From a virus: a stretch of 64,000 nucleotides of DNA. The notes under the pieces are model-generated. The model did not search any database, was not told the origin of the DNA, and saw only the letters and a program-made list of their open reading frames with translations. The DNA is taken from IMG/VR virus record IMGVR_UViG_3300031787_000001, positions 186,001-250,000 of that record, one strand, 5' to 3'. Both the position numbers and the translations under genes were made by a program. Numbering within the stretch: position 1 is the first letter of the stretch; the number at the start of each line of letters is the position of its first letter. Of this stretch, positions 1 through 64,000 are shown piece by piece.

Positions 1-1
1 C

Positions 2-541
2 TACAATAATAATGGTATTAGATTATATAAGTCAAATACATTAGAATCATGTGTAAAATATGGTGCGGGTTATAGATTTTGTATATCATCAAGAGGTTTA
101 AAGAATCAATATCATGAATATAGGGTACATAAAGGAGGTACGATATATTTCATTTTCAACGATAATTTACCAAAAGAAATGGATGATCAAAGTAATTTTG
201 GTGATCCGAGACATGTAATGGTTATTATTGTTTATAAAAACAAATACACAGTAACCGACGCCACAAATAGACAGGAAGAAGAATATTATAATTTAGAGGA
301 TATGGTTAAAAAATATCCTTGGATTGGTGAGATAAAAAATTATCTTGTTGAGGTTAAACCAAAAAACTTCGACACCGAATTAATGAATTTAAAAAGAAAT
401 TACGAAAAAGATAAAAGAGAAATCGAATCTCAGTTACAAAATGATCCGACCAACAACGAACTAATTTTTAAATTAGATGACTTAACAAAAAACTTTAGAT
501 CTGAAGTTCAAAAATTAAGAATTGAATTTAATAAATTTTAA
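2..541 (+). CDS. WC-motif phage protein, 5' end outside window
   Basis: The frame is open from base 2, so the true start lies left of the window; about 179 C-terminal residues are visible. The visible part has the pattern YGAGYRFCIS, then YR.HKGGTIYFIFN, then HVMVIIVYKNKYTVTDATN. This is the same arrangement as YGSNTKWCTT ... GILIYVINKKTG in the gene at 2788-3822. The C-terminal third is charged and predicted coiled coil. It converges on the next minus-strand gene with a 4-base overlap. The biochemical role is unknown; the conserved aromatic-Cys centre recalls PcfJ-type proteins, but that link is inference. Confidence 0.75.
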   Translation, partial: YNNNGIRLYKSNTLESCVKYGAGYRFCISSRGLKNQYHEYRVHKGGTIYFIFNDNLPKEMDDQSNFGDPRHVMVIIVYKNKYTVTDATNRQEEEYYNLEDMVKKYPWIGEIKNYLVEVKPKNFDTELMNLKRNYEKDKREIESQLQNDPTNNELIFKLDDLTKNFRSEVQKLRIEFNKF

Positions 542-987
542 TTTTTTCTTTTCGGTGGATTAAAGTTTCTTCTTAACCATTCAATCAATGGAATTGCGTC
601 TGTAAATGGGCCACCGAATGGTGGGTAATTTTCATTAGAATATTCCTCATAAATTTCATCCCATTTTTCATTTGATATCATATTTTCATATGATTCTCTA
701 AGATTTGAATTTGGGTCTTCCGGATTTTCCAAAGAATCCATAAAAATAGACATATCTCTCTCAAGTAATTCTAACATACCAATTCTTTGTAATATTTTCG
801 CCCTGTATAAAGTTTGATCACTTAAATAAATTTTAATGATGTCGAAAATAACATTGGAACCTATATCTGATTCTAAACAATAAAGTTCATCTTCTGGATG
901 AAGTTGTATTTCATTTTTTGTTTTGTCTTTAATTGATTCGTATTTTACAAACCAATTTTGATCTTTTTTAATTAACAAACCGACCAT
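538..987 (-). CDS. hypothetical protein, 149 aa
   Basis: Soluble, acidic, largely helical protein with a C-terminal WLRRNF segment. No family recognised. It is the last gene of a tightly packed minus-strand series (starts and stops 1-4 bases apart) running from about 2.2 kb down to 0.5 kb, so it is probably translated from a polycistronic message. Confidence 0.65.
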   Translation of the reverse strand: MVGLLIKKDQNWFVKYESIKDKTKNEIQLHPEDELYCLESDIGSNVIFDIIKIYLSDQTLYRAKILQRIGMLELLERDMSIFMDSLENPEDPNSNLRESYENMISNEKWDEIYEEYSNENYPPFGGPFTDAIPLIEWLRRNFNPPKRKN

Positions 988-988
988 A

Positions 989-1267
989 TTATTTATATAT
1001 TTTTACCGCATACATTTGACCTCTTCTATGATAATGAGTTATTGATATGGCATATATCTCAGGTTGATCAACAATGTAAATCATATTATCAACCCTATCA
1101 TTACTTAAAATATGGTAATTTTCGTTTATTTCTTTATAGTATCCAATTTCATTATCACCCGTAATATCTAAACTATCTTTACTTAATTCCTGATAAGTTT
1201 GAATGTTATCTAAATTAGGTTTAAATATGTCTTCGGGTAAATAGGAAAACACCTCTTGTATTGTCAT
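989..1267 (-). CDS. hypothetical protein, 92 aa
   Basis: Small soluble protein with an alternating beta-rich C-terminal half (NMIYIVDQPEIYAIS, MYAVKIYK). The start codon overlaps the end of the upstream lipoprotein gene by 4 bases, suggesting translational coupling. No family recognised. Confidence 0.6.
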   Translation of the reverse strand: MTIQEVFSYLPEDIFKPNLDNIQTYQELSKDSLDITGDNEIGYYKEINENYHILSNDRVDNMIYIVDQPEIYAISITHYHRRGQMYAVKIYK

Positions 1268-1551
1268 ATTTTTGCTTTTTTATAAACAAGTTTTATTGTG
1301 TCACCAATTTTATAAATATCTCTTCTTGTTGTTGTAAACTTGAAATCACAATCTGTGATATACACATATTTTGGTTCGATGTCCATTACAGATACTTGTG
1401 GTAATCTATAAAACGTATCTATAATACAATTCTCCACACGGTCACCCTCTTCAATTTTTGGTGGATCAACACATCCAACAAATAATATTGCGAATATTAA
1501 AACTGCGATAAACCAAATAATAACAATGTAAGTAAATAAATTCTTTTTCAT
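1264..1551 (-). CDS. small predicted lipoprotein
   Basis: The N-terminus is Lys-Lys followed by a hydrophobic stretch (residues about 7-26) ending in a lipobox-like LFVGC. Cys27 would be the lipidated residue, leaving a short exported domain of about 68 residues. The mature part contains an SH3-like beta pattern (GDTIKLVYKK). Probably envelope-located in the infected cell; whether it alters the host surface, for example in superinfection exclusion, is inference. Confidence 0.6.
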   Translation of the reverse strand: MKKNLFTYIVIIWFIAVLIFAILFVGCVDPPKIEEGDRVENCIIDTFYRLPQVSVMDIEPKYVYITDCDFKFTTTRRDIYKIGDTIKLVYKKAKI

Positions 1552-1552
1552 T

Positions 1553-1894
1553 TTATAAAAATATTTGAGTTAAAATTATTAACAGACCCAAGAATAAACA
1601 TATATAACTTTTTAATGTTAGAGGTTCGTTAAATATTAAAACACTTAACCATGTGAAAACTATCACACCAATACCAAAACCAATAAGTCTAGATGGCCAT
1701 ATTTGTCCATCATAACCATCAATGAGATAATTGGTTGATTTTATAAAAAACCAACCTATCGGGATACTTGACAACAGGACTAACCAAAAATACTTTTTAT
1801 TCCAATCATATTTGTAGGAACATTGTAACTGTAAAAATGTTGCAACTTGCCCGAGTATCCCGTAAAATACACCAAGTATTATTTTATAATTCAT
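1553..1894 (-). CDS. four-helix membrane protein, SMR/EamA-like
   Basis: About four hydrophobic segments in 113 residues. The last pair contains the pattern FNEPLTLKSYICLFLGLLIILTQ, which resembles the end of small multidrug resistance and EamA half-transporters. The usual SMR catalytic Glu in helix 1 is not obvious, so transport activity is uncertain. The start overlaps the stop of the DnaA-like gene by 11 bases, so the two are probably coupled. Confidence 0.6.
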   Translation of the reverse strand: MNYKIILGVFYGILGQVATFLQLQCSYKYDWNKKYFWLVLLSSIPIGWFFIKSTNYLIDGYDGQIWPSRLIGFGIGVIVFTWLSVLIFNEPLTLKSYICLFLGLLIILTQIFL

Positions 1895-2222
1895 TTGTTA
1901 TTTTTTCTAACTCTTGGTATGTTTTATTTGTTTCTTCTTTAAGAAAATGTAATTTAGAATGAGATAGATTTTTATATTGCGATAACATATATAAAATTGA
2001 TGAATGATCTCTTCCCGATAATTGTTCGCCAATCTTTTTCAATGTCATTTTATGTTTGTTCTTTAAAAGAACACATATAAACATTCTAACTTTGACGAGT
2101 TCATCTTTTCTTGATTTACTAACAACTTCATTTGGTTCAATCTGAAAGTAATCCGATACTTTATTGATTAAAGAAATCATTTGTTCATCTGTGAGATTGT
2201 TTTTCGGTTTTTTTTGATACAT
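1884..2222 (-). CDS. stand-alone DnaA domain IV-like DNA-binding protein
   Basis: 112 residues that match only the C-terminal duplex-binding domain of the initiator DnaA. The order is: a helix around DYFQIEPNEVVSKSRKDELVKVR, then the helix-turn-helix with the signature IGEQLSGRDHSSILYML at about residues 69-85. That is close to the DnaA family signature IGxxFGGRDHSTVLHA. Domains I-III, including the AAA+ ATPase, are absent. It could bind DnaA boxes on host or phage DNA, either competing with host DnaA or recruiting replication. Family assignment is firm; role is inference. Confidence 0.85.
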   Translation of the reverse strand: MYQKKPKNNLTDEQMISLINKVSDYFQIEPNEVVSKSRKDELVKVRMFICVLLKNKHKMTLKKIGEQLSGRDHSSILYMLSQYKNLSHSKLHFLKEETNKTYQELEKITNEL

Positions 2223-2239
2223 TTTATTATATTTGGGGA

Positions 2240-2788
2240 TTAAGAATTAAGATATAGTCTGTTATTATTGTAATAAGCAACAGGATTATTTTCAGCAATT
2301 AAACCGTATTCGTTTTTTACTTTTTCGTATATGGTTTCATTACTTTCATTTATACATTCCGCTAATATATGACAAAATCCGTAATTAGATTCATCAACAA
2401 CATCTTGTCCCATTCCAGGTAGACCACAATAATTTGCTTCTCCAACTTCAGATATAAACATTCCAGAATAAAACCCTTTTAGATCATACCTATCAACAAA
2501 CATATCGGCATTACACCAAATGAAAACACTATTGTCTTTTTTCTCTAACAATGGAACCATTGTGTGATCAATTATAAATCCATGTGTGTCTTTAAATTGA
2601 CCTACGGAGAACAAACCACCTGGTGATCCATGACCCATCATCATGACCCTATCATGTTGTTCAATTAATTCTCTTAAATCTTCTTTACTAATACCACCAG
2701 TTATAACTGTTTTATTCGGTATTGGTGTGTATACAATATCTAAAAATGATGTTGTATCGTCTTTTGGATGTACTATTAATGTTTTCAT
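2240..2788 (-). CDS. caspase-fold-like protein (candidate cysteine protease)
   Basis: The 182-residue protein has two motifs in the order expected for the caspase-hemoglobinase fold. A hydrophobic strand ends in His-Gly (DRVMMMGHGSPGGL, about residues 47-60), and a second strand ends in Cys (SVFIWCNAD, about residues 87-95). The rest (GFYSGMFISEVGEA) is well ordered and alpha/beta. Similar uncharacterised proteins occur in Bacteroidota as far as I recall. Substrate and role are unknown. The start codon touches the stop of the following gene (shared base 2788). Confidence 0.55.
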   Translation of the reverse strand: MKTLIVHPKDDTTSFLDIVYTPIPNKTVITGGISKEDLRELIEQHDRVMMMGHGSPGGLFSVGQFKDTHGFIIDHTMVPLLEKKDNSVFIWCNADMFVDRYDLKGFYSGMFISEVGEANYCGLPGMGQDVVDESNYGFCHILAECINESNETIYEKVKNEYGLIAENNPVAYYNNNRLYLNS

Positions 2789-3822
2789 TATGCTCTGTTA
2801 TTTGTTTCGGGAAAAGGTATTTCTTGTTGTACGTATACTCGATCCACATTTTCATTAATTAATTCACTGACGATTCTTCTAACTCTACTATTATCATATT
2901 CACTAGCAAGTATATTTGGTTCGACCATCGGTTCATCCCAATTAATTTCGTCAGGTAAATCTTCCTCTATTTCATCCTCTGAATCCAATTCTCTGATTGG
3001 TGCCAAAGCAATGGGTTCATCTATCATAGGATAGGATCGAAAATTTTCTTCTTCATATTTTTCACCAATTAATGATAAGTTTGACACAAAATTGTTTTCG
3101 GTTTCATTTAAAATTATATCTAAAATATTTTTAGGTAAACAACTTTGCATAGAATCTATTCTTTCATCAATTTGATTCCAAAAACTAAATTCAATATCTT
3201 TGATCGATCTGAAAGACGCTACCTTTAGACCTGTTTTTTTATTTATGACATATATAAGAATACCTCTTCCTGCATATTTTCTAAAGTACGATTTATCCTC
3301 CATGGTTGTACACCATTTTGTATTTGATCCGTATCTTTTTGATGCCTCATATGTTAATGGTCTAACAACTATCCATTCACCATCATCATGTAATTTCAAT
3401 ATTTGTTTTTCCATTTCTTTTTCAACTGACTTCATTTCAGCAATTGTCAATTGATCTATTATTTCTTGAAAGTTATCATATGATGATAAATCATTTTTTT
3501 CAACCAAACCTCTCTCATTTAATTCACAGAATTTTTTAAATCTAACCACATCCCCAACACTAAAATAATCATCAAATATTTTGTAAAATAATAAAATTTG
3601 TATTGAGGTAAATTTATTTAATTTTTCACAATCAATTCCAAATTTTGTCTCCAATATTTTTTTTACTTCTTCACCATATTCATCAATTCTTTTCGTTCTT
3701 TTCATTAATCTCAGACCCAACTCAATATATTTTGATTTATCTTCGGGACAAATTAATGAAAAAAGATCAACAAGATTAATACAGTTTTCAAATTCGTTTC
3801 TTAAATTTTTAATTCTTGACAT
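2788..3822 (-). CDS. WC-motif phage protein, 344 aa
   Basis: The N-terminal 150 residues are helical. The central domain (about 150-235) holds GEWIVVRPLTYEAS, YGSNTKWCTTMEDKSYFRKY, GILIYVINKKTGLKVASF and FWNQIDERID. The C-terminal 80 residues are acidic and low-complexity. The central domain is shared with the partial gene at the left edge. The invariant-looking Trp-Cys after a Gly-Ser/Ala turn, followed by a two-strand hairpin, recalls the HHCVGGY region of PcfJ-like proteins, two of which lie at 12.4-15.8 kb. Function unknown. Confidence 0.7.
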   Translation of the reverse strand: MSRIKNLRNEFENCINLVDLFSLICPEDKSKYIELGLRLMKRTKRIDEYGEEVKKILETKFGIDCEKLNKFTSIQILLFYKIFDDYFSVGDVVRFKKFCELNERGLVEKNDLSSYDNFQEIIDQLTIAEMKSVEKEMEKQILKLHDDGEWIVVRPLTYEASKRYGSNTKWCTTMEDKSYFRKYAGRGILIYVINKKTGLKVASFRSIKDIEFSFWNQIDERIDSMQSCLPKNILDIILNETENNFVSNLSLIGEKYEEENFRSYPMIDEPIALAPIRELDSEDEIEEDLPDEINWDEPMVEPNILASEYDNSRVRRIVSELINENVDRVYVQQEIPFPETNNRA

Positions 3823-3831
3823 AGTATAGTT

Positions 3832-3969
3832 TTATATTGTTTCTTCTTCGATTTCGTTTAGTAATTCATTTTCTTCTTGTGTTCTTCTCTTTTTGAATTT
3901 TTGAACATCAATAACCATTTTTGTTACTAATGAAAGCAAAAGTACTAAAAAAATTGTTGATCCAATCAT
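3832..3969 (-). CDS. small membrane protein, 45 aa
   Basis: Reading the minus strand between the flanking genes gives an ATG-started 45-codon frame. It has one hydrophobic helix (residues 4-16, IFLVLLLSLV) followed by a basic then strongly acidic tail ending EEETI. It fits the gap almost exactly (9 bases to the gene below, 3 to the gene above), which supports it being real. Confidence 0.55.
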   Translation of the reverse strand: MIGSTIFLVLLLSLVTKMVIDVQKFKKRRTQEENELLNEIEEETI

Positions 3970-3972
3970 AAT

Positions 3973-4428
3973 TTAAAATTTTAATTTTTGTTTTGATAAT
4001 GTTATATTTGAAAATTCTTTTTCTCCTGTTATTTCTCTACCAAACCAGTCTATCGGTTTGAATTTGTCACAATCTTCTTGTGTTTTAAATTCAACTTCGG
4101 CAACTACTAAACCATTCGGATATGTATCGATATCAACAACATATTCACCACCGTGTGGGGACAATGTTGTCCTTATTTTTTCAAGTCTGTGCTTACATTT
4201 ACCCAACATTTCCAAACCATCCAATAGTGGTATCTCATATTCGTATTCATCACGAATTTTATCTTTTGTATATTTTATACACAAGAAACTTTGATGGTCT
4301 ATTACTCGTACTCTAACTTGTTTTCCTTTGTCGTGAAAAATATAACCTTGTTTTATAAGTTTTTTTGGTCCGAGATCTGGTGATATCGAAGTTTCAATTA
4401 AAAACTTTCTTTCAATTTCTTTTGCCAT
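3973..4428 (-). CDS. CYTH-domain triphosphate tunnel protein
   Basis: The protein begins with EIERKFLI, the ExExK signature of the CYTH superfamily (triphosphate tunnel metalloenzymes: class IV adenylyl cyclases, thiamine triphosphatases, inorganic triphosphatases). Further conserved charged strands follow: QVRVRVIDHQSFLCIKYT, EYEYEIPL, RLEKIR, VVDIDTYPNGLVVAEVEF and the late EFSNITLS. At 151 residues it is a complete single domain. Activity on inorganic triphosphate or a nucleoside triphosphate is likely for the family; the actual substrate cannot be read from sequence. Confidence 0.88.
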   Translation of the reverse strand: MAKEIERKFLIETSISPDLGPKKLIKQGYIFHDKGKQVRVRVIDHQSFLCIKYTKDKIRDEYEYEIPLLDGLEMLGKCKHRLEKIRTTLSPHGGEYVVDIDTYPNGLVVAEVEFKTQEDCDKFKPIDWFGREITGEKEFSNITLSKQKLKF

Positions 4429-4437
4429 TTTTAATTT

Positions 4438-5052
4438 TTAGGGACAATACAATATTGTTGGATTATCTTTATGAACATCAAGTCTAACATCTAAATCGTT
4501 TATCAAAAGTTTAAATTTAGACAGATTAAATGGTCTTGTAATCATATGATAACCATTTTTTGTTGGTAGAACTTCCAACATGGGTTCTTTACCTGTTTCT
4601 GTTTGTAAATTTTCAACGTAATTATGTATACGAACTAAAACATCCATTCTGTTTTCAAAGTCTTTGAAATCTACATCAACTATCCATTTTTTATCTTTAT
4701 CTGAATGGAACTCACCACAGACCGAGTCAAACGCATTTTTAATTGCTGAATTGTTTCCACTTGAAATGTGATCGGCAACTCTCTTAATCATTTGAAGACC
4801 ATTCTTTTTATAGTTTCTTTTGTTTAAACGAAAATACGCTCTAGCATTTTCATAATCACATAAAGACATTATCCTCGGAATAATTTTTATATAGTGGTCA
4901 ATTGATTCGACATAGTAGTTTTTAATAACTACCATATCTCTATCCATTTCAGGATTGTCCTTTCTTCTTTTAAGGATCTGTAAAAAATAAAAATCATCCT
5001 TATCAAAAGATAACATTGTTCCGATTTTTGCACTATTATCTACCGACATCAT
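4438..5052 (-). CDS. hypothetical protein with primase-polymerase-like (AEP) motifs
   Basis: A 204-residue protein whose C-terminal half shows KKWIVDVDFKDF (a strand ending in Asp-x-Asp), then LPTKNGYHMITRPFN (Ser/Thr-x-Gly-x-His-like), then a further Asp (RLDVHKDNPTILYCP). The order DxD, xxGxH, D matches motifs I-III of archaeo-eukaryotic primase cores. The N-terminal half contains RAYFRLNKRNYKK. A DnaG-type primase is encoded separately at 60.8-61.8 kb. The match is remote and nuclease or other folds are not excluded. Confidence 0.5.
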   Translation of the reverse strand: MMSVDNSAKIGTMLSFDKDDFYFLQILKRRKDNPEMDRDMVVIKNYYVESIDHYIKIIPRIMSLCDYENARAYFRLNKRNYKKNGLQMIKRVADHISSGNNSAIKNAFDSVCGEFHSDKDKKWIVDVDFKDFENRMDVLVRIHNYVENLQTETGKEPMLEVLPTKNGYHMITRPFNLSKFKLLINDLDVRLDVHKDNPTILYCP

Positions 5053-5327
5053 CTACCGAATTTAAAATTTTTCAAATCAATATAATCAGGAACTGATATG
5101 TTTTTTATTTTTCGATATTCTTTTTCATTACACATCATTGGATATGTTTCACCATACGTCTCATTACATCTTACGGAAAATTCCTCGATGAAACTAATAA
5201 TGTTATTTAGGTGATCATCTGACAGATCTTTTATTAATCTATATTTTAATGGTTCATCACCATTTTTACCGAATGATCCCCATTGTTGTGTCTGCCTAAT
5301 TTCTTCATGTTTTTGAATATCAAACAT
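5049..5327 (-). CDS. hypothetical protein, 92 aa
   Basis: Short soluble protein (RQTQQWGSFGKNGDEPLKYRLI near the N-terminus). Its stop overlaps the start of the AEP-like gene by 4 bases, so the two are likely co-translated. No family recognised. Confidence 0.6.
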   Translation of the reverse strand: MFDIQKHEEIRQTQQWGSFGKNGDEPLKYRLIKDLSDDHLNNIISFIEEFSVRCNETYGETYPMMCNEKEYRKIKNISVPDYIDLKNFKFGR

Positions 5328-5329
5328 AA

Positions 5330-5542
5330 TTAATTGTTTTTATTTCTGTTAACTAAAAGATAAACCATAAAATATGAAGTAAAATATGATAATAAAAACC
5401 AGTCCCACCAACCCATAGTTTCATTGTAAATGTATTGTCTGGTACTATACACTCCAAGTATATAAACCCCAATTGTATAAAATATAAAGGCAAAAAATCT
5501 TTTCATTAATAAAATTTTCTTAAAACTTGAACCACGTCCCAA
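5330..5542 (-). CDS. small two-helix membrane protein
   Basis: 70 residues with two hydrophobic segments (residues about 13-31 and 44-64) and a short basic C-terminus. Translation may begin at an internal Met (residue 13, position 5506), which would remove most of the 37-base overlap with the exonuclease gene upstream. No family recognised. Confidence 0.5.
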   Translation of the reverse strand: MGRGSSFKKILLMKRFFAFIFYTIGVYILGVYSTRQYIYNETMGWWDWFLLSYFTSYFMVYLLVNRNKNN

Positions 5543-6177
5543 GCATCTTCTAAAGCATTATGTGTAACAATTCCTTCGATTCCCTTTCTTTCTTTACATT
5601 TTGTTAGTGAAGGTAATGAATCATCATTGATCCAATCAACACATAATATCGCAGGATCTAATACTCGTTGTCTTGTTCTGATTAATTTTTGCCACCAAGG
5701 AAGTTGTTGTAAGAACAACTTGTCAAATGTACCAAAGTTTTTACCCGCAACATTAATCGTTATTGGTTTAGTCCCGTTGTTTATCATGGGTCTATGTTTA
5801 CCATTAACATGTTCAACATAACCACCACTATTATTAATAAGACCATGACCTAAACCATTTTCTTCTAAGAACCAATATAATTGTTTGACAACATCTTCTT
5901 TCTCCAAAAAAAGATAATCGGTATGTGTATTCATATTGAATCTTAGTTCATCGTCACCCTCAAGATACTCACCGATCATTGATATGATATCTTTATTCAT
6001 TGTCAGTGCTCTTGGTGAACCGACAATTTCATTTTGGAGAACAATTGCATTGAATTTAGGTATCTCGTTAAATGGTAATTTTTTGGTTGTATCTTCAATG
6101 ATTGCACCTATTGAAAGAACTTTGTGTTTCTCCGGATCTAAACCAGAGGTTTCTATGTCAATTGAACAATAAATCAT
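5506..6177 (-). CDS. DnaQ-like 3'-5' exonuclease (DEDD family)
   Basis: Exo I motif at the N-terminus, YCSIDIETSGLDP, with the Asp-x-Glu metal ligands at residues 7 and 9. Exo III motif near the C-terminus, HNALEDAWDVVQVL, with His and Asp in the expected spacing. A central segment LFLQQLPWWQKLI and WINDD are typical of oligoribonuclease or RNase T-like single-domain exonucleases. At 223 residues it is a free-standing enzyme likely to degrade single-stranded DNA or RNA ends. A TAnnTTTG box lies 17 bases upstream of the start. Confidence 0.88.
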   Translation of the reverse strand: MIYCSIDIETSGLDPEKHKVLSIGAIIEDTTKKLPFNEIPKFNAIVLQNEIVGSPRALTMNKDIISMIGEYLEGDDELRFNMNTHTDYLFLEKEDVVKQLYWFLEENGLGHGLINNSGGYVEHVNGKHRPMINNGTKPITINVAGKNFGTFDKLFLQQLPWWQKLIRTRQRVLDPAILCVDWINDDSLPSLTKCKERKGIEGIVTHNALEDAWDVVQVLRKFY

Positions 6178-6194
6178 GGGATTGTTTTATAACA

Positions 6195-6202
6195 CAAATA
6201 TA
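6195..6202 (-). promoter_or_regulatory. candidate Bacteroidota -7 box upstream of exonuclease gene
   Basis: Read on the minus strand this is TATATTTG, matching TAnnTTTG, 17 bases before the ATG at 6177 and just after a terminator hairpin. No TTTG lies at the expected distance upstream, so the call rests on one box only. Confidence 0.35.
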
Positions 6203-6224
6203 TGAAAAACAATTCACAATAAAA

Positions 6225-6255
6225 AAAATAACCCCGAAATTTTCGGGGTTATTTT
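6225..6255 (-). terminator. rho-independent terminator
   Basis: Near-perfect inverted repeat AAATAACCCCGAAA / TTTCGGGGTTATTT followed on the minus strand by a run of T. It directly follows the stop of the gene at 6273-6563. Confidence 0.85.
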
Positions 6256-6272
6256 ATATAATTAACTTTAAA

Positions 6273-6563
6273 TTAATTTGGTGCTTTCATTGTTTTACCA
6301 GTATTTGTATCGGTAACAACAATATTACCATTTTGATCTTTACCAATTAACAAGTCTGGAGTATCGTACTTTCCATCAAAATCTAATTCAGAAGGATCTA
6401 TCCCGAATTTTTCAAGACTACTTGGTAAATCCATTTGATCGACAGATAATTCTTCCGGTTGTATTTTTGTATCGAAATCGTCAAATTCACCATTACTTTC
6501 TTTAAGAATGTTATTTACGATTTTTTCAATATCAGATTGTTTTAATTTTATAACTTTTGACAT
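6273..6563 (-). CDS. hypothetical protein with capsid-targeting-like N-terminus
   Basis: 96 residues. The first 23 form a basic amphipathic helix, VIKLKQSDIEKIVNNILKES, ending in Leu-Lys-Glu followed by Ser. The remainder is acidic. The helix resembles the targeting peptides of T4 internal head proteins, which end in (L/I)xE at the gp21 cleavage site. Packaging into the head is inference. A strong terminator follows the gene. Confidence 0.6.
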   Translation of the reverse strand: MSKVIKLKQSDIEKIVNNILKESNGEFDDFDTKIQPEELSVDQMDLPSSLEKFGIDPSELDFDGKYDTPDLLIGKDQNGNIVVTDTNTGKTMKAPN

Positions 6564-6589
6564 AATAGTTTTATCAATAAATATCCCAA

Positions 6590-6781
6590 TTAATCAAAAA
6601 ATGACTTAATCGTTAATGCCACAACTAAAACAATTAATAAAATTGCGAATCCGCCCCATAATGGGGCCGTTACCCACCACCAAGACCAATCGATTACGTT
6701 GGTTAATTTTAAGGTCATGAATATTAAAAACATTAAACCAAAAAAACCGACACCACCACTTGAAGTATTTTTTTCTGACAT
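6590..6781 (-). CDS. small two-helix membrane protein
   Basis: 63 residues with two hydrophobic helices (about 11-28 and 34-59) separated by a Trp-rich turn (DWSWWWVTAPLWGG). The layout is holin-like in size, but also common among phage inner-membrane proteins; no lysis role can be assigned. Confidence 0.6.
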   Translation of the reverse strand: MSEKNTSSGGVGFFGLMFLIFMTLKLTNVIDWSWWWVTAPLWGGFAILLIVLVVALTIKSFFD

Positions 6782-6992
6782 AATTTTAATTTAAAAAGTT
6801 GGGTTCAAAGATCAAACAAAATAAATATAAAAAGAGTTTTAAGTAATGACTTTTCTAATTTTGACTATTTGTGTGTTAAGTTTTGAATACATTAACATCA
6901 TCTTTTAATCAATATAATGCTAGAATTGGTAACGGAGACCAACCGTCTTGTATTATTTATTAGTTATCACTTATCCCCCAACTAAGAGTTTA
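6782..6992. other. intergenic gap with alternative hairpins
   Basis: No convincing gene. The block at 6921-6950 is richer in G+C than its flanks. It holds TTGGT/ACCAA (6926-6930 with 6938-6942) and ACGG/CCGT (6932-6935 with 6943-6946), which are mutually exclusive hairpins. TTATCACTTATCCCC follows at about 6963-6977, a poor match to a DnaA box. The region probably carries the promoter for the 6590-6781 gene, but no clear box was found. Confidence 0.3.
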
Positions 6993-7433
6993 TTAATCAA
7001 TTAATGTGTTATGGTTCCAAACATCCAATTCGTCTTGGATCATTTCTATTTTAAGTTCCAAATTTTTAACCATTGTATCTCTTTCAATAATATTAATTTC
7101 GGATTGTTTAACAACTATTTTATCGTCCCATCTACTTGCATTAACTTTACCATTTGTGCAATCCAAACCTCTTAATAGTTTAACTTGGTTTTTTAATTCC
7201 GCAAGTTCAAAGATTTTACCATACATAGGTAAATTGGCCTTGTGAATTTTGGTTTTCAATTGAGTCAATTCCTCAGTTAATTCAAACCACTTTTTAAGTG
7301 ATTCTGTTGCCGAATACGGTCTACTATTCCCTTCTTCAACCACATTATATACTTGTGCCTTTGTGAACTCTTCTTTAATAAGTCCAACTAATTTGTTTTT
7401 TTTCTTTAACGCTTGTTTGATATTCATATCCAT
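6993..7433 (-). CDS. coiled-coil protein, DIP1984/septicolysin-like
   Basis: 146 residues, almost entirely helical. The layout resembles DIP1984-family proteins: an N-terminal helix, then VVEEGNSRPYSATESLKKW, then a helix pair with KIHKANLP, and a C-terminal helix ending LKIEMIQDELDVWNHNTLID. Family resemblance only; its function is unknown. Confidence 0.55.
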   Translation of the reverse strand: MDMNIKQALKKKNKLVGLIKEEFTKAQVYNVVEEGNSRPYSATESLKKWFELTEELTQLKTKIHKANLPMYGKIFELAELKNQVKLLRGLDCTNGKVNASRWDDKIVVKQSEINIIERDTMVKNLELKIEMIQDELDVWNHNTLID

Positions 7434-7473
7434 GTTTTTTATAAAAGTAAATAAATTGTTTCAAATAAAAAAA

Positions 7474-8130
7474 TTAACCGACAACATTTTTCATATCATC
7501 GGTATGATGATCTAAAGATCCAAGTTCTGAACCTATTTGTACTTTCTTCATTGGGTTCATAACCTCTCTTAATAAATCGTAAGGTCTGAATTCGGGATGT
7601 CCGTCCATACCAATATCCATTCTTCTACCTCCACTTATTCTTTTATCTGTTTGTAGATGACAGTGTCCGTGTAGATGTATTCTACCCTTTCTAAGACTAT
7701 TCCACGATGTTATAGGATAGTGCATACATTCAAGTGTTTCACCCATGTAATTTACCTGTAAAAACCATTGAACACTGGTAAATAAACTCCTACAATTACC
7801 CCTATTTAAATCTATGTGGTGATCGTGGTTACCTAAAACCAAATGTATTTCTTCACATATAATTCTTTTTCTGAATATTTCTATATTCTCAAAACCACCG
7901 AACGACCAATCACCCAAATGAATTAAAACATCATCTTGACCCACAGTATCATTTATATTGTAAATAATATTTGCGTTCATCTTTTCCAATGTATCAAAAT
8001 TTCTTGTTTGTTCAATGGGTATAGAACCGTCGGGCATACGCCAATTTGTTACTCCTCTACATATATTTTTATGATCGTAATGGGTGTCAGATGTGATCCA
8101 AACTTTCCTATCTTTATCTATTTTCAACAT
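7474..8130 (-). CDS. calcineurin-like metallophosphoesterase
   Basis: All the metal-binding blocks are present in order: SDTHYDHKN (motif I), HLGDWSFGG (motif II, GD), LVLGNHDHH (motif III, GNHD), an MHYP segment and HLHGHCHLQ (the GHxH block). This is a single-domain phosphatase or phosphodiesterase of 218 residues. It differs from the SbcD-like enzyme at 59.1-60.0 kb. It has its own Bacteroidota-type promoter only 4 bases before the ATG, immediately downstream of a terminator. Confidence 0.9.
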   Translation of the reverse strand: MLKIDKDRKVWITSDTHYDHKNICRGVTNWRMPDGSIPIEQTRNFDTLEKMNANIIYNINDTVGQDDVLIHLGDWSFGGFENIEIFRKRIICEEIHLVLGNHDHHIDLNRGNCRSLFTSVQWFLQVNYMGETLECMHYPITSWNSLRKGRIHLHGHCHLQTDKRISGGRRMDIGMDGHPEFRPYDLLREVMNPMKKVQIGSELGSLDHHTDDMKNVVG

Positions 8131-8134
8131 AAGA

Positions 8135-8166
8135 CAAAGATATAAAATTTTATTTTTAATAACAAA
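8135..8166 (-). promoter_or_regulatory. Bacteroidota-type promoter
   Basis: On the minus strand: TTTG (8166-8163), a 20-base spacer, then TATCTTTG (8142-8135). This fits the TTTG-N19/20-TAnnTTTG consensus. The -7 box ends 4 bases before the ATG at 8130, so the transcript would be leaderless or nearly so. The promoter overlaps the end of the preceding terminator. Confidence 0.65.
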
Positions 8167-8197
8167 AAAAACCCCCGATTTTTTTTCGGGGGTTTTT
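8165..8197 (-). terminator. rho-independent terminator
   Basis: Stem AACCCCCGA / TCGGGGGTT with an A/T loop, followed on the minus strand by a T run. It directly follows the stop of the 8199-9428 gene. Confidence 0.88.
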
Positions 8198-8198
8198 A

Positions 8199-9428
8199 TT
8201 ATTTTTTAATTTCTTGTACGATTTTATTTATCAAAACGTCCATTTTACTTTCCGGTAAATCTAAACGTGTGGCTGTTGCCACTCCTAACATATAGTTAGG
8301 TTTCAATGATTGTATTTGATTTTTCAAATCATCAAACGCCTCAATTAAACCTTGTAATATAGATGGGTTATCCAATACAGTATATTTGTTATCAAATGTA
8401 GTATATGGATCACTTAAATCGATATCAACTTCTTTACTTGAGGTAATAACTTGTGTTTCTTTTAATCCACTAATACGAAATTCTTCACTTAATTTTTTAC
8501 CAAATTTAATATTCATACTGACATCCCATTTATATGTTTTTTGATCCGCATTTAATTTACCATTAATTCTGAAATCTAATCTAACAGCAACATCTAAATT
8601 ATCTGTCTCCAATCCAAATCTATCCAAAACATATCTGGATGTTTTACCTTTATATTCTTGTTTGTATTTTTTAGTACTTTCCCAATTTTGATAAATTAAA
8701 TTAAATTGTCTGGCCAAATATTGTGATTTAAAATTATCAGGTAGATCCTCTGATCTACCGGTTGCATATTTAATTCTATCTGAAATCGCCTTTTTAAAAT
8801 CGGAGGAAGTTTTATATGAATTATAAGAATGTGTTCCCCACTCAATTTTATTATTACTTATTTCACCATATGCATCTAAATGTTTTCTATCCCTACTAAT
8901 TGTTGGTATACTTCTAGTTTCAAGAATTTTTTCCATTTCCGAATTATCAATAAAATAACGATCAATAATTGGATTTAATTTTCTTAAAATACTTTCTTTT
9001 TCATCATATTGTTCACCACTTGGTTTGTAACCGCCGGCCAATGCTTTTTCAACAGGTCTATGATATTTTCCTCTTGTACATGCAATTATCTGTGGTTCTA
9101 ACTTATGTTCTAACCTAAGTTGTTCAAGCCAATCCTTATGTTTTTCCATGAACTCATTTAACTCTTCACAATCTAACGGAACCGCCAATATTTCACTACC
9201 TTCGGTTTGTGTTGGATTAACAACCCAATAATCGGGAATCCCATCTTCACCAATTTTTGTTGGATTATCTGGGTGCCAACCTGCAACAAATTTTGGATAT
9301 ATTATTTCATTTGTTTTAGGATTCCTTCTTATATCTTGTTTCCCACTTTTTCTAAGTGCCATCTCCTCAACATCCATTGAGTCGACTTCTTCCATTATTT
9401 TAACTAAACTCTTTTTTGAAAATTCCAT
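8199..9428 (-). CDS. hypothetical late protein, 409 aa
   Basis: Large soluble protein with no recognised family. The N-terminus (MEFSKKSLVKIMEE) is a basic helix resembling head-targeting peptides elsewhere in the window. The middle is rich in Trp, Tyr and charged residues (WHPDNPTKIGEDGIPDYWVVNP), and the C-terminal half contains beta-strand segments. An exact TATAAATA box lies 6 bases upstream and a terminator follows, so it may be a single-gene late unit and a virion protein. Confidence 0.75.
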   Translation of the reverse strand: MEFSKKSLVKIMEEVDSMDVEEMALRKSGKQDIRRNPKTNEIIYPKFVAGWHPDNPTKIGEDGIPDYWVVNPTQTEGSEILAVPLDCEELNEFMEKHKDWLEQLRLEHKLEPQIIACTRGKYHRPVEKALAGGYKPSGEQYDEKESILRKLNPIIDRYFIDNSEMEKILETRSIPTISRDRKHLDAYGEISNNKIEWGTHSYNSYKTSSDFKKAISDRIKYATGRSEDLPDNFKSQYLARQFNLIYQNWESTKKYKQEYKGKTSRYVLDRFGLETDNLDVAVRLDFRINGKLNADQKTYKWDVSMNIKFGKKLSEEFRISGLKETQVITSSKEVDIDLSDPYTTFDNKYTVLDNPSILQGLIEAFDDLKNQIQSLKPNYMLGVATATRLDLPESKMDVLINKIVQEIKK

Positions 9429-9434
9429 TGTTTT

Positions 9435-9442
9435 TATTTATA
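9435..9442 (-). promoter_or_regulatory. T4-type late promoter box
   Basis: Minus-strand TATAAATA within the longer shared block TATTTATAAATAAAA, 6 bases before the ATG at 9428. Matches the T4 late -10 consensus. Confidence 0.55.
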
Positions 9443-9465
9443 AATAGTTTTGATTTATTTTAAAT

Positions 9466-11076
9466 TTAGGAAACGTTTGATAACTGTCTAATGGTATTAT
9501 TAACTCTAGTGGTTGCTTTAGTCCAACCTCCTGCAATTAATTCTTCCCTTTGTTTAGTAACTAATTGTATCAATTCTTCGTCAGATAACCCATTATTAAC
9601 TCCCTCTTCTAATTTATTTGCAAATTTTTGGAAGAATCCTGGTCCGTTCCAACAAGCATATGACATATGTAAAAGTAAACCAGGATTACCCTCTATTCTT
9701 TTTTTAACTTCACTATTTTTTACATAGTTACTCATATTTTGATCGTATAGTCTTTTCATGACTTTAGCGGCCAACTCTTTTAATCTTCCTTCAAGTGGAC
9801 CTCCCCTATAGTTATATTTCCATACTTGACAAAATTTATCCATACCTAACCTTTGTTTCTCTTCATCAATAATTTTGAAAAATTCTCTACCTTCTGCTGA
9901 AATGTTTTCAATTTTTCCAGCCTTTCTATCTAAACCAAACAAAGTTTCACCGGATTTATTATAAATGGAATCATATGGGTGATTTTTACATTCCCAATAG
10001 TTCCAATACCCACCTTCGAATGTATCAATTACTTTTTGGGTTATAGTCATCCAATTGGAATCAACACCCCCACCAGATATAAATGTAGTATCGATATATT
10101 TTTTAAGATCTTCGGATTTTACTCCCTTTGTTTTAAGTAGTTCAATTAACTTATTTAACATTTCAGGTGTTGCTTTACTATTACTTACACTACCTGAATC
10201 TGAAACACTAGCAGGTAATTCGGATGCCCCGACTTTATTTGATACGTGTAAATGGTTAAAGTGATTTCCTCCCGTATTTGTCTGCCACAAAACAGCCTTA
10301 TCATTTCCACTTTCAACATTACGTCTATAACCTAAAGATTCTAATGCGGAAGCTAATCTATTACCTAATTCTCTAAATTTTGCATTACCGTTTGTTGAGC
10401 TAGTTGCTCCACCAGCACCAACACCATCTAATATAGCAATATCGACACCCGTACCATCCATGTGACGACTCTTATTTTTACTTTTTGTAAAATACCCGTG
10501 TCCTGTTTTTGCGGTTGTTATTGTTGCAACCAATCCTGCTGCACCTGCGGCTTTATTTAAATCATCAAGTAATCCCTGATTAACAAAGTCATTCTGAGTA
10601 CCATCAAAATCAATTTTTAAATTAGGATATGATATTGTTTTTAATTGGGTCATCGCTTCACCCAATGTTTCGGCACCATCTTTAACATCATTATCGGATT
10701 TAAATTTCTCAACTGCCGCTGCCGTTTCTCTACCATATAAACCATCCACACCAAATCTAGGTAACTGATACCCTAATATCATTAACCCTATTTGCATAGA
10801 TTCAACTTCCTTTTGGAAGTTCATCGATCCCATCTCTTGTTGTGAAATTCCTCCACCATCTGCAGCTTTTTTCAACGTATCAAAGAATTGTTGAACATCG
10901 GAAGAAACCAAATCCGCCTTTTTGGGGTCGTCAATTTTTTTCCCCTCTTTATCATCAGCACCTTTACCTGTTATTTTACCCAATATCTTATCAAGTAGGC
11001 TTTGTTCTGATAACAACTCTTTACCATATGTTAGAGTATGTATTCTTTCAAGTTCTTCGATTAATGATTTCTTCAT
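9466..11076 (-). CDS. three-domain peptidoglycan hydrolase (PG-binding, M15-like peptidase, muramidase-like)
   Basis: 536 residues. Residues 1-24 are a basic helix ending LLSEQ. Residues about 86-130 form a peptidoglycan-binding domain (GYQLPRFGVDGLYGRETAAAV). Residues about 165-280 carry a LAS/M15-type zinc peptidase pattern: SRHMDGTGVDIAI (His205, Asp212) and NHFNHLHVS (His277). Residues about 343-536 resemble GH108-type muramidases (IDTFEGGYWNY with Glu354, and ETLFGLDR). It could be the endolysin or a virion-associated hydrolase; the targeting-like N-terminus favours the latter. Confidence 0.8.
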   Translation of the reverse strand: MKKSLIEELERIHTLTYGKELLSEQSLLDKILGKITGKGADDKEGKKIDDPKKADLVSSDVQQFFDTLKKAADGGGISQQEMGSMNFQKEVESMQIGLMILGYQLPRFGVDGLYGRETAAAVEKFKSDNDVKDGAETLGEAMTQLKTISYPNLKIDFDGTQNDFVNQGLLDDLNKAAGAAGLVATITTAKTGHGYFTKSKNKSRHMDGTGVDIAILDGVGAGGATSSTNGNAKFRELGNRLASALESLGYRRNVESGNDKAVLWQTNTGGNHFNHLHVSNKVGASELPASVSDSGSVSNSKATPEMLNKLIELLKTKGVKSEDLKKYIDTTFISGGGVDSNWMTITQKVIDTFEGGYWNYWECKNHPYDSIYNKSGETLFGLDRKAGKIENISAEGREFFKIIDEEKQRLGMDKFCQVWKYNYRGGPLEGRLKELAAKVMKRLYDQNMSNYVKNSEVKKRIEGNPGLLLHMSYACWNGPGFFQKFANKLEEGVNNGLSDEELIQLVTKQREELIAGGWTKATTRVNNTIRQLSNVS

Positions 11077-11102
11077 AATAGTATAAATATCCGAAAAAAT
11101 CG

Positions 11103-11786
11103 TTATTTTTTGGTGTAATTATTAAAATTTTCAATAAATGGTTTGGTGTACTTTTTAAAAGTTTTTGTTGAGAATGTCTTATATAAACCCGTGGACATAA
11201 AGGCCTGAATTTCGTCATCTATTATCTTTTTGTCGTTAACATACCCAATTTTAATCAATTCCTTTTTAATTTTGTTATAATCTACTTTCTTTATTTCTGA
11301 AATTAACTCGTCACATGTGGTCTTATATTTCTTGTTTGTGTAATATAAACCATGTGCAATTTCATGGTTCATTGTGTCAGATTTAAAGTCATCGGCACCG
11401 ATCAAATACCACTTTGTTCTTGATTTACCGTATTTTAATGGATAATTTTCACAATAATAAATTATTTTAGTCATTATCTCATCATAATTATTTTTGTAAT
11501 TAAAGAAAGTTTCGTACGCTTTCCATAAAACATCAGATGGAATATTGTATCCAACCCAATCTTCAGGATATGTAAATGTTGGTTTATTATTTTTAGTTTT
11601 ATATAACCACATGAATTTTTCAAATGAGAAGTTCTTACCTCTTATCTCTTTAAAGGGCGACTCATAAAACTCCTGATATCTACAAAAGAGCATGGCTCTA
11701 TCGTAATTATTTTTAATTGAGACACCAAAAATTTTTGGGTAAAGTTCTTTTACTTCACCCTCAACTAATAAATTTTTTATTTTCAT
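11103..11786 (-). CDS. HExxH-motif protein (putative zinc metallopeptidase)
   Basis: 227 residues with the zinc-binding signature MNHEIAHGLYY (His-Glu-x-x-His) near residue 135 and a following helix carrying CDELISEI. The N-terminus MKIKNLLVEGE has the (L/I)xE pattern of candidate head-targeting peptides. It lies next to the wall hydrolase and is probably co-transcribed with it. The substrate is unknown and peptidase activity is not proven. Confidence 0.6.
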   Translation of the reverse strand: MKIKNLLVEGEVKELYPKIFGVSIKNNYDRAMLFCRYQEFYESPFKEIRGKNFSFEKFMWLYKTKNNKPTFTYPEDWVGYNIPSDVLWKAYETFFNYKNNYDEIMTKIIYYCENYPLKYGKSRTKWYLIGADDFKSDTMNHEIAHGLYYTNKKYKTTCDELISEIKKVDYNKIKKELIKIGYVNDKKIIDDEIQAFMSTGLYKTFSTKTFKKYTKPFIENFNNYTKK

Positions 11787-11795
11787 AATTTGAAA

Positions 11796-12110
11796 TTAAG
11801 ACATAAAATACTTGTTTTTCCAAAATTGCCACCACTTTCTTTTAACAATTGGTTTACATTCTGAAAATGGATTTTGGCCAAAATTAACTTTATTTAGATA
11901 TTTTGAAGTTAATACATTCAAAAATATCTCATGATACTTTTCAGGTATTTCATTAAAATCGGCGGTAATATCTATCTTTAGGTCAATTATTCCATCTTCA
12001 GTTGTTACCGACAAATACTCATTTAATTTAACGACTGTTGATGTTTTTATATCGAAATAACCCGATCCACCAACATTAATTTGATCGTTATATTTTTTAT
12101 TATTTTCCAT
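11796..12110 (-). CDS. hypothetical protein, 104 aa
   Basis: Beta-rich N-terminal two thirds (NEYLSVTTEDGIIDLKIDI) and an aromatic, basic C-terminus (WWQFWKNKYF). Two bases separate it from the membrane coiled-coil gene upstream. No family recognised. Confidence 0.6.
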   Translation of the reverse strand: MENNKKYNDQINVGGSGYFDIKTSTVVKLNEYLSVTTEDGIIDLKIDITADFNEIPEKYHEIFLNVLTSKYLNKVNFGQNPFSECKPIVKRKWWQFWKNKYFMS

Positions 12111-12112
12111 AT

Positions 12113-12376
12113 TTATTCTGTTTCTGATTCCATTATAACTTCAAATAACAAAGAACAAGTTGAGTCTTGTTCTCTCATCTTATCAAGTGTCATTTGGTAT
12201 CTATTTAACTCTATTTCTACAGGAAATAATACATTTCTCAAAGAGTCTGATACTAGTTTCTCTTCTTTTATTTGGTAATTTAATTTCTTATTTATGTTTA
12301 ATAAACTAAAATATTTGTAAACCATAATTAAGGAAAACAAAATAGTAACCACCAAATAAAATTTGTTGCTTTTCAT
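12113..12376 (-). CDS. membrane-anchored coiled-coil protein
   Basis: 87 residues with one N-terminal transmembrane helix (about 6-26) followed by a helical coiled coil to the end, with one Cys near residue 74. The topology resembles an inner-membrane spanin (i-spanin). Its position near wall hydrolases supports that, but no outer-membrane partner is recognised, so the assignment is tentative. Confidence 0.55.
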   Translation of the reverse strand: MKSNKFYLVVTILFSLIMVYKYFSLLNINKKLNYQIKEEKLVSDSLRNVLFPVEIELNRYQMTLDKMREQDSTCSLLFEVIMESETE

Positions 12377-12382
12377 ATATTT

Positions 12383-13780
12383 TTATTTAATTTTTTCTAC
12401 AAAGTCATATTTTTCTTTTTTCCATGTAATATCTGACATTTTTTTAAATCTCTCCGTTAATATATAAATAGGATTGTTAAAGTTTTCGGGAACCGGAGTA
12501 TTTGCTTTTCCATATGATTGTATTAAAATACCTTTTTTATATTGTATATTAACTTTTTTGTTTTTATTTTTTAATGAAACAAAAAGATAAACGGTTCCAT
12601 GAGAAAATTGTTTTGACATACAGTTTTTCATTAAGGTACCCTCAATCATAAAATCTTCCTCGTTTAATAGAAGTTTTGGTTTAAAAATTTCATCACCGAT
12701 GTTAATATCCTCCTCAATAAATTTTATAAACTCAGGATCTATCACGTATCTCAATCTATAACCTCTATTAAAATGTTTTTTATGACTACTCCAAATTTCA
12801 TAATAATTATTTAAATCGGTGTTATTTCTTACTTTGAACTTTAAATCAAAATTTAATTTTTCTAAATACTCTCTTAGTGTTAATAATTTATTTATTGATG
12901 ATACAATATTACCATGAAGTGAGTCCACGTCTTCCCACTTATTGAATAGTCTGACTAAGTTTTTCTTTTCAAATTCGTCTTTTAATGTATGTTTTTTTTT
13001 ATTAATGGGTTCTCTGTAAAGATTTGATTTCCATGGAATTTTTTTCAAATATTCAATATAATTTTCACCGAACAAGTTACATAGATATTTCAAAGATTTT
13101 AAATGTATAGGTGGATTATATTCTCCATTTAGTTCACCTATTAGGTATTTTGATTTTATATTATATTCATCCAATACCGCTGGTAAGAATTTATTACCAT
13201 TTCTCTTTAGGTATTTCTTTTTTGGAAAATTATATTTTATGTCAAAATATATGTTATCGTGACCCTTTATATTTTTACAATCTAAATAAAAATCTACGAT
13301 TAATTCATACAATTTATCATTAACATTTTTTTCTTCATATTCTTTTGTTTTCAAAAAATCACTTTTGAATCTTGATTTCAATATATCAAATACAATTTGA
13401 TATATTTTGTCTATTGCTCTAGAATATTTTACACCCCAAAAATGTATTTTCTTTTCACCTCTAAAAAGTCCGTTAGTGAGTAACTCCTCCAGTGATATAA
13501 AATCATTGGATTTATTTTTTATTTTATTTTTTAATAATGGCTTAAACAGATTACCATTATTAACTAATTTATATGAAGTTGAGAATTCACCATTTAAAAG
13601 ATTCAAATGTAATTGATGTTGAAAAAACAAAGTTCTTTTGTTCCCATGTCTCATGTACTCACTATAAAAAGACGATCTATATATCAATATATCATTATTT
13701 AATTCCAAGTTTAAATCACAAGTGGATAATAAGTCGGAACGATCTTTTTTATCTTGTTTATATGTAAACAACAAATCCAT
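12383..13780 (-). CDS. PcfJ-like protein, shorter paralogue
   Basis: 465 residues. The C-terminal domain carries LLNEEDFMIEGTLMKNCM, then VYLFVSLKNKNKKVNIQY and QSYGKANTPVPE. This is the PcfJ domain order (the EG..M..C turn, a strand pair, then the Q..G..N motif). The same architecture is found in the adjacent 651-residue gene, so the two are paralogues that have diverged strongly. The conserved Val-Gly-Gly-Tyr after Cys is lost (KNCMSKQF). PcfJ itself is known from a conjugative plasmid; the molecular function is not established. Confidence 0.7.
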   Translation of the reverse strand: MDLLFTYKQDKKDRSDLLSTCDLNLELNNDILIYRSSFYSEYMRHGNKRTLFFQHQLHLNLLNGEFSTSYKLVNNGNLFKPLLKNKIKNKSNDFISLEELLTNGLFRGEKKIHFWGVKYSRAIDKIYQIVFDILKSRFKSDFLKTKEYEEKNVNDKLYELIVDFYLDCKNIKGHDNIYFDIKYNFPKKKYLKRNGNKFLPAVLDEYNIKSKYLIGELNGEYNPPIHLKSLKYLCNLFGENYIEYLKKIPWKSNLYREPINKKKHTLKDEFEKKNLVRLFNKWEDVDSLHGNIVSSINKLLTLREYLEKLNFDLKFKVRNNTDLNNYYEIWSSHKKHFNRGYRLRYVIDPEFIKFIEEDINIGDEIFKPKLLLNEEDFMIEGTLMKNCMSKQFSHGTVYLFVSLKNKNKKVNIQYKKGILIQSYGKANTPVPENFNNPIYILTERFKKMSDITWKKEKYDFVEKIK

Positions 13781-13817
13781 CTATATAAAATAAATGGATT
13801 TGTTGAAAATTTGTAGT

Positions 13818-15773
13818 TTAAAATAAATCGAGTTGTTGATTACCCATGTTATTTATTAAATGAAATAATTGTTCTGTGGTAGTTCTTTCTGGTTGAAATA
13901 CCTGACCATCTTTTAACAACAATGGTGTTCTGATTTTCTCTTTTGATTTTATAGGATAATTGTAATTTTTTATTTTTTCTTTGAGTGTTAACAATGCGGA
14001 ATTAAAATGATCGGGTGGAGTTGCGTTACAGAAATGTCTGGCCTGTACACAATTTTTATCAAATGTACTAAACTCACAAGTGATCCTTTCTTTACCGATT
14101 CTATCATTCATTCTTAATGAAACAATTAAAGAATTTTCATTTTCCGCATATCCACCAACACAATGGTGCATATGTGTACCTTCATCGGTATAGTCACAAT
14201 CCTTTTTTAATATTACCGGATGGAATATCCCGTCACCATTTATGATTGGTTCTTCAATATATTCAACCATTCTTTCATCAAAAACAAATTCAACATTATA
14301 TCCTCTACCAATAATTCTTTCCAATCTAGCAAACTCTAAATGTTCTTGATGGAAAGACATTTGATTAGTTGCTCTTATTTTGGTATCAGGAAAATATATC
14401 TTAACCTTACCCAACATTCTTATATGGTCTCTTATTTCTCTAAAAGTATCATCAATAATTTTTTTATTGTGTTGTCTATGTTTAACATGGTCAACTCTGT
14501 CACTCATTGATTTTGATAGATTATCATTTAAAAATTTAAATAAATTTGATTTTTCATCATTTGTTAAATCTACATGATCGGGCATGTGTCTTAATCTTCT
14601 ATCGGGATATTGATAGATACTATTGTAATCTATCCCTAAATTGTTATCGGATGATGAAACACCGAATAAATTAGGATCAATATTCCCGATGTATTTATGG
14701 AAATCCCTTTCACCGAATATTTCTTTTAATTCAGTAAAATAATTTAATGGAAGTCCCGGATTTTCATGTAAAATCTTAATTGTTTTTTTAGACTTAACAC
14801 CAAATCTATCAAGTATTGATGCAATTAATTTATTATCATTTTTTATAAGATACTTTTTGGTTGGGTACCAATGAAAAATCAAAGATTCATAATTATTATT
14901 CGGTACTTTTATTTTTTTCAAGTGAACAAATAGACGAATTAATGTTTCCATAAACCAATCTTTAGGTTCTCTTAAATCCACATCGGGACAACTAAATCCT
15001 TCTATACTTGAAAATGTGTTCTTTAATTCTTTTATAAACTCATAATCGTTTATTATATCTAAACATTCATTTCGTAAAATTTCACTACTTTTTCTATCAC
15101 CATAAAATTTTCTAAGAACTCTAACACCAAAACTCATGATTTCCGTGGACAATAAACTGGTATGTATTTCCCTAAAAGAATTTCTTCTAACTTTATTTGC
15201 ACCTGATTTGTTTGTGTGGTATGATGTTATGTTACCGGTTTTTAAATCGATGGTTATACCAAATCTAAACCAATTTTTTTTGAAGTACTTACAATTAATA
15301 TGTCTTGATTTTGTGAATATCGATTTCTTTATCGTTATTTTATTATCTTTAATATAAATCGTTCTTTCAAAGACATTTGTACCAATAGATGAAAAAGGTC
15401 TAGCATAGTGGTTTTTTATATGTCTATCATTTGTGGTAAAAAAAGTATTATCTTTTTTAAAGAATGGTTCAATTTGTGTGATTACCCCAACACCATTTTC
15501 ACCAGAATAAAAATATTTTGTTTTATTATTTTTTCTTATTGAATCATTCTCATCCAACCTGAGAGTATAAAAACCATTATCTTGATAAATTGATCTTTGA
15601 ACCTCGTTTGGTATTGATGATATTGTTCTATGAAATTCATCCTCGTCAGGTGATTCAATAACCTCATCTATATCGAAACTAAACGGATTTCGTTTTTTAG
15701 TTAATTTTGAGTAATTTTTAAAAGCCTGAATTTCCGCGAATTCAAATCTTTGATGTAATATCTGTCTTTCCAT
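13818..15773 (-). CDS. PcfJ-like protein, longer paralogue
   Basis: 651 residues. The C-terminal domain (about 500-600) shows CDYTDEGTHMHHCVGGYA, then SLIVSLRMNDRIGKERITCEFS, then CVQARHFCNATPP, a clear match to the PcfJ domain pattern. The N-terminal 400 residues are shared in layout with the 465-residue neighbour (for example TKKYLIKNDNKLIASILDRFGVK compared with KKKYLKRNGNKFLPAVLDEYNIK). A TAnnTTTG box lies 19 bases upstream. Role in the phage unknown. Confidence 0.75.
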   Translation of the reverse strand: MERQILHQRFEFAEIQAFKNYSKLTKKRNPFSFDIDEVIESPDEDEFHRTISSIPNEVQRSIYQDNGFYTLRLDENDSIRKNNKTKYFYSGENGVGVITQIEPFFKKDNTFFTTNDRHIKNHYARPFSSIGTNVFERTIYIKDNKITIKKSIFTKSRHINCKYFKKNWFRFGITIDLKTGNITSYHTNKSGANKVRRNSFREIHTSLLSTEIMSFGVRVLRKFYGDRKSSEILRNECLDIINDYEFIKELKNTFSSIEGFSCPDVDLREPKDWFMETLIRLFVHLKKIKVPNNNYESLIFHWYPTKKYLIKNDNKLIASILDRFGVKSKKTIKILHENPGLPLNYFTELKEIFGERDFHKYIGNIDPNLFGVSSSDNNLGIDYNSIYQYPDRRLRHMPDHVDLTNDEKSNLFKFLNDNLSKSMSDRVDHVKHRQHNKKIIDDTFREIRDHIRMLGKVKIYFPDTKIRATNQMSFHQEHLEFARLERIIGRGYNVEFVFDERMVEYIEEPIINGDGIFHPVILKKDCDYTDEGTHMHHCVGGYAENENSLIVSLRMNDRIGKERITCEFSTFDKNCVQARHFCNATPPDHFNSALLTLKEKIKNYNYPIKSKEKIRTPLLLKDGQVFQPERTTTEQLFHLINNMGNQQLDLF

Positions 15774-15792
15774 ATAAAAAAATATCTTTTTA

Positions 15793-15800
15793 CAAATGTA
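15793..15800 (-). promoter_or_regulatory. candidate -7 box for the PcfJ-like genes
   Basis: Minus-strand TACATTTG in the short divergent region before the ATG at 15773. No TTTG at the canonical upstream spacing, so support is partial. Confidence 0.4.
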
Positions 15801-15826
15801 GTAAAAAATCCAATATTTCGCGTATT

Positions 15827-15834
15827 TATAGAAA
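15827..15834 (+). promoter_or_regulatory. variant late-type promoter box (TATAGAAA)
   Basis: One mismatch from TATAAATA in its core, inside TATTTATAGAAAA, exactly 7 bases before the ATG at 15842. It keeps the spacing seen at the exact boxes in this window. Confidence 0.3.
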
Positions 15835-15841
15835 AAAAATT

Positions 15842-15970
15842 ATGGCTAAAGGAAAAGGTGGATCAGAAAGTAGAAAAATCTCTTTCGGTAAAAGAAAAAA
15901 AGGTAAAGCAAGAAAATCATACAACAAACACGATCGTAAATCAAGAAATTACGTCGGTCAAGGTAGATAA
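15842..15970 (+). CDS. small very basic protein, 42 aa
   Basis: Plus-strand ATG frame of 43 codons in the gap between two minus-strand genes. Nearly half the residues are Lys or Arg (KISFGKRKKGKARKS), with no acidic cluster and no hydrophobic core. Such proteins may bind nucleic acid or the packaged genome. It is one of only eight plus-strand genes and its stop lies 13 bases from the convergent neighbour. Missed by length-based gene finding. Confidence 0.65.
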   Translation: MAKGKGGSESRKISFGKRKKGKARKSYNKHDRKSRNYVGQGR

Positions 15971-15983
15971 TATAAAGTTTATA

Positions 15984-16490
15984 CTATTTTATTAGGTAGT
16001 TTTTCAACGTAAAAAATCGGTAGTATTCCAAATACCTTAATATTTGGTCATGTACTTTTTTGGGTTTGTTTTTATTCTTACTTGATAATATATCTAACCA
16101 ATATGACATGAATAACTTAAAGTTATTTGATGAAATCATTTTGGTTTCGCACATGTATATCAACTTTGTTAAATTATCGAAATATTCATCAAATAGATTT
16201 CTTAGAAGAACCTCGTCTTTACTGAATTTTTGTTTAACGTCGTGTGTCTGTAGTGCTTCAAATAATATCTCATCATTAACGTAAATCTCAGTACCATAAA
16301 CCTCGACGTTAATTCCATTCCAATCTAATATTTTTTCCACAGATTTTGTTGTTTGAATTGATCTGAATTTATCAATTTCGTCCAACATAAATTTATTCCT
16401 ATTCCACTTTAAATTTTCACTATACTCATAGATCCATTTAAACGTGGCGTATAATCCACCGATTATTGATAATATAATTTCTATATTCAT
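15984..16490 (-). CDS. membrane-anchored hypothetical protein, 168 aa
   Basis: N-terminal hydrophobic segment (IEIILSIIGGLYATFKWIY) followed by a soluble helical domain. The start overlaps the upstream stop by 4 bases, an ATGA-type arrangement that suggests coupling. No family recognised. Confidence 0.6.
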   Translation of the reverse strand: MNIEIILSIIGGLYATFKWIYEYSENLKWNRNKFMLDEIDKFRSIQTTKSVEKILDWNGINVEVYGTEIYVNDEILFEALQTHDVKQKFSKDEVLLRNLFDEYFDNLTKLIYMCETKMISSNNFKLFMSYWLDILSSKNKNKPKKVHDQILRYLEYYRFFTLKNYLIK

Positions 16491-17296
16491 TTACTATTTT
16501 CAGATAAAAATTGATCTATTTCAGATTCAGTTAGTGTGAGACAACTTGATCTTTCACCAAATTGTTCCTTGAATTTTTCTTTTAACTCATTTGGTATTAA
16601 CTTTTTTTCTAATCTCATAGCAACATTACCGTATTCATCTTCGGGTTCGGGTTTTAAGTAGTATAAGATACTAAACTTCGGTTCTTCCAGAACTTTTGCG
16701 GTTGTTACCGATTCGTCAAATACCCCTCTAATCATAACTCCTCTATGACCTTCAGGCACATATTCTTTTGGATTATCTAAAACTTTATCTAATAAATCGT
16801 GTAGGTGTTTCCTAAGTATTGAGTCGGGATCTTCAGTAGATCCCTCCACTTTCCCTAATATTTTATTTATTACATTATCTTGTGCCATTTCTGGTGAAAA
16901 CTCTAAAACAATTTTTTTACTTGGTTCAAGTGTTTGTGAATTATATGTTGTTGGTGTTATAACTGCACCATCCTTAACTGGCGTATGTAATTTATTAGGA
17001 TCGTATATTTTGGGTGTTAATGATACTGATAGTATATAACCAACACCCTTAAATTTTGTTTCATCACCTACTTTATATGTAGGTACGATAACGGTTTTAC
17101 CATTTAATTCAAAAGTGGGTAAGTCCACAAAAACAATATCCGATAATCCTTTGAATTCATCACATTCGAGTAATTTTTGTTTATATGGTTCTAAATTTTT
17201 TGACCCATATAAACAATAATCAGTGATAAATGACCCATCATTTATTGGTTTTGGTCCATCTTTAAAAATTTCGTCTAATAATTCTTTTAATTTCAT
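16487..17296 (-). CDS. hypothetical protein, 269 aa
   Basis: Soluble protein with a short N-terminal helix (MKLKELLDEIFKDG) resembling the putative targeting peptides in this window. The rest is beta-rich (KVGDETKFKGVGYILSVSLTP, RGVMIRGVFDES). It overlaps both neighbours by 4 bases. No family recognised; a virion role is possible. Confidence 0.65.
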   Translation of the reverse strand: MKLKELLDEIFKDGPKPINDGSFITDYCLYGSKNLEPYKQKLLECDEFKGLSDIVFVDLPTFELNGKTVIVPTYKVGDETKFKGVGYILSVSLTPKIYDPNKLHTPVKDGAVITPTTYNSQTLEPSKKIVLEFSPEMAQDNVINKILGKVEGSTEDPDSILRKHLHDLLDKVLDNPKEYVPEGHRGVMIRGVFDESVTTAKVLEEPKFSILYYLKPEPEDEYGNVAMRLEKKLIPNELKEKFKEQFGERSSCLTLTESEIDQFLSENSK

Positions 17297-17493
17297 GTTA
17301 CAATAAACTTTTCGGTATCTTTTATTTTTTTAATAACGTCTTCAACAGTTTCTTCAGTGTATACACTACTACCATCCATAGTATAAACAATAGTCTTTGT
17401 TCCTGCTTTTCTTATTCTTGTGATGAATGTGGGATTAATTAGTTCTTCATCACCGGGGATTTGTACTTTTAATTTAATAAACTTACTTATCAT
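17293..17493 (-). CDS. small beta-sheet protein, FlbD-like in layout
   Basis: 66 residues with the order: strand, Asn-Pro turn (LINPTFITRIR), strand (TKTIVYTMDGS), then an acidic helix (TVEDVIKKIK). This recalls the short FlbD/SwrD flagellar-associated proteins, but the similarity is weak and may reflect a simple common fold. Confidence 0.5.
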   Translation of the reverse strand: MISKFIKLKVQIPGDEELINPTFITRIRKAGTKTIVYTMDGSSVYTEETVEDVIKKIKDTEKFIVT

Positions 17494-17684
17494 CTTTGTT
17501 CAATTATATATTTTCCTTTAATGTATACATTTTTTTTATCAATGTCAATAAATTTAATTCCGTCGGAAGTTATTTCAAATTTATCTGTTCTGTATCTATG
17601 ACTATCTTGATATATCACAATATTGTATTTTTTCATTCTATCCTCATCTTTAATGATTGCATAAACTAAAAATGAAATTAACAC
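17490..17684 (-). CDS. short membrane-proximal hypothetical protein
   Basis: 64 residues, first 11 hydrophobic (MLISFLVYAII) and the rest beta-rich (KYNIVIYQDSHRYRTD, NVYIKGKYIIEQR). The first Met may be wrong, since a Met at residue 17 (MKKYNIV) would give a soluble 48-residue protein. No family recognised. Confidence 0.45.
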   Translation of the reverse strand: MLISFLVYAIIKDEDRMKKYNIVIYQDSHRYRTDKFEITSDGIKFIDIDKKNVYIKGKYIIEQR

Positions 17685-17721
17685 AGAAAAAGATAATCCT
17701 AAAATTATTTTTTGAAGTTTG

Positions 17722-18117
17722 TCATCTTAATTTTTTTACGTAATATCTAATGTTTATCTTGTCATTGAACCAAGTGACGGACAACATGCTTTCACCATCT
17801 TTGAAATCAACAACATGTATGGTGCATTTAGTTTCTGTGACAAACTCGTAACCGTCATATGAGTTTCCCTTGAAAGTGTTCCCGGATATATCCACAGATT
17901 CATCATCAACTAAAAAATAAGCATCTTCTTTTGCCCTAATGTGTATAAATCTTTTATAGATGTGTATTGGTATATCAATATCTTCATTTGTTGAGTTTAA
18001 TTTCCAAGTGTTATTTTGTAAGTTATAGATCTCTGTTCTGTAAGCACTGTATTTTGATTGAGAGAATGTTGCAATTGTAATTAACAATCCGATAATTAGT
18101 GTTGTGATTTTTTTCAT
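17722..18117 (-). CDS. secreted hypothetical protein, 131 aa
   Basis: Classical signal peptide (MKKITTLIIGLLITIATFSQS) with likely cleavage after residue 19, then a beta-rich domain of about 110 residues. The composition and signal peptide resemble Bacteroidota periplasmic proteins, so it may act in the host periplasm. No family recognised. Confidence 0.6.
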   Translation of the reverse strand: MKKITTLIIGLLITIATFSQSKYSAYRTEIYNLQNNTWKLNSTNEDIDIPIHIYKRFIHIRAKEDAYFLVDDESVDISGNTFKGNSYDGYEFVTETKCTIHVVDFKDGESMLSVTWFNDKINIRYYVKKLR

Positions 18118-18128
18118 TTTATTTTTTT

Positions 18129-18362
18129 TTATTTGTTATTATAATTGTTTTGATAAATCCATAAATGATTATAACAATTCAGTATGGTTAATTCAATTTG
18201 AAATGCCGGTGAATGGTCGTCCTCGTATCTATCGCAATTAATGTTAAGTCTAAAGAATGTTATTCCGTCTTTAAATGATCTGGTAATGGCGAATAATTGA
18301 GTTTCCCAATATATTCTTTTTTTCTTAAATAATGTTCCGTGATTAATAATACCTATATTCAT
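18129..18362 (-). CDS. hypothetical protein, 77 aa
   Basis: Small protein with two aromatic segments (YWETQLFAI, LWIYQNNYN). It sits 2 bases below the thymidylate synthase gene and is probably co-transcribed with it. No family recognised. Confidence 0.55.
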   Translation of the reverse strand: MNIGIINHGTLFKKKRIYWETQLFAITRSFKDGITFFRLNINCDRYEDDHSPAFQIELTILNCYNHLWIYQNNYNNK

Positions 18363-18364
18363 GT

Positions 18365-19522
18365 TTAGTTACTTAACGGCATCCGTATTGTTGGATGACT
18401 TTGATAGTTTTCAATTACAAAATCAGTATTATCTAAATGAGTTATAAGTGATAGATCTTCAGATAACGATCTATAGAACTCATCTGTCTTCATATGTTTT
18501 AATGTTGGTAGTTTATATGGTTTTCTTGTTATCTGTTCTTTAACACCATCAATTTGATTATTATAGATATGACAATCACCAAGATTACCAATTATTTCTT
18601 CAGGAACCATATTAACTGCCTTGGCAATGATTTCCAATAATAATCCATATGATGCTATATTGAACGGAAGACCCAATGGAACGTCAACACTGCGTTGATT
18701 CCACATTAGAGAGATTGCTCGTTTAGGTACACCTAATTTATCTAGATTTTCATTAGTTGCCAACTCAAATAACAAATCTAATTTATCTTCGGTTATGTAT
18801 TTTTTATGAATATCGTATCTTTCTTCATAACCCAACTCTCTCGTATAAACTTGAAATCCGTAATGACAGGGTGGAAGAACCATTTGATCCAACTCACCTA
18901 CATTCCAAGCATTAACCATTAACCTGCGACTATCAGGATTCGTTTTGAGTTCGGAGATTAGGTTTGCGATTTGGTCAACTTGTGTTAAATAATGACTATG
19001 TATTCCATTGAAACCAGTAAATAGGTATGTTTTATTATTACCACTTTGACCTGTATTTGGTTCTAATTTAGTCCAACTTCTCCACTGCTTTCCGTAGATG
19101 GAACCGAGTTCACCCCACTTCTTAGCAAACTCATCATCGGTTTTAATTTTGTTGATGAATTCTTCTTTGATTAAAAATCCATTACTTATTGATAAATCAT
19201 CATTAACAATATCTCTATTGTTGTATGGATTGTATTCATTTAAGTACCTCTTATAAGCGTCCCCGTCCCAAATGTGACAATCATTGTCTACAAGGTATTT
19301 GATGTTTGTCTCTCCTCTCAAAAACCACAGGAGTTCAGTTATGATACCTTTGGTATACATTTTCTTTGTAGTTAATAATGGGAATCCTTCTTCCATTCTA
19401 TGAACTATCTTCCAACCGAATACAGATCTAGTACCTGTTCCAGTTCTGTCACTTTTATTATTACCAAACACTAATATGTGTTCAAGTAGTTCTTTGTATT
19501 GCCTATCTATATTATTGCTCAT
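18365..19522 (-). CDS. thyA: thymidylate synthase
   Basis: Converts dUMP to dTMP using methylene-tetrahydrofolate. Canonical ThyA motifs occur in order: DRTGTGT with Arg26 (phosphate binding), PLLTTKK, ELLWFLRG, WDGDAY, LGSIYGKQWR, the catalytic LPPCHYGFQ (Cys219), RSVDVPLGLPFNIASY, and LGDCHIYNNQ. At 385 residues it is about 120 longer than the bacterial enzyme. The extra length lies in loops at about 96-125, 150-178 and 227-260. It feeds phage DNA synthesis. Confidence 0.97.
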   Translation of the reverse strand: MSNNIDRQYKELLEHILVFGNNKSDRTGTGTRSVFGWKIVHRMEEGFPLLTTKKMYTKGIITELLWFLRGETNIKYLVDNDCHIWDGDAYKRYLNEYNPYNNRDIVNDDLSISNGFLIKEEFINKIKTDDEFAKKWGELGSIYGKQWRSWTKLEPNTGQSGNNKTYLFTGFNGIHSHYLTQVDQIANLISELKTNPDSRRLMVNAWNVGELDQMVLPPCHYGFQVYTRELGYEERYDIHKKYITEDKLDLLFELATNENLDKLGVPKRAISLMWNQRSVDVPLGLPFNIASYGLLLEIIAKAVNMVPEEIIGNLGDCHIYNNQIDGVKEQITRKPYKLPTLKHMKTDEFYRSLSEDLSLITHLDNTDFVIENYQSHPTIRMPLSN

Positions 19523-19526
19523 AAAT

Positions 19527-19688
19527 TTATCTATAAATGTTTATCAATGTTACAACGAATATTATCAAAGACATTATCGCAAAACAAAATGCAACAAAAC
19601 TACCTTTCTCTTGACTTTTAATAAATCTTGGGAGTATGTCGGCAAGAGCTAAAAAAATGTATCCAATACTTAAAGCAATTAAATTCAT
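19527..19688 (-). CDS. small two-helix membrane protein, 53 aa
   Basis: ATG frame on the minus strand just upstream of thyA. It has two hydrophobic helices (residues 4-20 and 32-50) separated by a charged loop (PRFIKSQEKGS). It ends 5 bases before the thyA start and is 2 bases below the next small gene, so the group is probably one transcript. Too short for the usual length cut-off. Confidence 0.5.
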   Translation of the reverse strand: MNLIALSIGYIFLALADILPRFIKSQEKGSFVAFCFAIMSLIIFVVTLINIYR

Positions 19689-19690
19689 AT

Positions 19691-19789
19691 TTACTTTATT
19701 TTTCTAATTTGTTTTTCAATATCAATAATACCAAATATACAAATACCTATTAGTAATCCAAAAACTCCACCGATAATTAATTCTACCAT
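19691..19789 (-). CDS. small single-pass membrane protein, 32 aa
   Basis: ATG frame of 33 codons with one Gly-rich hydrophobic helix (ELIIGGVFGLLIGICIFGII) and a basic C-terminus (EKQIRKIK). It fills the gap between two other genes with 1-2 base spacings, which argues for a real micro-protein, although the length makes chance possible. Confidence 0.42.
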   Translation of the reverse strand: MVELIIGGVFGLLIGICIFGIIDIEKQIRKIK

Positions 19790-19790
19790 A

Positions 19791-20255
19791 TTATTTTCTA
19801 ATTAATGTATTATATTTTTGTTTAACACTTGATCCTATTGGTAATGCCTGTCCCTCTTCATCTATTCTAACAAAAGTAATGTGTACACGTAAACAGACAA
19901 CTTCCGCCTCACTCCTAACATTATATTTTCTCATTTCTATTATAATGTTTATAGATGTGTTACCAATACTTTCGATACCACAATAAGTTTTGATTACGTT
20001 ACCAACTTTAATTGGTGCAAGAAATTCTGCATTTAAACTTCTTGTGACAACTAATGGTGTGTCACATATTTCAGCCGCAAAAACCGCCGCAATCTCATCA
20101 ATGTGTGAAAGAAGAATACCTCCAAAAGCATTATTATGAACACCAAGGTCTTTCGTCATGCAAATCCAAGTGGATCTCATAACCATACCCTTACTTCTTA
20201 AAATCTCAACGTTGTTGTCAATAATTTCTTTTTTACTTAAAGGCATATTAAACAA
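19791..20255 (-). CDS. acyl-CoA thioesterase, hotdog fold (YciA-like)
   Basis: The YciA/ACOT-type hotdog core is visible: KDLGVHNNAFGGILLSHIDEIAAVFAAE, with the Asn/Gly turn and catalytic Asp on the long hot-dog helix, then VVTRSLNAEFLAPIKVGNVIK and a final strand VVCLRVHITFVRID. This family hydrolyses acyl-CoA. A second start (MPLSKKE) three residues in is equally possible. Such genes are unusual in phages; a role in remodelling host lipids or acyl modifiers is inference. Confidence 0.85.
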   Translation of the reverse strand: MFNMPLSKKEIIDNNVEILRSKGMVMRSTWICMTKDLGVHNNAFGGILLSHIDEIAAVFAAEICDTPLVVTRSLNAEFLAPIKVGNVIKTYCGIESIGNTSINIIIEMRKYNVRSEAEVVCLRVHITFVRIDEEGQALPIGSSVKQKYNTLIRK

Positions 20256-20493
20256 TTAGATCATCTAAATTAATTCCACGTTCATTCATTTCTTCCCACA
20301 ACTTATCAAATACTTTATCTACAGCCTCATAAGCGTCCAACTTATTAAATTCAATTTGATTGTGAATACTTTTTTTAGTGTTATGTGCCATTTCCCATAA
20401 CACTAATGCCATGTCTAATGATTTTACCGCCCTAAGATGTGCCATTGAATCGTCATGGTCATTTAAATCAAATTCTAATATTCCTTTAGCCAT
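20248..20493 (-). CDS. hypothetical helical protein, 81 aa
   Basis: Acidic helical protein (MAKGILEFDLNDHDDSMAHL at the start, KLWEEMNERGINLDDLI at the end). It overlaps the thioesterase start by 8 bases. No family recognised. Confidence 0.6.
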   Translation of the reverse strand: MAKGILEFDLNDHDDSMAHLRAVKSLDMALVLWEMAHNTKKSIHNQIEFNKLDAYEAVDKVFDKLWEEMNERGINLDDLIV

Positions 20494-20494
20494 A

Positions 20495-20695
20495 TTAATA
20501 TCCTTCTTGTATTTGAAATCCGATCATTATTGTAAACCATCTGATTGTTATCCCCCACGCGGGAGTGTAAACCCCCGTTTCTAAAAAAGTATTTTTATCA
20601 TAATAAAAAACAATCGTAGGAATTATAAACCAATGATGTTTCTTTTTATATATAAAGAAATCTTTTAGATATATTTTTTTAGTTTTCTTTAACAT
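20495..20695 (-). CDS. small membrane-associated hypothetical protein
   Basis: 66 residues: a basic N-terminus (MLKKTKKIYLKDFFIYKKKHH), a hydrophobic segment (WFIIPTIVFYY) and an aromatic C-terminal half. It overlaps the upstream gene by 17 bases. No family recognised. Confidence 0.5.
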   Translation of the reverse strand: MLKKTKKIYLKDFFIYKKKHHWFIIPTIVFYYDKNTFLETGVYTPAWGITIRWFTIMIGFQIQEGY

Positions 20696-20894
20696 CTTGT
20701 TGTTTACTTTTTAACTTATTCAAACACTCATATATAATATGGGATTCTTCGAATGAAAATAAACCATTTTTAAGTGAAAAAAGTAGAGCCATTTCAATTA
20801 ATTTAATTGCATTCTCATCATTAATTGTTTCAACAAAATTGTTGAATTGTTCTCTACTTTCAAATTGAACTAAGCCACCAAATATTGTATCCAT
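20679..20894 (-). CDS. hypothetical helical protein, 71 aa
   Basis: Helical protein (FNNFVETINDENAIKLIEMALLFSL, then HIIYECLNKLKSKQQD). No family recognised. It is the first gene of a minus-strand series facing away from the DUF192 gene, so a promoter should lie in 20895-20953, although no clear box was found there. Confidence 0.55.
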   Translation of the reverse strand: MDTIFGGLVQFESREQFNNFVETINDENAIKLIEMALLFSLKNGLFSFEESHIIYECLNKLKSKQQDVKEN

Positions 20895-20953
20895 TTTATC
20901 AGTTTTTATAATAATACAAAAATTATTTGAAATAACAAAATAATTATAGATAT

Positions 20954-21313
20954 ATGTCAGTAAGAATTAATAATCAATTGTTCCCGGCCGAGTACGTGTC
21001 CACACCTGAACAAATCGAAAAAGGTATGATGGGTCGTGAGTCACTTAATGGTTGTATGGTTTTCAAAATGAAAAAGGGTCACCATACTTTTTGGATGAAA
21101 AAATGTAAAATTCCGTTAGATATTGTATTCGTACTAAACAATAGGATTAGTAAAATACATAGAGATTGTCAACCATGTGAGGGTGAATGTCCTGAAAGAT
21201 ATTCAGGAATTGGTGATCATGTTATCGAATTTCCTGCGGGAACCACTAAAGATTGGAAAGAGACTGATCGAGTATCAATGTATCTTGGGACACCTCAGAA
21301 CCCTGTTCGTTAA
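20954..21313 (+). CDS. DUF192 family protein
   Basis: 119 residues spanning the DUF192 (COG1430) core: TPEQIEKGMMGRESL, GCMVFKMKKG, TFWMKKCKIPLDIVFV, then ISKIHRDCQPC and HVIEFPAGT. Bacterial members often have signal peptides; this one does not and is probably cytoplasmic. Two Cys pairs (CQPCEGEC) are unusual. Its last 68 bases overlap the end of the convergent methyltransferase gene. Function of the family is not established. Confidence 0.85.
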   Translation: MSVRINNQLFPAEYVSTPEQIEKGMMGRESLNGCMVFKMKKGHHTFWMKKCKIPLDIVFVLNNRISKIHRDCQPCEGECPERYSGIGDHVIEFPAGTTKDWKETDRVSMYLGTPQNPVR

Positions 21314-21962
21314 TTAATTTTACATTATAATCTACTTTAGGTTTTACTTTTTCAAAAACCCAAAAATAACTGTGGTATTTTCTTGCGTGTTCTTGTTTAG
21401 TCCATTTAGATCCAAAACTGTTAATTCTCATTTTAGCAAGTAAAATAAACAAATCCTTTGGATAAAATCCCATTTCCATTGCCATATTCATAACCATAAC
21501 ATGACTAAAATGATTTTTACCGCCAGATACCGTATCTTGACATTTCATAATAACATAACCACCTTTTTTACAAACTCTATACAATTCTTTTAATGAATTA
21601 TAATAATTTGATTTAAGATGATTAAAAGTTTCATAACCCTCAAATCTTTTTGCAATTATTGAACTACCTTCTTTATTATTTCTATACGTTTTACCGACAA
21701 CCACAAATGGTGGATCGTACATTATACTTGACATTGAGTCACTTTCGAATGGTAAATTCTCTGAACTAGCATTTATTACAGTATCGTTAATAGGATATAT
21801 ATCTGATTTTAATTTTGGTTGTGATAAGTCTTTCCAAAAAGAACCTTTAGAATATGTACAATCTAAATCAAATTGTTCAATACCATACAATTCCATTATA
21901 TTAGTTATAACTTCAAAATTTGAAGAATATACACTTTTTACGGGTTTAAAATCTTTTTCCAT
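21246..21962 (-). CDS. putative DNA methyltransferase (N4/N6 type)
   Basis: 238 residues with the amino-methyltransferase motif IV DPPF (IMYDPPFVVVG, about residues 85-90). It is followed by the SAM-fold strand order KELYRVCKKGGYVIMKCQDTV and HSYFWVFEK. The classic FxGxG motif is not obvious in the N-terminal half, so a permuted or minimal enzyme is possible. It has a well-formed promoter upstream and may protect phage DNA from host restriction. Confidence 0.7.
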   Translation of the reverse strand: MEKDFKPVKSVYSSNFEVITNIMELYGIEQFDLDCTYSKGSFWKDLSQPKLKSDIYPINDTVINASSENLPFESDSMSSIMYDPPFVVVGKTYRNNKEGSSIIAKRFEGYETFNHLKSNYYNSLKELYRVCKKGGYVIMKCQDTVSGGKNHFSHVMVMNMAMEMGFYPKDLFILLAKMRINSFGSKWTKQEHARKYHSYFWVFEKVKPKVDYNVKLINEQGSEVSQDTLILDQSLSNL

Positions 21963-21991
21963 TTACTTTTTTAAATTTTTAGAATATGTTA

Positions 21992-22023
21992 CAAACATAG
22001 GTATTTAAAACCAATAAACCAAA
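21992..22023 (-). promoter_or_regulatory. Bacteroidota-type promoter
   Basis: Minus-strand TTTG (22023-22020), 20-base spacer, TATGTTTG (21999-21992), 29 bases before the methyltransferase ATG at 21962. Full match to the TTTG-N19/20-TAnnTTTG pattern. Confidence 0.62.
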
Positions 22024-22047
22024 TATTTATTAAAAAACATTATTATC

Positions 22048-22221
22048 ATGGGATGCGGATGTAAAAAAAACAGACCAGTACAACAACCTCAACCTCAAGT
22101 ACAGGTTCAGGTGCAAGAATCAACAACTAATCAACCAAATCAATCTGGTGTTCAATTAACTGAAGAACAACAAAAACAAGTTGATGTCATCATGGATAAA
22201 TTAAAACAATTGAACTCATAA
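22048..22221 (+). CDS. small Cys/Gln-rich protein, 57 aa
   Basis: The ATG frame starts MGCGCKKNRP, followed by a Gln/Pro/Val repeat (QPQPQVQVQVQ) and a C-terminal amphipathic helix (TEEQQKQVDVIMDKLKQL). Tight Cys-Gly-Cys at the N-terminus suggests metal binding or acylation. A good terminator follows on the same strand, so it looks like a single-gene unit divergent from the methyltransferase. Confidence 0.6.
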   Translation: MGCGCKKNRPVQQPQPQVQVQVQESTTNQPNQSGVQLTEEQQKQVDVIMDKLKQLNS

Positions 22222-22256
22222 TATCGGACAACTAAAAATTGTCCGATATATTTTTG
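22220..22256 (+). terminator. rho-independent terminator
   Basis: Stem TATCGGACAA / TTGTCCGATA with a 7-base loop, then ATATTTTT. It follows the 57-residue gene. Confidence 0.8.
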
Positions 22257-22267
22257 AATAAAAAGTA

Positions 22268-22275
22268 TATAAATA
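22268..22275 (+). promoter_or_regulatory. T4-type late promoter box
   Basis: Exact TATAAATA, 7 bases before the ATG at 22283 and just after the terminator of the previous gene. Confidence 0.45.
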
Positions 22276-22282
22276 TATAAAT

Positions 22283-22480
22283 ATGATAGATAAAGTAAAA
22301 TTAACCAGTGTAAACATTTTAGATGATGTATACAAAAAATTTAAAATAGAAACTGTTAATGATGAGATTAATTTACAAAAATTAGTTAATAGATCGTTAG
22401 ATTTATACAATAATGACGAACAATTTAGAGAAAAAATAATAAATCATTTAAATTTAAAAAATAAAAACACTAAATTTTGA
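22283..22480 (+). CDS. ribbon-helix-helix-like small protein
   Basis: 65 residues: a short N-terminal strand (KVKLTSVNILDDVYKKF) then two helices (NLQKLVNRSLDLYNN, EKIINHL), consistent with a ribbon-helix-helix repressor of Arc/MetJ type. The pattern is short and the call is tentative. It sits directly before the glycan cassette and could regulate it. Confidence 0.5.
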   Translation: MIDKVKLTSVNILDDVYKKFKIETVNDEINLQKLVNRSLDLYNNDEQFREKIINHLNLKNKNTKF

Positions 22481-22498
22481 TTTAGGTTTTTTTTTGTT
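22466..22498 (+). terminator. weak terminator-like hairpin
   Basis: Stem CTAAA / TTTAG with loop TTTTGA, followed by a long T run. The short A/T stem makes it marginal. Confidence 0.35.
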
Positions 22499-22520
22499 TA
22501 CATTTATCAAAAAACATTAA

Positions 22521-24038
22521 ATGATTACTGTAATTTATTCCACACATAAAGACCAAGAGTACAATAAAAATTTTAAAAGTCATATTGAAAATACAATTGG
22601 TGTAAAAGATTACCAAATTCTTGAGTATAAAAATGATAATGAATTTGGATTATCTGAAATTTATAATAAAGGAATATCCGAATCAATACATGATATTGTT
22701 GTTTGTTGTCACAATGACATAAAATTAGAAAATAATTGGGGTAGGAGATTGATGCTGGACTTTGTCAATAATCCTGAATATGGTATCATTGGTAAAGCCG
22801 GTTCTTGTTATTTTCCCGAATCAGGAATCTATTGGGAAAGAATGAATGAAACAATGGTCGGTCAGGTATATCATCATCCGAAAGACTTTACAAAATGGTT
22901 AAGTAAATATTCCGCAAAAGTACCCTATTTAATTCCCGTTGTAACAATTGATGGTTTATTTATTTCATTTGATAAAACAAAAATTAAACATCAATTTGAC
23001 GAATCAATTGGGAAATTTCACTTTTATGATCATGGATTTTGTGTGCCAAATTATTTAGATGGAGTTAAAATTGGTGTTACGTCTTCATTTGAAATAACAC
23101 ACCAATCTGTTGGTGTACCCAATGAAGAATTTTATTTATCAAAAGATAAGTTTGTTGAAAAATATAAAACAAAATTACCGATAGATTTGAAGCCAGAAAA
23201 AGTTTATGTTCCTAAATTAGACATTAAAATATCTAAAAGTTTCGGTAAAGTTGCGGTTATTATCCCAACTAAAAATAAAGTTGATTTACTTTTCAATTGT
23301 TTAAATTCATTTATTAAAAATTGTACTCAGTCAAACTACGAAATTTTTATTGCAGACACGGGATCAGATGAAGATGAAAAAAATAAAATAAAAGATTATA
23401 TTAAAAATAACGAAGAGAGTATTAAAATAAATTTAATTGAATATGATTATTACAACTTTGCAAAAATAAATAATGATGTTGTAAAAAATCATGTTAGTGA
23501 TGAATTTAAATTTATACTATTCTGTAATAACGATATTGTTCTTTTAAATAATGTAATTGATGGAATGATGGATGTCTTTAAAAGAAATCCTAAAACGGGG
23601 ACTGTTGGGGCTAGATTACATTACGGGGATAACACAATTCAACATGAAGGAATTGTCAGTGTTTTAAATAGCGAAAATGTATTTGGTGTTACACACATGG
23701 GTTTAAGAAGTTATTATAGTAAACAAATCAACCCAATGAAAGTATGTGGTAACACAGGTGCTCTTTTAATGATAAGAAAAAATGTATTTGAAAAGTGTGG
23801 TTATTTTAATGAAAATTATATTTCTTGTTTCGAGGATGTTGAATTGAATTACAAATGTTTAATTAATAATTTTGAAAATTATTATGATGGTAACTTAGTT
23901 GCCTATCATTTTGAGAGTCAATCCAGAAATGAAGATCCAAAAAACATGGAAAAATTACAACAGGATTACATAAATAATCTAGCACCATTTGTTCAAAGTA
24001 ATTTTGAGAAATTATCTAAATGGTTTGTTAGAATCTAA
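22521..24038 (+). CDS. two-domain glycosyltransferase
   Basis: 505 residues. The N-terminal domain (about 1-210) has a GT-A-like core with CCHNDIKLENNWG as the metal-binding turn. The C-terminal domain (about 243-470) is a GT2 enzyme: VAVIIPTKNKVDLLFNCL, ILFCNNDIVLL (DxD-equivalent), CGNTGALLMIRKNVF and CFEDVELNYKC. It faces the minus-strand cassette and overlaps its last gene by 4 bases. It probably transfers sugars onto a surface glycan or a virion or host protein; the acceptor is unknown. Confidence 0.85.
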   Translation: MITVIYSTHKDQEYNKNFKSHIENTIGVKDYQILEYKNDNEFGLSEIYNKGISESIHDIVVCCHNDIKLENNWGRRLMLDFVNNPEYGIIGKAGSCYFPESGIYWERMNETMVGQVYHHPKDFTKWLSKYSAKVPYLIPVVTIDGLFISFDKTKIKHQFDESIGKFHFYDHGFCVPNYLDGVKIGVTSSFEITHQSVGVPNEEFYLSKDKFVEKYKTKLPIDLKPEKVYVPKLDIKISKSFGKVAVIIPTKNKVDLLFNCLNSFIKNCTQSNYEIFIADTGSDEDEKNKIKDYIKNNEESIKINLIEYDYYNFAKINNDVVKNHVSDEFKFILFCNNDIVLLNNVIDGMMDVFKRNPKTGTVGARLHYGDNTIQHEGIVSVLNSENVFGVTHMGLRSYYSKQINPMKVCGNTGALLMIRKNVFEKCGYFNENYISCFEDVELNYKCLINNFENYYDGNLVAYHFESQSRNEDPKNMEKLQQDYINNLAPFVQSNFEKLSKWFVRI

Positions 24039-24433
24039 ATATCTTTACTAATTGTTATATCTAAAAATTTATTAAAGTCTAAAATATAGTCATTTATATC
24101 ATAGTTTGTTGAACAAACAACTAATATTTCACTATTTTCTGTCAAAAATTTTTGTGAGTCCCAAATTAGTTCAGGTACTAATATTTGTTGACCAATTTCA
24201 AGTCTATATGTTTTTTCCGATTCACCATCATGTAATATAACATCAACAGAACCATTCACACAAATTATTAATTGTTTCGTTTCATGATGTGCATGATTAC
24301 CTCTAATCTCATTAATTGGTACATTGTTTACTAAAAAGACTCTCTTGGGAATAAAGGGGAGATTGTGAAATTCAATTGGTATTAACAATCCTCTTTCATC
24401 ATTAAACACATTAATATTCTCAATTTTACGCAT
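24035..24433 (-). CDS. sugar 3,4-ketoisomerase, FdtA/WxcM-like cupin
   Basis: 132 residues forming the FdtA/QdtA cupin: FNDERGLLIPIE, KRVFLVNNVPINEIRGNHAHHETKQLIIC (the RG.HAH motif holding the catalytic His pair), GSVDVILHDG and LVPELIWDSQKFL. The family converts dTDP-4-keto-6-deoxyglucose to the 3-keto isomer. It overlaps the aminotransferase gene by 8 bases, matching the usual FdtA-FdtB pairing. Confidence 0.9.
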   Translation of the reverse strand: MRKIENINVFNDERGLLIPIEFHNLPFIPKRVFLVNNVPINEIRGNHAHHETKQLIICVNGSVDVILHDGESEKTYRLEIGQQILVPELIWDSQKFLTENSEILVVCSTNYDINDYILDFNKFLDITISKDI

Positions 24434-25349
24434 TATAACTTTTAATTATATTAATAATATATAAAACTTCTGAATTAGTCAATAATTCATTAAAAGGTAT
24501 TGACACGGTTTTTTTAGATTTTAATTCAGACATTGGACATTTTATACTATCAATTGAATATACGGGGTTCATGTGTGCCGCATCATAATGTATACCACAT
24601 AAAATATTATTTTTATACATATAATCAATAAAATTAGATCTATTTTCAACTTCAATTCTATATAAATGATTACTAGTATTTAAATAATTCAATTCCTTAT
24701 TGTATGTTTCTCTAATCTCGCCTAATCTTTTTAACTTTGTATTATATGTTTTAAAATTTCTAAGAGCAATATCACACTGTATACTATTCATATACATTTT
24801 ATAACCAGGAAATTTAATTTTTCGATCCCAATTATTTTCAGCATACGACATACCATTTAATGCCAATTCTTTTAATTCTATGATTTTTTCAAAATCATTT
24901 GAAACAATAATACCCCCGTCACAAGAACCGATTGGTTTTGTGGGGTAAAAACTGAATACCATTAAATCATTTGGATTACATTCATTTTTAAATTGGTTCT
25001 TTTCTAGTTTTTGTGCCGAATCAATAACTTTATAATCACCAAAATCGTGTAATAAATATGAATCACCAACCCAATCTGTATTATCGGAAAAATTATGTTT
25101 ATTTCCTGATGTTATTATTGCGTTAAGTACAACTGGTGGTATCATACTAGGTACCGTGATAGTTAAATTTTTATATTTTGATAATAATAAAAATATCGCA
25201 CTAGTTGCACTATTAAAACTAACAGCATATTTTGCACCAACATATTCTGAAATTTTTTCTTCAAATTCATTTACTATCTTATCATGTAAAAGATTAGAAT
25301 ATTCACCAGTATTGATTATATGGTTATTTATGTTAAATAATTGTATCAT
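24426..25349 (-). CDS. sugar aminotransferase, DegT/DnrJ/EryC1 family (FdtB-like)
   Basis: PLP-dependent aminotransferase of 307 residues, shorter than the usual 360-380. Motifs: YAVSFNSATSAIFLLL (cofactor phosphate binding), TVPSMIPPVVLNAI, VIDSAQKLE (conserved Asp and following turn), FSFYPTKPIGSCDGGIIV (the catalytic Lys region). With the ketoisomerase next to it, it would make a dTDP-3-amino-3,6-dideoxyhexose. No RmlA or RmlB genes are in the window, so precursors would come from the host or elsewhere in the genome. Confidence 0.88.
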   Translation of the reverse strand: MIQLFNINNHIINTGEYSNLLHDKIVNEFEEKISEYVGAKYAVSFNSATSAIFLLLSKYKNLTITVPSMIPPVVLNAIITSGNKHNFSDNTDWVGDSYLLHDFGDYKVIDSAQKLEKNQFKNECNPNDLMVFSFYPTKPIGSCDGGIIVSNDFEKIIELKELALNGMSYAENNWDRKIKFPGYKMYMNSIQCDIALRNFKTYNTKLKRLGEIRETYNKELNYLNTSNHLYRIEVENRSNFIDYMYKNNILCGIHYDAAHMNPVYSIDSIKCPMSELKSKKTVSIPFNELLTNSEVLYIINIIKSYNA

Positions 25350-25939
25350 TTTTTTCTAATTACTACTTGATATTCTTTTTTAATTAATTCATACTGATTT
25401 TCATATTCGTTCAAAAATTTGTCAATACCAAAAGATGTTGCTTCTTCGTGGTACATTTTTCCCCAAGAGTAGTCATCAAATATAATGACACCCCCTTTTT
25501 TACATAATTTAAATGAATTAATTGAATCAATATAGACTGCCGATGCTCTGTGATCACCATCAATATAAATTAAATCAAATTGTGATTCATATTTTTCTAA
25601 CAATTGGGGAAAAACTTCTGAACTAATATTTCTATATAATTCTAATTTATTATTTTTAATGTGATGATTTGTATTATTTATAAACCTATCATACTGATTA
25701 TTAAAATATTTATAAATGGTATTGTTATTATGAACATCACTTTCCTTTAATTCTGTGTTTAAATAAACATCGGTCAGTGGATCGACACATATTAATTTAC
25801 CATTTTCATTTAATATATTATCAATTATATAATTCGATGTTAGTCCTTCGAAACAACCGATTTCTAAACACAATGTTAAATTTTTAACACCGTTAGTATT
25901 AATTTTGAATTCATTATTCCAATCGTAAGTGTATTCCAT
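25346..25939 (-). CDS. class I SAM methyltransferase
   Basis: 197 residues with LCLEIGCFEGLTSNYI (motif I), GKLICVDPLTD (motif II), DLIYIDGDHRASAVYID (motif IV) and KLCKKGGVIIFDDYSWG, close to the Methyltransf_24 pattern. Its stop overlaps the next gene's start by 4 bases. It probably methylates a glycan or a sugar-linked acceptor. Confidence 0.82.
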   Translation of the reverse strand: MEYTYDWNNEFKINTNGVKNLTLCLEIGCFEGLTSNYIIDNILNENGKLICVDPLTDVYLNTELKESDVHNNNTIYKYFNNQYDRFINNTNHHIKNNKLELYRNISSEVFPQLLEKYESQFDLIYIDGDHRASAVYIDSINSFKLCKKGGVIIFDDYSWGKMYHEEATSFGIDKFLNEYENQYELIKKEYQVVIRKK

Positions 25940-25944
25940 ATTTT

Positions 25945-26418
25945 TTATTTTTTTAATTTAAATTTTGCCATTGTACCAACTTGTTCAACTAATTCTAAAA
26001 AATTTAAAGCATCTTGATATTCGGGTCTATTAAAATCATGAATGAAAATAATTGTGTTATCGTGTGACATTAATTTCACAACTGAAGCACAAGAAACCCT
26101 TGCTCTACCATCAATTAAGATAACATCAAAAGGTCCTTTATCTAAAGGTGCCTCAATATAAGATTTAAATTCTTCGTATGTACCACAATGTCCACCCTCT
26201 ACATATGGTAAGTCAGGTTTTTTTAATATTATCTCGCAATTAGATAATAATCCATCTTGTAATTTATTATACCAATCTTCTTGATGTTCTATCGAAATTA
26301 TATTTAAACACTTATCGGCAATTTCAAATGTCGATTGACCAGAGCCATATTCTAGTACTTTTTTTGTTTTATCTATTTCGGCTAAAAAAAAGACTGATTC
26401 ATTTGTTGTTGTAAACAT
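25945..26418 (-). CDS. SAM-methyltransferase-fold protein
   Basis: 157 residues with KVLEYGSGQSTFEIADKC (motif I), a short motif II NIISIEHQEDW, and FDVILIDGRARVSCA plus NTIIFIHDFNR. Substrate unknown. It is one of four consecutive methyltransferase-like genes in the cassette. Confidence 0.75.
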   Translation of the reverse strand: MFTTTNESVFFLAEIDKTKKVLEYGSGQSTFEIADKCLNIISIEHQEDWYNKLQDGLLSNCEIILKKPDLPYVEGGHCGTYEEFKSYIEAPLDKGPFDVILIDGRARVSCASVVKLMSHDNTIIFIHDFNRPEYQDALNFLELVEQVGTMAKFKLKK

Positions 26419-26434
26419 ATTATATTGTATTATA

Positions 26435-27187
26435 TTATTTTAGTTCGATATAACATATCCAAGTGTAATCTTTTTTTTCTTCAAAAAAAGTGGGATACTT
26501 TTCGTTATCGTTTATTGTTAATAAAGGTTCTGGTGTTGGATAATTTTCATCCCAATTATCACCCCATCTTGTTATCTCTGATTTAAATAATGGTGGCATT
26601 TCTTGATAAACCGAAACATTTTCTTTAAAATAATCTAAATCTGAATCGTTCTTATCATACCAAGTTTTAATTCCGTCCAAGTCAATAACATATCTGGTGT
26701 TGGATAATATTTTTTTTGGTGTATAACAGTCACCTAACTGATAAGGATAATTATCTTCAGTCATAAAAACCTTAAAACCCAATGATTTGGCATGTTTTAG
26801 TCTCTCTAAAAAATTTTGATGATCATCAAAAAAAATCATAGTATCTTCTTTTGGTATGTGATCCCAATCAGTTTTTAAAAAATCTAATGTTTGATATGTG
26901 ACTTTAGGACTCGTATAAACTCTAAAATGTGGTGAAGGGTCAATAGATATTATTTTTGTATCTGGACTAGCTTGTTCAAAAAACCAAGTGCCAAGTCCTT
27001 TCCATACACCACTCTCAATTAGATATTTAGGTTTAAGTTTTTTAACAACATACCAAGCCGAAAACATGTGTCCAGATTTCATACCACCATTATTGTCTTT
27101 TATGGGTCTTGATTCGTATAATGTCTTAAATTCATCTAAATGTTTTAACATATCTACTCTATCCCATTTGCTTAAAAATTCAGTCAT
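26435..27187 (-). CDS. methyltransferase-fold protein, 250 aa
   Basis: The Rossmann pattern is visible: YLIESGVWKGLGTWFFEQASPDTKIISIDPSP (motifs I-II) then DTMIFFDDHQNFLERLKHAKSLGFKVFMTEDNYPYQLGDC. The second half is Trp-rich and unlike typical small-molecule enzymes. A SAM-dependent or related alpha/beta fold is likely; the reaction is not. Confidence 0.65.
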   Translation of the reverse strand: MTEFLSKWDRVDMLKHLDEFKTLYESRPIKDNNGGMKSGHMFSAWYVVKKLKPKYLIESGVWKGLGTWFFEQASPDTKIISIDPSPHFRVYTSPKVTYQTLDFLKTDWDHIPKEDTMIFFDDHQNFLERLKHAKSLGFKVFMTEDNYPYQLGDCYTPKKILSNTRYVIDLDGIKTWYDKNDSDLDYFKENVSVYQEMPPLFKSEITRWGDNWDENYPTPEPLLTINDNEKYPTFFEEKKDYTWICYIELK

Positions 27188-27780
27188 TTGTTTTTTTCTT
27201 TAAATAAATAATTATTATCAATATTATTAATTATATAACCATATTTTTCACATAAATAAATCAAATTATTTTTATTGTGAAAATATCTATATGTTGTAAT
27301 TTCATCATACGCATCATATGTTTCGTAATAGCTAGGTTTATCGGTTATTTCCATTCTACCTATTAATAATTTTTTTGGTGATAGTTTTAACATATTTTCT
27401 AATACATCATCACCATTTGGTAGTACATCCAATAAGGCACCTATATGAATCATATCAAAATTATTTATATAATCTGACGATAATTCATTTATATCTTTAA
27501 CATAGAATTCTTCGTAATTCCATTTATTTTTGGCCAATTCAATTGCATCAGACGAATAATCTATTCCAGTATATTTTATATTATTAAACTCCCTATTACA
27601 TAATTCATAGTAAGTACCACATCCACAACCAATATCTAAAATGGATGTGGGTTTTTCTTGGATGATAAATTTAATAAAATCCATCCAATGTTGTGGGTAG
27701 TTATTTGATAGTTGTTTTATATTTAATTCTAATTGTTTTTCAAAAACGTTTTTATTTTTCCAAGAATCAATTAATGCCAT
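27184..27780 (-). CDS. class I SAM methyltransferase
   Basis: 198 residues with SILDIGCGCGTYYELCN (motif I, canonical DxGxGxG), IKYTGIDYSSDAIELAKNKW (motif II) and DMIHIGALLDVLP (post-II). It overlaps both neighbours (4 and 14 bases). Clear Methyltransf_11/25-type domain. Likely modifies a sugar or lipid-linked glycan of the cassette. Confidence 0.85.
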   Translation of the reverse strand: MALIDSWKNKNVFEKQLELNIKQLSNNYPQHWMDFIKFIIQEKPTSILDIGCGCGTYYELCNREFNNIKYTGIDYSSDAIELAKNKWNYEEFYVKDINELSSDYINNFDMIHIGALLDVLPNGDDVLENMLKLSPKKLLIGRMEITDKPSYYETYDAYDEITTYRYFHNKNNLIYLCEKYGYIINNIDNNYLFKEKNK

Positions 27781-28657
27781 ATTTTTTAATTTGATTTTTA
27801 AATTTAATAAGTAAATTATCCATATTATTTTTTATTGATTCTGGATGTTCGCCAATAAATTCACTTGTTTTACATTCACCGCGAACGTGTGGTTTAAATT
27901 CGTGTACACCATTCCACATTTCTTCAATATAATTTTTTTTATCGATATCACCAGTAACCCAAGGTAGATAAACATCATTAAAATAATTATCAATACAATT
28001 ATTTCGACTAACACTATCTTTATAATAATTTACTTTCTTATAAACTTGGTCAGGAAAAACATATGAATAATGATACATCTGTACCCCCAATTTTTCAAAT
28101 AATTGATCACTATCGATATGTTTTCTTACGATATTTGATGTTACCGGATATTGAATTGTGGGTGGTCTATGTGTTAACCATGTTGACCCCTTTGTATATT
28201 TAAACACTCTTAAAAAGTTATCTCTGTTTAATTCAAAACCAGTTAAATAATGATTAAACCCACCATAAAAAGAACAACTTCTAATGCCGACACTTGTCGG
28301 TTGTTCTTCTTTTAAAAATTCGATCATTTTAACCAAATCTTCAGTTTTATAAACCTCATCTGAATCTAAATTCCATATATAATCAATATCATCATTAATA
28401 TGTTCCATGTACGCCCTACATTGATCATCTTTTTCAGTAAACTGACCATGTACAATTTTTATTTTATTCTCGGGATCTGGAAATTCATTTAATATTTTAT
28501 TTGTTTCGTCAGTAGAGGTTGTCCTACCTTGCCTTTGCCAATAAGAAACTGGCCCTTCCGCAATTAAAATTTGACTTGCAAATGGATAAACCTGTTCTAA
28601 ACATTCTTTTAAAACATAATCACCCTCAAAAATTATCATACCAAATGCTATCTTCAT
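27767..28657 (-). CDS. GT2-like glycosyltransferase
   Basis: 296 residues with a GT-A fold start (KIAFGMIIFEGDYVLKECLEQVYP) and a DxD-type motif YIWNLDSDEVYKTEDL. The mid-section has WLTHRPPTIQYP, often seen in bacterial GT-A enzymes. Catalytic acceptor unknown. Confidence 0.78.
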   Translation of the reverse strand: MKIAFGMIIFEGDYVLKECLEQVYPFASQILIAEGPVSYWQRQGRTTSTDETNKILNEFPDPENKIKIVHGQFTEKDDQCRAYMEHINDDIDYIWNLDSDEVYKTEDLVKMIEFLKEEQPTSVGIRSCSFYGGFNHYLTGFELNRDNFLRVFKYTKGSTWLTHRPPTIQYPVTSNIVRKHIDSDQLFEKLGVQMYHYSYVFPDQVYKKVNYYKDSVSRNNCIDNYFNDVYLPWVTGDIDKKNYIEEMWNGVHEFKPHVRGECKTSEFIGEHPESIKNNMDNLLIKFKNQIKKYGIN

Positions 28658-28669
28658 TAGTTTTGTTTT

Positions 28670-29539
28670 TTAATTGTAATATTTAATTTTGGTTTCTTTT
28701 AATTTATTGTAATAATCATCATATATCAATTTTAAAGACTTAACGTTTGTATACATTTCAATTGGTGTATAGATATGATGTTGTGTTGATGGTATATACC
28801 CATTTTCACGGAAATCAAATTGTGAAAAATGTGTAAAAATAAGTTTTTGTTTTCTTCCTTCCCAAATAATATTATGATTAGATTCATAATCTGAATAATC
28901 ATATAATTGCCATTGCCAAGGTGCTCCGTGTCCAATTTCACCATCTATAAATATTAAATCACTCGGACACATATTTGGAAACTCATCTAAATATTTTTGA
29001 TCTCCACAGGTTGCTAAATGTGGATATTTTTGATTTAAAACCGCATCTGACCACCAGTTTAGTATTTTCTTACCTATTGTTCCATTTTTAAAAAAAACAA
29101 TCCCGACATTATAAAAACCTTCATCTCTACTATAATTTAATGGAAATTGTCTATGTCTGAAAATACCAATTTCTTTATTTCCAATTGAATTTAAAATAAC
29201 ATCAACGTCATCGTGTAATAAAATATCACTATCAATGTACATTATGTCGCCAATATTTTTATTAATTAAAAAATTTGAAAAATATGAAGCTAAAGACCAA
29301 CAGAAATATCTGTAATTACTATTTTTTAATTTTAGTAATATCTCATCGTTTGATAAAAGTTCTGAGACATTATAAATAATTAATGTTTCTGATTCATGTT
29401 TTTTTGCAATTTCATAGCTTTGATCATCAATACATAAATAATGTAGTTTAAAATTTTTTGAATATTTCAATAGGGATTCATATAATGTTAAACCCTTTAT
29501 TAAATAATTTATATCTGAAACTGTACAAATGTTTATCAT
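28670..29539 (-). CDS. GT8-like glycosyltransferase
   Basis: 289 residues: MINICTVSDINYLIKGLTLYESL at the start, then IMYIDSDILLHDDVD (DxD), EGFYNVGIVFFKNG and CGDQKYLDEFP. These match the GT8/DUF-type nucleotide-diphosphosugar transferase core. Its start overlaps the next gene by 4 bases. Confidence 0.78.
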   Translation of the reverse strand: MINICTVSDINYLIKGLTLYESLLKYSKNFKLHYLCIDDQSYEIAKKHESETLIIYNVSELLSNDEILLKLKNSNYRYFCWSLASYFSNFLINKNIGDIMYIDSDILLHDDVDVILNSIGNKEIGIFRHRQFPLNYSRDEGFYNVGIVFFKNGTIGKKILNWWSDAVLNQKYPHLATCGDQKYLDEFPNMCPSDLIFIDGEIGHGAPWQWQLYDYSDYESNHNIIWEGRKQKLIFTHFSQFDFRENGYIPSTQHHIYTPIEMYTNVKSLKLIYDDYYNKLKETKIKYYN

Positions 29540-30201
29540 AAATAAAAATTTTTTTCTTGTCTTCTTTTAAATGTTAAAAAATCATCACCGTAGTGTGTTT
29601 CGTTTCTCTGATATAAAGAATCAAATTCATTGGATTTATCAACACTGTGATGTTTATGTCTTATGATAACTTTACTATTATAAACTTGTTTTTTTAACAT
29701 ATTACCGACAATTGTAAATTCATTATCAGACCATAAAGATTTATATTCTGGATTGTATATGTAATTAAATCTATCATAATATTTTTTACCTAAAATACAC
29801 AACGTATTCAAATTATCTCCATGATTTCCATCATTAAACCATAAAATACCGTCGGTATCAACGAAGTTTTTTTTCATTTCATCTCTTATTATTTCATCAT
29901 AATTTTTTATTTCTGGCACCATATCATCAGAAGCCAATAAAATAATATCATACTCTATATCACTAAAACCATTATTTATTGCTTCTATTTTACTTTTATT
30001 TTGATTAAATACTAATCTTGTATTTTTAAGTTTACTTATCTCGTTTTTAATATCATTATTATTCATTAACTGATCATCAACATCACAACTGACATTAATA
30101 AAATAATTTTCATTATCACTTAATAAATCATTATAAATTTTTAAAACATTTAAAAATTTAATGGGTCTGTTTCTAGTTGGAAATTGTATTAATAATTTCA
30201 T
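29536..30201 (-). CDS. GT-A glycosyltransferase
   Basis: 221 residues with a typical GT2 entry (MKLLIQFPTRNRPIKFLNVL), INVSCDVDDQ, IILLASDDMVPEIKNYDEII (DD metal-binding turn) and a His-rich C-terminus (IRHKHHSVDKSNE). Small, single-domain. It overlaps the next gene's start by 4 bases. Confidence 0.75.
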   Translation of the reverse strand: MKLLIQFPTRNRPIKFLNVLKIYNDLLSDNENYFINVSCDVDDQLMNNNDIKNEISKLKNTRLVFNQNKSKIEAINNGFSDIEYDIILLASDDMVPEIKNYDEIIRDEMKKNFVDTDGILWFNDGNHGDNLNTLCILGKKYYDRFNYIYNPEYKSLWSDNEFTIVGNMLKKQVYNSKVIIRHKHHSVDKSNEFDSLYQRNETHYGDDFLTFKRRQEKNFYL

Positions 30202-30908
30202 ACGTATGCGGGTTTAAATTTTTCATTATTACCATGAACTGTTATTTCATATCTTTGAGTGTTCCATATATTCTCATCAGGAATTATGTTAAAACTAATG
30301 TTTAGTTTCCATAATGTAAATGGTAGAGATACCTGACATTGTGGATAAATCATTCCAAATTTCATTATTTCTTTAAACCATAATTTATTAAATTCAATAA
30401 CATCTAAATATCTGTTGTTTCTTAAAAGAAATCCACTTTGGTATAGTCCATTATTTTCTGGATAGTTATGTAAATTCTTATATTCATTTAATTGAGGTAA
30501 TATTTTTTCTTTTGAATATTTTGGTATTGTCAAACTATATATACCTTCTTGGTATATACAATTTCTCGGGAACCCAGCCAAACAAAAATGTTTATATAAT
30601 AAAATTTTATCTGATTTAAAATTTTTAAATAAAAAATTAACGTAGTCTTTATCTTTTATAACAAAATTAGCATCTAACCAAATAGTGTAATCGTAATCTG
30701 GTAAGTAATTGTGTGAAAGACATTTTATTTTTTTATATGAAACAGCCGGTGGAACATTATTATCTTTTTCGATATATATTATCTTCCAATCATCCGATTT
30801 TAAATCGGGATTATCGGTGAAACATATATAATCTAATCCATCTATTTTTTCTGGTGGTTTTAGTGTTTCGTAATCACCAAATATCGCCGTATATAAACAA
30901 ATTTTCAT
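30198..30908 (-). CDS. TOD1/MUCI70-like (DUF616) glycosyltransferase
   Basis: 236 residues: KICLYTAIFGDYETLKPPE (N-terminal strand and loop), DYICFTDNPDLKSDDWKIIYIE, SYKKIKCLSHNYLPDYDYTIWLDANFVIKD (the WxDAN metal-binding element) and GLYQSGFLLRNN. This order is typical of the DUF616 family. Shares a base with the next start. Confidence 0.78.
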   Translation of the reverse strand: MKICLYTAIFGDYETLKPPEKIDGLDYICFTDNPDLKSDDWKIIYIEKDNNVPPAVSYKKIKCLSHNYLPDYDYTIWLDANFVIKDKDYVNFLFKNFKSDKILLYKHFCLAGFPRNCIYQEGIYSLTIPKYSKEKILPQLNEYKNLHNYPENNGLYQSGFLLRNNRYLDVIEFNKLWFKEIMKFGMIYPQCQVSLPFTLWKLNISFNIIPDENIWNTQRYEITVHGNNEKFKPAYV

Positions 30909-31681
30909 TATAAATTAATATTAAAAATATTATCAACTAATTTTGTTCTTTCATTACCGGGCGGTGTTGTGGTAAAAAAAATGTCACCTAATTTATATTC
31001 GTCGTACATTTTTAAAAATTCATCAATGTTTTTAAAAGCATCCTTAGAAGAACTATTTATTAATTTTGTTTTTATATTTTTTCTAACATAACTCATGTGA
31101 TGCATCTCCATTTCATCTCTAGTTAATATTAATGGTTTATTTGAATCCATTCTACGAGTTGGGTCCACCAATACAGGTGATATGTTTCCAAACTTATATG
31201 TAGAATTATTTAATATTTTAAAAATCAAAGAAACATAATATGTGTTATATGGAAAAATTTCATATGTGGGTTCTTTAAAATAAGTCTTCATCTGACAATA
31301 TGATGAATCATAGTCCCCATCTATTAGTTTATTTTTTAGATATTTGAATTGTTCCAATAAATAAAATTCATCGGAATCCATACTCATATGGTGAGTACAT
31401 CTATTTCCTTGGGAAATATAAAGACCAATATTTCTTTTTACAATTTCGTTGTAATGTCCACCATTCTCGATCTTTGGTTTGTATTCGTATAACTCATCAA
31501 CTAAACCTTCCGATTTTAATCTATTGAGTAATGGTATCAATTCTTCATTACATTTATTTCCAAAATTAGATATTGTCTGATAAACAACTGAAATATAATC
31601 GACTTCTGATCTTATTTGCTTAATAGAACCTTCGAGTAATTCTTCTCCATCAAATATGTTATAACTTACACCTAAACGCAT
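30908..31681 (-). CDS. GT-A glycosyltransferase-like protein
   Basis: 257 residues: MRLGVSYNIFDGEELLEGSIKQI, a glycosyltransferase-type start, then HHMSMDSDEFYLLEQF (DxD equivalent) and LVDPTRRMD. First gene of the minus-strand cassette; an A/T-rich hairpin with T run ends two bases before its ATG. Confidence 0.7.
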   Translation of the reverse strand: MRLGVSYNIFDGEELLEGSIKQIRSEVDYISVVYQTISNFGNKCNEELIPLLNRLKSEGLVDELYEYKPKIENGGHYNEIVKRNIGLYISQGNRCTHHMSMDSDEFYLLEQFKYLKNKLIDGDYDSSYCQMKTYFKEPTYEIFPYNTYYVSLIFKILNNSTYKFGNISPVLVDPTRRMDSNKPLILTRDEMEMHHMSYVRKNIKTKLINSSSKDAFKNIDEFLKMYDEYKLGDIFFTTTPPGNERTKLVDNIFNINL

Positions 31682-31683
31682 AA

Positions 31684-31716
31684 AAAAATATTCACTAAAA
31701 TATAATGAATATTTTT
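31684..31716 (-). terminator. A/T-rich terminator-like hairpin upstream of the glycan cassette
   Basis: Inverted repeat AAAAATATTCA / TGAATATTTTT, with a T run on the minus strand. It lies between the gene ending at 31746 and the ATG at 31681, so it could stop transcription or gate the cassette. Confidence 0.42.
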
Positions 31717-31745
31717 CAAAATAAAAAGTATTTTATCTTTTTTTT

Positions 31746-31991
31746 TTAATCGGTTAAATCGGTAAAAAATCCTTTGGTTGTTAAATCCTCAGAATTGTTT
31801 TTAGATCTTTCTTCTGCTCTGGCAATCTCCTTTTCTGTGAATAGAAGACATCTTTCGTTTTTACCGTCAGCATCTTCTACCCAAACGGAAACATATTTAG
31901 CAGAAGCGTTTGAAAACTTCTTCTTTTCAGTATTCCAAACTCTGATTAATCTACCTGATTTAACTTTTACCTTGTCAATTAAACTAGCCAT
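31746..31991 (-). CDS. hypothetical protein, 81 aa
   Basis: Small basic-then-acidic protein with beta strands (GRLIRVWNTEKKKF, VSVWVEDADGKNERCLLF) and a KEIARAEERS helix. An exact late box lies 7 bases upstream. No family recognised; possibly structural. Confidence 0.65.
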   Translation of the reverse strand: MASLIDKVKVKSGRLIRVWNTEKKKFSNASAKYVSVWVEDADGKNERCLLFTEKEIARAEERSKNNSEDLTTKGFFTDLTD

Positions 31992-31998
31992 ATGTTTT

Positions 31999-32006
31999 TA
32001 TTTATA
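31999..32006 (-). promoter_or_regulatory. T4-type late promoter box
   Basis: Minus-strand TATAAATA inside TATTTATAAATAAAAACA, 7 bases before the ATG at 31991; the same extended block precedes the ATG at 9428. Confidence 0.55.
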
Positions 32007-32010
32007 AATA

Positions 32011-32253
32011 TCATGCGAAAAAATAAAGTACCGCACCTAATGAAGTTACACCAGCATCGACCCAATCAAATTTTTCTTTTTGATAAAATCTATCATAACA
32101 TTCTTTAAGTAATCCTGCAATTGTTGCCACACCTAAACAAATAAATCCTAGTGTTGGTTGTGTGAAAAAATCAAACCGAGCGTTTATAATTACAATTAAA
32201 AGGGATAATGCGAATCCTGCGGTAAAATGCATTGCTTTGTCTTGTGGTATCAT
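32011..32253 (-). CDS. membrane protein, YfiM/DUF2279-like
   Basis: 80 residues with an N-terminal DKAMHFTAGFALSLLI (a D..H..AGF pattern typical of YfiM-like proteins) and two further hydrophobic segments (GFICLGVATIAGLL, VDAGVTSLGAVLYFF), plus LKECYDRFYQKE between them. Inner-membrane location is likely; a holin role is only a possibility from size and topology. Confidence 0.6.
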   Translation of the reverse strand: MIPQDKAMHFTAGFALSLLIVIINARFDFFTQPTLGFICLGVATIAGLLKECYDRFYQKEKFDWVDAGVTSLGAVLYFFA

Positions 32254-32264
32254 ATTTTGTTTTT

Positions 32265-33191
32265 TTAATATCCTACTAAGTTTCTTATTATTAGACTATC
32301 GTTTTGAATACTAGTACATCCAAATGAATTAGGTCCTATCCACCAATATCCAGGTCTTGAATAAGAATTACCCATGATAGGTGCTCTACCTGTTGTAGAA
32401 TTTCCAAAACCTGCGAAATATTCTGCAAGAAAATTACAATTAGCATCATAATTTGCTTGGTGGTACAATCCAAAAGTGTGTCCTACCTCATGAGATGAAG
32501 CTTCCCAAATAGATTTTTGTCTATATCCTAATGCTTTACTAAATACAAAAGCAACTACCTCTTCACCCCATTTTATTGATTCTATAAAAGCGACACCTCC
32601 TGCACAAGCTGTTGGTCCACAATACCATTCATAGTTTTCTGTAATTATCAATCTCTGTCTACGAACAATAGAAGCATTATTATAAACACTAGAGTCTGTA
32701 GTGACATTGATGTTTTTAAATTGAGCAAAGTCAGTGGTTATAGAATCTACAATGTTTTTTATTTCTGTTGAACTAAGTCCTGATGGTGTAGCATAAAATG
32801 GTAAACCTCCGTTTTGCCCTATCCAATAAGGACTATTTACATATTCCCCATCAAAATCTAAAAATATAACCCAGTTTCCTGTACCAACAATAGGTGGAAA
32901 TGGTGTTGCATCACAAGCGTCTCCTATACCATCTTTATCACTATCTAATTGATCGGGGTTAAATGTGACAGAACAGTTATCCTGTGTATTAGGTATACCA
33001 TCTTTGTCTGTGTCCCTTACTCTTGTTCTAAGTGCAATCTGTTGTTCTTGTGGAGACATTCTAGCAACGGTATTGTAATTACCGTTTAGAAAGTCACATG
33101 ATTCTGGTTTATTTTTTAATGTAAAATTGTTTGTTATTTTTTGACAAGAAAAAAACAAAAATAGAATAAAAAAAAGATAGGTATTTTTCAT
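32265..33191 (-). CDS. metzincin-like metalloprotease lipoprotein
   Basis: 308 residues. A short signal ends in lipobox FFSC (Cys16). Residues about 70-100 form thrombospondin type 3-like calcium repeats (DTDKDGIPNTQDNC, DSDKDGIGDACD). The C-terminal domain holds the metzincin zinc signature HEVGHTFGLYH and a Met-turn PIMGNSY. Exported Zn/Ca-dependent protease anchored on the envelope is the likely product. Sampled lines are visibly richer in G+C than neighbouring genes, suggesting recent acquisition from a bacterial genome. Confidence 0.82.
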   Translation of the reverse strand: MKNTYLFFILFLFFSCQKITNNFTLKNKPESCDFLNGNYNTVARMSPQEQQIALRTRVRDTDKDGIPNTQDNCSVTFNPDQLDSDKDGIGDACDATPFPPIVGTGNWVIFLDFDGEYVNSPYWIGQNGGLPFYATPSGLSSTEIKNIVDSITTDFAQFKNINVTTDSSVYNNASIVRRQRLIITENYEWYCGPTACAGGVAFIESIKWGEEVVAFVFSKALGYRQKSIWEASSHEVGHTFGLYHQANYDANCNFLAEYFAGFGNSTTGRAPIMGNSYSRPGYWWIGPNSFGCTSIQNDSLIIRNLVGY

Positions 33192-33231
33192 AGGATATTG
33201 TTTACTATAAATATCATATGAAAATTAAATT

Positions 33232-33651
33232 TTATATGATTTTATACCACCACAACCAACCTAACAACCTAACAACATAATATCTTAATTTATTATCAAA
33301 CTTGTTTGAATTGGTGATATTTGTCCAAAACAACATTTCTTTATCACATTCCTTTCTTGTCATGTTGTGATTTCTATTAACATATAAAACGTCGTGTACT
33401 AAATAACCAAATAGACCGTCATTATATGGTCTCACAATTGACCACAACCATTTAGGTACTGTGGACATATCATAATAAAATCCTTTGGGGATGTTTATGA
33501 TTTTACCACTACTTAATACTACCGTAATTGGTTGTGCTATTTTCCAATATTTGGAACTATTATCGGAATATACGTAGGATTGGATAATTAATTCGTCGGT
33601 TAGTAGTTTTTCGACTACATTATCTTTAGTTATATAACCTCGACTTACCAC
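33232..33651 (-). CDS. DUF1353 family protein
   Basis: 139 residues with the DUF1353 pattern: ITVVLSSGKIINIPKGFYYDMSTVPKWLWSI (P.GF..D.ST.P), GYLVHDVLYVNRN (VHD.LY) and ECDKEML. The family is common near phage tail and lysis genes, but its activity is unclear. Confidence 0.8.
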   Translation of the reverse strand: MVSRGYITKDNVVEKLLTDELIIQSYVYSDNSSKYWKIAQPITVVLSSGKIINIPKGFYYDMSTVPKWLWSIVRPYNDGLFGYLVHDVLYVNRNHNMTRKECDKEMLFWTNITNSNKFDNKLRYYVVRLLGWLWWYKII

Positions 33652-34009
33652 TTTGAATTGAATTAGTTATCAACGCAAAATTATTATTTCTTATCTCGGT
33701 AACATTCTCTGAAAGTTGAATCCAATTAGGATCATTATTACTCACACCTGTCACTATTTGTGATTGTAATAAAGTTAACATTTCTGTATTTATTTCATTA
33801 TAACTACCTTCAGGTTTTTGAGACAAAATGTTAAAAACGGTTGTTACAGTATTAACATCGGACTCAATAGTTACTAAATCGTCATCACCAACACCAATAC
33901 AACCATCTTTTATTTTGTGTAATGTTGAAAACGAACTATATGCTGCAAATCCGAATAATATTTCAGCAATTAAGTAAAAATGTTTTGCTTTTAATTCTAT
34001 TTGTATCAT
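33626..34009 (-). CDS. membrane-anchored hypothetical protein, 127 aa
   Basis: N-terminal hydrophobic helix (HFYLIAEILFGFAAYSSF) and a soluble helical remainder with repeated Asn/Thr/Ser. An exact late box lies 7 bases upstream, and it overlaps the DUF1353 gene by 26 bases. No family recognised. Confidence 0.6.
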   Translation of the reverse strand: MIQIELKAKHFYLIAEILFGFAAYSSFSTLHKIKDGCIGVGDDDLVTIESDVNTVTTVFNILSQKPEGSYNEINTEMLTLLQSQIVTGVSNNDPNWIQLSENVTEIRNNNFALITNSIQSGKSRLYN

Positions 34010-34016
34010 TGTATTT

Positions 34017-34024
34017 TATTTATA
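34017..34024 (-). promoter_or_regulatory. T4-type late promoter box
   Basis: Minus-strand TATAAATA in TATTTATAAATAAAA, 7 bases before the ATG at 34009. Confidence 0.55.
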
Positions 34025-34103
34025 AATATTTAGTTTATTGTAATTTTATAAAAAGTAACTTAAATTAATTTCACTTCTTAATGTTTGGTTACTTCCACCA
34101 TAA

Positions 34104-35339
34104 TTATCTACTTATTTCTTCCCAATCCATTGATGCAAGAATAGCTCCTCCTCCACCTCCTACATTAGAAGCTACTACAATAGTAAGTTCAAATGGAGTT
34201 CCTGTTAATCCATTTCTTTCAAGTTGTGTTTTAAAGAGTGCTTCTTTAAGAATATCAACTTGAGTTGAACCTTGGTTTGACACACTAAAAAACCCACTTG
34301 CAAGTATTCTTCCTCCTGTAAATGAAGTTCCGTCTATGTTATATTGAACAGAAGAGTTATTAGGAGCATCAACCCAAGTACCACCTGTTGTAGTTCCAGA
34401 TGATATTACCTGCCAATTATAATCTCCTGAAATAGTTGCCATTATAGAAATTGCGGTAGATATCACTATAGCATCTAAACGATTAGGAGATGTTTTAAGA
34501 CGTATACTTAGTACAGGATAAAACGTTCCTGCAACTGCTAATGTTGTTGGAGTTGTTACAGGAATACCAACAGCTTGTTGTAACCCATTAAGTTGATATC
34601 CTCCTTCAGATAACACTGTAGAACATATTTGCTTTAATGTACTTGCTCCACTTGTAGCAGTTGTATTTGTTATTTCATATCTTAATGGTAGTGAAGCTGT
34701 TGTAATATATGTAGATGTAATTAAATTAGCATGCTGAAACTTATGACAAACATGAAAGTTACCATCTATTACAAATCCTATTCTAACTGTACCCACACCC
34801 AACCACTCCAAATCCATAAATAAAATTTGGGCTTTTGTAAAATCAAGTATTATTCCACTTGGCCCTGAGCCATTCATAGGGTCAACATTCCAACTTGCCT
34901 GAGCAACAGGTGTATCTACTAATGCTCCTGAGACAGAACTTCTTTCAACAAAACTTACTGTACTACCACTCTGTTCTAAATAATATCCATTTTCTGCTCC
35001 ATAATAACCCACTCTTTGTCTAAGACCTGTTTTAGCAGCACTCATTACAAATGTAGATAGTACAAGAAGACTTTTACCAGGTTGATATGAAAATACCTTT
35101 ATAGTTTCTCTTGTAACAGAAGAACCTGAATCCGCTGTTACATCTAAGTTAATTAGTCCTTGGTTAGCATCAAATGTAGCAGTACCACCTGTAGCAGTGG
35201 CAGTAGACCATAATCCATTATCATCATACCTATGGCTTGAATCAAATAATGTAAATGGTTCACTAACTCTTAATCTACCAAACGAATCTATGTTTGGAGA
35301 GTTTGAATATTTTATTTCATTGTTAATTATATATGACAT
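34104..35339 (-). CDS. virion structural (tail fibre-associated) protein, 411 aa
   Basis: Ser/Thr/Gly-rich beta protein beginning with SPNIDSFGRLRVSEPFTLFDS, a sequence type I recall from structural proteins of marine tailed phages. It has long beta-strand stretches and a Gly-rich turn (NVGGGGGA) near the C-terminus. It sits directly downstream of the two large fibres and likely forms part of the tail or fibre complex. One sampled line is about 40% G+C versus about 23% in a line of the next fibre gene. Confidence 0.7.
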   Translation of the reverse strand: MSYIINNEIKYSNSPNIDSFGRLRVSEPFTLFDSSHRYDDNGLWSTATATGGTATFDANQGLINLDVTADSGSSVTRETIKVFSYQPGKSLLVLSTFVMSAAKTGLRQRVGYYGAENGYYLEQSGSTVSFVERSSVSGALVDTPVAQASWNVDPMNGSGPSGIILDFTKAQILFMDLEWLGVGTVRIGFVIDGNFHVCHKFQHANLITSTYITTASLPLRYEITNTTATSGASTLKQICSTVLSEGGYQLNGLQQAVGIPVTTPTTLAVAGTFYPVLSIRLKTSPNRLDAIVISTAISIMATISGDYNWQVISSGTTTGGTWVDAPNNSSVQYNIDGTSFTGGRILASGFFSVSNQGSTQVDILKEALFKTQLERNGLTGTPFELTIVVASNVGGGGGAILASMDWEEISR

Positions 35340-35351
35340 ATATTATATTTT

Positions 35352-37526
35352 TTATATTATCCACCAATTATTATCTCTTGCCATTAAATGAAGGGCGACA
35401 TATCTTAAATTAATATCAACATAATTATTCCCATCAATTAATCCTGAAGATGGAATTAATCTTATTCTATGTGTTGCCGCATATCCTCCTTCATCTTTAA
35501 TTGTAAAATTATAACCATCATAACCACTCGGATTTGGTAATGTTAAATCAACATCTCCATTATAATTAACACCATAATAATTGAATGACGTTGTTAATGT
35601 TTGTGATGATACGGTTATACCTGTTGTACTATAAGCTAATGCTGATGATAAATTTCTATATCCAATTACACCGTTAGAATCTGAAGTTAATATTCTTGTG
35701 TCCCCCGAACTTATTTGGAGTCCTTGTATTCTAATTGGGTTTGTTGTTGCCGATATTGATAACTTATGTCCACTATCAACTGTTGTACCAATTAAAGTAT
35801 TTCCAGACAAACTATTTAATATGTTATCACCCGTTGTGTTTTGATATGCGATGTGTGTTACGCCCGTCATACCCGACAATATTGGGTTATAATATATACC
35901 TCTTATTGTTGTAGAAAACGCATTGGTTTTATTAATTACTGGGTCTATTAATAAAGTATTTGCGTCCCATCCATTAGTGTTAGGATTTGTCCAACCTAAA
36001 TTTATGTTTACAATAGATGAATTACCCTGATAATAGTCTCTCACTAATCCATATCCACCTCTTCTAACAAAAGTCCATTTGTCTTTTGCACCGCCTTGTT
36101 CATCTTCAATAAAATATGTTGAATTTCCATTTCCTGGTTTTCTATATATACCAACATTTGCAATTGGTACTGTGGATGATGTTGTGTTTATTTCAAAGCC
36201 AGATGATACACCACCAATTAATACGTTACCAGTAAAAGTACCATTAGAGTTAACAAATAAATTACCACTTGAACTTATATTTGTTTTTAATGTTCGATTT
36301 TGTGTTGGTGGATTACAACCAGATCCATCACAAGCGGCAGATGAACCCGTATCGGTAAATGAATTTGTACTTGTGTTATAAAACCTATTTGTACTATTCC
36401 AAGGATTTGATCTATATACTCTATACGAGGATATACCGGCGATTGCCGTCCATGTAAGACTAACAGAATTAGTTAATCCAGAAAGTGAAACAGAACTTAT
36501 TGTACCAGCTGGTGTGGTATAACCAAGATTATCAACACCAACAATGCGATATGTGTATGTTGTACCTGTTGTTTCACCTGTAATCGCACCACCCGTTGTT
36601 GAATCAGTTAAAATTGGTTGTGATGGTGTGGAAAAAGTTCCAACACCAAAATTATTTTGAATTCTTGTTACACCGTAACTATCTAATTTAACACCAGAAT
36701 CAGTTGTCGATCCGACAATTATATTTCCATTATTATTAAAAAGTGCACCAAATGTTGTACTATTATCTACAGGCCCCCCGACTAACCATTGACCACTTAA
36801 TTGTCCTGTTGGATAGTTACCTGAGTAGACTCTAAAATTATTTCCGTTCTGTTCGATACGACTCCACCAATTACCATTATAACCACCGGAATTTCCCGAT
36901 GGTCTAAATGTCATTCTTGTTATAAAAGAACCTTCATCAGAAATTTCTACAATACCGTCATTTGAATTTCCATACAAAAAACCATATCCATAACTAGAAC
37001 CAATAACAACACCCGCATTTCTTGTTCTTAAATCTATATTTGTAACATTGGAATGTGGTGAATTTGTATACGTTGGTGATATATCGAGACCAATTAAAGT
37101 ATTTCCAGATATTGATGCCGTCAATGATGGATTAAATATTGTACCTATTGTTGTTGCGGTGGTTACTGTTACCGATGTAATTGAAGGTGAAAAAGTTGTT
37201 TGTGGATTAATTGTTAATGTGTACCCACTTGTGGTTGATACCGTTCTGTTTGATTGTAATGTTCCATCAATATTATAAAGATTATCTACATTAGTTAAAT
37301 TAGATCCATCACCATATATCGTGTTCCCACTAATGGTAGTTGCGGTAACACCACTTTGAAATAATACATCACCAGTAACTGTTCCACCACTTAATGGTAA
37401 ATAATCTGTAATAACCGCTGTTGTTCCTGTCCATACACCCCAATACTCACCTGACCACTGCCATGTTGTACTAGCGAAAGTATATAAATCTCCGATAACC
37501 GGTGAATTTGGAAAATTAATTGCCAT
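35352..37526 (-). CDS. tail fibre protein, 724 aa
   Basis: Begins with a short N-terminal module (WQWSGEYWGVWTGT), then DYLPLSGGTVTGDVLFQSG..ATTISG..IYGDGSNLTN, a beta-helix type repeat module shared with the 1402-residue fibre. A fibronectin-like segment (TYTYRIVGVDNLGYTTPAG) and a Cys pair (CDGSGC) follow. No S74 self-cleaving chaperone signature at the C-terminus. Confidence 0.82.
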   Translation of the reverse strand: MAINFPNSPVIGDLYTFASTTWQWSGEYWGVWTGTTAVITDYLPLSGGTVTGDVLFQSGVTATTISGNTIYGDGSNLTNVDNLYNIDGTLQSNRTVSTTSGYTLTINPQTTFSPSITSVTVTTATTIGTIFNPSLTASISGNTLIGLDISPTYTNSPHSNVTNIDLRTRNAGVVIGSSYGYGFLYGNSNDGIVEISDEGSFITRMTFRPSGNSGGYNGNWWSRIEQNGNNFRVYSGNYPTGQLSGQWLVGGPVDNSTTFGALFNNNGNIIVGSTTDSGVKLDSYGVTRIQNNFGVGTFSTPSQPILTDSTTGGAITGETTGTTYTYRIVGVDNLGYTTPAGTISSVSLSGLTNSVSLTWTAIAGISSYRVYRSNPWNSTNRFYNTSTNSFTDTGSSAACDGSGCNPPTQNRTLKTNISSSGNLFVNSNGTFTGNVLIGGVSSGFEINTTSSTVPIANVGIYRKPGNGNSTYFIEDEQGGAKDKWTFVRRGGYGLVRDYYQGNSSIVNINLGWTNPNTNGWDANTLLIDPVINKTNAFSTTIRGIYYNPILSGMTGVTHIAYQNTTGDNILNSLSGNTLIGTTVDSGHKLSISATTNPIRIQGLQISSGDTRILTSDSNGVIGYRNLSSALAYSTTGITVSSQTLTTSFNYYGVNYNGDVDLTLPNPSGYDGYNFTIKDEGGYAATHRIRLIPSSGLIDGNNYVDINLRYVALHLMARDNNWWII

Positions 37527-37560
37527 TTATTATAAATATTTTTTTATTCATTTATCTTTA

Positions 37561-37800
37561 TTAAATTGGTTCTGTTGGTATCAACCCAGATGAATTTAAA
37601 TCATCGTACAATTGAATAATTTCATTTTTATTTTGGGTCACCCATTTTCTTCTATCATCACTATAACCAAATTCCATGATCTCCGCTTTAAATTCATTGT
37701 ATTTGATTACAAATAAATCGGCGAAGGAATTGAAACCAATCATATAGTCAACCCCAAATTGAACTAATTTACCATATTTAATTGCCAATTCTTCAGTCAT
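37561..37800 (-). CDS. hypothetical protein between fibre genes, 79 aa
   Basis: Soluble helical protein (MTEELAIKYGKLVQFGVDYM, then WVTQNKNEIIQLYDDLNSSG). Its place between two fibre genes suggests a fibre assembly helper or small structural part, but no family match is visible. Confidence 0.55.
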   Translation of the reverse strand: MTEELAIKYGKLVQFGVDYMIGFNSFADLFVIKYNEFKAEIMEFGYSDDRRKWVTQNKNEIIQLYDDLNSSGLIPTEPI

Positions 37801-37808
37801 AATTTATA

Positions 37809-40800
37809 TTAATTAAATCTTAAATTTGCTCCGATTACACTTGTTGAACCTCCGGCAAATCTTTCCATTATTATTTCAAATTTTATATAATAAACGGGTT
37901 GACCCAAATAATTTTTAGGTACATTAACAACAACATCAGAATATTGAAGTGCATAATTTGTACTTGTTTGTGATAAGTACGTCGCTGGTGCAATTGTATT
38001 ATATGGAAACTCACCGGCAGTACTTGCAAGTACCGTTCTAACACCGACATTATTTTGAACACCACCAAATTGTTCATGTGTTGTTACTCTAAATGAATAA
38101 ACATAATCTGTTGCCGTTGTGGTATGTGGTAATTTTAATGCAGTTTCTAAATCAAAAGCAACGAACATACCCCTATCAAGTAGTCCAAAATTTTGTACTC
38201 CAGTTCCACCAAAAACTTCATAATTAGGTATACCGTTAAAACCTAATTTAAAACTAACTGGAAGTGTTGATGCGAATTGAGGTAGTGTACTAGAAGCGAG
38301 AACACCATCATTGTTTATTGTAACAACTTTATTGTTTGTATCACCACTTTGTAACCCCTCAATTCTTACTGGATTTTCTGAACCAACAATATGTAATTTA
38401 TTTGTTGGTGATCTTGTTCCAATACCAATACCACCTTTACCTTCTGATAGTTGTATACTAATACCTGATGTTGATGATCCAAAATTTATGTCACCCTCGT
38501 TTAAGGGATTAATATTTAATGGTGAACAAGAATGTATATTTGAAACATATAAATCATTAACACAATCTCCGGATATACCTATTTGATTTACATTAATTGT
38601 ATTTGCAGTTAAACCACTTAAAACTAAATAATCACCGATTGTGGTAGTACCACCTCCACCACCTCCTATTGTTGCCGGTTGTACCCATTGTGATGAATTT
38701 CCGTCATTTATCCACACATATTCAATACCATTGTTTGTGTTATACCATCTATCACCATTAACTAAAACATAACCCGTTGGTGTTGATCCCGAAATAAAAT
38801 ATCTCGATGCGTTTACTAATGTGTTTCCAGTGTTACCTGTTATATCTAAATAAATTCTAAATCCACCTCCAGTATTATACCCTAAATAAAGTATATTATA
38901 TCTATTATCAAAACTACCACCAGAAATCCATTTATCATTTGTTAACCCACTATATGGTGAATAATGTAGAACACCGTTAGAGTCTACCGTAACTATATTG
39001 TTGTCATTTGATAATTGTAGACCTTGAATTCTAACAGGATCGGTAGAACCTGTAATATGTAATAAATTTGTTGGGGATTCCGTACCAATACCAACATTGG
39101 TACCGTCATATGTGAATCCTGTACTGCCCGATAATATACCATTATTATTGTATATTACTTGTTTATTAGAACCGACACCATAAAATGTTTGACCACTTAT
39201 AGTTGTTGCGGTGATTCCACTTTGGAATAATACGTCGTCAGTAACCGTTCCACCACTTAATGGTAAGTAGTTTCCTGATATTGTTATATCACTTAAATTT
39301 TTATATTTTATAATACCATTATTGTCGGATGTTAATATTCTGGTTTCCGTTGTTCCACTTTGTAATCCAACGAATCTAACAGGATCGATTGTATCTTCAA
39401 CATGTAATCTGTTTAAAGGTGTTACGACACCTATACCTATTTTTCCTGTTGTTGTAGGTGAATCACTAGGACTTCCACCAGAAGTATCAAAATTAGTATT
39501 GATACCAAATAATACACCACCAATATTAATAGAATCCGTGGTTCCATTTGGTAATGTGATAGAATTACCAATAATGATATTATTTTTTCCTATTTTACTA
39601 AACCCAAATCTAGGTGTTCCTACATTAAAACCTATTAATGTTGAATACGATGCGTTGGTTGAATCTTTACCTGCCAAATAACCAATAAAATTTGAAAATC
39701 TAGCGTAATTAGCATTTGAACCCGCGTTAGTACCTATAAAAGTTGAACCTGACGCATACAATGCACCACTACCCGCTAAATTACCTATAAAATTTGAATC
39801 AAAACCTCTGATTTGTCTATCAAATCCAACAATTGTTTCACCGTTGATATTATATCCCGCATTATACCCTATAAAATTTGAAAATCCTGCGTTTTTTGAA
39901 TTTTGTCCCGCACCAATACCAATAAAATTTGAATTGTTTGAATTTTTTGAATCTGAACCGGCACTTTGTCCAATAAAATTACTTAGATCACTATCATTAG
40001 CCCTAATACCTGATCCATACCCTATAAATGTTGATCTACTTGCACCTGTTGTTTCTCTACCCGCAAAATCACCAAACGAAATTTGGTCAAAACTTAAAGA
40101 CTGGGCATTAGGTCCTAATGCAAATGAACCTTGACCAGTACTACCAGTAATGACATATGGTTTCTCGTATGGATAAACTGTAGGTATAACATCACTTTCG
40201 GCATACCATTTTGGGATACCTTGTAAATTTCTTCCGTCACCATAAAATGTTTGACCACTTATAGTTGTTGCGGATATTGTATTTACCTCTAAGTAATTTA
40301 AATTAGTGTTTCCACTAACACTTAAATCACCGTTAATAGTTAATCCTGTTAGTTCATTAATAAGTACACTAAACGTAGATCCTGAATTATCAAATATTGT
40401 AAATTTATTTGAATTGTTATATGTGAATCCAGTCACATATGTGTCACCTGTCACAGAAGATATAATATCCGATAATGATCTATATTGAATGGTGTTACCA
40501 GTACTTAAACTTAATATTTTTGTGTCAGATGTACTTAAATTAACCGTATCTAATTGAACAGTATTTGAAAATCTACTTGTACCATTAACATCAAATTGAA
40601 ATGTGCCGGGTAAAACATTAACGCCCACTTTACCATTAAATCTCAACAAATCATTTGCGAAATCACCATATATCAATGGTGTTGATGAAGTGGTATTTTC
40701 AATGTAAAGTAAATTTGATCCCGTTTCGTTTCTACCCGCATTAAGACCAATAAAAACATTATTACTACCAGTTATATTATTAAAACCAGCATTTTTTCCG

Positions 40801-42017
40801 ACAATTGTGTTACCATCTCCAGAAGTCGCATTTTGTCTTGTGTTGGTTCCGATATATACGTTGTTTCTACCTGTAAGTTGATTCAATGCTGAACCATTTC
40901 CTATAAAAACATTGTCATCACCAAACGTCCCTGTTGTTGCACCAGTAAAATTAATTGCAACAGTATCACCAATTATACTATTAAAACTACCTCTAATGAG
41001 TTTTGTTAAAGAATTATTACCAAAAACTGTATTTTTAACACCACTAGTGATTCCCGTCATTGAGGTGTTACCAACAACTAAGTTAGTTCTAACGTTAGAT
41101 GTTGAAATTCTACCAGCATTTTTACCGATAAATAAATTTGCAAATTCTAATTCCGCGGGATTAGTTATAGATGATCTTATTTCAAATAATATATTTCCCG
41201 ACTCGTCTAATCCATTTAAAAATCTATCATTAATATTAGAAGTTCTTCTTAACGATAACGTATTTCCACTTAAATCAACAATCCTATTTGACAATAGATA
41301 ACCATCGACAGTATATATATTATCTATATTTGTTAAGTTAGATCCGTCACCATATAATGTTCCACCACTTATCGTTGTTGCCGATATTATATTAGAAAAT
41401 AAAGTATTGAGATTTGTGTCTCCACTAACACTTAAATCACCATTAATGGTCAATCCTGTTAAATCGTTTATTGTAATAACAAACGAAGAATTGTTATTAT
41501 CATTAATTGTAAGTGTATTATTTCCATAGGTGACTCCCGTAACAAAAATATTTGGGTCTATTGGAAGATTTTGATAAGTAGTCGCACTTATTGTCGTTGC
41601 AATAAACCCGCCATTTAATGTGGTGTTACCCGTTATATTTAAATCACCATTAAGATCTAAATCACCATTAATTGTTAATCCTGTTAGTATGTTAAAAGAT
41701 GCGGTTAATGTGTATCCCGACCTGTCGACTATTGTAAAAGTATTGTCACTATATGTAAATCCTGTGGTATAACGATCAAAATCGTATTCAAAACCACTAA
41801 CAGTTATCGTGTTACCACTATTGCTAGTTAGTGTTAAGACACCTTGACTAAATGATCCACTATTAAGATACAAATCACTTATTGGTGTACCTGACAAATA
41901 TATATTCTCAGAATATATTGCATCTATAGGTCCATCAATTTTACCTATTTGAACCGTGTACCCCGAAGGTACGGTTATGGAGTCAATTTGTGACCAATTT
42001 ATCTTTTGTAATCCCAT
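37809..42017 (-). CDS. giant tail fibre protein, 1402 aa
   Basis: A long repetitive fibre. The N-terminal and middle parts carry repeated LTGLTINGDLSVSG and ISATTISG..YGDGSNL modules. The central region (from about residue 300) holds many copies of (V/F/I)FIGxxAG (NNVFIGLNAGRNETG; STFIGYGSG; SNFIGIGAGQ), like trimeric adhesin head repeats. Two TT.DPVR or NPVRI..LQ blocks recur later. The C-terminal 180 residues are a non-repetitive beta domain. No S74 chaperone motif was seen. Confidence 0.85.
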   Translation of the reverse strand: MGLQKINWSQIDSITVPSGYTVQIGKIDGPIDAIYSENIYLSGTPISDLYLNSGSFSQGVLTLTSNSGNTITVSGFEYDFDRYTTGFTYSDNTFTIVDRSGYTLTASFNILTGLTINGDLDLNGDLNITGNTTLNGGFIATTISATTYQNLPIDPNIFVTGVTYGNNTLTINDNNNSSFVITINDLTGLTINGDLSVSGDTNLNTLFSNIISATTISGGTLYGDGSNLTNIDNIYTVDGYLLSNRIVDLSGNTLSLRRTSNINDRFLNGLDESGNILFEIRSSITNPAELEFANLFIGKNAGRISTSNVRTNLVVGNTSMTGITSGVKNTVFGNNSLTKLIRGSFNSIIGDTVAINFTGATTGTFGDDNVFIGNGSALNQLTGRNNVYIGTNTRQNATSGDGNTIVGKNAGFNNITGSNNVFIGLNAGRNETGSNLLYIENTTSSTPLIYGDFANDLLRFNGKVGVNVLPGTFQFDVNGTSRFSNTVQLDTVNLSTSDTKILSLSTGNTIQYRSLSDIISSVTGDTYVTGFTYNNSNKFTIFDNSGSTFSVLINELTGLTINGDLSVSGNTNLNYLEVNTISATTISGQTFYGDGRNLQGIPKWYAESDVIPTVYPYEKPYVITGSTGQGSFALGPNAQSLSFDQISFGDFAGRETTGASRSTFIGYGSGIRANDSDLSNFIGQSAGSDSKNSNNSNFIGIGAGQNSKNAGFSNFIGYNAGYNINGETIVGFDRQIRGFDSNFIGNLAGSGALYASGSTFIGTNAGSNANYARFSNFIGYLAGKDSTNASYSTLIGFNVGTPRFGFSKIGKNNIIIGNSITLPNGTTDSINIGGVLFGINTNFDTSGGSPSDSPTTTGKIGIGVVTPLNRLHVEDTIDPVRFVGLQSGTTETRILTSDNNGIIKYKNLSDITISGNYLPLSGGTVTDDVLFQSGITATTISGQTFYGVGSNKQVIYNNNGILSGSTGFTYDGTNVGIGTESPTNLLHITGSTDPVRIQGLQLSNDNNIVTVDSNGVLHYSPYSGLTNDKWISGGSFDNRYNILYLGYNTGGGFRIYLDITGNTGNTLVNASRYFISGSTPTGYVLVNGDRWYNTNNGIEYVWINDGNSSQWVQPATIGGGGGGTTTIGDYLVLSGLTANTINVNQIGISGDCVNDLYVSNIHSCSPLNINPLNEGDINFGSSTSGISIQLSEGKGGIGIGTRSPTNKLHIVGSENPVRIEGLQSGDTNNKVVTINNDGVLASSTLPQFASTLPVSFKLGFNGIPNYEVFGGTGVQNFGLLDRGMFVAFDLETALKLPHTTTATDYVYSFRVTTHEQFGGVQNNVGVRTVLASTAGEFPYNTIAPATYLSQTSTNYALQYSDVVVNVPKNYLGQPVYYIKFEIIMERFAGGSTSVIGANLRFN

Positions 42018-42065
42018 ATTAAAAGTAAAGTCTTTATATAAATACTTTTATATGGTTTAATTAAT

Positions 42066-42095
42066 AAAAAAAGGAGGTTAAACCTCCTTTTTTTT
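42066..42095 (-). terminator. rho-independent terminator
   Basis: Perfect inverted repeat GGAGGTT / AACCTCC flanked by A7 and T8, following the glutaredoxin gene on the minus strand. It can act in both directions. Confidence 0.88.
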
Positions 42096-42098
42096 ATT

Positions 42099-42368
42099 TT
42101 AGAAATAATTTTTTATTATTTCAACAATTTCATCTTCTGTTTTATAATTTATTGATGGTACATATATATGTCCTGTTTCAGAATTATCAGGAGACACTAA
42201 AATTGTAGGTAAAAAATCATAATTTGTTAGTTTAACAATTTCATCCCAAACTTCTTTATTTTGTGTTACCTCAACCTCCTTATATGATATATTAATTTCA
42301 TCAAGTCTTTTTTTAAGACTTGAACAATGGTAGCACCCATCAAGAGTAAAAATAACTATTTTATCCAT
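42099..42368 (-). CDS. glutaredoxin-like protein
   Basis: 89 residues with CYHC (residues 12-15) after FTLDG, a KRLDEINISYKEVEV strand, FLPTILV with the cis-Pro element, and an amphipathic C-terminal helix. The CxxC is not the classic CPYC. It likely reduces ribonucleotide reductase or other disulphides. Confidence 0.85.
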   Translation of the reverse strand: MDKIVIFTLDGCYHCSSLKKRLDEINISYKEVEVTQNKEVWDEIVKLTNYDFLPTILVSPDNSETGHIYVPSINYKTEDEIVEIIKNYF

Positions 42369-42676
42369 TATTTTATTTTATCAAGAAATTCTTTATAATA
42401 TGAATCAGGTCTAGCCCCATTTGATCTATCTATTAGATTTGATCCGTCATATATCATAATCGTAGGTACAGAAGTTATTCCTAACTCAACTGTAGAATCT
42501 CTATTTTGGTCAACATCAACCTTTAAAAATTTAAACTCGGGATATTGTTTTGATAATTCATCTAATCTAGGTGTTAACATCCTGCAAGGTCCACACCAAG
42601 AAGCCGAATAACTAACCAATAATTTATTACCTTCTGATTGTAGTTGTTTAACTACGCTTGAACTTACATTTTCCAT
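42368..42676 (-). CDS. thioredoxin
   Basis: 102 residues with SWCGPCRMLTP (WCGPC active site) and TSVPTIMIYDG (cis-Pro). Shares one base with the glutaredoxin start, so the two are co-translated. Probably provides reducing equivalents for phage nucleotide metabolism. Confidence 0.95.
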   Translation of the reverse strand: MENVSSSVVKQLQSEGNKLLVSYSASWCGPCRMLTPRLDELSKQYPEFKFLKVDVDQNRDSTVELGITSVPTIMIYDGSNLIDRSNGARPDSYYKEFLDKIK

Positions 42677-42678
42677 AA

Positions 42679-43752
42679 TTAATTTCTATTAAATCCTATT
42701 TTATTTTCTTTTTGTGTTTTAAAAGTTTCAACATCAATATTATATATATCTGCTAATACCATTCCTTCATTTACTTCCACATTTTTTCCTAATTTTTTTA
42801 ATAGTTTATTCGTTTCTTCGGAATTTAGGGACCCAAATTTGTGTTCCGCAATCAATCTACCTTTACGCAAAAGAGCGGGGTCGATTTTTTCTCTTTTCAT
42901 ATTAAATGTGGCAATTATTTGAATACCTAAACAATCACCCAAAATACCATCTGTTAAATTTAATATGTTCGATACTCCTGCAGGTGAACCATTACCTTCC
43001 CTATCTGAAATTACACGTTCAGCGTCTTCAATTACTAATATTGAGTTTTTATGTTCCATCAAAAATGGAATTATTGATGGTTCAGATAGAACTTCCGCCA
43101 TTGACGGAGGGATAAATAAAATTTCCTTTTCTTTTATTAATTTAGTTAGAAATTTTAAATAAGATGTTTTACCTGTGCCAGGATCTCCATGTAAAAGGAT
43201 TATACCTTTATCCATTTCTTTATTTAATCTTTCAACAATTACATCATGTATCTTTGCAAATTTACCACCATAATTTAATTCGAGATCGATTTCGGTTGTT
43301 GGTAAATCATATTCCTCCAAATCCAAATGACCCATCTCACTTTTGATTAAAGAAATATTTTTCTTCTTCTTAATTCTTTCAAATTCTTTTAATTTATCGA
43401 AATTAAGTTGTTGATCTATCTCGCCATTTCTAAAGTCATATAATATTTCTAATTGGTAATATTCGTCAGCATTATTTGTTTCGTTTATCATTTTTAAAAT
43501 GATACCGTTTTTTTTGTTGATGAAAATAAACGACATCACCGTTCTATTTGATTTTCCAAATGTTTGATTTCTTGTTTCAACAAGAAAACCATTTTCGATT
43601 AAATAATTTTTAAGTGAAATATCATATACTTTAGAATAGTTAGAGTACTTTGAGGGTATAACGTCAAATAACGTTATAAAAACTTGTTCTAATGGGAAAT
43701 CATTACCATATACAGTATCGTATAAGGGATAATATTTGGATAATTTTGACAT
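42679..43752 (-). CDS. AAA+ ATPase (BCS1/FtsH-like AAA domain)
   Basis: 357 residues. Walker A LLHGDPGTGKTSYLKFL, Walker B ILVIEDAERV, sensor-1 IIATFNM and arginine-finger region DPALLRKGRLIAEHKF mark a classical AAA domain. The N-terminal 150 residues are of unknown fold. Probably a remodelling ATPase working on nucleoprotein or membrane complexes. A TAnnTTTG box stops 4 bases before the ATG. Confidence 0.85.
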   Translation of the reverse strand: MSKLSKYYPLYDTVYGNDFPLEQVFITLFDVIPSKYSNYSKVYDISLKNYLIENGFLVETRNQTFGKSNRTVMSFIFINKKNGIILKMINETNNADEYYQLEILYDFRNGEIDQQLNFDKLKEFERIKKKKNISLIKSEMGHLDLEEYDLPTTEIDLELNYGGKFAKIHDVIVERLNKEMDKGIILLHGDPGTGKTSYLKFLTKLIKEKEILFIPPSMAEVLSEPSIIPFLMEHKNSILVIEDAERVISDREGNGSPAGVSNILNLTDGILGDCLGIQIIATFNMKREKIDPALLRKGRLIAEHKFGSLNSEETNKLLKKLGKNVEVNEGMVLADIYNIDVETFKTQKENKIGFNRN

Positions 43753-43756
43753 ACTA

Positions 43757-43764
43757 CAAATGTA
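43757..43764 (-). promoter_or_regulatory. candidate -7 box for the AAA+ operon
   Basis: Minus-strand TACATTTG, 4 bases before the ATG at 43752, the same spacing as the full promoter at 8130. No canonical -33 TTTG was found. Confidence 0.42.
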
Positions 43765-43788
43765 ATAAAATTAATGAATAAAAAAAAA

Positions 43789-44088
43789 TTAGTTCAAACA
43801 TATTTTACCAAAAGTACCGACATCCATAAATAACTTATCTTCTATAGTCTCTTCCTTAAATTCTTTTTTGGTGATATCAACTAATTGTAATGTTTTTCTT
43901 ATTAACTCAAACTGATCTTTTGTTAATATAGGTTCACCATCTTTTTCAAAATTTTTTTGTGATATCTCAGTTAGATATTTAAAAAACATTTCCTCATCTA
44001 TCTCATTTAAAAAATAGTTTCTCGCATCCAAATCTTTATTTAGATAGTTTCTAACATTTTGAACATATATTAAAACTTCAGGTGACAT
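43789..44088 (-). CDS. hypothetical protein, 99 aa
   Basis: Acidic, helical (MSPEVLIYVQNVRNYLNKDLDARNYFL, EMFFKYLTEISQKNFE). Shares one base with the NusG-like gene. No family recognised. Confidence 0.65.
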   Translation of the reverse strand: MSPEVLIYVQNVRNYLNKDLDARNYFLNEIDEEMFFKYLTEISQKNFEKDGEPILTKDQFELIRKTLQLVDITKKEFKEETIEDKLFMDVGTFGKICLN

Positions 44089-44615
44089 TAGTTTTGATTT
44101 TTTATTTGATTTACTGATAGTGTTACCGGTGTCGTTCTACCAAAAATCTTAACGTCAACATCTACTTTATCATTTTCTACCGAAGATACTGTACCGATAA
44201 ATCCACTGAATGGACCATCACAAATTGTAACACTCGATCCAATATTCACGGACATTTTTTTATTGTTTTTATGTTCTTCAAGAAGATCATCTTTAATGAT
44301 TTTTTCAACGTCACTCTTTCTCAATAATAAAGGTTTTTTATCTCCCATCATACCCATTATATTTGGTATTGATGATATTTCTTTTAATTCATCTTCATTC
44401 ATTTCTTTATTGGCTTCAAAATAAAGATACCCACCATATATCACTTTTTCCCTCAAAACTTTTTTCTCTTTAACCATAACAAATTCGGTTTCAGTGGGGC
44501 AAATAAATCTTTTAATGTTCTTTATATTACCCAAAGAAATCTGCATGTTATACTGTTCGTTTAATTGTCTCTCTTTACCAGGTAAAACTTTAATTACATA
44601 CCAAAATGTGTTCAT
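44088..44615 (-). CDS. nusG: NusG-like transcription factor
   Basis: 175 residues with both NusG domains. The NGN domain spans about 1-85 (TFWYVIKVLPGKERQLNEQ, VIYGGYLYFEA). The KOW motif at about 122-150 is VNIGSSVTICDGPFSGFIGTVSSVE, followed by KIFGRTTPVTLSV. Phage NusG could alter host RNA polymerase pausing or termination and favour late transcription, together with the phage sigma factor. The NGN loop is longer than in host NusG. Confidence 0.9.
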   Translation of the reverse strand: MNTFWYVIKVLPGKERQLNEQYNMQISLGNIKNIKRFICPTETEFVMVKEKKVLREKVIYGGYLYFEANKEMNEDELKEISSIPNIMGMMGDKKPLLLRKSDVEKIIKDDLLEEHKNNKKMSVNIGSSVTICDGPFSGFIGTVSSVENDKVDVDVKIFGRTTPVTLSVNQIKNQN

Positions 44616-44632
44616 ACTATATAAATATTTAG

Positions 44633-45475
44633 TTAATAGTTCATTATTAATAATTCAGTACCTTCGTTTTGTGTACCATCTTTTTTAGCTGCTGCCGCTT
44701 TTTTGAAATTTTTACTTTCCCATTTATATTGTGTTTGGGGGAACCATATGTGTAACAATTCAAATTCATAATAAGATAAAGAAAATTTACCTTTTATTGT
44801 TTTTAGACTATTTGCCAATCTTTCGTGGTCGTTTCTATCAAAATCATGGTTTGAATAATAGTTCTCTGTTTTCCAATAGGGAGGGTCCATATAAAAATAT
44901 GTTGTGGGTGAATCATATTTTTTAACAACATCTTCAAAGTCCTTGTTTTCCACAAAAGTTATTTTATCAATATGTTCCCTATATTTTGGATTTTTTAGTT
45001 TGTCCATGAATATCAATACTTTACAACGATATTTTCCCTTGTAATCGGTATAAGATGATGTCTCGGGTTTAGATCCGGAAAAAACTTGGGTTAGAACATA
45101 CACATATTTACATGCAATTTCAAATTTATTTTCTTCTGTTATCACCAGATCAGGACTAAAAACCTCTCTCTGATATTCACTAAACATTTGTGAATATTCC
45201 GGTGGTGTGTCCACCACACCCAACTGTTGACAGGGGTATTTGGATAATTCTTCCCAAAGTCTATCGTATTCTTTGGTACAATTAAATAAATTGGTATTTA
45301 ATCTATTAAAATCGTTATATACTACCGTTTTAAGGTTAGGGTAATCTTTTAGATCCATATTATAAAAGACCCAAAACATACCTGAAAAACCCTCTACGTA
45401 TGTTTCTATGTCTTTAGGTATAAAAGGTACTATCCATTTCCCTATTCTAGCTTTTCCTCCAATGTATGAAATCAT
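44633..45475 (-). CDS. DNA N6-adenine methyltransferase (D12/Dam type)
   Basis: 280 residues with the D12 class pattern: SYIGGKARIGKWIVPFIP (motif X and FxGG-like), VVYNDFN (motif III), FYMDPPYWK (motif IV DPPY). This resembles DpnIIA and T4 Dam. The target sequence cannot be read from protein alone; protection from host restriction or timing of packaging are possible roles. Confidence 0.92.
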   Translation of the reverse strand: MISYIGGKARIGKWIVPFIPKDIETYVEGFSGMFWVFYNMDLKDYPNLKTVVYNDFNRLNTNLFNCTKEYDRLWEELSKYPCQQLGVVDTPPEYSQMFSEYQREVFSPDLVITEENKFEIACKYVYVLTQVFSGSKPETSSYTDYKGKYRCKVLIFMDKLKNPKYREHIDKITFVENKDFEDVVKKYDSPTTYFYMDPPYWKTENYYSNHDFDRNDHERLANSLKTIKGKFSLSYYEFELLHIWFPQTQYKWESKNFKKAAAAKKDGTQNEGTELLIMNY

Positions 45476-45523
45476 ATTATGTTTTTAACTTGTTTAGAAT
45501 TAAAAATAGATAAAAAAAATTAA

Positions 45524-45539
45524 AAAACGAAATCGTTTT
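45524..45539. promoter_or_regulatory. inverted repeat in divergent intergenic region
   Basis: AAAACGA-AA-TCGTTTT, a perfect 7-bp inverted repeat between the divergent Dam and 50-residue membrane protein genes. It is well placed as an operator. No known site matches. Confidence 0.3.
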
Positions 45540-45570
45540 GAAAATTGTAGAAAAATACTTATATTATAGT

Positions 45571-45723
45571 ATGGCATGTAACGAATGTAAAAAGAAAAAA
45601 GAAGAAAGAATAAAGAAAGAAAAGGAAATTAGATTTGTGGAAAATTGGGTAATTGTCTTTATGGTTGTTTGGACAGGACTCGCAATTTATGGTCTGGTTT
45701 CTTTAATTTCAAAACTTTTATGA
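45571..45723 (+). CDS. small membrane protein with N-terminal Cys pair, 50 aa
   Basis: ATG start at 45571 is preferred over the TTG at 45538. MACNECKKKKEERIKK is followed by one transmembrane helix (residues about 29-50). The Cys-x-x-Cys next to a Lys-rich segment could bind metal or be modified. TGA overlaps the next ATG (ATGA). Confidence 0.55.
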   Translation: MACNECKKKKEERIKKEKEIRFVENWVIVFMVVWTGLAIYGLVSLISKLL

Positions 45724-46358
45724 AAAATGGTAAATATTTCATAGTTCTTTTTTGTAACAAAAAAAGAGTTAAAATACTTTATCGTTGTATGAAAAGAACA
45801 ACAATATATGAATACTGGAGGGAATTTAGAACTCAGAAAAAACCTCCATTTATAAAGCTACGCGGTAATAAACGAAAATTAGAATTAACTTATGAATTGG
45901 CACTAATCTTCCCAAATAATAGATGGGCAACAAAAACATATGTTAAAGATAGTTTGGGTAGAAATGTTGAGGCAAAAATTGAAAACGATAAATTTAGAAT
46001 AAAAGAAATGATCCCGTATTGGGAAGAAGAATTGATTTATGATTTTCAAAAGAAAAAAAGAATAAGATATCATCAAATGATGGATCAAATCACACCAATA
46101 AAAGATATTGCCCAGATCTTCACTTTAAACAACAAAGTATTTGTTCAGATAGAAAATGATGTTATGATGTTTGGTAACAAAAATATATCTGATTCCGAAA
46201 GATTATTTGAAATAATAAAAGAAGATATATTAAAAAGAAAGATAGGTAATTTTATTTTTGTAAAAGATGTGTCAACACATCAGAGAAAATTGTTGTATAA
46301 TTTATTGGAATCTAAAGGATATAAACGTAGTGAATTGTTTAGACATTATTCATATTAA
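45720..46358 (+). CDS. hypothetical basic protein, 212 aa
   Basis: The start is set at the ATG overlapping the upstream stop (ATGA), giving MKNGKYFIVLFCNKKR as the N-terminus. Basic, with beta strands in the first half (KLRGNKRKLELTYELALIFP) and helices later. Its last 20 bases overlap the convergent gene. No family recognised. Confidence 0.6.
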   Translation: MKNGKYFIVLFCNKKRVKILYRCMKRTTIYEYWREFRTQKKPPFIKLRGNKRKLELTYELALIFPNNRWATKTYVKDSLGRNVEAKIENDKFRIKEMIPYWEEELIYDFQKKKRIRYHQMMDQITPIKDIAQIFTLNNKVFVQIENDVMMFGNKNISDSERLFEIIKEDILKRKIGNFIFVKDVSTHQRKLLYNLLESKGYKRSELFRHYSY

Positions 46359-46572
46359 AAATAATATCAATCGTACCTATACTTATTTTAAAAGTATCTT
46401 TTGGTTTATCCATTTTCTTATTATATTTTTTTTGTACTAAATCGAATATTCTTTCGAATTCTTCCTTAGATATACCAAATACTATTGTTGAAGAATCTGT
46501 GTTAGCATTAACTTTTTCAAGTAAGTCAGATATTATTGCCAATTGATTTAAAAAATCACCTTTTTTTTCCAT
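46339..46572 (-). CDS. hypothetical protein, 77 aa
   Basis: Short helical protein (FLNQLAIISDLLEKVNANTD, EEFERIFDLVQKKYNKK) with a beta-rich end. It overlaps the 70-residue gene above by 17 bases. No family recognised. Confidence 0.5.
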   Translation of the reverse strand: MEKKGDFLNQLAIISDLLEKVNANTDSSTIVFGISKEEFERIFDLVQKKYNKKMDKPKDTFKISIGTIDIIFNMNNV

Positions 46573-46768
46573 ATCCCAATATTCTAACTATTTTTTTAAA
46601 AAATAAATATTTTTCTTTTGGTTTAGGTTGAAACATTTTTGTTTTATCGAGATTTTTAACCTCATCAATCATCTTCTCCTTGTGTTTCGCTATCTCCATA
46701 TTGTCCTTCTCTATCTCCTTCTTCAACCATTCCAATCCCTGTTGTATCCTCTTGTCCATTTTCGTCAA
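46556..46768 (-). CDS. coiled-coil protein, 70 aa, overlapping upstream gene
   Basis: Lys/Glu-rich helix (LKKEIEKDNMEIAKHKEKMIDE) followed by a basic tail (FFKKIVRILGYGKKR). Its first 104 bases lie within the 3' end of the 151-residue gene in another frame. The start could be further inside (MEIAKH or MIDEV), which would shorten the overlap, so this region is either a true overlap or a mis-set start. Confidence 0.42.
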   Translation of the reverse strand: MTKMDKRIQQGLEWLKKEIEKDNMEIAKHKEKMIDEVKNLDKTKMFQPKPKEKYLFFKKIVRILGYGKKR

Positions 46769-47120
46769 TTAATTTAATATCTTTTAATTTATCCAATGAC
46801 TGATTTTGAAATAAAATTTTCAATTCATTAACTTTCTCTTCAAATAATTTTCTTTTTTCTTCCTCTTCTTTATTAACTAAAATAATTTCATTGGCACATC
46901 CAATAACAATATCGTAACCTTCTTGTGTTGCAACTGAAAATATCGAAATGAGATTAAACTTATCATTCTTATCTTGTACTTTAAATTTAATTGACCTATA
47001 TGGTGCAATTATATGTTCATATTTCCAAGATGTTGGTAGTTTAATATCTAAACTAACACTGTTATCAACTTCTCTTAATGAGAAAAAATAAGGTTTAAGT
47101 GATTTTATAATTTCGTACAT
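46665..47120 (-). CDS. hypothetical protein, 151 aa
   Basis: Beta-rich first half (SLDIKLPTSWKYEHIIAPYRSIKFKV, YDIVIGCANEIILV), a charged helical middle, and an acidic Gly-rich tail (EEGDREGQYGDSETQGEDD). No family recognised. The tail lies within the overlapping frame described for the neighbouring gene. Confidence 0.6.
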   Translation of the reverse strand: MYEIIKSLKPYFFSLREVDNSVSLDIKLPTSWKYEHIIAPYRSIKFKVQDKNDKFNLISIFSVATQEGYDIVIGCANEIILVNKEEEEKRKLFEEKVNELKILFQNQSLDKLKDIKLIDENGQEDTTGIGMVEEGDREGQYGDSETQGEDD

Positions 47121-47126
47121 ATGTTC

Positions 47127-47333
47127 TTAAATAAAGAAATAAGTTATAATATAGGAAATGGCAAAATATAAAAAAATTTGATTATTTTTTGATATCACCA
47201 AAACAGAAGGATTCTCTTCAAATAATTTAAAGATAAATTCTATAACAAATCTTGATGTATATATTATACTCAAAATGAATAAAAATATTTTAATTTCCGA
47301 CATCATCTTTTTTATGTTTTTTAATTTCTTCAA
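47127..47333 (-). CDS. small membrane protein, 68 aa
   Basis: Two hydrophobic helices (FLFILSIIYTSRFVIEFIF and FLYFAISYIITYFFI). A Met at residue 11 (MSEIKIF) is a second start option that would remove the overlap with the next gene. No family recognised. Confidence 0.5.
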   Translation of the reverse strand: MKKLKNIKKMMSEIKIFLFILSIIYTSRFVIEFIFKLFEENPSVLVISKNNQIFLYFAISYIITYFFI

Positions 47334-47487
47334 GTATTTCTTTTCTAAATACTTTTGTTAAATCTTTTATTTCTTGTGCATATTTTCTGGCTCTTATTGA
47401 CGCACTATGATTTCCTTTTAAAAATACCTTGTTTGTATCAACAGACATTTTCTCAACTAAATCTTTTATGGCTTTTAATGTTTCCAT
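47290..47487 (-). CDS. hypothetical helical protein, 65 aa
   Basis: Basic and helical (METLKAIKDLVEKM, then KYAQEIKDLTKVFRKEILEEIKKHKKDD). Possibly nucleic-acid binding from its composition only. Overlaps the next gene by 44 bases unless that gene starts at its internal Met. Confidence 0.5.
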   Translation of the reverse strand: METLKAIKDLVEKMSVDTNKVFLKGNHSASIRARKYAQEIKDLTKVFRKEILEEIKKHKKDDVGN

Positions 47488-47524
47488 AATATCCTGTTTT
47501 TAATATCAATATAAGGAAAAAAAT

Positions 47525-47980
47525 TCATTTTTTCAAGTTTTGATCTAACAATCTATATATTTCTGTGACAACATCTAATTCGGATTTATTTTTTATAAAA
47601 TCCATATCAAAAAGTTTGTCAAAATATTCGTCAATTTTAATCTTTTTATTTTCTATTTTATTAAAATAAAATGCCTCTAAAAAAAAATTCCAGAAATACT
47701 CGTGACAGTTACTTCTATTTTTAAAATATATTTTTTCCTTGTTGAAGTTCTCTACAATTTTATCCCAACACCAGTTAAAGTGACCTTTAATATCTTCAGT
47801 TGTGGAAAGTACATCGGAACCTAAATAAGTATTTTCAATTATCTCATATAATGAGATAAGAAAGTCGTGAAAAAGTTCCATTTTCTCACGACTTATATTG
47901 TAGGCCCTATACCAAATTTCTATTTGATATCTGTAGTTATCTAACGGATTGAATCCATCAATAATTTCTTTTTTATTCAT
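47525..47980 (-). CDS. hypothetical protein, 151 aa
   Basis: Start set at the ATG at 47980 (MNKKEIIDGF) rather than the GTG at 47986. Aromatic, helical protein (RYQIEIWYRAYNISREKMELFHDFL, WNFFLEAFYF). A strong inverted repeat lies immediately upstream. No family recognised. Confidence 0.62.
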   Translation of the reverse strand: MNKKEIIDGFNPLDNYRYQIEIWYRAYNISREKMELFHDFLISLYEIIENTYLGSDVLSTTEDIKGHFNWCWDKIVENFNKEKIYFKNRSNCHEYFWNFFLEAFYFNKIENKKIKIDEYFDKLFDMDFIKNKSELDVVTEIYRLLDQNLKK

Positions 47981-47981
47981 A

Positions 47982-48007
47982 ATCACTATATGTTACAATA
48001 TAGTGAT
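47982..48007. repeat. 9-bp inverted repeat abutting a start codon
   Basis: ATCACTATA and TATAGTGAT flank an 8-base loop, ending one base before the ATG at 47980. It lacks a T run on the minus strand, so it is more likely an operator or mRNA hairpin than a terminator. Confidence 0.4.
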
Positions 48008-48028
48008 AAATAAAAATAAAAAAAAGAA

Positions 48029-49510
48029 TTACTGTGTTTTTTTATTGTAGGAATATAATTTATTTATTTTTTTAAGTTCTTCTTCAAGTACGTTAGATAA
48101 TTTATTAGTTGATTCTTTAACAAAATGAACATCTGCAGGATTTTCCCAACTGTGTCCCCAACTAACATCTTTTTTCTTTTTAATACTTTCTTTTTTTCTT
48201 TTTGTCTTATCTACAATTTTACTTCCTGTTTTATCTTTTACGACGTTTCCGGCATCAGATGAATTACCCATTGTACTATCACCTTCTAAAGCCTTTTTAA
48301 CTCTATCTTTAAAACCTTCTGTTGGTTCATAATCAAAAGTTAAATCGCTAGCGGTTTCTCCTCTTTTATCTTCTATCTTTTTTTCATCTTCTGATGTGTT
48401 TCTAAAAGCCATTTTATCTCCTTTACCTATTGGTTTTGGAAATTCAGGATTATCGTTTCCATCAAAACTTAAATATTTTTTCAATTTAGTTGAAAGTTCT
48501 TTAGCATAATCTTCATTTTCTTTTTTAGATCCTGATTGAGCTTTTTTAGTTACAGTGACACCAGGAATGCCGGGAATACCAGGTTGACCTTTAGCCGCTT
48601 CTGTTACCATATTACTAATTAAAGAAACTAATTCAGATTCTTTTAAACGTAATTTTTTCTTTGTGGATTCTTTCATTGAACCACATTCGTTACATTGACC
48701 TTCTTCATTTAATTCACCGATACCACATTCAGAACAAGTTGTTTTTTCACCATCTTCCGCAATATAATCTAAAGATTTCGCCATATCGGGTTCATAATCA
48801 CGTAAACTATCATTGAATCTATCTCCAACTTTTTTACTTATGTCACGTATTTTAGAAAATAATGATATTTTTCCTTTTTTACTTTGGATATCACTAAGAT
48901 CTTTATCTAGTTCTGATGTATTTTCGTCTTCGAAACCATCCATGGCTAGATCTATTTCAGATAAGTCAGTATCGTTAGGTAAATTACCGTCTTCGGGATT
49001 TTCATCAGTTTCATTATCCAAATCCTCTTCCATGTTACATTCTTCACAAGTTTCTTCTTCTTCCATTTTTTTCCACATTTCCTCAACGTCGTACACTTCT
49101 TCGTTTATTTTTAATTTACTTTTGTTTTGTGTTTTAGCCAATAAAATAGCCTCAGCTAAACTTTTTACTTTTGGTTTACTTTTCATATCTTGATTTTCTT
49201 TTTCTTGTAATTCTTCACCCATTTTATCCAATTCATCTAACATATGATCATATGAATCATATTCACCTGGTTCAATAATAAATTGTTTACCTGGGTGTTC
49301 TTTTTTTAATTTATCAACAATTTCATTCGCTTCTTCTTCACTTCCACAAACTTGTACGGGTTCACCCTCACAGGTTATTTCATAAACCTCATGTTTTCCT
49401 TCTTTAGATTCATTAATTATTCTTTTTTTAACCTCGTTAAATAAAGAACTTTCAATAAGATTATTTAAATCAATTGGTTTCATATCAAATAAATATCTTC
49501 TTAATCTCAT
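48029..49510 (-). CDS. probable internal virion protein with zinc ribbon, 493 aa
   Basis: Start may be Met10 (MKPIDLNNLIESS). Residues 11-35 form a targeting-like helix ending IINES. Residues 259-276 form a zinc ribbon (CSEC-x10-CNEC; Cys259, 262, 273, 276). A second helix at 285-305 is KKLRLKESELVSLISNMVTEA, followed by a short collagen-like GQPGIPGIPGV. Long acidic stretches fill the rest. The doubled (L/I)xE helices suggest a processed head-interior protein. Confidence 0.65.
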   Translation of the reverse strand: MRLRRYLFDMKPIDLNNLIESSLFNEVKKRIINESKEGKHEVYEITCEGEPVQVCGSEEEANEIVDKLKKEHPGKQFIIEPGEYDSYDHMLDELDKMGEELQEKENQDMKSKPKVKSLAEAILLAKTQNKSKLKINEEVYDVEEMWKKMEEEETCEECNMEEDLDNETDENPEDGNLPNDTDLSEIDLAMDGFEDENTSELDKDLSDIQSKKGKISLFSKIRDISKKVGDRFNDSLRDYEPDMAKSLDYIAEDGEKTTCSECGIGELNEEGQCNECGSMKESTKKKLRLKESELVSLISNMVTEAAKGQPGIPGIPGVTVTKKAQSGSKKENEDYAKELSTKLKKYLSFDGNDNPEFPKPIGKGDKMAFRNTSEDEKKIEDKRGETASDLTFDYEPTEGFKDRVKKALEGDSTMGNSSDAGNVVKDKTGSKIVDKTKRKKESIKKKKDVSWGHSWENPADVHFVKESTNKLSNVLEEELKKINKLYSYNKKTQ

Positions 49511-50174
49511 TTAATACGATATTTTCCAATTCTTTCACTGGTATACCGTGTTTTTTAGATACATCATCTATTGATTCCCTCAAAACCTCCAATGCATTTA
49601 TGTCACCCTGATTACAATATGGGAATTTTTTACATTTATCCTTTATTTTTATAAAGATTCCACCTGGTCCACCCCACTTTGGGAAGTTTTTATCTTTAAC
49701 CGCCCTACTTTTACCTATTGTTTCGGGTCCACCGATACTTAAAGGATTCTTTCTACCCTTGGTGGTTTTACCAAATAATGGAACATCAAAAGCTGCCCCT
49801 GCTGATACAGAAGAGTCCAATGCTTCTGTAAATTCACCTTTTTTACCGTATTCTTTTGAATTTGGTATTGTACTTATTTTTCTTTTGATTATAGGTGAAC
49901 TTAGACCTGCCTCAAATGAACCAGACGCGTCGGCGCCCATCATTTCTTTTGTTTCGATCTTTTTTAATTTAGTGTAATATTTCGGATCTTCAGATAAATG
50001 ATCCATAGCAATCTCTCTGGCCATTAATAAATCTTTAGTGTGTTCTTTTTCAACTTTTTGACCTTTTTTTAACTGATCTTTTAAGTATTCTATGGATACC
50101 TTATGTTTTTTAGATATATCAGTCAAAGACATTTTATCTGACAACCCACCTTTTAATTTATTAGTTTTTTTCAT
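49485..50174 (-). CDS. DUF5661-like virion protein, 229 aa
   Basis: N-terminal region has KEHTKDLLMAREIAMDHLSEDPKYYTKL, matching the DUF5661 pattern. The middle has ADASGSFEAGLSSP, a segment type I recall from phage structural proteins, and the C-terminus has SKKHGIPVKELENIVLNEI. Overlaps the 493-residue gene by 26 bases unless that gene starts at Met10. Confidence 0.62.
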   Translation of the reverse strand: MKKTNKLKGGLSDKMSLTDISKKHKVSIEYLKDQLKKGQKVEKEHTKDLLMAREIAMDHLSEDPKYYTKLKKIETKEMMGADASGSFEAGLSSPIIKRKISTIPNSKEYGKKGEFTEALDSSVSAGAAFDVPLFGKTTKGRKNPLSIGGPETIGKSRAVKDKNFPKWGGPGGIFIKIKDKCKKFPYCNQGDINALEVLRESIDDVSKKHGIPVKELENIVLNEIKKIFI

Positions 50175-50175
50175 A

Positions 50176-50415
50176 TTATCTAACAGATTTTAAAGAACTT
50201 TCCCAAAACGACTTTCTCTGCCATAAGGTTTTAAATAACTCAACAACTACTTTAGTTGAGAGGTCTACGATTTTATCATCAATGTTTTTAGTTCCTAACT
50301 CTTTTTGTATTATTTTTATAACGATATTATGTGCATTTGTCGAATCTAAAAAATCTTTCATCTCCTTTTGTGCAATTTTCTGTATTTCTTTCTTATCGTC
50401 ATTAGTGAGAGCCAT
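50176..50415 (-). CDS. hypothetical small virion-associated protein, 79 aa
   Basis: Helical (DDKKEIQKIAQKEMKDFLDSTNAHNIVIKIIQKELG) ending WQRKSFWESSLKSVR. It lies between two likely head proteins with 1-base spacing on both sides, so a structural role is inferred from context. Confidence 0.62.
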   Translation of the reverse strand: MALTNDDKKEIQKIAQKEMKDFLDSTNAHNIVIKIIQKELGTKNIDDKIVDLSTKVVVELFKTLWQRKSFWESSLKSVR

Positions 50416-50416
50416 C

Positions 50417-50938
50417 TTAATTATTTTTTCTTTTTCTAATTATTTCATTCATTGTGGTTGAAAATGTCTCATTAAACTTTTCCAACTTTGTTATGATTTC
50501 TATCACATCTGTCTCAACTTTTAACATATCTGCATTCAAATAAAGTCCATTTTCATCACCCGCAATAAATACAAAATCAATATCTTGATCCGTTACCGTA
50601 CCATCCAATCTTATTTGTTCTTGTGTAATTGTTAAACCCGGATCAAATTCAACTAAATTTGAAACTTGTGATTTAAAATTATCAATTAATCCCGATATTG
50701 AGGTCTTATCTTCTTCAGAAATTTTCATATCAATTTCATCAGAAGAAACTATTTTAACGTCAACATCATTTATAACTGTTATATCATCCTGAGTATCGGT
50801 ATTATTATCTACGGTAGGTATTTCTTGTTCATCTTCTCTTAAAATGTTACCATAAATTTTATTACTTTCATTGATTCTCCTCAATGTGTTTAACATTTTC
50901 TTTGTCTGATCATAATTTGACATTTGTTTGTTCTGCAT
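50417..50938 (-). CDS. probable internal virion protein, 173 aa
   Basis: N-terminal targeting-like helix (MLNTLRRINESNKIYGNILREDE) with LRE and INE cut-site patterns, then an acidic, beta-rich remainder. Part of the 48-51.5 kb block of similar genes. No family recognised. Confidence 0.6.
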   Translation of the reverse strand: MQNKQMSNYDQTKKMLNTLRRINESNKIYGNILREDEQEIPTVDNNTDTQDDITVINDVDVKIVSSDEIDMKISEEDKTSISGLIDNFKSQVSNLVEFDPGLTITQEQIRLDGTVTDQDIDFVFIAGDENGLYLNADMLKVETDVIEIITKLEKFNETFSTTMNEIIRKRKNN

Positions 50939-51533
50939 TTTTAAAAAATATATTAAAGTTAAATGAAGGGTTTATATCTGTATAAATATCTGAAAAATTC
51001 GATTTACATGTTATCCCCCTAAAATTTCGAGCATTATTAAAAAATCCTTGTGAGGGTACTATTTGTTTATTTATACCGTGATTATCACATAGTTTTTCAC
51101 ATAATTCGGAAAGGACAGATAATTGATCGTCGTTATATTTGTCCCAAAAATAGTGGTTTCTCCAATTTTTAACGAACGGTTCAGATCTATATGGGTCTCC
51201 GATCCAATTATTTAAAAACCCATTTATTGTATTTTTATTTAACCACCCAAGATTTTCAATTGCTATTTTTATTATTTTTTTATCTAATTTATCGTCTTTA
51301 AATGTTCTTGAACTATAATTTGTGTCAAAAATTTGATATACCATACCTAATTTAGAGACAACAAAATGGGGCACATCTTCATATGCCCCATTTTTACGAT
51401 ATCTTATTTTATTTATGAAATCATCTACTCTTCTTTTGGTATCATAAAGTAGAATTTGACTTTTTTTCGTTTTTTTTCTAATTATATTAATTTTCGAATT
51501 ATCTAAATTTTCTACGTTGTGAATTATTAACAT
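50910..51533 (-). CDS. amidase_2-like protein, likely inactive
   Basis: 207 residues with an N-acetylmuramoyl-alanine amidase layout: LIIHNVEN (first zinc His), VPHFVVSKLGMVYQIF, NHYFWDKYNDDQLSVLSELCEKL and FRGITCKSNFSDIYTDINPSFNF. In active enzymes the last block reads like G.T.H.D or G.S.H with DP; here the expected His is replaced (TCKS). The fold is probable; catalysis is doubtful. Confidence 0.62.
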   Translation of the reverse strand: MLIIHNVENLDNSKINIIRKKTKKSQILLYDTKRRVDDFINKIRYRKNGAYEDVPHFVVSKLGMVYQIFDTNYSSRTFKDDKLDKKIIKIAIENLGWLNKNTINGFLNNWIGDPYRSEPFVKNWRNHYFWDKYNDDQLSVLSELCEKLCDNHGINKQIVPSQGFFNNARNFRGITCKSNFSDIYTDINPSFNFNIFFKNAEQTNVKL

Positions 51534-51963
51534 TTCTTAACACTTTTTTTACTGTACCTCCGTTATTGTTTGGATCTTCTCCATTTTTATTTGGTCCATA
51601 ACTATAATAATATGGTATATGTGTGCCCTCGTTAGTAAATTTCATATCATCAATCTTATTGTCAATAGGATTTGAATCGTTTTCTTTAATTTCAGATTGA
51701 GTAATGTCTTCTTGAATTAAGTTTTCCGTATTTTTTTCTTCTTGGATTTCCTCAACTTTATTTTCAGATAAGGTTTCTTTAACTTCTTCTTGGATTTCTT
51801 CGATTTTAGGATCAATTTCTTTTTCGTTATTTAAATTATCGTTTGTTTCATCCTGAATTTGATTATTGATAATTTCTTCTTCAATAATTTGATCTTTTTT
51901 TTCTATCGTTTCATTATTTTCTAACTTTGTTGAATTCTCTATTTGGTTTTCTAATTTTTTTTT
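51499..51963 (-). CDS. -1-frame extension of the membrane protein at 51951-53039
   Basis: Open frame of about 154 codons with no start codon near its 5' end. It begins in the A10 run where the 362-residue gene stops, in the -1 frame relative to that gene. Composition (Glu, Asn, Ile, Gln, Lys) continues the acidic tail without a break (for example KKDQIIEEEIINN), then changes to TNEGTHIPYYYSYGPNKNG and a basic end (QRRKFR). Best read as the C-terminal part of a frameshifted product of about 512 residues, or as a sequencing or assembly error in the homopolymer. Confidence 0.6.
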   Translation of the reverse strand, partial: KKKLENQIENSTKLENNETIEKKDQIIEEEIINNQIQDETNDNLNNEKEIDPKIEEIQEEVKETLSENKVEEIQEEKNTENLIQEDITQSEIKENDSNPIDNKIDDMKFTNEGTHIPYYYSYGPNKNGEDPNNNGGTVKKVLRNVNNSQRRKFR

Positions 51964-53039
51964 TCTTCCTCTTCTTCTATTAATTTAGACTGTGGTATAT
52001 TTTCATTTTGAACTTGTTCTTCAATTTTTTGTTCTTCTCTATCTATAAAATTATTTTCATTTGATTCAGATTCTATTTCTTCTACTTGATCAATATTTTT
52101 ATTTTCTTGGAAAATATTTTCCTCTTTTGATTCTATAGTGGAAAATTCTTCACTTTCAGAACGTTCAGTGGGCTCTATAGTGGAATAATTTTGTTCTTCT
52201 TTTTTTGTGCTTTGATGAATTAAATCACCATCACTAATATCTTCACGTTCATGTTCGTGCACATATTCATTATTTGAGTTATTTTTTATTTCATTTTTTA
52301 ATGAATCACCTTCACTTTCATCTTTTGAATTCTTTATTCTTTTTTTATCATTTACAATTTCATTGTCTGTTTTTTCAGTTTTTTTATTGTCGCCATCAGA
52401 ATTATTTATTTTATTTTCTTTACTTTTTTTTGTTATAAATTCTTCAATTTTTTGTAGTTCTTCTTCTGTTGGTGTGTATTTTTCACTTAATTCCTTTTCC
52501 GCTTCGATAATAGCCGCCTCCCTACTTATTTTTTCTATATCAACAACAGGTTCAAGTGTCTGTGTTTTTTTTCTATCTTCTTCAGTAAATTTAACTAACA
52601 TATGAAGAAACGATAACGAAATGATGGGAAGCATACCTCCAGCAAAAAACGCCAAAAATCTTTTATGACCAACTAGATCGGTGTTATCTACACCCATAAA
52701 CTCAACCATTGGGGAGACGAGTTCTATCCAATCTTTAAAAGATTTACTATCTATATCAATAAAGGAATAGGCAAAATAAATATTACCAATAAATTGTACT
52801 AATGTAACTAACCCGAATGGGAAATATACTTTTTTACCCATATCAGCAGAAATGGCTGCAAGTGTAGATAACGCAGCAATTTCAATACCTATTGAAAGAT
52901 ATATTGCCCAACTAACCGGATTAGATATTCCGTACCATTTAGTTACGTGTGAAATTGAAACTAACGCAACTGTGAAAATTGGTACCAAAAAGGCACCAAT
53001 GATCAAAAGTTTATAATTTTTACTTATCCAATTCTTCAT
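51951..53039 (-). CDS. four-helix membrane protein with long acidic tail
   Basis: 362 residues. Four transmembrane segments (about 11-31, 42-64, 71-93, 127-149) are followed by a 210-residue cytoplasmic tail that is very rich in Glu, Lys, Asn and Ser. The zero-frame stop (TAG) follows GAA-GAA-AAA-AAA-AAT. The A10 run at 51955-51964 allows continuation in the -1 frame (see 51499-51963). The two products would share the membrane anchor. No family recognised. Confidence 0.75.
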   Translation of the reverse strand: MKNWISKNYKLLIIGAFLVPIFTVALVSISHVTKWYGISNPVSWAIYLSIGIEIAALSTLAAISADMGKKVYFPFGLVTLVQFIGNIYFAYSFIDIDSKSFKDWIELVSPMVEFMGVDNTDLVGHKRFLAFFAGGMLPIISLSFLHMLVKFTEEDRKKTQTLEPVVDIEKISREAAIIEAEKELSEKYTPTEEELQKIEEFITKKSKENKINNSDGDNKKTEKTDNEIVNDKKRIKNSKDESEGDSLKNEIKNNSNNEYVHEHEREDISDGDLIHQSTKKEEQNYSTIEPTERSESEEFSTIESKEENIFQENKNIDQVEEIESESNENNFIDREEQKIEEQVQNENIPQSKLIEEEEEKKN

Positions 53040-53043
53040 AATA

Positions 53044-53331
53044 TTATTTTAATTTACCTTCAAGAGTTGTGATTTCCTGATCAATTTGTGTTTGTCTATT
53101 AACGTCCAAAATTTTACGATCAGTTGATTGTATCATTCTCTTTTCAGATTTAAGACCTTCGATTTGTAATCTTAAATCCAACTCCTTTTTATTGTAAGTA
53201 GAATCTTTTAGTTCTTTCATTTCTTTTCTGATTTTACTAATCTCTCTACTATCACCACAACTTTTAAAGAATGATAATAACATAATCACAAATACAATAA
53301 TTGTAAATTTTTCTTCGATAAACTTTTTCAT
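53044..53331 (-). CDS. membrane coiled-coil protein, lipoprotein-like
   Basis: 95 residues: a hydrophobic segment (FTIIVFVIMLLSFF) ending in KSCGDS, where Cys25 could be lipidated, followed by a coiled coil. Spanin-like topology, though the gene order gives no second spanin. An exact TATAAATA late box is 7 bases upstream. Confidence 0.6.
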   Translation of the reverse strand: MKKFIEEKFTIIVFVIMLLSFFKSCGDSREISKIRKEMKELKDSTYNKKELDLRLQIEGLKSEKRMIQSTDRKILDVNRQTQIDQEITTLEGKLK

Positions 53332-53338
53332 ATTTTTT

Positions 53339-53346
53339 TATTTATA
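53339..53346 (-). promoter_or_regulatory. T4-type late promoter box
   Basis: Minus-strand TATAAATA in CTATTTATAAATAAAA, 7 bases before the ATG at 53331. Same extended block as at 9435. Confidence 0.55.
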
Positions 53347-54157
53347 AATAGTTAAATAGAGAATAACTCTCATTTCTTAATTTTTTTATTGCTTTATCTC
53401 TTAGTTGTCTTATTCTTTCTTTTGTACATCCGAATTGTTCTCCCAAGTCATCCAAATTAGATTCGACACCGGTTAAACCATAATATCTTTCGATTATTGT
53501 TTTTTCTCTATCATCTAAAACACTTAACATCAATGAAACCTTTTTTTTGATTTCTTCTTTTGTGTTTAAAGAATTTTCAGGATTATCGGCATTTTTATTT
53601 GGTACAATATCAATTATTTGGTCGCCGTCTTCATTTATCTCACTGTTCAAACTAATACAATAAGGTATACTAACATCAATAAAGTTATCGTTATTTTTGA
53701 CCAAAAACATATCTTCGTCGTGTTCTACGTTTTTTTTCTGTTTCTGTGTTTCTTGAATAACATTTGATGGAATACGTATAGTTCTTGAATTTTCATTTAA
53801 CGACGCTAAAATAGATTGTTTAACCCACCAAACAGCATAAGATATGAATTTAAATCCACTTGTTGGGTCGAACCTTTCTGCTGCTTTTATTAAACCTATA
53901 TTACCTTCTGAAATTAAATCAAGTAATTCCAATCCTTGATTTTGATACATTTTAGCAACGGAAATAACAAATCTAAGATTACCTACAACCAACTCATTTA
54001 ATAATTTTCCTCTTTCGTTTTTAGATAAGTTTTTGTCTTTTAAAGTTTCGAAGATTTCTTCTTGTCTTTCATGACTGATTACAGGAATCTTTTTAAGGTC
54101 TTTAATGTAGGATTGTAATTCTTCCGTGTTCGGTGCAATCGACTTTTTTAGTTGCAT
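53342..54157 (-). CDS. sigma-70 family RNA polymerase sigma factor
   Basis: 271 residues, without a large region 1.1. Region 1.2 (TEELQSYIKDLKKIPVISHERQEEI), region 2 (NELVVGNLRFVISVAKMYQNQGLELLDLISEGNIGLIKAAERFDPTSGFKFISYAVWWVKQSI, with the classic WWVKQ) and region 4 (LDDREKTIIERYYGL, QFGCTKERIRQLRDKAIKKL) are all present. It resembles short Bacteroidota RpoD. It probably redirects host polymerase to phage promoters, either TATAAATA-type or TAnnTTTG-type; which one cannot be decided here. Confidence 0.95.
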   Translation of the reverse strand: MQLKKSIAPNTEELQSYIKDLKKIPVISHERQEEIFETLKDKNLSKNERGKLLNELVVGNLRFVISVAKMYQNQGLELLDLISEGNIGLIKAAERFDPTSGFKFISYAVWWVKQSILASLNENSRTIRIPSNVIQETQKQKKNVEHDEDMFLVKNNDNFIDVSIPYCISLNSEINEDGDQIIDIVPNKNADNPENSLNTKEEIKKKVSLMLSVLDDREKTIIERYYGLTGVESNLDDLGEQFGCTKERIRQLRDKAIKKLRNESYSLFNYL

Positions 54158-54223
54158 AGTAATGGTATACGTTTTACGTTATAAAATATAAACAAAAAAA
54201 ATGAAAATGGGAAATTATTTCAG

Positions 54224-54853
54224 TTATTTTTTTAACTTAATCTTCCAATAAATTCCCGCCTGTATAGATGTGGTAAAGTTATTATTTAACCCGATACCCA
54301 AACTATACATGTGATCTGTTTTGGTTTTCAACACTAAGGTAGGTCCAAAATAATTAAAACCAACTCTTCTATCTGCCCCGATCTGACCACCAACATAAAG
54401 TTGAGGTTTTGGTAACTCTTTTACAATGATACTATCACGTACATGAACCTGATTTATGTTAGACTTAAAAGTCCTAGAAACAATTTTATTTTTCTGTATT
54501 GTATCAGTAATTTGAACTGTTCCCAAACTATCTTCAAGTTTAATAGTATCTTTATAAATGTATTTAGCGAAGTAATCTTTTAAAATTTCTCCAGTATCAA
54601 CATTACTAGGTACGTCAACATAAATTGGTTTTTCAACATATATTGTTTCACCTTGTTTATATATTGTCTGTGTTTTTGTTATATACTGTGTGTCCCTTAT
54701 TCTTTTAATGACCTCATACTTTTTACCATCTACTTTTATTATTTCACCGGGTTTTGGTTGAGGTTTGGGTGTACACATCTTCAACAATAATATAACAATA
54801 ATTAAAACCGCAATTAGTAATGTCTTAAAATCTAATTTTAATAAATTTCTCAT
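54224..54853 (-). CDS. membrane-anchored protein with beta-rich C-terminus, DUF6808-like
   Basis: 209 residues: one transmembrane helix (about 11-27), then a beta-strand periplasmic part with VDVPSNVDTGEILKDYFAKYIYKDTIK and a C-terminal QLYVGGQIGADRRVG..LGIGLNNNF, similar to outer-membrane barrel strands. The layout fits a protein spanning the periplasm, such as a spanin-like factor in Bacteroidota phages. Function is inference. Confidence 0.6.
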   Translation of the reverse strand: MRNLLKLDFKTLLIAVLIIVILLLKMCTPKPQPKPGEIIKVDGKKYEVIKRIRDTQYITKTQTIYKQGETIYVEKPIYVDVPSNVDTGEILKDYFAKYIYKDTIKLEDSLGTVQITDTIQKNKIVSRTFKSNINQVHVRDSIIVKELPKPQLYVGGQIGADRRVGFNYFGPTLVLKTKTDHMYSLGIGLNNNFTTSIQAGIYWKIKLKK

Positions 54854-54888
54854 GTTTTTTTATAAATAAATACACAAAAATGAGATTT

Positions 54889-55563
54889 TTACTTTTTCTT
54901 TTTGACGATTTCATCAATGATACCATACTCCAAAGCCTCTTCTGAAGACAACCACAAATCCCTTATTGTGTCAGTTTTTATCTGATCTGCAGTCTTTCCA
55001 CAATATTCCCCAAGTAATTCAAACAATTTATCATTTAATCTCTTCCATTGTTTCATGTCTATCTCAGCATCTTGAATATTACCTCTGAAACCACCACTAG
55101 ATTGGTGTAACATTGTTTCGGAGTTCTCCAAAGAACCTCTTTTCCCTTTGGTTCCCGCCCCTAATAATACTGACCCCATTGATGCGGCCATTCCCGTATT
55201 AATAGTTCTAATGTCGGACTTAATATAATTCATAACATCAACCATTGATAACCCAGATTTAACACTACCACCTGGACTATCAATATGCATGGTTATGTCA
55301 TTATAATCTATACTATCCAAAAACATAAGTTGTGCTTGGACAATTGTGGACATGTGATCATTTACCTCACCAGCAACCCATATGATACGTTCCATCATTA
55401 ATCTTGAAAAGACATCCATTGCGGTAACATTCATTTGTCTTTCCTCGAGAATGTAGGGGGTTAAACTATTTTCTATTCTTTTGTTATAGTAGTCCATTTT
55501 TAATGAACCGATACCGTGATCTTTGGCAAATAAACCGAAATTTTTTAAGTCTTTTGGTGTCAT
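54889..55563 (-). CDS. clpP: ClpP-like serine protease
   Basis: 224 residues with the ClpP triad: GMAASMGS (Ser128), ETMLHQSSG (His153) and KTDTIRDLWLSSEEA (Asp198). The oxyanion HIDSPGGSV and the EALEYGIIDEI end are also conserved. The N-terminal 45 residues are longer than in mature ClpP. It may degrade host proteins with a host unfoldase or serve as a prohead protease. A full Bacteroidota-type promoter lies upstream. Confidence 0.93.
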   Translation of the reverse strand: MTPKDLKNFGLFAKDHGIGSLKMDYYNKRIENSLTPYILEERQMNVTAMDVFSRLMMERIIWVAGEVNDHMSTIVQAQLMFLDSIDYNDITMHIDSPGGSVKSGLSMVDVMNYIKSDIRTINTGMAASMGSVLLGAGTKGKRGSLENSETMLHQSSGGFRGNIQDAEIDMKQWKRLNDKLFELLGEYCGKTADQIKTDTIRDLWLSSEEALEYGIIDEIVKKKK

Positions 55564-55576
55564 ATTTTATTTTTTT

Positions 55577-55607
55577 CAAAATTAAGTAATAATGTCTAGT
55601 ATACAAA
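55577..55607 (-). promoter_or_regulatory. Bacteroidota-type promoter
   Basis: Minus-strand TTTG (55607-55604), 19-base spacer, TAATTTTG (55584-55577), 13 bases before the clpP ATG at 55563. Confidence 0.58.
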
Positions 55608-55612
55608 AAATG

Positions 55613-57952
55613 TTAAGAAATTTTTGTTGTTATGTAATCTATGGAAGAAATGTTTTCATCTTTTTTAATCATAATGATGTTATCGGACCAATTTCTAATC
55701 AATGGGTTATGTGAGATAACAAATATGTGTTCAAAATAATTTTTAATCTTCTTAAAAAATTCACCAACCATTTCTAAATTATCGTCAGCAATTTTACCAA
55801 ATACTTCATCCATCACAACAATATTTGGTTTAGGTAAAGACGATACCTTTGTAAGAACACTCCTAATTGCAAGTGATGATATTGTTTTTTCGTAACCAGA
55901 TCCACTTGATAGAGGTTTAACGACTCTTGTTTCATTATCGATCATTAGGAATTCTAACTCGTTTTTATCGTTAATATTCAACTCCAAAGTAAAGTAACAA
56001 CTATCTGACAATAACCTATGTAATTCCTGATTCAATAATGGTATCATATTTTTTATGATAACTTTTGATATACCGTTTTTACCATATATTGTTAAGTAAG
56101 TTTTAAAGACAGATATCAATTCTTCTTCTGATTTAATTTTTTTAATTAAATCATCATTAATTGTTATCTTCTCTTCTAAATTCTTAATGTTGTTTCCATG
56201 TCTTTCAATACTTGTGGTGATTTGTCTTATTTCACCATTAGTACTTTCGATCTGAGTTCTCAAATTAATAATTTCAGAATCTATTTTTTTATTTTCCTCA
56301 AGTTTACTTTTATTGCTTTCGTATACTTCTAATTTTTTTTCTTTTGAATCTATTTCTAATTGTTTCTGTTCACACTCTAATTCGTATTTGGCCCTACGAA
56401 GTTTATTTTTCTCATATTCATCATACTCCGTTTTTAAATTATTAAAAACAGATTCAGATTCCTTCAACCCATTTAACTTTTCTTCTGATTTTTTAAGTTC
56501 ATCTTTTAACTCATTAATCTTTTTCCTTAAATTTTCAATTTCCTCGGTATGGTCAACATCTTCAAGGGGTCTACTACATGTTGGACATATAGTTCCTTCT
56601 TCAAATTGTTTAATTAATTTTTCATCTTTATCAATTGTACCACCATCTAATTTAATCTTAACGATTAAATCATTTATTTCTCTTTTTAATGTTTCATGTT
56701 CATCTTCAAGGTAATATTCTGATGGTTCTTTAACATTGACTTCGTCAGCAAGTTTCTGTGTGTTTTGTTTTTTTAATTTTAATTCTGAAATTTCTTTAAC
56801 TAAAGTATCGGGATTTATTTTAATTAATTCTTGATCAACATCATTGTTTCTTCTTTTAAGAACCTCTTCTTTTTGATCGTCTAATTTTTTTAATTTCTTA
56901 TTAGTATTTTTAAGATCCTTTTCCAGTTTATCGATTTCGGAATTTGAAGAGTCAATTTCCTCACGATTTTTTTTATTCTTATCTTCTAAATCAACGATAT
57001 TGTTTGTATTTGATATTAATTTTTTAGACCAATCATTATAAATGTTTTTACATATTTCTTCTTTATGTTTTAAACTTTCAAGACCTAAAAATTTTGTAAG
57101 TATTTGTCCTCTTGCAGTTGGTTTGGATTCAATCAACTCTTCTAAGTTGTTGCCGGTTGTTAATATTGTAGAAAGGAAGTCCTCTTCAGTACCGATTGCC
57201 GAAGTTATAATAATTTCAGTTTCTCTTCTTTGTTCACCAGATAAATTGATAATACTGCCATCCTTTTCTATTTTAGAAAATTCCAAATCATTTTTTACTG
57301 TATATTCACCTGATTTACTTTTCTTTCTTGAAACAATTCTAGAAATTATATAATCTTCTCCGTCAATAGATACGTAACCTTTAACATTAACTTCATCAAC
57401 ATCAGTGAATTTATTAAAAATTTCTATATTTGTTTTTGTTTTCGTTGTTGAATTAAAAAATAAGAACATCAATAAGTCAACTGTTGATGTGGTTTTACCA
57501 CCAAAGTTTCTCGGTGTAGATTCAATAACAGTAATACCATCAAGATTGTCGAAATCAATAACATTGTCTTGTCCAAAAGATAGAAAATTTGAAAATTCCA
57601 ATTTCTTTATATGCCATTTATTATACCTAACTCTGTTTTGATTTAATTTATCAATTTCACCATTAACGCGATCATCTAATCTATTTATCATCTCCCACTT
57701 AATATCTATTTTATTATCTTGAATAAAATCTTTAATTAAGTTTTTTTGATTTTGATAATCCAAAATACTGTCACTAACATCTAGTGATTTCAATTTTGTT
57801 TTTGAATTATTAGACAGTATCTTAGTTACGATCTTTACGTTTGTTGAGTTGTATTTTTTTTCAAAATACGACTTGACTCTCTTTATTCTTTCTTGTGTTA
57901 AGTTTTCGGGTGTATCCTCCCATTCAACCTTTATAAAAGGGTTATTCATCAA
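55613..57952 (-). CDS. SbcC/gp46-like recombination endonuclease subunit
   Basis: 779 residues. The ATPase head is split by a long coiled coil. Q-loop region and head: LEFSNFLSFGQDN and IESTPRNFGGKTTS (P-loop, about 143-156). The zinc hook is TICPTCSRP (Cys456, Cys459), the signature is PLSSGSGYEKTIS, and Walker B is IVVMDEVFGKI with HIFVISHNP. The P-loop lacks the first Gly (Pro instead). An extra N-terminal 110 residues precede the head. It pairs with the SbcD-like nuclease at 59.1 kb to process DNA ends in recombination-dependent replication. Confidence 0.92.
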   Translation of the reverse strand: MMNNPFIKVEWEDTPENLTQERIKRVKSYFEKKYNSTNVKIVTKILSNNSKTKLKSLDVSDSILDYQNQKNLIKDFIQDNKIDIKWEMINRLDDRVNGEIDKLNQNRVRYNKWHIKKLEFSNFLSFGQDNVIDFDNLDGITVIESTPRNFGGKTTSTVDLLMFLFFNSTTKTKTNIEIFNKFTDVDEVNVKGYVSIDGEDYIISRIVSRKKSKSGEYTVKNDLEFSKIEKDGSIINLSGEQRRETEIIITSAIGTEEDFLSTILTTGNNLEELIESKPTARGQILTKFLGLESLKHKEEICKNIYNDWSKKLISNTNNIVDLEDKNKKNREEIDSSNSEIDKLEKDLKNTNKKLKKLDDQKEEVLKRRNNDVDQELIKINPDTLVKEISELKLKKQNTQKLADEVNVKEPSEYYLEDEHETLKREINDLIVKIKLDGGTIDKDEKLIKQFEEGTICPTCSRPLEDVDHTEEIENLRKKINELKDELKKSEEKLNGLKESESVFNNLKTEYDEYEKNKLRRAKYELECEQKQLEIDSKEKKLEVYESNKSKLEENKKIDSEIINLRTQIESTNGEIRQITTSIERHGNNIKNLEEKITINDDLIKKIKSEEELISVFKTYLTIYGKNGISKVIIKNMIPLLNQELHRLLSDSCYFTLELNINDKNELEFLMIDNETRVVKPLSSGSGYEKTISSLAIRSVLTKVSSLPKPNIVVMDEVFGKIADDNLEMVGEFFKKIKNYFEHIFVISHNPLIRNWSDNIIMIKKDENISSIDYITTKIS

Positions 57953-57968
57953 TAAATTGTTATTAATT

Positions 57969-57976
57969 CAAAAATA
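57969..57976 (-). promoter_or_regulatory. candidate -7 box upstream of SbcC-like gene
   Basis: Minus-strand TATTTTTG, 16 bases before the ATG at 57952. No TTTG in the expected upstream position. Confidence 0.3.
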
Positions 57977-58001
57977 GTAATATTATAAGTCTTTCTAAAA
58001 A

Positions 58002-58514
58002 CTAGTTTTCAACAATATTTAAAACAAACTTACCATCAATCAAATCATATGTTTCCACGTCTTCCCTTCTAAAACTCATCCAATCTTCCAATAAATTAGT
58101 GTTACTTGGGACAAAACTAGTTATTAACAATTTTTTATTATCTCTTACGGTTTCGGGTCTAATTAATATAAATTGTGTAAAATCCTTATTTGTTCTGATA
58201 AATATGTTTTTTTCTGCTCTCGGATTTAGTTTACCTTTATGTTCATCCAACCAGTATTTGTGTTTTCTTATTGGTATGTTTATTGTTCTAAATCCTTGAC
58301 CACTTATTAACGAATAGGAATCGTTATTCCAAAAATTATTTTCCCACTTACCATGTTCTACCTCAATCCCAAAATTAGGATCGTCGTCACATATTAAATC
58401 AATTTTATTATGTTCAGGATTTATGTGTACATTTATGTTAAATGTATCCTTCATCATTTTGATGACAAAATTTTTAACTAAACTGTCATCCAAACTTTTT
58501 TTAGTGAATCCCAT
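58002..58514 (-). CDS. putative PD-(D/E)XK-like nuclease, 170 aa
   Basis: The segment KIDLICDDDPNFGIEVEHGKW gives an Asp, then Glu-x-Glu across two strands, as in restriction-like nuclease cores, though the catalytic Lys is replaced by His. Preceding helices and a SGQGFRTINIPIRKHKY strand support the fold. It is next to recombination genes. The match is remote. Confidence 0.45.
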   Translation of the reverse strand: MGFTKKSLDDSLVKNFVIKMMKDTFNINVHINPEHNKIDLICDDDPNFGIEVEHGKWENNFWNNDSYSLISGQGFRTINIPIRKHKYWLDEHKGKLNPRAEKNIFIRTNKDFTQFILIRPETVRDNKKLLITSFVPSNTNLLEDWMSFRREDVETYDLIDGKFVLNIVEN

Positions 58515-58518
58515 CTTA

Positions 58519-58830
58519 TCATTTTGGTCTATTCTCTTCGTAGTATTCTACGATTGAGTTTATAGCCCAAACGGCTCCTGCGGTAAACATACCGTCAAAA
58601 AATATTGATGGTATCCAATGAATTTCAAATAATCTGGTTGTTAGTCCACCTAAACAAAATGACAAGAAAAACCCGACCCATGTTGATGTACATAGAGTAC
58701 AACTAATTAAGTCACCAAAAAAAACAGAATTTCTTTTAATAAATTCTCTTGTAGATTCAAAAATGGATCCCCATACCAATATTGATGTCATTCCATATGC
58801 CATAAAAATCCAAAAAATTAAATACATCAT
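58519..58830 (-). CDS. DUF1360-like membrane protein
   Basis: 103 residues with three hydrophobic segments and the pattern DLISCTLCTSTWVGFFLSF (CxxCxxxW), typical of DUF1360 proteins found in phages and bacteria. Function unknown. Confidence 0.72.
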   Translation of the reverse strand: MMYLIFWIFMAYGMTSILVWGSIFESTREFIKRNSVFFGDLISCTLCTSTWVGFFLSFCLGGLTTRLFEIHWIPSIFFDGMFTAGAVWAINSIVEYYEENRPK

Positions 58831-58897
58831 AAATTATAATTTTTTTAATCAATAAATTATACACAAAAAAAACGATAAAAAAAAGAATATTGCCGGA

Positions 58898-59173
58898 TTA
58901 TTCGTCATATAAATCTTTAACTTCTTTTTTTATTATTATTGGTTCCACACTTTTTGGTTCGGATGTTAATACTGGTTCGGATGTTAATACTGGTTTAGTA
59001 GTCAATTCTTTATTTAGATGAATTGATTTAGGTAACTCACCGTATTTAACAATTGTAAAACCTTTTTCGAAAACTTGTTTCGCGAATTTCACCACATCAT
59101 TAATATTATTCAATTTACAATATTGAATGAATTCATCATCCAATATTAACGTGTTCTTCGGTTTCATTTTCAA
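58898..59173 (-). CDS. hypothetical protein with short tandem repeat, 91 aa
   Basis: N-terminal helical part (LDDEFIQYCKLNNINDVVKFAKQVFEKGF), then a repeated segment TKPVLTSEPVLTSEPKSVE coded by an 18-base tandem repeat. It overlaps the SbcD-like gene by 38 bases. No family recognised. Confidence 0.6.
   Translation of the reverse strand: MKMKPKNTLILDDEFIQYCKLNNINDVVKFAKQVFEKGFTIVKYGELPKSIHLNKELTTKPVLTSEPVLTSEPKSVEPIIIKKEVKDLYDE
58956..58991. repeat. 18-base tandem repeat
   Basis: GGTTCGGATGTTAATACT occurs twice in a row (58956-58973, 58974-58991), encoding repeated V-L-T-S-E-P segments of the minus-strand gene. Copy number may vary between strains. Confidence 0.75.
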
Positions 59174-59954
59174 TATCTTTAATGTCTTTTATTTTAAAGT
59201 GTAGAAATGGTTGTTCATTTGGTAGATCAAAAAATTCATAATTATCTTCTTCTACATCATATACACCATACCCATGATGTTTCACTGTTTCACCAAAATT
59301 TTGTTGTATTAAACTACCAACCATTATTGCCTTACCACCATTAGGTAATTTGAATTGTTGTCTTTTATGTATATCTCCACATAGTAATAAATCAAGATCA
59401 ACAAAATTTAATCTGTCATATGCATCTTCAAATTCAAACCCCAAATCTGTTGATAACCCCTGTATTGGTCCGTGAAATAAACCAACATAAAAATGATCCT
59501 TTTCTTTTGTGAATACAGGTCTTTGATTATGTTGATACAAAGAATATACGATCCAACTAACATTATCATCAACGTATTCACCACTATCTTTATAATATGT
59601 AATCCATTCATTTTTTAATAATTCAACAACCGGTGATATACTATCTAATCGTTGAACGTTGTTTTCCAAGAAGTCGTGGTTGCCGGGTATAATAACAACT
59701 TTACCAAATTTAGTTAATTCATTTAAAAACCAACTCGTTAACATTAATTGTTCATTTGATATGTTAATCTTTTGATGTGCAATATCTCCCGTGATAACTA
59801 TTCTTATATCAGAAGGTCCAATATTATCATCATACCAATCAACAACTTTTTTAGCAAGTTCATCTATCAATATTTCAAATTGTCTTTTATATAGATCATG
59901 TAATTGAAATGTTCTGATATGTAAATCAGAAATATGTATAATCTTCTTTATCAT
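59136..59954 (-). CDS. SbcD/gp47-like nuclease
   Basis: 272 residues with all metallophosphoesterase blocks in order: HISDLHIRT (motif I), VITGDIAHQ (II, GD), VVIIPGNHDFLEN (III, GNHD), GLFHGPIQG (IV), LLCGDIHKRQQF (V, GDIH). This is the nuclease partner of the SbcC-like protein and matches T4 gp47. A stop-to-start overlap of 4 bases couples it to the next gene. Confidence 0.95.
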   Translation of the reverse strand: MIKKIIHISDLHIRTFQLHDLYKRQFEILIDELAKKVVDWYDDNIGPSDIRIVITGDIAHQKINISNEQLMLTSWFLNELTKFGKVVIIPGNHDFLENNVQRLDSISPVVELLKNEWITYYKDSGEYVDDNVSWIVYSLYQHNQRPVFTKEKDHFYVGLFHGPIQGLSTDLGFEFEDAYDRLNFVDLDLLLCGDIHKRQQFKLPNGGKAIMVGSLIQQNFGETVKHHGYGVYDVEEDNYEFFDLPNEQPFLHFKIKDIKDIENETEEHVNIG

Positions 59955-60808
59955 CTTTTAATATATTTTGTTAAATCCAAATCAAATACTTTTTTATTTA
60001 CATCTTGTGGTACTTTATATTCAACAAACGTACCATCATCTTTTAATAAAACAACAACACAACCAAGTAATCTTAAATTTTCATACTTAGTTCCTTTTAA
60101 CATTTTAAGGAAAAGTCTGGCATATAATGGTAATTGTAAATAATAATGACCTAACGCCGTATCGTGATAGTCTTGAAACGGTGAATATAATTTACCCGTA
60201 TAATGTTGTACTTCAAAATTTTTAGGTTGATTTGTTTTCCAATCGGTAACTACCAACCCATAATCTGTTTTATCTTTATTTAACATTAACCAAAATTTAT
60301 CTGGTTGTCCTGTGTAACCTAATTCATTGTCACCTAAAACCATTTCAGTATCTAATAGTATCGCACCTCTTTCGTTCATTAAATCTAAAAAATTCTTACC
60401 TGCCGAAATCATACTATCCCCTTTTTGAATTTGGTTTTCATCACATTCAAATATTGGTTGTCTAACTTCTTTATAGTTACCGTATCTTTCAACAAGTTCA
60501 CTTTCTAAAATATAATGAACTCTACTACCCATATTAGTGGAAGTATTACCCGCCTCTCTCCATTGTTCCTGTAATTTTTTCGCTTCAATCGGATCACCAT
60601 TACACATTCTTAAAGCGGTTCCTTCGGCATCAAATGGTTTGTAGAATTTTTTAATTAATTTAGATACAGATGGAAAATTACTTTTTATTTTACCGTCAGT
60701 ATCCACCATATAATAAATGTGTTTATCCTCCACAAATGTTAATTGTAGTTCTTTTTGTCTTTTTGAAATAACTTCTTTTATTTCGTCAGAAATTTGTTTT
60801 AAATCCAT
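59951..60808 (-). CDS. PD-(D/E)XK exonuclease, RecB-like
   Basis: 285 residues with the RecB nuclease pattern: GSRVHYILES (HxxxE), GYTGQPDKFWLM (GxxD), VTDWKTNQPKN (Asp-x-Lys), HYYLQLPLYARLF (QLxxY). Probably a DNA end-processing or repair exonuclease within the recombination-replication operon. Confidence 0.9.
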   Translation of the reverse strand: MDLKQISDEIKEVISKRQKELQLTFVEDKHIYYMVDTDGKIKSNFPSVSKLIKKFYKPFDAEGTALRMCNGDPIEAKKLQEQWREAGNTSTNMGSRVHYILESELVERYGNYKEVRQPIFECDENQIQKGDSMISAGKNFLDLMNERGAILLDTEMVLGDNELGYTGQPDKFWLMLNKDKTDYGLVVTDWKTNQPKNFEVQHYTGKLYSPFQDYHDTALGHYYLQLPLYARLFLKMLKGTKYENLRLLGCVVVLLKDDGTFVEYKVPQDVNKKVFDLDLTKYIKR

Positions 60809-60809
60809 T

Positions 60810-61751
60810 TTAATCTAATTGATGTATTTTATAATCGTCTAATTTTCCTTGTAAGTCGGCAATGTCTTTGTCGCCTTCTAATTTTATAACAAATACTTTA
60901 CTAAATAATTTACCACAATTTATTCTGTGATAAAGTTTTTCTGTATCTAACCAAGCATCGGGGTCAAGTACTAAAATTATTTTTTTTGCCTTTTCATATA
61001 ATAAATTAAATATTTTTTCACTCATAAATTTACCCAATAACGGAATTGAATTTGGGATAAATATACTATCAAAAACTCCTTCAACAATATAAATCGGTTC
61101 ATCCCATTTTATTAAATGTTCATTCCAAACTATCGTTTCTTTTGGAACATCGGGATTTTTATATTTCAATTTTGTTTTTGACAAATACGAACGAGCAATA
61201 AAATAATTTAGATTTTGTTCCTCATCATATGATGGTATCAATATTCTGTTTTCATAATGACCAGTATAACAAAATCCAATGTTATACTTTTCAATCATTT
61301 CATCTGTTATGTTTCTTTTTTTAAGATAACCCATTGCTTGTTTATAGTGATGAGTTAATTTTAAACCAGATGAAATATTTTTAAATGGTACGAATTCTTT
61401 TGGTAATCTTACTTTTTTATATGTTCTATTTTTAAAATCCTCAACTTCTTCTGGTTTTAACAATTGATATTTTTTCAATTGTTTTGGTGTTCCGAATTTT
61501 TTAATAAGTTTATATATTGATCCGTGTGTTTCATGGGTTTCACAACAAACCCAACATTTATAAACTGAATATTTGTAATTAACCTCTAAGTTACCTTTAC
61601 CGTCACCAGAATCCAAACCTTTAACATCGTATGAACAAACAGGACAGTCAAAGGACATTTGGTATCTGTAATCATTGTGTGATCTACATTCACCAAGAAT
61701 ATCTTCTAATATCTCTATTATCGGTTCGTATTGTACTTCTTGTTCGGTCAT
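60810..61751 (-). CDS. DnaG-type DNA primase
   Basis: The start is set at the Met of MTEQEVQYEP; the longer frame runs into the upstream terminator region. A zinc finger at about residues 36-73 contains CPVC and CWVC. The TOPRIM domain has PIYIVEGVFDSI (Glu), KKIILVLDPDA (Asp-x-Asp) and the KDIADLQG end. It makes primers for lagging-strand synthesis. No fused helicase domain; a partner helicase is expected elsewhere. Confidence 0.93.
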   Translation of the reverse strand: MTEQEVQYEPIIEILEDILGECRSHNDYRYQMSFDCPVCSYDVKGLDSGDGKGNLEVNYKYSVYKCWVCCETHETHGSIYKLIKKFGTPKQLKKYQLLKPEEVEDFKNRTYKKVRLPKEFVPFKNISSGLKLTHHYKQAMGYLKKRNITDEMIEKYNIGFCYTGHYENRILIPSYDEEQNLNYFIARSYLSKTKLKYKNPDVPKETIVWNEHLIKWDEPIYIVEGVFDSIFIPNSIPLLGKFMSEKIFNLLYEKAKKIILVLDPDAWLDTEKLYHRINCGKLFSKVFVIKLEGDKDIADLQGKLDDYKIHQLD

Positions 61752-61777
61752 TGTCAAATGATAAGAAAAAAAAGTGA

Positions 61778-61815
61778 TAAAAAAAAATCCCCCGGAGACA
61801 CCAACTCCGAGGGAT
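61778..61815 (-). terminator. strong rho-independent terminator
   Basis: 11-bp stem (61787-61797 with 61805-61815; ATCCCTCGGAG / CTCCGGGGGAT, one G-U pair), 7-base loop, then T9 on the minus strand. It lies upstream of the primase start. Confidence 0.9.
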
Positions 61816-61847
61816 ACCAACCAACATGTATTTCTACATGCCCCGTC
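61778..61847 (-). ncRNA. candidate small structured RNA ending in a terminator
   Basis: A G+C-rich block in otherwise A+T-rich DNA. Minus-strand order: GACGGGG, a perfect hairpin CATGTA-GAAA-TACATG with a GNRA tetraloop (61825-61840), GTTGGTTGGT, then the 11-bp terminator with T9. This gives about 70 nt with two stable hairpins and no reading frame. A TATATTTA box just upstream could serve as a weak -7 element. It may be a small RNA or a leader/attenuator of the primase operon. Confidence 0.5.
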
Positions 61848-61902
61848 TATATAAATATAGTTGAATAATTATAAAATGTAAAATTTAAGTTGCCGGATTT
61901 TT

Positions 61903-61986
61903 TTAAAAATTTAATATTGCTCTATTAACACCTATTTTCATTGTTAATTCAGTTGGATTATCTGAACTATAATCTAATTCACCCAT
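61903..61986 (-). CDS. possible micro-protein, 27 aa
   Basis: ATG frame starting 1 base after the stop of the RuvC-like gene: MGELDYSSDNPTELTMKIGV and a short end. Tight spacing argues for translation; the length makes chance possible. Confidence 0.35.
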   Translation of the reverse strand: MGELDYSSDNPTELTMKIGVNRAILNF

Positions 61987-61987
61987 A

Positions 61988-62593
61988 CTAATTTTTTTCT
62001 AATTTAATCATGTTAACATAACCAATAACAGCAGTTGCGGCATCACTCATATCAAAGTTTTCTTTCTTTAATTTGTTATTTTTATCATATAACCACTTAA
62101 CATCTGCACAAACCGCATTTACATGTTCCCAAATTACTTGTTTTTTATCAATGTCTTTTGGATAACCACCAAACAAAACATTTTTACCTTTGTCATTTTT
62201 ATTAACTAAATCAGGAAATGCAAATTTTCTTGCATTATATGTTGATATAAAGGTGGGCACAATTCCCAAAGTATCATAAACTATTTTACAAATCATTGTA
62301 TTATACCTCAATAAAGTCTGAACGGTATAAATGTTATTTGAATTTAACAATGGTTCTTCGATGATTACACGAAGGATACCCATATCTTTATAATTCTCGA
62401 TATGTTTTTTGAAGGCATCCGCCTTCTTCAATAATTCCTCAAGTTTGTCTTCAGGTTGAGGTTTTATTTTTGGAGAAAAGTGTGTTAATTCCAATAATTT
62501 AGAACCAGTTAAATCAAATAACGCAAATCCAATTGTCTTTGTTGATATATCCAAACCTAATATCTTTGGACTATTCTTTAATTTTATACTCAT
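61988..62593 (-). CDS. RuvC-like Holliday junction resolvase
   Basis: 201 residues with an RNase H-fold nuclease core: ILGLDISTKTIGFALFD (first Asp), LRVIIEEPLLN (Glu), and a C-terminal NFDMSDAATAVIGY (Asp pair). This matches phage RuvC-type resolvases for branched DNA prior to packaging. It sits with the other recombination genes. Confidence 0.85.
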   Translation of the reverse strand: MSIKLKNSPKILGLDISTKTIGFALFDLTGSKLLELTHFSPKIKPQPEDKLEELLKKADAFKKHIENYKDMGILRVIIEEPLLNSNNIYTVQTLLRYNTMICKIVYDTLGIVPTFISTYNARKFAFPDLVNKNDKGKNVLFGGYPKDIDKKQVIWEHVNAVCADVKWLYDKNNKLKKENFDMSDAATAVIGYVNMIKLEKN

Positions 62594-62631
62594 AAAAGAA
62601 TATATACGTGATATTTTTAAAAATGTAAAGT

Positions 62632-64000
62632 TTAGAAGTCTATTTTGATTGCAAAAACTTGTGTTCCTCTTCTAACAATTGGTTTCGCTGATTTAGCAAC
62701 AACCAAGGCTTCTTTATTACTATCTAAAAGAGCAATCTCAGTTATCTTTTTATCTTCACCAGCAACATATGTTGGGTTCTGTGTTTCGGTAAATTGTGTA
62801 CTTGGTAAGTTAACCAAAAAATTCATAACCTCAATGTCACTTGATCTAACAACTTTTATACTTCCAGGAAACGGTTGTTCATCACCAAACTTTGGTTGCG
62901 TTGATGGTTCATGTACAATGTAACCATTACCAAAATAATTGTCTATCACATATTGTGTTCCGCTGTTATATTTTGAAAAATTAACAATAAATGAAATGTC
63001 TCTTAAATTTACGGGGTCAAGAAAATTAACTCCGTTACCTCCCGCTTCTGTTGTAAAATCAATTTCAATCCAATCATCAGGTACGGGTCTTTGACCTGTT
63101 TTTGTTATTTGTACTAAAATTTTAAACTCAGTACCAACGAATCCATCAACAACATTTGGAAGAGTTGTTTTCATATAACTAAATGCGGTGGTATCGAATT
63201 TAACAACTAAACTTGTTGGTATTGTTGTGCCCTGTATTTTTGAATAATAATTACAAGGTAAACCATTTAAACCTTTATCTGAATTGGTAAAAGTATATGT
63301 CACCCATATTGTTTGATCTGTTGATCCTGTTAAAACTGAATTTGGTGCTGTGGTGTCACTTGGTACCAAATATAATTTTGGTGCATCTAAAGTATATCTT
63401 CTATTGCTTCTGTAATCTAATAAAGCAACTAATTCTTGGTCATCAAAAATTATTGTTTTTTTAGTGTAAAAAACTTTACCAACTCTATTATTTTGTTCAT
63501 CAAGTAAGTATCTATATGGTATATTTGAATTACCATTTAAGATTGGTGATGGTGTCGTGATTTCATAATCAACTGTATCCATATTAAATAACGCTCCAAC
63601 AACATTACTTGTATTTCTATGGTAACAAATAAATGGTATAAATACTTGGAAGTATTCTAAATCAGTTAATGGTAAACCATTTTCATCTTCTAATATTGAA
63701 TCATTAACATTGTTATTGGTACTTAAATAATCATCATATTTAAAGAATCTTTCAGGATCAAATCTTATATCACCTAACTCTGAATAATGTATAACCGCCA
63801 ATACCCTTTGTTCTTCAGGTGTCACGGTTATTGATTCACCAAAAGAATTTTTGTACGATGTGGTATTATTAATGGTTTGTCCGGATGATGTTGTGTATCC
63901 TAAAAATTGTTTTGTTGATATGTGTTGATTACTTGTGAAACCTGTTAAGTTTATGTTTGTTAAACCACTATAACCTATAGGATTCTCATTCCACACAACA
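62632..64000 (-). CDS. virion structural protein, 5' end outside window
   Basis: The frame is open to the right edge; a GTG at 63996 could start it, but continuation beyond the window is more likely. The visible 454 residues are beta-rich (IPYRYLLDEQNNRVGKVFYTKKTIIF, TIWVTYTFTNSDKG) and end with IVRRGTQVFAIKIDF. It is consistent with a tail or baseplate component, but no family is recognised. Confidence 0.7.
   Translation of the reverse strand, partial: VVWNENPIGYSGLTNINLTGFTSNQHISTKQFLGYTTSSGQTINNTTSYKNSFGESITVTPEEQRVLAVIHYSELGDIRFDPERFFKYDDYLSTNNNVNDSILEDENGLPLTDLEYFQVFIPFICYHRNTSNVVGALFNMDTVDYEITTPSPILNGNSNIPYRYLLDEQNNRVGKVFYTKKTIIFDDQELVALLDYRSNRRYTLDAPKLYLVPSDTTAPNSVLTGSTDQTIWVTYTFTNSDKGLNGLPCNYYSKIQGTTIPTSLVVKFDTTAFSYMKTTLPNVVDGFVGTEFKILVQITKTGQRPVPDDWIEIDFTTEAGGNGVNFLDPVNLRDISFIVNFSKYNSGTQYVIDNYFGNGYIVHEPSTQPKFGDEQPFPGSIKVVRSSDIEVMNFLVNLPSTQFTETQNPTYVAGEDKKITEIALLDSNKEALVVAKSAKPIVRRGTQVFAIKIDF

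Follow-up and report, generated by a model that had tools for sequence, protein, structure and literature searches.

The window analysed here, a stretch of 64,000 nucleotides, is part of a 286,785-bp virus record in IMG/VR. It harbors a gene for a membrane protein that stops just after a run of ten A, and an open -1 frame leads on from the run into the start of an amidase gene. The features of the locus are as follows.

50910..51533, minus strand: downstream Amidase_2 gene (N-acetylmuramoyl-L-alanine amidase-like), with its ATG 35 nt inside the long frame
51499..51533, minus strand: overlap of 35 nt between the end of the long frame and the amidase start
51499..51954, minus strand: extension in the -1 frame (151 codons and a stop), for a predicted long isoform of 513 aa
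51951..51953, minus strand: 0-frame stop TAG, directly 3' of the AAT codon that closes the run
51955..51964, minus strand: A10 run, read as T10 on the plus strand, in codon phase gAA AAA AAA AAt
51951..53039, minus strand: 0-frame ORF of 362 aa, the short isoform, with a membrane domain of about 150 aa and a long acidic tail
53044..53331, minus strand: upstream neighbour of 95 aa, small, membrane-anchored, coiled-coil-like
53342..54157, minus strand: upstream neighbour, phage sigma-70-family factor

The A10 run and the membrane protein

The 362-aa gene ends in GAG GAA GAA AAA AAA AAT TAG, and the -1 frame is open from the run as far as the TAA at 51501-51499. The original prediction, that the 362-residue gene (51951-53039) stops with TAG just past ten A, was confirmed in the sequence. 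Its claim of an open -1 frame also stood, no stop being found, but the frame has 151 codons after the run and not about 154. As predicted, the extension has no start codon at its beginning: no ATG, GTG or TTG occurs from the run to codon 104, where the first ATG (51645) leaves 48 aa. Upstream of the run the -1 frame has nine open codons, with none of these three codons among them. Six A10 runs are present in the 287-kb record; five are intergenic and only that at 51955-51964 lies in a coding frame.

The membrane domain is highly conserved, with about four long helices in some 150 aa, and is followed by a tail rich in Glu, Asn and Lys. No relative of the domain was detected in Pfam, PHROGs, PDB sequences or PDB folds, and its BFVD matches were uncharacterised viral proteins only (model pLDDT 75, moderate confidence). 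Bacterial homologues were not confirmed in any of the genome contigs searched. The gene adjoins an Amidase_2 gene, and its protein may conceivably be a holin-like or a regulatory component of lysis; profile searches identified no holin domain, and none of the known holin folds was matched significantly. The possibility of a tail assembly chaperone was rejected, the neighbours being the sigma factor, the small coil protein and the Amidase_2 gene, with no tape-measure gene following. Two further observations concern the surroundings. A predicted membrane-anchored protein of 209 aa (54224-54853), for which no confident family match was obtained, lies between a ClpP-like protease and the sigma factor. 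In addition, a strong terminator-like hairpin of 14 pairs is found within the start of the amidase gene (51363-51394, minus strand), followed by GTTGTCTC and not by a clean T run.

Conservation of the run and of the frame relation among relatives

When viral contigs were searched with the N-terminal membrane domain, more than 100 loci were obtained; 84 are distinct in sequence, and they define a gene family of uncultured freshwater phages. The A9-A11 run is kept in 53 of the 84 distinct relatives. In class 1 (41/84) the run is followed within 1-5 codons by the 0-frame stop, while the -1 frame continues as the extension; these extensions have 33-152 codons, and most of them terminate with a basic motif that is conserved (RNVGNTQRRRFR type; that of one member, L043, is cut by the contig end). 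In class 2 (12/84) the run is present and the long form stays in frame 0, so that a -1 slip would meet a stop, usually in 1-4 codons and always within 25, and truncate the protein. Class 3 (31/84) has no run of nine or more and a single frame with a shorter tail. That these 31 relatives manage with one frame and no run counts against a programmed slippage site, and a distant relative in LR756500 also lacks the run. No extension out of frame but without a run was seen among the 84. Homologues with one fused frame and with two frames, the two arrangements on which the original prediction was to be checked, were both found (12 fused, 41 split).

The frame order has changed repeatedly while the run stayed. 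On a tree of the N-domain, seven changes are needed for the classes, and class 2 alone needs at least four, on well-supported branches. Between the window gene (L002) and L006, the sister closest to it with an N-domain 94% identical, the frame order is reversed, and the codon phase of the run may be 0, 1 or 2 depending on the relative. A/T runs of at least 10 are concentrated in these genes, with 38 in 44.9 kb of gene versus one in 261 kb of flanking DNA.

A homopolymer length error in assembly, breaking one gene in two, had been offered as the alternative; homopolymers are error-prone and the extension keeps the composition of the tail. For the family this is refuted by a constant run length and a recurring frame relation. 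Near-identical contigs from separate metagenomes share the same run length within every group (35 contigs, all A10), a length-tolerant pattern search gave A10 in 13 of 13 matched contigs, and about 40 diverged genomes have the same frame relation, each with a 0-frame stop in 1-5 codons. The observed A10 and open -1 frame are real, and the chance that an assembly error produced them is practically nil. The same contigs bear on phase variation, in which changes in the genomic run length would switch the long form on and off. Run lengths of 9, 10 and 11 do occur within the family, as do sisters with a fused frame. However, neither the 35 near-identical nor the 13 pattern-matched contigs include a length variant, and the fused relatives changed frame while their run stayed A10, which leaves phase variation very improbable.

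The -1 frame could also be a separate downstream gene or an untranslated spacer, its frame relation to the membrane protein being incidental. The window has an ATG-initiated piece of 48 aa (51499-51645), and TTG or GTG codons occur early in the extension of some relatives. However, six extensions (L012, L016, L037, L048, L089 and L094) have no ATG, GTG or TTG anywhere, so that an independent gene is unlikely, and the C-terminal end common to the extensions is fused in frame in L006, L007, L019 and L047. The substitution pattern of the -1 frame is also protein-like. Thirteen disjoint pairs were compared without the final 12 codons (the amidase overlap); substitutions by codon position 1/2/3 were 142/139/242 (p 3e-9), and omega was 0.32 in the extension versus 0.33 in the tail before the run. 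Some single pairs have an extension omega near 1, which indicates a loose constraint, as a disordered tail would have. Judged by these substitutions, the extension evolves as protein under purifying selection, and an incidental frame relation is exceedingly improbable. The proposal of a programmed frame transition at the A10 is therefore strongly supported by the comparison of relatives, and we regard the transition as almost certainly programmed.

Some relatives have additional peculiarities. The nearest fused-frame relatives, L006 and L007, have a second in-frame A10 upstream (at about nt 811 and 766), without a stem-loop, where a slip in either direction would lead to a stop in 1-4 codons. 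L088, L089, L090, L094 and L046 have A11 and another C-terminal end (YWEVDDKK or GPSTDDN). In many class 1 relatives the +1 frame continues for 20-39 codons beyond the run before it meets a stop, and its end is not conserved; a third, unconserved product from transcripts minus one A is possible.

A stem-loop abutting the run and the proposed mechanism of slippage

The 60 nt before each run were folded. Most relatives have a hairpin whose 3' arm stops at the base preceding the A run, such as CAACCT-gaag-AGGTTG, CATCATC-cgaacaa-GATGATG and CTTCGTCA-aatga-TGACGAAG; another, CACCTCA-agagac-TGAGGTG, ends 1 nt short of it. The relatives were then reduced to 35 sequence clusters, across which the best stem-loop 0-2 nt from the run had a mean of -5.2 kcal/mol. 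Elsewhere in these tails the mean was -1.2 kcal/mol, and dinucleotide shuffles gave -1.4 (Wilcoxon tests, p about 2e-8 and 9e-9, respectively, values that are optimistic because the clusters still share descent). The best stem-loop next to the run reached -3.5 kcal/mol or lower in 27 of the 35 clusters, and 21 of these end exactly at the run, whereas at seven other in-frame A9/A10 runs of the same genes an abutting stem-loop is absent or weak. Compensatory changes were found at several stem pairs, in small alignments of sequences chosen after the hairpin was seen, and for this reason the cluster test is the stronger evidence. A search with Rfam gave no match. In the window gene (L002 being a contig with the same gene) no abutting stem-loop was found at 51965..52006 (minus strand), nor was one found in L006 and L019. 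The window's own phage would rely on the A10 alone.

A possible mechanism is as follows. The A10 would occupy the 9-10 bp RNA:DNA hybrid of the polymerase and allow the transcript to realign, so that some mRNAs gain one A, or lose two. An mRNA without the slip would yield the 362-aa membrane protein with its shorter acidic tail, and one with the slip a form of 513 aa whose tail is longer. The stem-loop that most relatives have before the run would, in the nascent RNA, help to melt the hybrid, resulting in more slippage. Slipping of the copying machinery at the run is thus very probable, and one gene would give a short and a long protein.

The original prediction had left open whether the ribosome or the polymerase slips. 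Ribosomal -1 frameshifting or sliding on A_AAA_AAA would make the long form from unaltered mRNA, and a perfect in-frame -1 heptamer of this type is contained in the run. The extension lies in the -1 frame in 41 of the 53 run-bearing relatives, and poly-A heptamers are well known as ribosomal sites (PMC3711429). However, seven A would be enough for the heptamer, yet 9-11 are retained, and the phase of the run varies. The stem-loop is 5' of the run, where a ribosome on the site would presumably cover it, and in SARS coronavirus -1 shifting is attenuated by a stem-loop located 5' near the site (PMC5009743). A stem-loop downstream, as a ribosomal stimulator, was also considered and rejected, the excess in stability not being marked (mean z -0.53 for 70 nt and -0.71 for 110 nt in about 52 sequences, pseudoknot-free folding). 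GAGGAAG stands before the window run, although Shine-Dalgarno-like stimulators are probably not to be expected, because none of the 58 minus-strand genes in the window has a Shine-Dalgarno-like site at its start. The DNA upstream of these genes is rich in A, as it is in Bacteroidota, a hint at this phylum for the host. A ribosomal origin of the long form seems unlikely on this evidence.

Slippage by the polymerase is favoured by the anatomy of the site. The run is as long as the RNA:DNA hybrid (9-10 bp), the stem-loop lies at the point of exit of the nascent RNA from the hybrid, and the run is held at 9-11 A although A7 would suffice for a ribosomal heptamer. This geometry suggests a better fit with hairpin-assisted RNA polymerase slippage than with ribosomal -1 frameshifting, and the frame transition is likely to be transcriptional. 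Rpb1 domain 2 was not found in the 286,785-bp record, in a search whose positive controls worked, and the record encodes a sigma factor; the host RNA polymerase is therefore the likely enzyme. Against slippage, certain AT-rich bacteria may tolerate A9 without it (PMC1088944). A promoter search gave no excess over shuffles.

Overlap with the amidase gene and comparison with known systems

Among class 1 genomes whose C-terminal end is the common one, nearly all have a long frame that overlaps the amidase ATG by 32-38 nt; the overlap is 8 nt in most of the class 3 genomes and in most of the distant ones of class 2. L046 and L088-L094 have a gap of 1-21 nt before the amidase instead of an overlap, and L006 and L013 are among the loci with an alternative upstream ATG. 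In class 1 the amidase start lies about 100-420 nt past the stop of the short frame, and ribosomes on the long frame would reach it because the frames overlap. Slippage probably governs how many ribosomes arrive at the amidase start, since the end of the long frame overlaps it, and so may tune amidase translation too. The comparison of sequences shows the conserved run, the frame relation, the selection on the extension, the stem-loop in relatives and the overlap; the occurrence of slippage, its transcriptional nature, the production of both proteins and the coupling of the amidase are inferred. This explanation as a whole, a conserved, programmed transcriptional slippage with two isoforms and amidase coupling, appears probable. 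More tentative, and rather doubtful, is the narrower proposal that a two-part signal, composed of the nascent stem-loop and an A run of hybrid length, splits the membrane protein into two lengths, and that through the overlap polymerase slippage serves as dosage control of a lysis-type enzyme, the amidase.

Similar arrangements have been described elsewhere. Transcriptional slippage of 15-25% gives a long or a short form of Citrobacter rodentium tssM1 (A11) and Yersinia pseudotuberculosis tssM3 (PMC4256274). As in the family, the poly-A run lies there near the 0-frame stop of a membrane-protein gene, and the slip lengthens the protein in one relative and shortens it in another, as would be the case here in the -1-type and the fused-type genomes. 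The differences are an unrelated protein and only two known genes there versus dozens of genomes here, and the passages on tssM mention no abutting stem-loop, which is present in most relatives here. The slip run of the Roseiflexus IS630 transposase has a stem-loop immediately on its 5' side, which is proposed to act by melting the hybrid upstream (PMC5009743). The stem-loop of the family likewise borders the run on the 5' side, at the hybrid's edge; however, the transposase belongs to an IS element and its T5C5 loses one C, while the phage gene has A9-A11 and its long form would need +1 or -2.

Slippage at A9 in Thermus thermophilus dnaX (PMC1088944, PMC5009743) also involves a sense-strand A run and two protein lengths with a common N-terminus, but it shortens an unrelated protein, whereas the direction varies by relative here. 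In Shigella spa13/spa32, slippage at A10 affects the overlapped next gene (PMC5009743, PMC6260861). The A10, the extension of the protein by the slip and the overlap of its end with the next gene are common to both systems; the genes are unrelated, and the effect on the next gene, measured in Shigella, is presumed here. Slippage takes place at A10 in spa13 and at A11 in tssM1, which would cover the window's phage. The lambda G/GT tail assembly chaperone of tailed phages resembles the window gene in being a phage gene with a C-terminal -1-frame extension. Here, in contrast, a membrane protein lies beside an amidase and a sigma factor, with a homopolymer A10 in place of the mixed heptamer and, in the family, a stem-loop upstream. 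A poly-A slip has been suggested for one Campylobacter phage gene (PMC2853527).

Poly-A transcriptional slippage, its use for two isoforms and assistance by a stem-loop are each already known. The known cases of programmed polymerase slippage are not very numerous; they come from bacterial genes, IS elements and RNA viruses. In the open-licence literature, where a negative result is weak, we found no paper on a conserved phage family combining all three. If slippage is true, the family would be a natural evolutionary experiment on what causes a cellular RNA polymerase to slip, since its dozens of variants include both frame orders, runs in three phases and stem-loops that covary. Ordinary gene callers would then overlook the long form in all genomes of this kind.
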